From assembly GCA_950063125.1 (NCBI GenBank), contig CATLZI010000114.1, positions 1 to 6,865 of the forward strand: DNA of 6,865 nucleotides. The letters are read 5' to 3'. The DNA comes from an uncultured Porticoccus sp. (GTDB lineage Bacteria > Pseudomonadota > Gammaproteobacteria > Pseudomonadales > Porticoccaceae). Shown in pieces: positions 1 to 6,865 of the stretch. Made by a program: the position numbers and the translations under genes. The notes beneath the pieces are model-generated. The model did not search any database. It had not been told where the DNA came from and saw only the letters and a program-made list of their open reading frames with translations. How positions within the stretch are numbered: position 1 is the stretch's first letter; every line of letters starts with the position of its first letter.

Positions 1-164
1 GTTGAGCATATTCTCGGCCGGCAGGATGCAAAGAATTCTTCCGGGTGAGCATGTTGTTGTACCGACGAAACCCTTTCTTCAAAATTTATACAGCGCGCAG
101 GTCAACCGAATCCTTATTCTGGCGTTAAAAGCATCACGTCTTTAATCACCAATGAGGAAATACC
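1..164. other. Unassigned left edge and 5' region of the EF-hand gene
   Basis: No gene can be named here. One plus-strand frame is open from base 2 to a TAA at 143-145. It could be the last ~47 codons of an upstream gene cut by the window edge, but the peptide shows no motif I recognise, and another frame is also open for ~40 codons to about 125. No convincing -35/-10 pair was found; a TTATAC at 86-91 lacks a good -35 partner at 16-18 bases. The final bases hold the ribosome binding site of the next gene (TGAGGA around 153-158). Confidence 0.3.
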
Positions 165-494
165 ATGCGACGACTACTGTTACTGGCGGGCATTGTTCTC
201 GCCACATCCAGCTTCGCCGAGACAACAACAAAATCCGATCAGCCCGGCGATAGAAAAAGTTATACCGGTTCCATGTTTCAAAATATGGATACTGACCAGG
301 ACGGCAATATATCAAGAGCAGAGTATGAAGCGGGCCTCCGGAAAAAAATGGAAAAACGCATGGCCCACTTCAACGCGATGGATGCAGATGGCAATGGGTT
401 GGTGAGCAAAACCGAAGCGATGGAAGCCAAGAAGCGAATGAAAGCAGAATGGAAGGAAAAACGTCGCCTGCATTGCAATAAAGCCGATAAATAG
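165..494 (+). CDS. Small secreted EF-hand calcium-binding protein
   Basis: A 109-residue protein with two EF-hand loops, probably binding Ca2+ in the periplasm or outside the cell. A Sec signal peptide is visible: Arg-Arg at residues 2-3, a Leu-rich core, and a likely cut after S-F-A at residue 18. Loop 1 runs D42 to E53 with D42, D44, D46, G47, I49 and E53 in the canonical 1-3-5-6-8-12 positions. Loop 2 runs D73 to E84 with D73, D75, N77, G78, V80 and E84. The helices around and after loop 2 are rich in Lys, Arg, Glu and Met. The start is supported by GAGG 7-8 bases upstream. It stands alone, with a terminator-like hairpin behind it and ~390 bases to the next gene, so it is probably not part of the nitrate system. 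The family is clear; the physiological role is unknown. Confidence 0.85.
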   Translation: MRRLLLLAGIVLATSSFAETTTKSDQPGDRKSYTGSMFQNMDTDQDGNISRAEYEAGLRKKMEKRMAHFNAMDADGNGLVSKTEAMEAKKRMKAEWKEKRRLHCNKADK

Positions 495-507
495 GATTAA
501 CAATACC

Positions 508-545
508 TGACAGCCCCGGTTATCAAATGACCGGGGCTGTTATAT
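508..545 (+). terminator. Terminator-like hairpin after the EF-hand gene
   Basis: A perfect 11-bp inverted repeat (510-520 with 530-540, starting ACAGCCCCGG) encloses a 9-base loop. It can be extended by G-U and T-A pairs to about 508/542. It begins 14 bases after the stop codon. The following tract is only TTATATA, not a run of T, so termination may be inefficient; the hairpin could also protect the 3' end of the mRNA. Confidence 0.65.
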
Positions 546-761
546 ACCGCATCATCGTTAAGTCGACCACGCCTCACCCATGGTAGACATGCCCGTATGT
601 TTCATGCCCACCAAATCCTTCGCTGTTGCTATTAGCTAAATACTTTTTTGCCCCAAATTACTCCGCACTCGTTTTTTTATCGCACCAAATTCAAACAAAA
701 ATTTCCCACCTGATGCCCTACAGGCCACCCATAACAACTAAAACAGCCATTATTAAATATA
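541..761. other. Non-coding upstream region of the porin gene with three CMCCAAAT repeats
   Basis: No credible gene; the longest ATG frame noticed is 19 codons. The region is AT-rich with homopolymer T runs (644-649, 672-678). Three near-identical octamers in the same orientation are seen: CACCAAAT at 609-616, CCCCAAAT at 651-658 and CACCAAAT at 683-690. They are spaced 42 and 32 bases apart, and the last is about 80 bases upstream of the proposed -24 element. The third is preceded by G, giving GCACC, which resembles one arm of an NtrC site, but the opposing arm is missing. The position would suit an activator-binding region for a sigma-54 promoter; which protein would bind is inference. Confidence 0.3.
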
Positions 762-778
762 TGGCACGGGTTATGCTT
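762..778 (+). promoter_or_regulatory. Sigma-54 (RpoN)-type -24/-12 promoter of the porin gene
   Basis: TGGCACG followed by GGTT and ATGCT matches the sigma-54 consensus TGGCACG-N4-TTGCW with one mismatch. The GG (763-764) and GC (775-776) are separated by the required 10 bases. The predicted start of transcription is about 788, only ~17 bases before the attenuator hairpin at 805. Sigma-54 promoters need an enhancer-binding activator; NtrC is the likely one for nitrogen genes. A sigma-70 reading (TATGCT as -10) lacks a recognisable -35. Confidence 0.65.
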
Positions 779-803
779 GTAACTTTTTGACACTACATCC
801 TAC

Positions 804-819
804 TGGGTAATGAAGCCCG
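804..819 (+). promoter_or_regulatory. NasT/ANTAR-type hexaloop hairpin in the porin leader
   Basis: GGGT (805-808) pairs with GCCC (815-818, closing T-G wobble) around a six-base loop AATGAA (809-814); an outer T804-G819 wobble may extend it. The loop has A at position 1 and G at position 4, the signature of RNA hairpins bound by ANTAR antiterminators such as NasT, NasR and EutV. Bases 813-819 are also the start of the downstream terminator stem, so the two structures exclude each other. A NasT gene lies ~1.3 kb downstream. Binding is inferred from motif and context. Confidence 0.75.
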
Positions 820-855
820 TGCGCGCCATCCTGCGTACGGGCTTTTTTTATTTTT
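813..855 (+). terminator. Intrinsic terminator (attenuator) in the porin leader
   Basis: A 12-bp stem pairs AAGCCCGTGCGC (813-824) with GCGTACGGGCTT (833-844), with one G-U wobble and an 8-base loop. A run of seven T (843-849), then A and five more T, follows. It sits between the promoter and the start codon at 888, so it must be read through for the porin to be made. Its 5' arm shares GCCC (815-818) with the hexaloop hairpin, the classic terminator/antiterminator switch. Confidence 0.88.
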
Positions 856-887
856 GTTTTGGGGAAAACAAACTCGAGGAATTTCAC

Positions 888-2096
888 ATGAAACCGAGAT
901 CTGTTCGACTTTCAGCTTTTGCATTACTGTTTGGCCTCCACCCTTTGCTGATGGCAAGTGCTGAAGAAGCCACCAGTTTTTCAGAAATATTCACCAAGAG
1001 TGATACCAGTTTTACTTTTCGTTATCGATTTGAGCATGTGGATGATGAAAATGCCGAAAAGAATGCCAATGCATCCACACTCAAGTCTCGTATAACCTGG
1101 ACTTCGGCCAGCTATCATGGCTTTTCCGGCTTACTGGAAGTCGATGACGTAAGCCACATTGGTGGCGAAAACTACGCGACACCCTCCAACGGGAAAGTCG
1201 GTGAATATCCCATCGTTGCTGATCCGGATGGCACCGATATCAATCAGGTCTATCTCAAGTATCAGCAAGATGGCTTTACCGGTACAGCCGGCCGCCAGCG
1301 CATTCTCCATTCCGGCCAGCGATTTGTCGGTGGTGTGGGTTGGCGCCAGAACGAACAGACCTATGACTCTGTACGGGTTCAATTGCCCATCGGGCCCGTC
1401 ACATTGGATTACAGCTATATCTGGGATGTAAACCGAATTTTCGGGCCCGATACGGGTGGCGCACAACCGCGTCGCTACGACTCTGACTCACATGCGCTTT
1501 ACCTTTCATTTTCGCCATTTGAAGGTCACAAGCTGGCCGCCTTTGCCTATCTGCTGGATTTTGACAATGCAGCGGCCAATTCATCGCAGACCTATGGTAT
1601 TGAGTACAGTGGTGCCGTTGGCCCCATCACCCTGGCAGCCAGTGCCGCCAGCCAGACCGATTATGCCGATGGACCCATTGATTACGACGCCGACTACTAC
1701 ATGGCCGAGATTGGTACAAAAATCAAAGGTATCGGTCTGGGCATCGGTTATGAGTTACTGGGCAGTGATGACGGGATGAAAGCCTTCGGCACGCCCCTCG
1801 CCACTCTGCACAAGTTTCAGGGCTGGGCGGATCAGTTTCTGGTCACACCTGCCGATGGTATTGAGGACATTTACTTCAAGATGACCGGCAGCGTTGGCAA
1901 AACCAATCTGGCCTTTTTCTACCACGACTATTCCGCCGATGAGGGCAGCGCCGACTATGGCGAGGAATATAATGCCGTGGCAAGCTACCCGATCAACAAA
2001 TACGTTGGCGTTGAGCTGAAGTACGCCAAATACGATGCCGATGAATTTTCCCAGGACACCGACAAAATCTGGTTTTCAGTCAATGTGAAGTTCTGA
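888..2096 (+). CDS. Outer-membrane beta-barrel of the alginate-export/porin-like family, candidate nitrate channel
   Basis: A 402-residue outer-membrane protein. A Sec signal peptide is clear, with a likely cut after A-S-A at residue 25. The mature part has many alternating hydrophobic/aromatic strands and Gly/Asp/Tyr-rich loops, and ends in a strand with a terminal Phe (WFSVNVKF), the signal for barrel assembly. A block around residues 135-163 (GRQR, then HSGQRFVGG and WRQNEQTYDSVR) is what I recall from alginate-export-like porins. The start at 888 is chosen over an in-frame ATG at 810 because GAGGA lies at 876-880, a signal peptide follows at once, and 810 falls inside the attenuator. The family name does not prove alginate as substrate. 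The NasT-type leader shared with nrtA points to nitrate/nitrite passage across the outer membrane (inference). Confidence 0.85.
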   Translation: MKPRSVRLSAFALLFGLHPLLMASAEEATSFSEIFTKSDTSFTFRYRFEHVDDENAEKNANASTLKSRITWTSASYHGFSGLLEVDDVSHIGGENYATPSNGKVGEYPIVADPDGTDINQVYLKYQQDGFTGTAGRQRILHSGQRFVGGVGWRQNEQTYDSVRVQLPIGPVTLDYSYIWDVNRIFGPDTGGAQPRRYDSDSHALYLSFSPFEGHKLAAFAYLLDFDNAAANSSQTYGIEYSGAVGPITLAASAASQTDYADGPIDYDADYYMAEIGTKIKGIGLGIGYELLGSDDGMKAFGTPLATLHKFQGWADQFLVTPADGIEDIYFKMTGSVGKTNLAFFYHDYSADEGSADYGEEYNAVASYPINKYVGVELKYAKYDADEFSQDTDKIWFSVNVKF

Positions 2097-2122
2097 TCCC
2101 CGAGCATCATCGTGGCATCTCT

Positions 2123-2161
2123 ATCAGTGGCAGGCTATGATTCGACTGCCACTGATTTTTT
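2123..2161 (+). terminator. Intrinsic terminator after the porin gene
   Basis: A perfect 11-bp inverted repeat, ATCAGTGGCAG (2123-2133) with CTGCCACTGAT (2146-2156), encloses a 12-base loop and is followed by T2156-T2161. It begins 26 bases after the porin stop and should separate the porin transcript from nasT. Confidence 0.88.
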
Positions 2162-2209
2162 CGCACTTTTAAACCTATCCTTCCAACGAATTACTTCAAA
2201 TCGAGCCCC

Positions 2210-2821
2210 ATGACACCACCTTCAGCCAGGGACCCCATTCGTATCATGCTGGTCGATGATCATGCCGAACGATCTGCCAGTGTCGAAGAAAAACTTCGGG
2301 ATTCCGGTTTTGAAGTCATTTCGCGGCTGCCATCGGCGACCGGATTACTGTTCCAGATCGAACAGCATCAGCCAGATCTGGTATTGATCGACATTCAGTC
2401 GCCCGGTCGTGATGTGCTGGAAAGTCTCTCGGTGGTCAACCACCACAATCCGCGACCGGTAGTCATGTTTTCCCATGAGGAAGATCCCGCTTTTATCGAA
2501 CAGGCCGTGGACGCCGGAGTGACCGCCTACCTGATGGATGAGCTGAACCCGGACCGCGTCAAACCGGTTATTGATCTGGCCATTGCCCAGTTCAAGTCCT
2601 ACCAGTCCCTGCGCAGGGCCCTGGATGACGCACGCACCAAGCTTGCCAGTCAGTCTGTAATAGAAGAGGCAAAACAACTGCTGATGGCTCAACGCGGCAT
2701 CAGCGAAGACAAGGCACACAAAACCTTGCGGTCACTCTCGATGGACACCAACCAGAGTTTGCCCGAGGCGGCTCGGTCAGTGATTAATATTCTGGGAAAG
2801 CCCAGTGGCAGCGCGAGATAA
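2210..2821 (+). CDS. nasT: NasT: ANTAR-domain response regulator, nitrate-responsive transcription antiterminator
   Basis: A 203-residue cytoplasmic RNA-binding antiterminator. Residues ~10-125 form a receiver-like domain with the acidic pair D16-D17 (VDDH), acceptor-position D61 (LIDIQSP) and S88. The usual receiver Lys is not evident: after GVTAYL come Met-Asp instead of Lys-Pro. Residues ~135-196 form the ANTAR domain, with EEAKQLLMAQRGISEDKA followed by LRSLSMDTNQSLPEAA. In characterised systems (Azotobacter, Paracoccus), NasS holds NasT without nitrate; freed NasT binds hexaloop hairpins in leader RNA and prevents termination. Likely targets here are the leaders at 804-855 and 4255-4301. 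nasS follows after two bases. The ribosome site is weak (no good purine run before the ATG), and no clear promoter is seen between 2162 and 2209, suggesting low-level expression. Confidence 0.93.
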   Translation: MTPPSARDPIRIMLVDDHAERSASVEEKLRDSGFEVISRLPSATGLLFQIEQHQPDLVLIDIQSPGRDVLESLSVVNHHNPRPVVMFSHEEDPAFIEQAVDAGVTAYLMDELNPDRVKPVIDLAIAQFKSYQSLRRALDDARTKLASQSVIEEAKQLLMAQRGISEDKAHKTLRSLSMDTNQSLPEAARSVINILGKPSGSAR

Positions 2822-2823
2822 TC

Positions 2824-4047
2824 ATGCAGACAACTATCCATAAATTACCAACCGGCGAACGGCAGAATCTTAACATCGGCTATATGCGACTGAGTGACAG
2901 CGCGCCGTTGATCATCGCCCAGGAACTGGGGCTTTTTGCCAAATACGGCCTGGATGTGACGCTTTGCAGGGAGGTCTCTTGGGCCAATATCCGCGATAAA
3001 CTGATCGCCGGGAATTTTGACGCCTGTCAGATGCTGGCACCCATGCCGCTGGTGACAACGCTGGGGGCTGCGGGGATACGCGCGCCGATTGTCACTGGGT
3101 TAGTGCTATCGCTCAATGGTAACGGGATTACCCTGTCCCGCCCCCTATGGGAACAAATGGTCAATCAGTCAGACATTCCCCTGCAGCCTAACCAACCCCT
3201 GGCAAGTGCCAGGGCGCTCAAAAAAGTATTGGATAAACAGCCCAGCAACCAGACAATCACCCTCGCTACTGTCCACTCTTTCTCCACGCACACACAATTG
3301 CTTCGTATGTGCCTCGAGGCGGGCGGTATTGATCCGGATCGCGATGTCAGGGTCATCGTACTGCCACCGGAGCAGATGGTGGATAGCCTGGCTCAGGGCG
3401 TAATCGACGGTTTCTGTGCCGGTGAACCCTGGAACAGTATCGCGGTGGAATATGGTGTCGGTGTACTGGCTACCACGGGGTTCCATGTCTGGAACAATGC
3501 ACCGGAAAAAGTACTGGGTGTCATGGAGGAATGGCATACCCGCAATCCCGCCACTCACCTTCGGTTGCGGTTGGCATTGATGGAGGCCTGTCAGTGGCTG
3601 GCCGACATGGCCAATCGTGAAGCCACTGTGCAAATGTTGACTCGCCGGGATTATCTGGATTTGCCCACCAACTATTTGCGGCCATCACTGATCGGCAATC
3701 TGGTGTATGACCGCGGATGTGCGGCTGAACACCATCCGAATTTCCACGTTTTCGCCAGTTACAATGCCGGTTTTCCATGGCGATCCCAAGCGGAATTTCT
3801 TCTGCATCACTGTGAACCGCTGCTGGGCAAGGTTTTCGATCGCGAAAAAATAGTGTCTATCACGCAACAGTGTTTCCGGACGGATTTATACCGAGAAGCT
3901 GCCCGGTTGCTGGGTTACCCCACACCGGATCAGGACCACAAGAGTGAAGGGTCCCATGCTGAACCCTATTGGTTTAATGATCAGATTAAATTGGGTAGCG
4001 ATCTGATGGTATCTCCCCAGGTGCTGCAAAAAAATCGCAACGACTAA
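2824..4047 (+). CDS. nasS: NasS: cytoplasmic nitrate/nitrite-sensing partner of NasT
   Basis: A 407-residue protein of the NrtA/NasS solute-binding fold with no signal peptide, so it should stay in the cytoplasm; this separates it from NrtA. Shared family blocks are IGYMRLSDSAPLIIAQELGLF (18-38), SWAN (W53), SLNGNGIT (96-103), HSFSTHTQLLR (151-161), FCAGEPWN (197-204) and WNNAPEKVLG (K229). In the known model, ligand-free NasS binds and inactivates NasT, and nitrate or nitrite releases NasT. The start lies two bases after the nasT stop with no strong ribosome site of its own, so translational coupling and fixed stoichiometry are likely. At the MLAxxPL motif it has Pro-Met (M74), where NrtA in this locus has Gly-Gln (Q103), a possible ligand-pocket difference. 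No T-rich terminator follows the stop. Confidence 0.93.
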   Translation: MQTTIHKLPTGERQNLNIGYMRLSDSAPLIIAQELGLFAKYGLDVTLCREVSWANIRDKLIAGNFDACQMLAPMPLVTTLGAAGIRAPIVTGLVLSLNGNGITLSRPLWEQMVNQSDIPLQPNQPLASARALKKVLDKQPSNQTITLATVHSFSTHTQLLRMCLEAGGIDPDRDVRVIVLPPEQMVDSLAQGVIDGFCAGEPWNSIAVEYGVGVLATTGFHVWNNAPEKVLGVMEEWHTRNPATHLRLRLALMEACQWLADMANREATVQMLTRRDYLDLPTNYLRPSLIGNLVYDRGCAAEHHPNFHVFASYNAGFPWRSQAEFLLHHCEPLLGKVFDREKIVSITQQCFRTDLYREAARLLGYPTPDQDHKSEGSHAEPYWFNDQIKLGSDLMVSPQVLQKNRND

Positions 4048-4072
4048 CCCTCCCCGCAACAACCAGGCCCAA

Positions 4073-4090
4073 AGTCACCTCTTGGTGCAA
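4073..4090. promoter_or_regulatory. Possible NtrC-binding dyad upstream of nrtA
   Basis: CACC (4076-4079) and GGTG (4084-4087) form an inverted repeat. The right half, TTGGTGCA, matches the NtrC arm well; the left half lacks the G of GCACC, and the spacer is 4 rather than the usual 5 bases. It lies ~95-110 bases upstream of the proposed -24 element, a normal distance for a sigma-54 enhancer. Short and imperfect, so only a candidate. Confidence 0.3.
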
Positions 4091-4181
4091 CTCGACTGAA
4101 AAGCGCCCCAGAATTGTGCCGACGGCCCGGCTACTCCCTCCCCGCTCGTCTCAACATCCTGTTTTTGCCGACTTTATTATT

Positions 4182-4197
4182 TGGCATATATTTTGTA
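4182..4197 (+). promoter_or_regulatory. Probable promoter of nrtA, sigma-54-like
   Basis: TGGCATA followed by TATT and TTGTA resembles the sigma-54 consensus with GG (4183-4184) and 10 bases to GT (4195-4196) in place of GC. It aligns well with the better element at 762-778 (common pattern TGGCA then TTwTGyw). The expected start is about 4208, giving a ~129-base leader. A competing sigma-70 reading is TTGCCG (4165-4170), 16 bases, TATATT (4187-4192). Which is used cannot be decided from sequence. Confidence 0.5.
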
Positions 4198-4230
4198 TGC
4201 CTGATAGTTAAGACACCAATAACGCACCGA

Positions 4231-4254
4231 TTGATACCGGTCCACTGGTATTAA
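4231..4254 (+). promoter_or_regulatory. Upstream hairpin in the nrtA leader, non-consensus loop
   Basis: TTGATACC (4231-4238) pairs with GGTATTAA (4247-4254), 8 bp including one G-U; a further G-U pair would leave a six-base loop GTCCAC. It abuts the consensus hexaloop hairpin and occupies the place of the first of the two hairpins in described ANTAR targets. Its loop lacks A1 and G4. It may be a degenerate first hairpin or simply structure in the leader. Confidence 0.45.
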
Positions 4255-4268
4255 GGGCAATGAAGCCC
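4255..4268 (+). promoter_or_regulatory. NasT/ANTAR-type hexaloop hairpin in the nrtA leader
   Basis: GGGC (4255-4258) and GCCC (4265-4268) close a six-base loop AATGAA (4259-4264) with A1 and G4, identical in loop and right arm to the porin-leader hairpin. Its 3' arm and the last two loop bases are reused by the downstream terminator, so NasT binding here should prevent termination. This is the same design described for nas leaders of other proteobacteria. Confidence 0.82.
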
Positions 4269-4303
4269 CCTGCACATAAAACCTGCAGGTGGGCTTTTTT
4301 TAT
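4263..4303 (+). terminator. Intrinsic terminator (attenuator) in the nrtA leader
   Basis: AAGCCC-CCTGCA (4263-4274) pairs with TGCAGG-T-GGGCTT (4284-4296), 12 bp with one bulged T at 4290 and a 9-base loop, followed by seven T (4295-4301). It lies 33 bases before the nrtA start codon. The GCCC at 4265-4268 belongs to both this stem and the hexaloop hairpin. Confidence 0.9.
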
Positions 4304-4336
4304 GCAAGTGACATTCACAGTTGAGGTAGCCGTTAA

Positions 4337-5728
4337 ATGAACAGCAATTTTCAAGACTCCCTGGTACAGAAAAGACTGAAATTTCCACAATGGATCCTGT
4401 TGACCCTGTCCTTTTTGGTCATGGGCAGTTGGGCACACGCCGAACTGGGACCGCCTGAAAAGGACGAGCTCAAGTTTGGCTTTATCAAGCTGACGGACAT
4501 GGCACCTATCGCTATCGCCTACGAAAATGGCTATTTCGAGGATGAGGGACTCTACGTCACCATTGAGGCACAGGCTAACTGGAAAGTGCTGTTGGATGGG
4601 GTTATCGACGGCAAACTTGATGGCGCCCACATGCTCGCCGGTCAGCCCCTGGCGGCCACCATTGGCTTTGGCACCAAAGCCCACATCGTTACGCCGTTCA
4701 GTATGGACCTCAACGGAAACGGTATTACCGTTTCCAATGCTGTCTGGGAGAAAATGAAAGCCCACGTACCGATGGCTGAGGGCAAACCGGTCCACCCGAT
4801 CAAAGCCGACTATCTGAAGCCGGTGGTCGATCAAATGCGGGCGCAGGGCACGCCATTTAAAATGGGCATGGTTTTTCCGGTCTCCACGCACAACTACGAG
4901 TTGCGCTACTGGCTGGCGGCCGGCGGTATTCATCCCGGCTTCTACGCACCACACAAGGGCGATACCAGCGGCAATATCAACGCCGAAGCCCTGCTGTCTG
5001 TCACACCTCCACCTCAGATGCCCGCCACCCTGGAGGCTGGCACTATTCACGGCTACTGCGTCGGCGAGCCCTGGAACCAGCAAGCGGTATTCATGGGTAT
5101 CGGGGTTCCAGTGATCACGGATTATGAGATCTGGAAAAACAACCCGGAAAAAGTCTTTGGCATGACCAAGGAGTTTACCGAGAAGTACCCGAACACCACC
5201 GCCCGCCTGGTCAAGGCCATGCTCCGTGCCGCCAAGTGGCTGGATGAAAACAACAATGTCAACCGCCCTGAAGCCGTTGAAATCCTCTCCCGTTCGGAAT
5301 ACGTCGGCGCGGATTATGAAGTTATTGCCAACAGCATGACGGGAACCTTTGAATACGAGAAGGGTGACAAACGCGACGTACCCGACTTCAACGTGTTCTT
5401 CCGTTATTTTGCCACTTACCCCTATTACTCCGATGCCGTCTGGTATTTAACCCAGATGCGCCGCTGGGGACAGATTGCCGAGCCCAAAAGCGATGAGTGG
5501 TATTTCGAGACCGCCAGGAAAGTCTATCTCCCAGACATCTATGCCACCGCAGCCAAGGCATTGATTGCCGAAGGACTGATGTCTGCGGAGGATTTTCCGG
5601 ACCTGGACAGCGAATCCGGTTTCAAACCGCCTCAATCAGAGTTTATCGACAACATCACGTTCGATGGCACGCAGCCCAACGCCTACCTGGAAAAATTTTC
5701 CATTGGTCTGAAAGACGAAACGCTCTGA
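4337..5728 (+). CDS. nrtA: NrtA: periplasmic nitrate-binding protein of an ABC transporter
   Basis: A 463-residue solute-binding protein that would deliver nitrate (perhaps nitrite) to the NrtB permease. Residues 1-35 are a Sec signal peptide with an unusually long N-region before the hydrophobic core (19-31) and a likely cut after A-H-A at residue 35. No lipobox Cys is present, so it should be a soluble periplasmic protein rather than a lipoprotein like cyanobacterial NrtA. Family blocks: [19 protein letters not shown] (47-65), NWK (W82), HMLAGQPLA (Q103), LNGNGIT (125-131), [17 protein letters not shown] (182-198), CVGEPWN (241-247), [10 protein letters not shown] (K272). GAGGT at 4323-4327 is the ribosome site, slightly far from the ATG. 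Expression should need antitermination at 4255-4303. The nitrate assignment rests on family blocks and the nasTS context; cyanate or bicarbonate relatives are less likely. Confidence 0.93.
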
Positions 5729-5777
5729 TGGGCAACGCTAAATCTTAAGTAAAGCACGGGCAGTCAAGGCTGCCCAT
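5728..5777 (+). promoter_or_regulatory. Hairpin in the nrtA-nrtB gap
   Basis: GGGCAG (5758-5763) pairs perfectly with CTGCCC (5770-5775) around a six-base loop TCAAGG. No T run follows, so it is not a standard terminator; it may stabilise the 3' end of nrtA mRNA and favour a high binding-protein to permease ratio. An alternative 7-bp pairing, ATGGGCA (5728-5734) with TGCCCAT (5771-5777), would compete with it. The loop lacks A1/G4, so it is not a NasT-type site. Confidence 0.5.
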
Positions 5778-5799
5778 TAGCCACCGAAGGATCTATTAC

Positions 5800-6801
5800 A
5801 TGACTGACCTTGCTGCTATTTTCAGGAATGAACAGGGAATCGCCCGCTTCTCTATCTCACAACTGAGCAGTATTGCCCGCACAGTGGGTAAAACCCTCGC
5901 CCTCCCTCTTGCTGGCATCCTGATTTTTTTAATGCTCTGGCAGGGTGTCGCCAACAATATCGATACCTCACTGGGGCAATTTCCGGGACCGGTGCAAGTC
6001 TGGGAGCAATCCAAAGGCTTGCTGGCCGAGCACCAACGGGAGCGGGAAAAAGCAGCCGCATTCTACCAGCGGCAAGAGGATAGAAATGCCAAACGGCTGG
6101 CCCAGAATCCCGATGCGGAAGTAAAAATTCGCAGCTATACCGGTAAAGCCACCTTCCTGGATCAGGTGATAACCAGCCTCTATACCGTGTCTTTCGGGTT
6201 TCTGATCGCCACAGTGATTGCGGTGCCGCTGGGCATCGTCTGCGGCTTGAGCGAAAAGGTGTACCAGTCGGTGAACCCGATCATTCAGACATTCAAGCCG
6301 GTCTCACCCCTGGCATGGCTACCGCTAGTGACGATGGTGGTATCGGCCCTTTATGTCACCGATGACCCCATGTTTGAAAAGGCCTTTCTGACCTCCGCAT
6401 TTACTGTGGCCCTCTGTTGCCTTTGGCCCACCGTGATCAACACTACGGTGGGCGTCACCAGTATTGATCGCGATCTGGTCAACGTCAGCCGGGTTCTGCA
6501 ACTGCCTTCGCTGGTGCACGTCCAAAAAATTGTTATCCCTTCCGCCATACCCATGATTTTCACCGGTATGCGGTTATCCCTGGCCACTGGCTGGATGGTA
6601 TTGATTGCCGCCGAGATGCTGGCCCAGAACCCCGGTTTGGGAAAATTTATCTGGGATGAGTTTCAGAATGGCTCATCGGATTCGCTGGGTCGCATCATGG
6701 TGGCTGTGGTGACCATTGGACTGATCGGTTTTCTGCTGGATCGCCTCATGTTGATCCTTCAGAAACGCATCAGCTGGGACAAACAGGCCATTCTACGCTA
6801 A
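5800..6801 (+). CDS. nrtB: NrtB: nitrate ABC transporter permease
   Basis: A 333-residue inner-membrane permease of the binding-protein-dependent type that forms the channel for nitrate from NrtA. Hydrophobic segments lie near residues 33-52, 126-149, 168-188, 195-215, 250-272 and 298-320, six in all. The EAA-type cytoplasmic loop that contacts the ATPase is at about 228-250 (VSRVLQLPSLVHVQKIVIPSAIP, with Ile-Pro at its end). Between the first and second segments is a long charged stretch (~70-118, rich in Glu, Arg, Lys, Gln and Ala), which makes the protein about 50 residues longer than the ~280-residue cyanobacterial NrtB. AAGGA at 5787-5791 fixes the start. It is 71 bases downstream of nrtA and probably co-transcribed with it. 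The partner ATPase (NrtC) is not in the window. Confidence 0.93.
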   Translation: MTDLAAIFRNEQGIARFSISQLSSIARTVGKTLALPLAGILIFLMLWQGVANNIDTSLGQFPGPVQVWEQSKGLLAEHQREREKAAAFYQRQEDRNAKRLAQNPDAEVKIRSYTGKATFLDQVITSLYTVSFGFLIATVIAVPLGIVCGLSEKVYQSVNPIIQTFKPVSPLAWLPLVTMVVSALYVTDDPMFEKAFLTSAFTVALCCLWPTVINTTVGVTSIDRDLVNVSRVLQLPSLVHVQKIVIPSAIPMIFTGMRLSLATGWMVLIAAEMLAQNPGLGKFIWDEFQNGSSDSLGRIMVAVVTIGLIGFLLDRLMLILQKRISWDKQAILR

Positions 6802-6831
6802 CCGCGGCAGACATCAGTCAAGGAGCAACCC

Positions 6832-6865
6832 ATGAAAACCGCCTCCACGATCTTTCTGCTGTTCG
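6832..6865 (+). CDS. Start of an exported protein (cut by the window edge)
   Basis: Only 11 codons are present (MKTASTIFLLF). A strong ribosome site, AAGGAG at 6820-6825, lies 6 bases before the ATG, and the gene follows nrtB by 30 bases without a terminator, so it should belong to the nrtAB transcript. Lys-2 followed by a hydrophobic run looks like the start of a Sec signal peptide. This does not look like the N-terminus of the expected NrtC ATPase, which would be cytoplasmic. The product cannot be identified. Confidence 0.6.
   Translation, partial: MKTASTIFLLF

What the first reader, a model, noticed from the sequence alone, without database searches (positions are those of the whole stretch)
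804..855. NasT-type antitermination leader in front of an outer-membrane porin gene
The sequence shows a GGGT-AATGAA-GCCC hexaloop hairpin (A1, G4) overlapping a 12-bp terminator with a long T run, 33-83 bases before the porin start. ANTAR leaders are described mainly for nitrate/nitrite reductase and transporter operons; control of an outer-membrane channel by the same switch is, to my knowledge, little described.
Basis: partly seen in the sequence, partly recalled or inferred. Interest (0 to 1): 0.8.

Follow-up and report, generated by a model that had tools for sequence, protein, structure and literature searches.

The report
Nitrate-sensing RNA switch runs a porin
The gene for an outer-membrane channel lies behind a conserved RNA hairpin and transcription stop that the neighbouring nitrate regulator NasT is predicted to open, and in related bacteria one hairpin base and the NasT residue expected to read it have changed together, so nitrate likely controls its own way in through the outer membrane.

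Summary
Observation confirmed; interpretation mostly holds. At 805-818 a GGGT-AATGAA-GCCC hairpin overlaps an intrinsic terminator (812-855) before an OprD-fold porin, followed by nasT, nasS, nrtA and nrtB. The same element precedes porins that lie just upstream of nasT, but only 1 of 58 porins away from nasT/nrt genes. A sigma54-type promoter precedes it. Elsewhere the porin follows nrtC and has no leader of its own. The strongest evidence is protein-RNA covariation. NasT residue 166 (EutV Glu160, which bonds loop base G4) is Glu in 88 of 93 NasT rows. I conclude a likely single-hexaloop NasT antiterminator controlling a probable nitrate porin. Binding and nitrate control are untested.

The parts
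762..777 (+). sigma54-type -24/-12 promoter TGGCACGGGTTATGCT; predicted RNA start about 788
   Evidence: score 19.3 against a 99% null of 18.65 for the best site in 330 nt; 14 of 19 porin and 12 of 17 nrtA upstream stretches exceed the 95% null. Consensus recalled; not measured
788..804 (+). 17-nt RNA 5' end before the antiterminator; no P1 hexaloop hairpin
805..818 (+). P2 antiterminator hairpin GGGT-AATGAA-GCCC (A1 = 809, G4 = 812)
812..855 (+). intrinsic terminator, shares the P2 3' arm, T-run 843-855
876..880 (+). likely ribosome-binding site GAGGA
   Evidence: read from sequence
888..2096 (+). outer-membrane porin, predicted 18-strand OprD/Occ-like barrel
   Evidence: PF13372 and PF13609 above cut-off; AlphaFold pLDDT 81; Foldseek and VIA-align
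2123..2161 (+). terminator after the porin, so the porin transcript probably ends before nasT
   Evidence: 11-bp stem 2123-2133/2145-2155 plus T-run
2210..2821 (+). nasT: receiver plus ANTAR domain; Glu166 = EutV Glu160
   Evidence: PF00072, PF03861; alignment to EutV 6wsh
2824..4047 (+). nasS: nitrate-sensor-like NMT1_2 protein
   Evidence: PF13379
4182..4197 (+). sigma54-type promoter of nrtA, TGGCATATATTTTGTA
   Evidence: score 18.1, above the 95% but below the 99% null
4255..4268 (+). P2 hairpin of the nrtA leader, GGGC-AATGAA-GCCC
4262..4301 (+). nrtA leader terminator and T-run
4337..5728 (+). nrtA nitrate-binding protein
   Evidence: PF13379
5800..6801 (+). nrtB permease
   Evidence: PF00528; TIGR01183 ntrB 159 bits, below its 209 cut-off

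Best explanation
The porin gene lies behind a hexaloop hairpin that overlaps a terminator, and this leader is likely an antitermination switch in which nitrate-released NasT would bind the hexaloop, hold P2 and let polymerase reach the porin. Shown here: the structure, its conservation, the linked nasT-nasS-nrtAB genes, a sigma54-type promoter sequence, and covariation between NasT residue 166 and loop base 4 in both porin and nrtA leaders of relatives. Inferred: low nitrogen (NtrC/sigma54) starts transcription; without nitrate NasS holds NasT and the RNA ends at 843-855; with nitrate NasT is freed (shown for Paracoccus, PMC3795266) and stabilises P2. Also inferred: NasT of this clade works from P2 alone, since no P1 recruitment hairpin is present, and the porin lets nitrate or nitrite through the outer membrane for NrtABC.
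For: Structure. Gene identities. Linkage and specificity of the leader. Stem: 2 of 4 P2 pairs change on both sides among 17 distinct sequences; covariation score 0.232 against shuffled 0.167, 0 of 500 as high. When the porin follows nrtC, 0 of 16 have a scored leader at the porin itself, while 11 of those 16 have one before nrtA (3 unscored, 2 not examined). Covariation: five NasTs without Glu166 (S, R, R, Q, S) go with 10 leaders lacking G4 (9 A, 1 C; 5 scored by script, 5 read by eye). Glu-type genomes of the same family: 14 of 14 porin leaders G4. Scan with no loop constraint: Glu 51 of 53 G4, non-Glu 5 of 5 A4. EutV Glu160 bonds G4 and E160A costs 60-fold (PMC8934654). P1 absent in 28 of 29 against 9 of 24 elsewhere, Fisher 2.6e-6. 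Porin relatives neighbour nitrate/nitrite genes.
Against: No binding, termination or expression data. The five non-Glu NasTs are one clade (99/99), so the base-4 switch is one event, and P1 loss is likewise mostly one clade. The G384 nrtA site has a weak terminator and neither covariance model finds it. The unconstrained scan scored no site in 44 of 102 leaders; of 10 nrtA picks in Glu-type family members, 2 (L256, L258) fell on another hairpin without G4. Not every stem measure beats shuffles (further pair types 498 of 500, pairs changed on both sides 88 of 500). Window NasT differs from EutV at several contacts (R142Q, K143S, K147E, Y164H, N173D, R175N, R177S). The start site rests on a recalled consensus. 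In this clade 5' hairpins of other loop types exceed shuffles (25 of 29, null mean 17.5, max 23). The porin is net acidic, and nitrate passage is inferred from neighbours only.
Confidence: 0.8

Rival explanations
1. It is an ordinary dual-hairpin ANTAR leader whose P1 is present but degenerate or of another loop type, so the mechanism is the known one.
For: L014 keeps a 3-bp GAC-ATTGCA-GTC at the RNA 5' end, and L010, L011 and L142 keep a broken remnant; hairpins of any loop size exceed shuffles in the 50 nt before P2 in this clade; the third site of this genome has, by eye, a short hairpin with a GGTAG loop 5' of P2.
Against: In the window porin leader the remnant has lost stem and G4 (GAC-ACTACA-TCC) and the 17-nt 5' end has no predicted fold; no canonical P1 in 75 nt upstream, nor in the window nrtA leader.
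Confidence: 0.2
2. The leader is a NasT switch but the porin is a general channel, swept into the nitrate regulon without nitrate specificity.
For: OprD-fold channels carry many substrates (recalled); the porin is net acidic; 32 of 59 unlinked porin loci show none of the tested nitrate/nitrite/Moco genes, the PilJ-type sensor not counted.
Against: Porins of two different groups lie in nas/nrt clusters; neighbours of unlinked relatives include NarK, NirS, a NirK-like protein, NnrS, NarI and Moco genes.
Confidence: 0.25
3. An ordinary terminator or non-NasT attenuator; the A1/G4 hexaloop is chance.
For: Strong hairpins with T-runs are common; the porin's own 3' end has one.
Against: Largely specific to nasT-linked porins, on the nasT strand, with loop base 4 tracking NasT residue 166.
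Confidence: 0.03

Closest known systems
EutV/NasR/AmiR dual-hexaloop ANTAR antitermination leaders (PMC3369931, PMC8934654)
   Same: hexaloop with A1 and G4, P2 3' arm overlaps an intrinsic terminator, ANTAR-domain regulator
   Different: no P1 recruitment hairpin in 28 of 29 scored leaders of this clade; several RNA-contact residues changed in NasT; base 4 is A or C in a lineage with altered residue 166
NasS-NasT control of nasA in Paracoccus denitrificans (PMC3795266, PMC5424462)
   Same: nasT-nasS pair, leader RNA with hairpins before a nitrate gene, NtrC-type nitrogen control
   Different: here a target is also an outer-membrane porin; in Paracoccus the target is nasABGHC and two hairpins (HI, HII) were mutated
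OprD/Occ porins (OccK, BenF-like, OccAB)
   Different: 10-15% identity in the listed Occ/OprD rows; NCBIfam Opr models below cut-off; Pfam places it in Alginate_exp/Porin_4; genomic link to nitrate

Membership tests
Dual-hexaloop ANTAR leader (definition in PMC3369931) | P2 hairpin, at least 3 bp, hexaloop with A1 and G4 | tested here: met
   805-818
Dual-hexaloop ANTAR leader (definition in PMC3369931) | P2 3' arm overlaps an intrinsic terminator | tested here: met
Dual-hexaloop ANTAR leader (definition in PMC3369931) | P1 hexaloop hairpin (A1, G4) a short linker upstream of P2 | tested here: not met
   none in the window porin or nrtA leader; 1 of 29 scored leaders of the clade, against 15 of 24 elsewhere as positive control
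NasS-NasT regulon | linked REC-ANTAR NasT and NMT1_2-type NasS genes | tested here: met
NasS-NasT regulon | NasT recognises the leader | not testable with these tools
   indirect: residue 166 / base 4 covariation in relatives
NasS-NasT regulon | nitrate induces the target gene | not testable with these tools
   needs expression data
OprD/Occ porin family | 18-strand barrel fold | tested here: met
   18 strands in the predicted model
OprD/Occ porin family | sequence model match | tested here: inconclusive
   NCBIfam Opr models far below cut-off; PF13372 and PF13609 above cut-off; no sequence match in PDB better than E 0.59

The most novel reading that the evidence does not exclude
A clade of NasT proteins antiterminates from a single hexaloop with no recruitment hairpin, in one lineage protein and both target leaders have been recoded together from Glu/G4 to Ser-Arg-Gln/A4, and the switch drives a dedicated outer-membrane nitrate porin that came under NasT control in two different gene arrangements.
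Probability: 0.5. Interest if true: 0.85.

Novelty: new variant of a known kind. Interest (0 to 1): 0.74.

Why it matters
It adds an outer-membrane channel to the nitrate antitermination regulon and points to a porin family for nitrate/nitrite, a step usually left to general porins. The EutV structure paper argues that P1 recruits the protein ahead of polymerase and suggests single-hexaloop sites for cases where polymerase sets no time limit; these leaders look like natural single-hexaloop antiterminators and make the question testable. The residue 166 / base 4 co-switch is a ready-made specificity pair for a compensatory-mutation test.

Tried and rejected
Rfam scan: no relevant family. A simple own-genome pattern for the hairpin was useless as a detector (42 hits against 32 for the reversed control) and was replaced by covariance models. 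Search for another conserved 5' element in place of P1: best 7-mer in 12 of 32 leaders against shuffled mean 6.8, maximum 9, the shuffles sampled less fully: weak, not claimed. Model R2, built from nine of the non-Glu leaders, found in the five genomes those nine sites and nothing else better than E 0.1 except their own reverse strands; it did not find the G384 nrtA site. Considered and rejected: the porin leader controlling nasTS by readthrough, because a strong terminator follows the porin in the window and in L010, L012 and L013; others (L014, L017, L029) show none that is clear. Literature: listings of searches showed no NasT/ANTAR-controlled porin or nitrate porin; 11, 26, 52 and 110 list only part of their hits; only an open-access library was searched, and the supplementary target tables of PMC3369931 could not be read. 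Papers seen: PMC8934654 passages plus sections 21, 22, 24; PMC3369931, PMC3795266, PMC5424462, PMC6759348 and PMC7261876 passages; PMC3369936 part 1 of 2; others as listings with the start of the abstract.

Full report
OBSERVATION. The window is a whole contig (C114) of a 78.5%-complete assembly; the closest named relatives are Porticoccus MAGs. Gene order on the + strand: EF-hand protein 165-494, leader, porin 888-2096, nasT 2210-2821, nasS 2824-4047, leader, nrtA 4337-5728, nrtB 5800-6801. The hairpin GGGT-AATGAA-GCCC is at 805-818 with A1 = 809 and G4 = 812; its 3' arm is part of the 5' arm of a terminator 812-845 followed by the T-run 843-855. Folding of 790-852 gives -27.4 kcal/mol, z -5.5. 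P2 is the predicted fold of the first 33 and 48 nt of RNA; at 59 nt the terminator has won.

PROMOTER. A -24/-12 site TGGCACGGGTTATGCT (762-777) scores 19.3 against a 99% null of 18.65 and would start RNA near 788, only 17 nt before P2. In nasT-containing loci 14 of 19 porin and 12 of 17 nrtA upstream stretches exceed the 95% null of 17.7; L016, L017, L020, L031 and L075 (porin) and L010, L013, L014, L031 and L075 (nrtA) do not. The consensus and weights are mine, from memory.

CONSERVATION. A script asking for an A1/G4 hexaloop overlapping a terminator within 160 nt of the porin start scored 14 of 19 nasT-containing loci (window included), 1 of 3 nrt-only and 1 of 58 others, and 0 of 1600 shuffles; L015 was too short. 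Three of the five misses (L019, L029, L031) carry it by eye. In 60 nasT regions of the same order, chosen by me as one or a few per genus out of 118 genomes with NasT, the site occurs 37 times on the nasT strand, 3 times on the other and 0 times in reversed sequence, near-copies included. The P2 alignment A2 (18 rows, 17 distinct, chosen to have A1/G4, so these two columns are invariant by choice) has 86.8% of cells paired, two of four pairs with changes on both sides, and covariation score 0.232 against 0.167 shuffled, 0 of 500 as high; two other measures do not beat shuffles (88 and 498 of 500), and the outermost pair fails in 9 of 17.

TWO ARRANGEMENTS. In the 60 nasT regions the porin is present in 25: just upstream of nasT in 9 and after nrtB(C) in 16. 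After nrtC the gap is 11-290 nt in 14 of 16, overlapping in one (L165) and unmeasured in one (L150). None of these 16 porins has a scored leader of its own, while a P2 site is scored before nrtA in 11 of the 16 (not scored in L157, L193, L195; nrtA not examined in L165, L194), so there the porin probably shares the nrtA leader. In Halopseudomonas L083 the order is leader-porin-nrtA. In the porin tree 14 of 16 rows labelled nrtC-linked fall in one group (13 of them in a fork supported 99/90, the root split weak), apart from the nasT-upstream ones, with many unlinked porins between; L143 was left out as too short, and L084, one of the 16, has only a weak nrtB match.

P1. The ANTAR target was defined as two hexaloop hairpins, with P1 needed for induction (PMC3369931, passages); the EutV structure paper calls P1 the recruitment hairpin (PMC8934654, passages). 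No canonical P1 exists in the window porin or nrtA leader. With one rule (at least 4 bp, A1/G4 hexaloop, at most 25 nt before P2) the NasT clade of the window has P1 in 1 of 29 distinct leaders (shuffled mean 0.9) and the rest in 15 of 24 (shuffled mean 0.7), Fisher 2.6e-6. Of 100 upstream stretches, 44 without a scored P2 and 3 near-copies were dropped before this count; 18 of the 44 are from the window's clade, the window nrtA leader among them. The NasT tree puts the window in the half that holds the porin-upstream loci; of the P1-bearing loci in the tree only L156 lies in that half. These counts are not independent events. L014 shows a 3-bp remnant at the RNA 5' end. In the same clade any 4-8 nt loop hairpin of at least 5 bp in the 50 nt before P2 is commoner than in shuffles (25 of 29, maximum 23), so some other 5' structure cannot be excluded.

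PROTEIN-RNA COVARIATION. The alignment of the window NasT to EutV (6wsh) maps EutV R142, K143, K147, K149, E160, Y164, R168, M172, N173, R175, R177 to Q148, S149, E153, K155, E166, H170, R174, M178, D179, N181, S183. In EutV, E160 and Y164 contact the flipped G4; E160A and Y164A lower affinity 60- and 55-fold. Position 170 is H17 F6 Y4 in the window clade against Y37 F6 H1 elsewhere. Glu166 is present in 88 of 93 NasT rows, near-copies included. The five exceptions come from one family (22 of 140 genomes with NasT; 20 of these 22 fetched). Loops, porin then nrtA: G384 Ser, AATACT, AACAAC; G418 Arg, AACAAG, AATAGA; G417 Arg, AATAAA, AATCGA; G435 Gln, AACAAT, AATAGT; G495 Ser, AATAGA, GATAGA. 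Thus 10 of 10 lack G4 (9 A, 1 C); five were scored by the unconstrained script (which labels the G495 nrtA site as porin) and five read by eye. The G384 nrtA site has a weak terminator and was found by neither covariance model. The 15 Glu-type genomes fetched from that family keep G4 in 14 of 14 porin leaders (L256 read from L031, a contig of the same length; one genome has no porin there) and in 8 of 10 nrtA picks; in the other two (L256, L258) the script picked a different hairpin, while GGGC-AATGGC-GCCC and GAGC-ATCGAC-GCTC stand in the printed stretch. The nrtA picks there have low scores. A scan with no constraint on the loop gave Glu: G4 in 51 of 53, A1 in 51 of 53; non-Glu: A4 in 5 of 5; 44 of 102 leaders gave no scored site. 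The five non-Glu proteins are one clade (99/99), so this is one switch seen in two target leaders. I read it as strong but indirect evidence that NasT reads base 4 of the hairpin in front of the porin.

REGULON. A covariance model finds three sites in the own genome: porin, nrtA, and C135:5312-5367 before a pyridine-nucleotide oxidoreductase gene that I read as NirB-like, the latter also in three same-genus genomes; it found no site in 1 of the 8 genomes searched.

NOVELTY. The switch works like the known ANTAR antiterminators but fails the dual-hexaloop definition, so I call it a new variant of a known kind. Literature searches are listed under Tried and rejected.

Noticed in passing
G000 contig C135:5312-5367 (locus L213): Third NasT-type leader (CAGGT-AATGAA-GCCTG plus terminator, sigma54-like site upstream by eye) before a NirB-like oxidoreductase gene; also in three same-genus genomes.
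   Followed up: partly
window 810-2096: The hexaloop contains an ATG (810) that is open and in frame with the porin; relatives with AACGAA loops lack it, so probably chance.
   Followed up: no
L089 (G000 contig C68): Own-genome porin paralogue, 47% identical, lies near a MoaA-like gene.
   Followed up: partly
L244:9025-9079 (nrtA leader): Loop base 4 is C (AATCGA) with an Arg166 NasT, while the porin leader of the same genome has A.
   Followed up: no
L257, L258, L243, L244 upstream of P2: Shared ACAATTTGAC stretch before P2; enrichment over all leaders weak.
   Followed up: partly
L023, L025-L027, L035, L041, L053, L067, L087 and others: Unlinked relatives of the porin sit beside NarK, NirS, NirK-like, NnrS, NirB-like or Moco genes, suggesting a nitrate/nitrite porin family.
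   Followed up: partly
window 165-494: Small EF-hand protein gene upstream of the leader, with a signal-peptide-like start.
   Followed up: no
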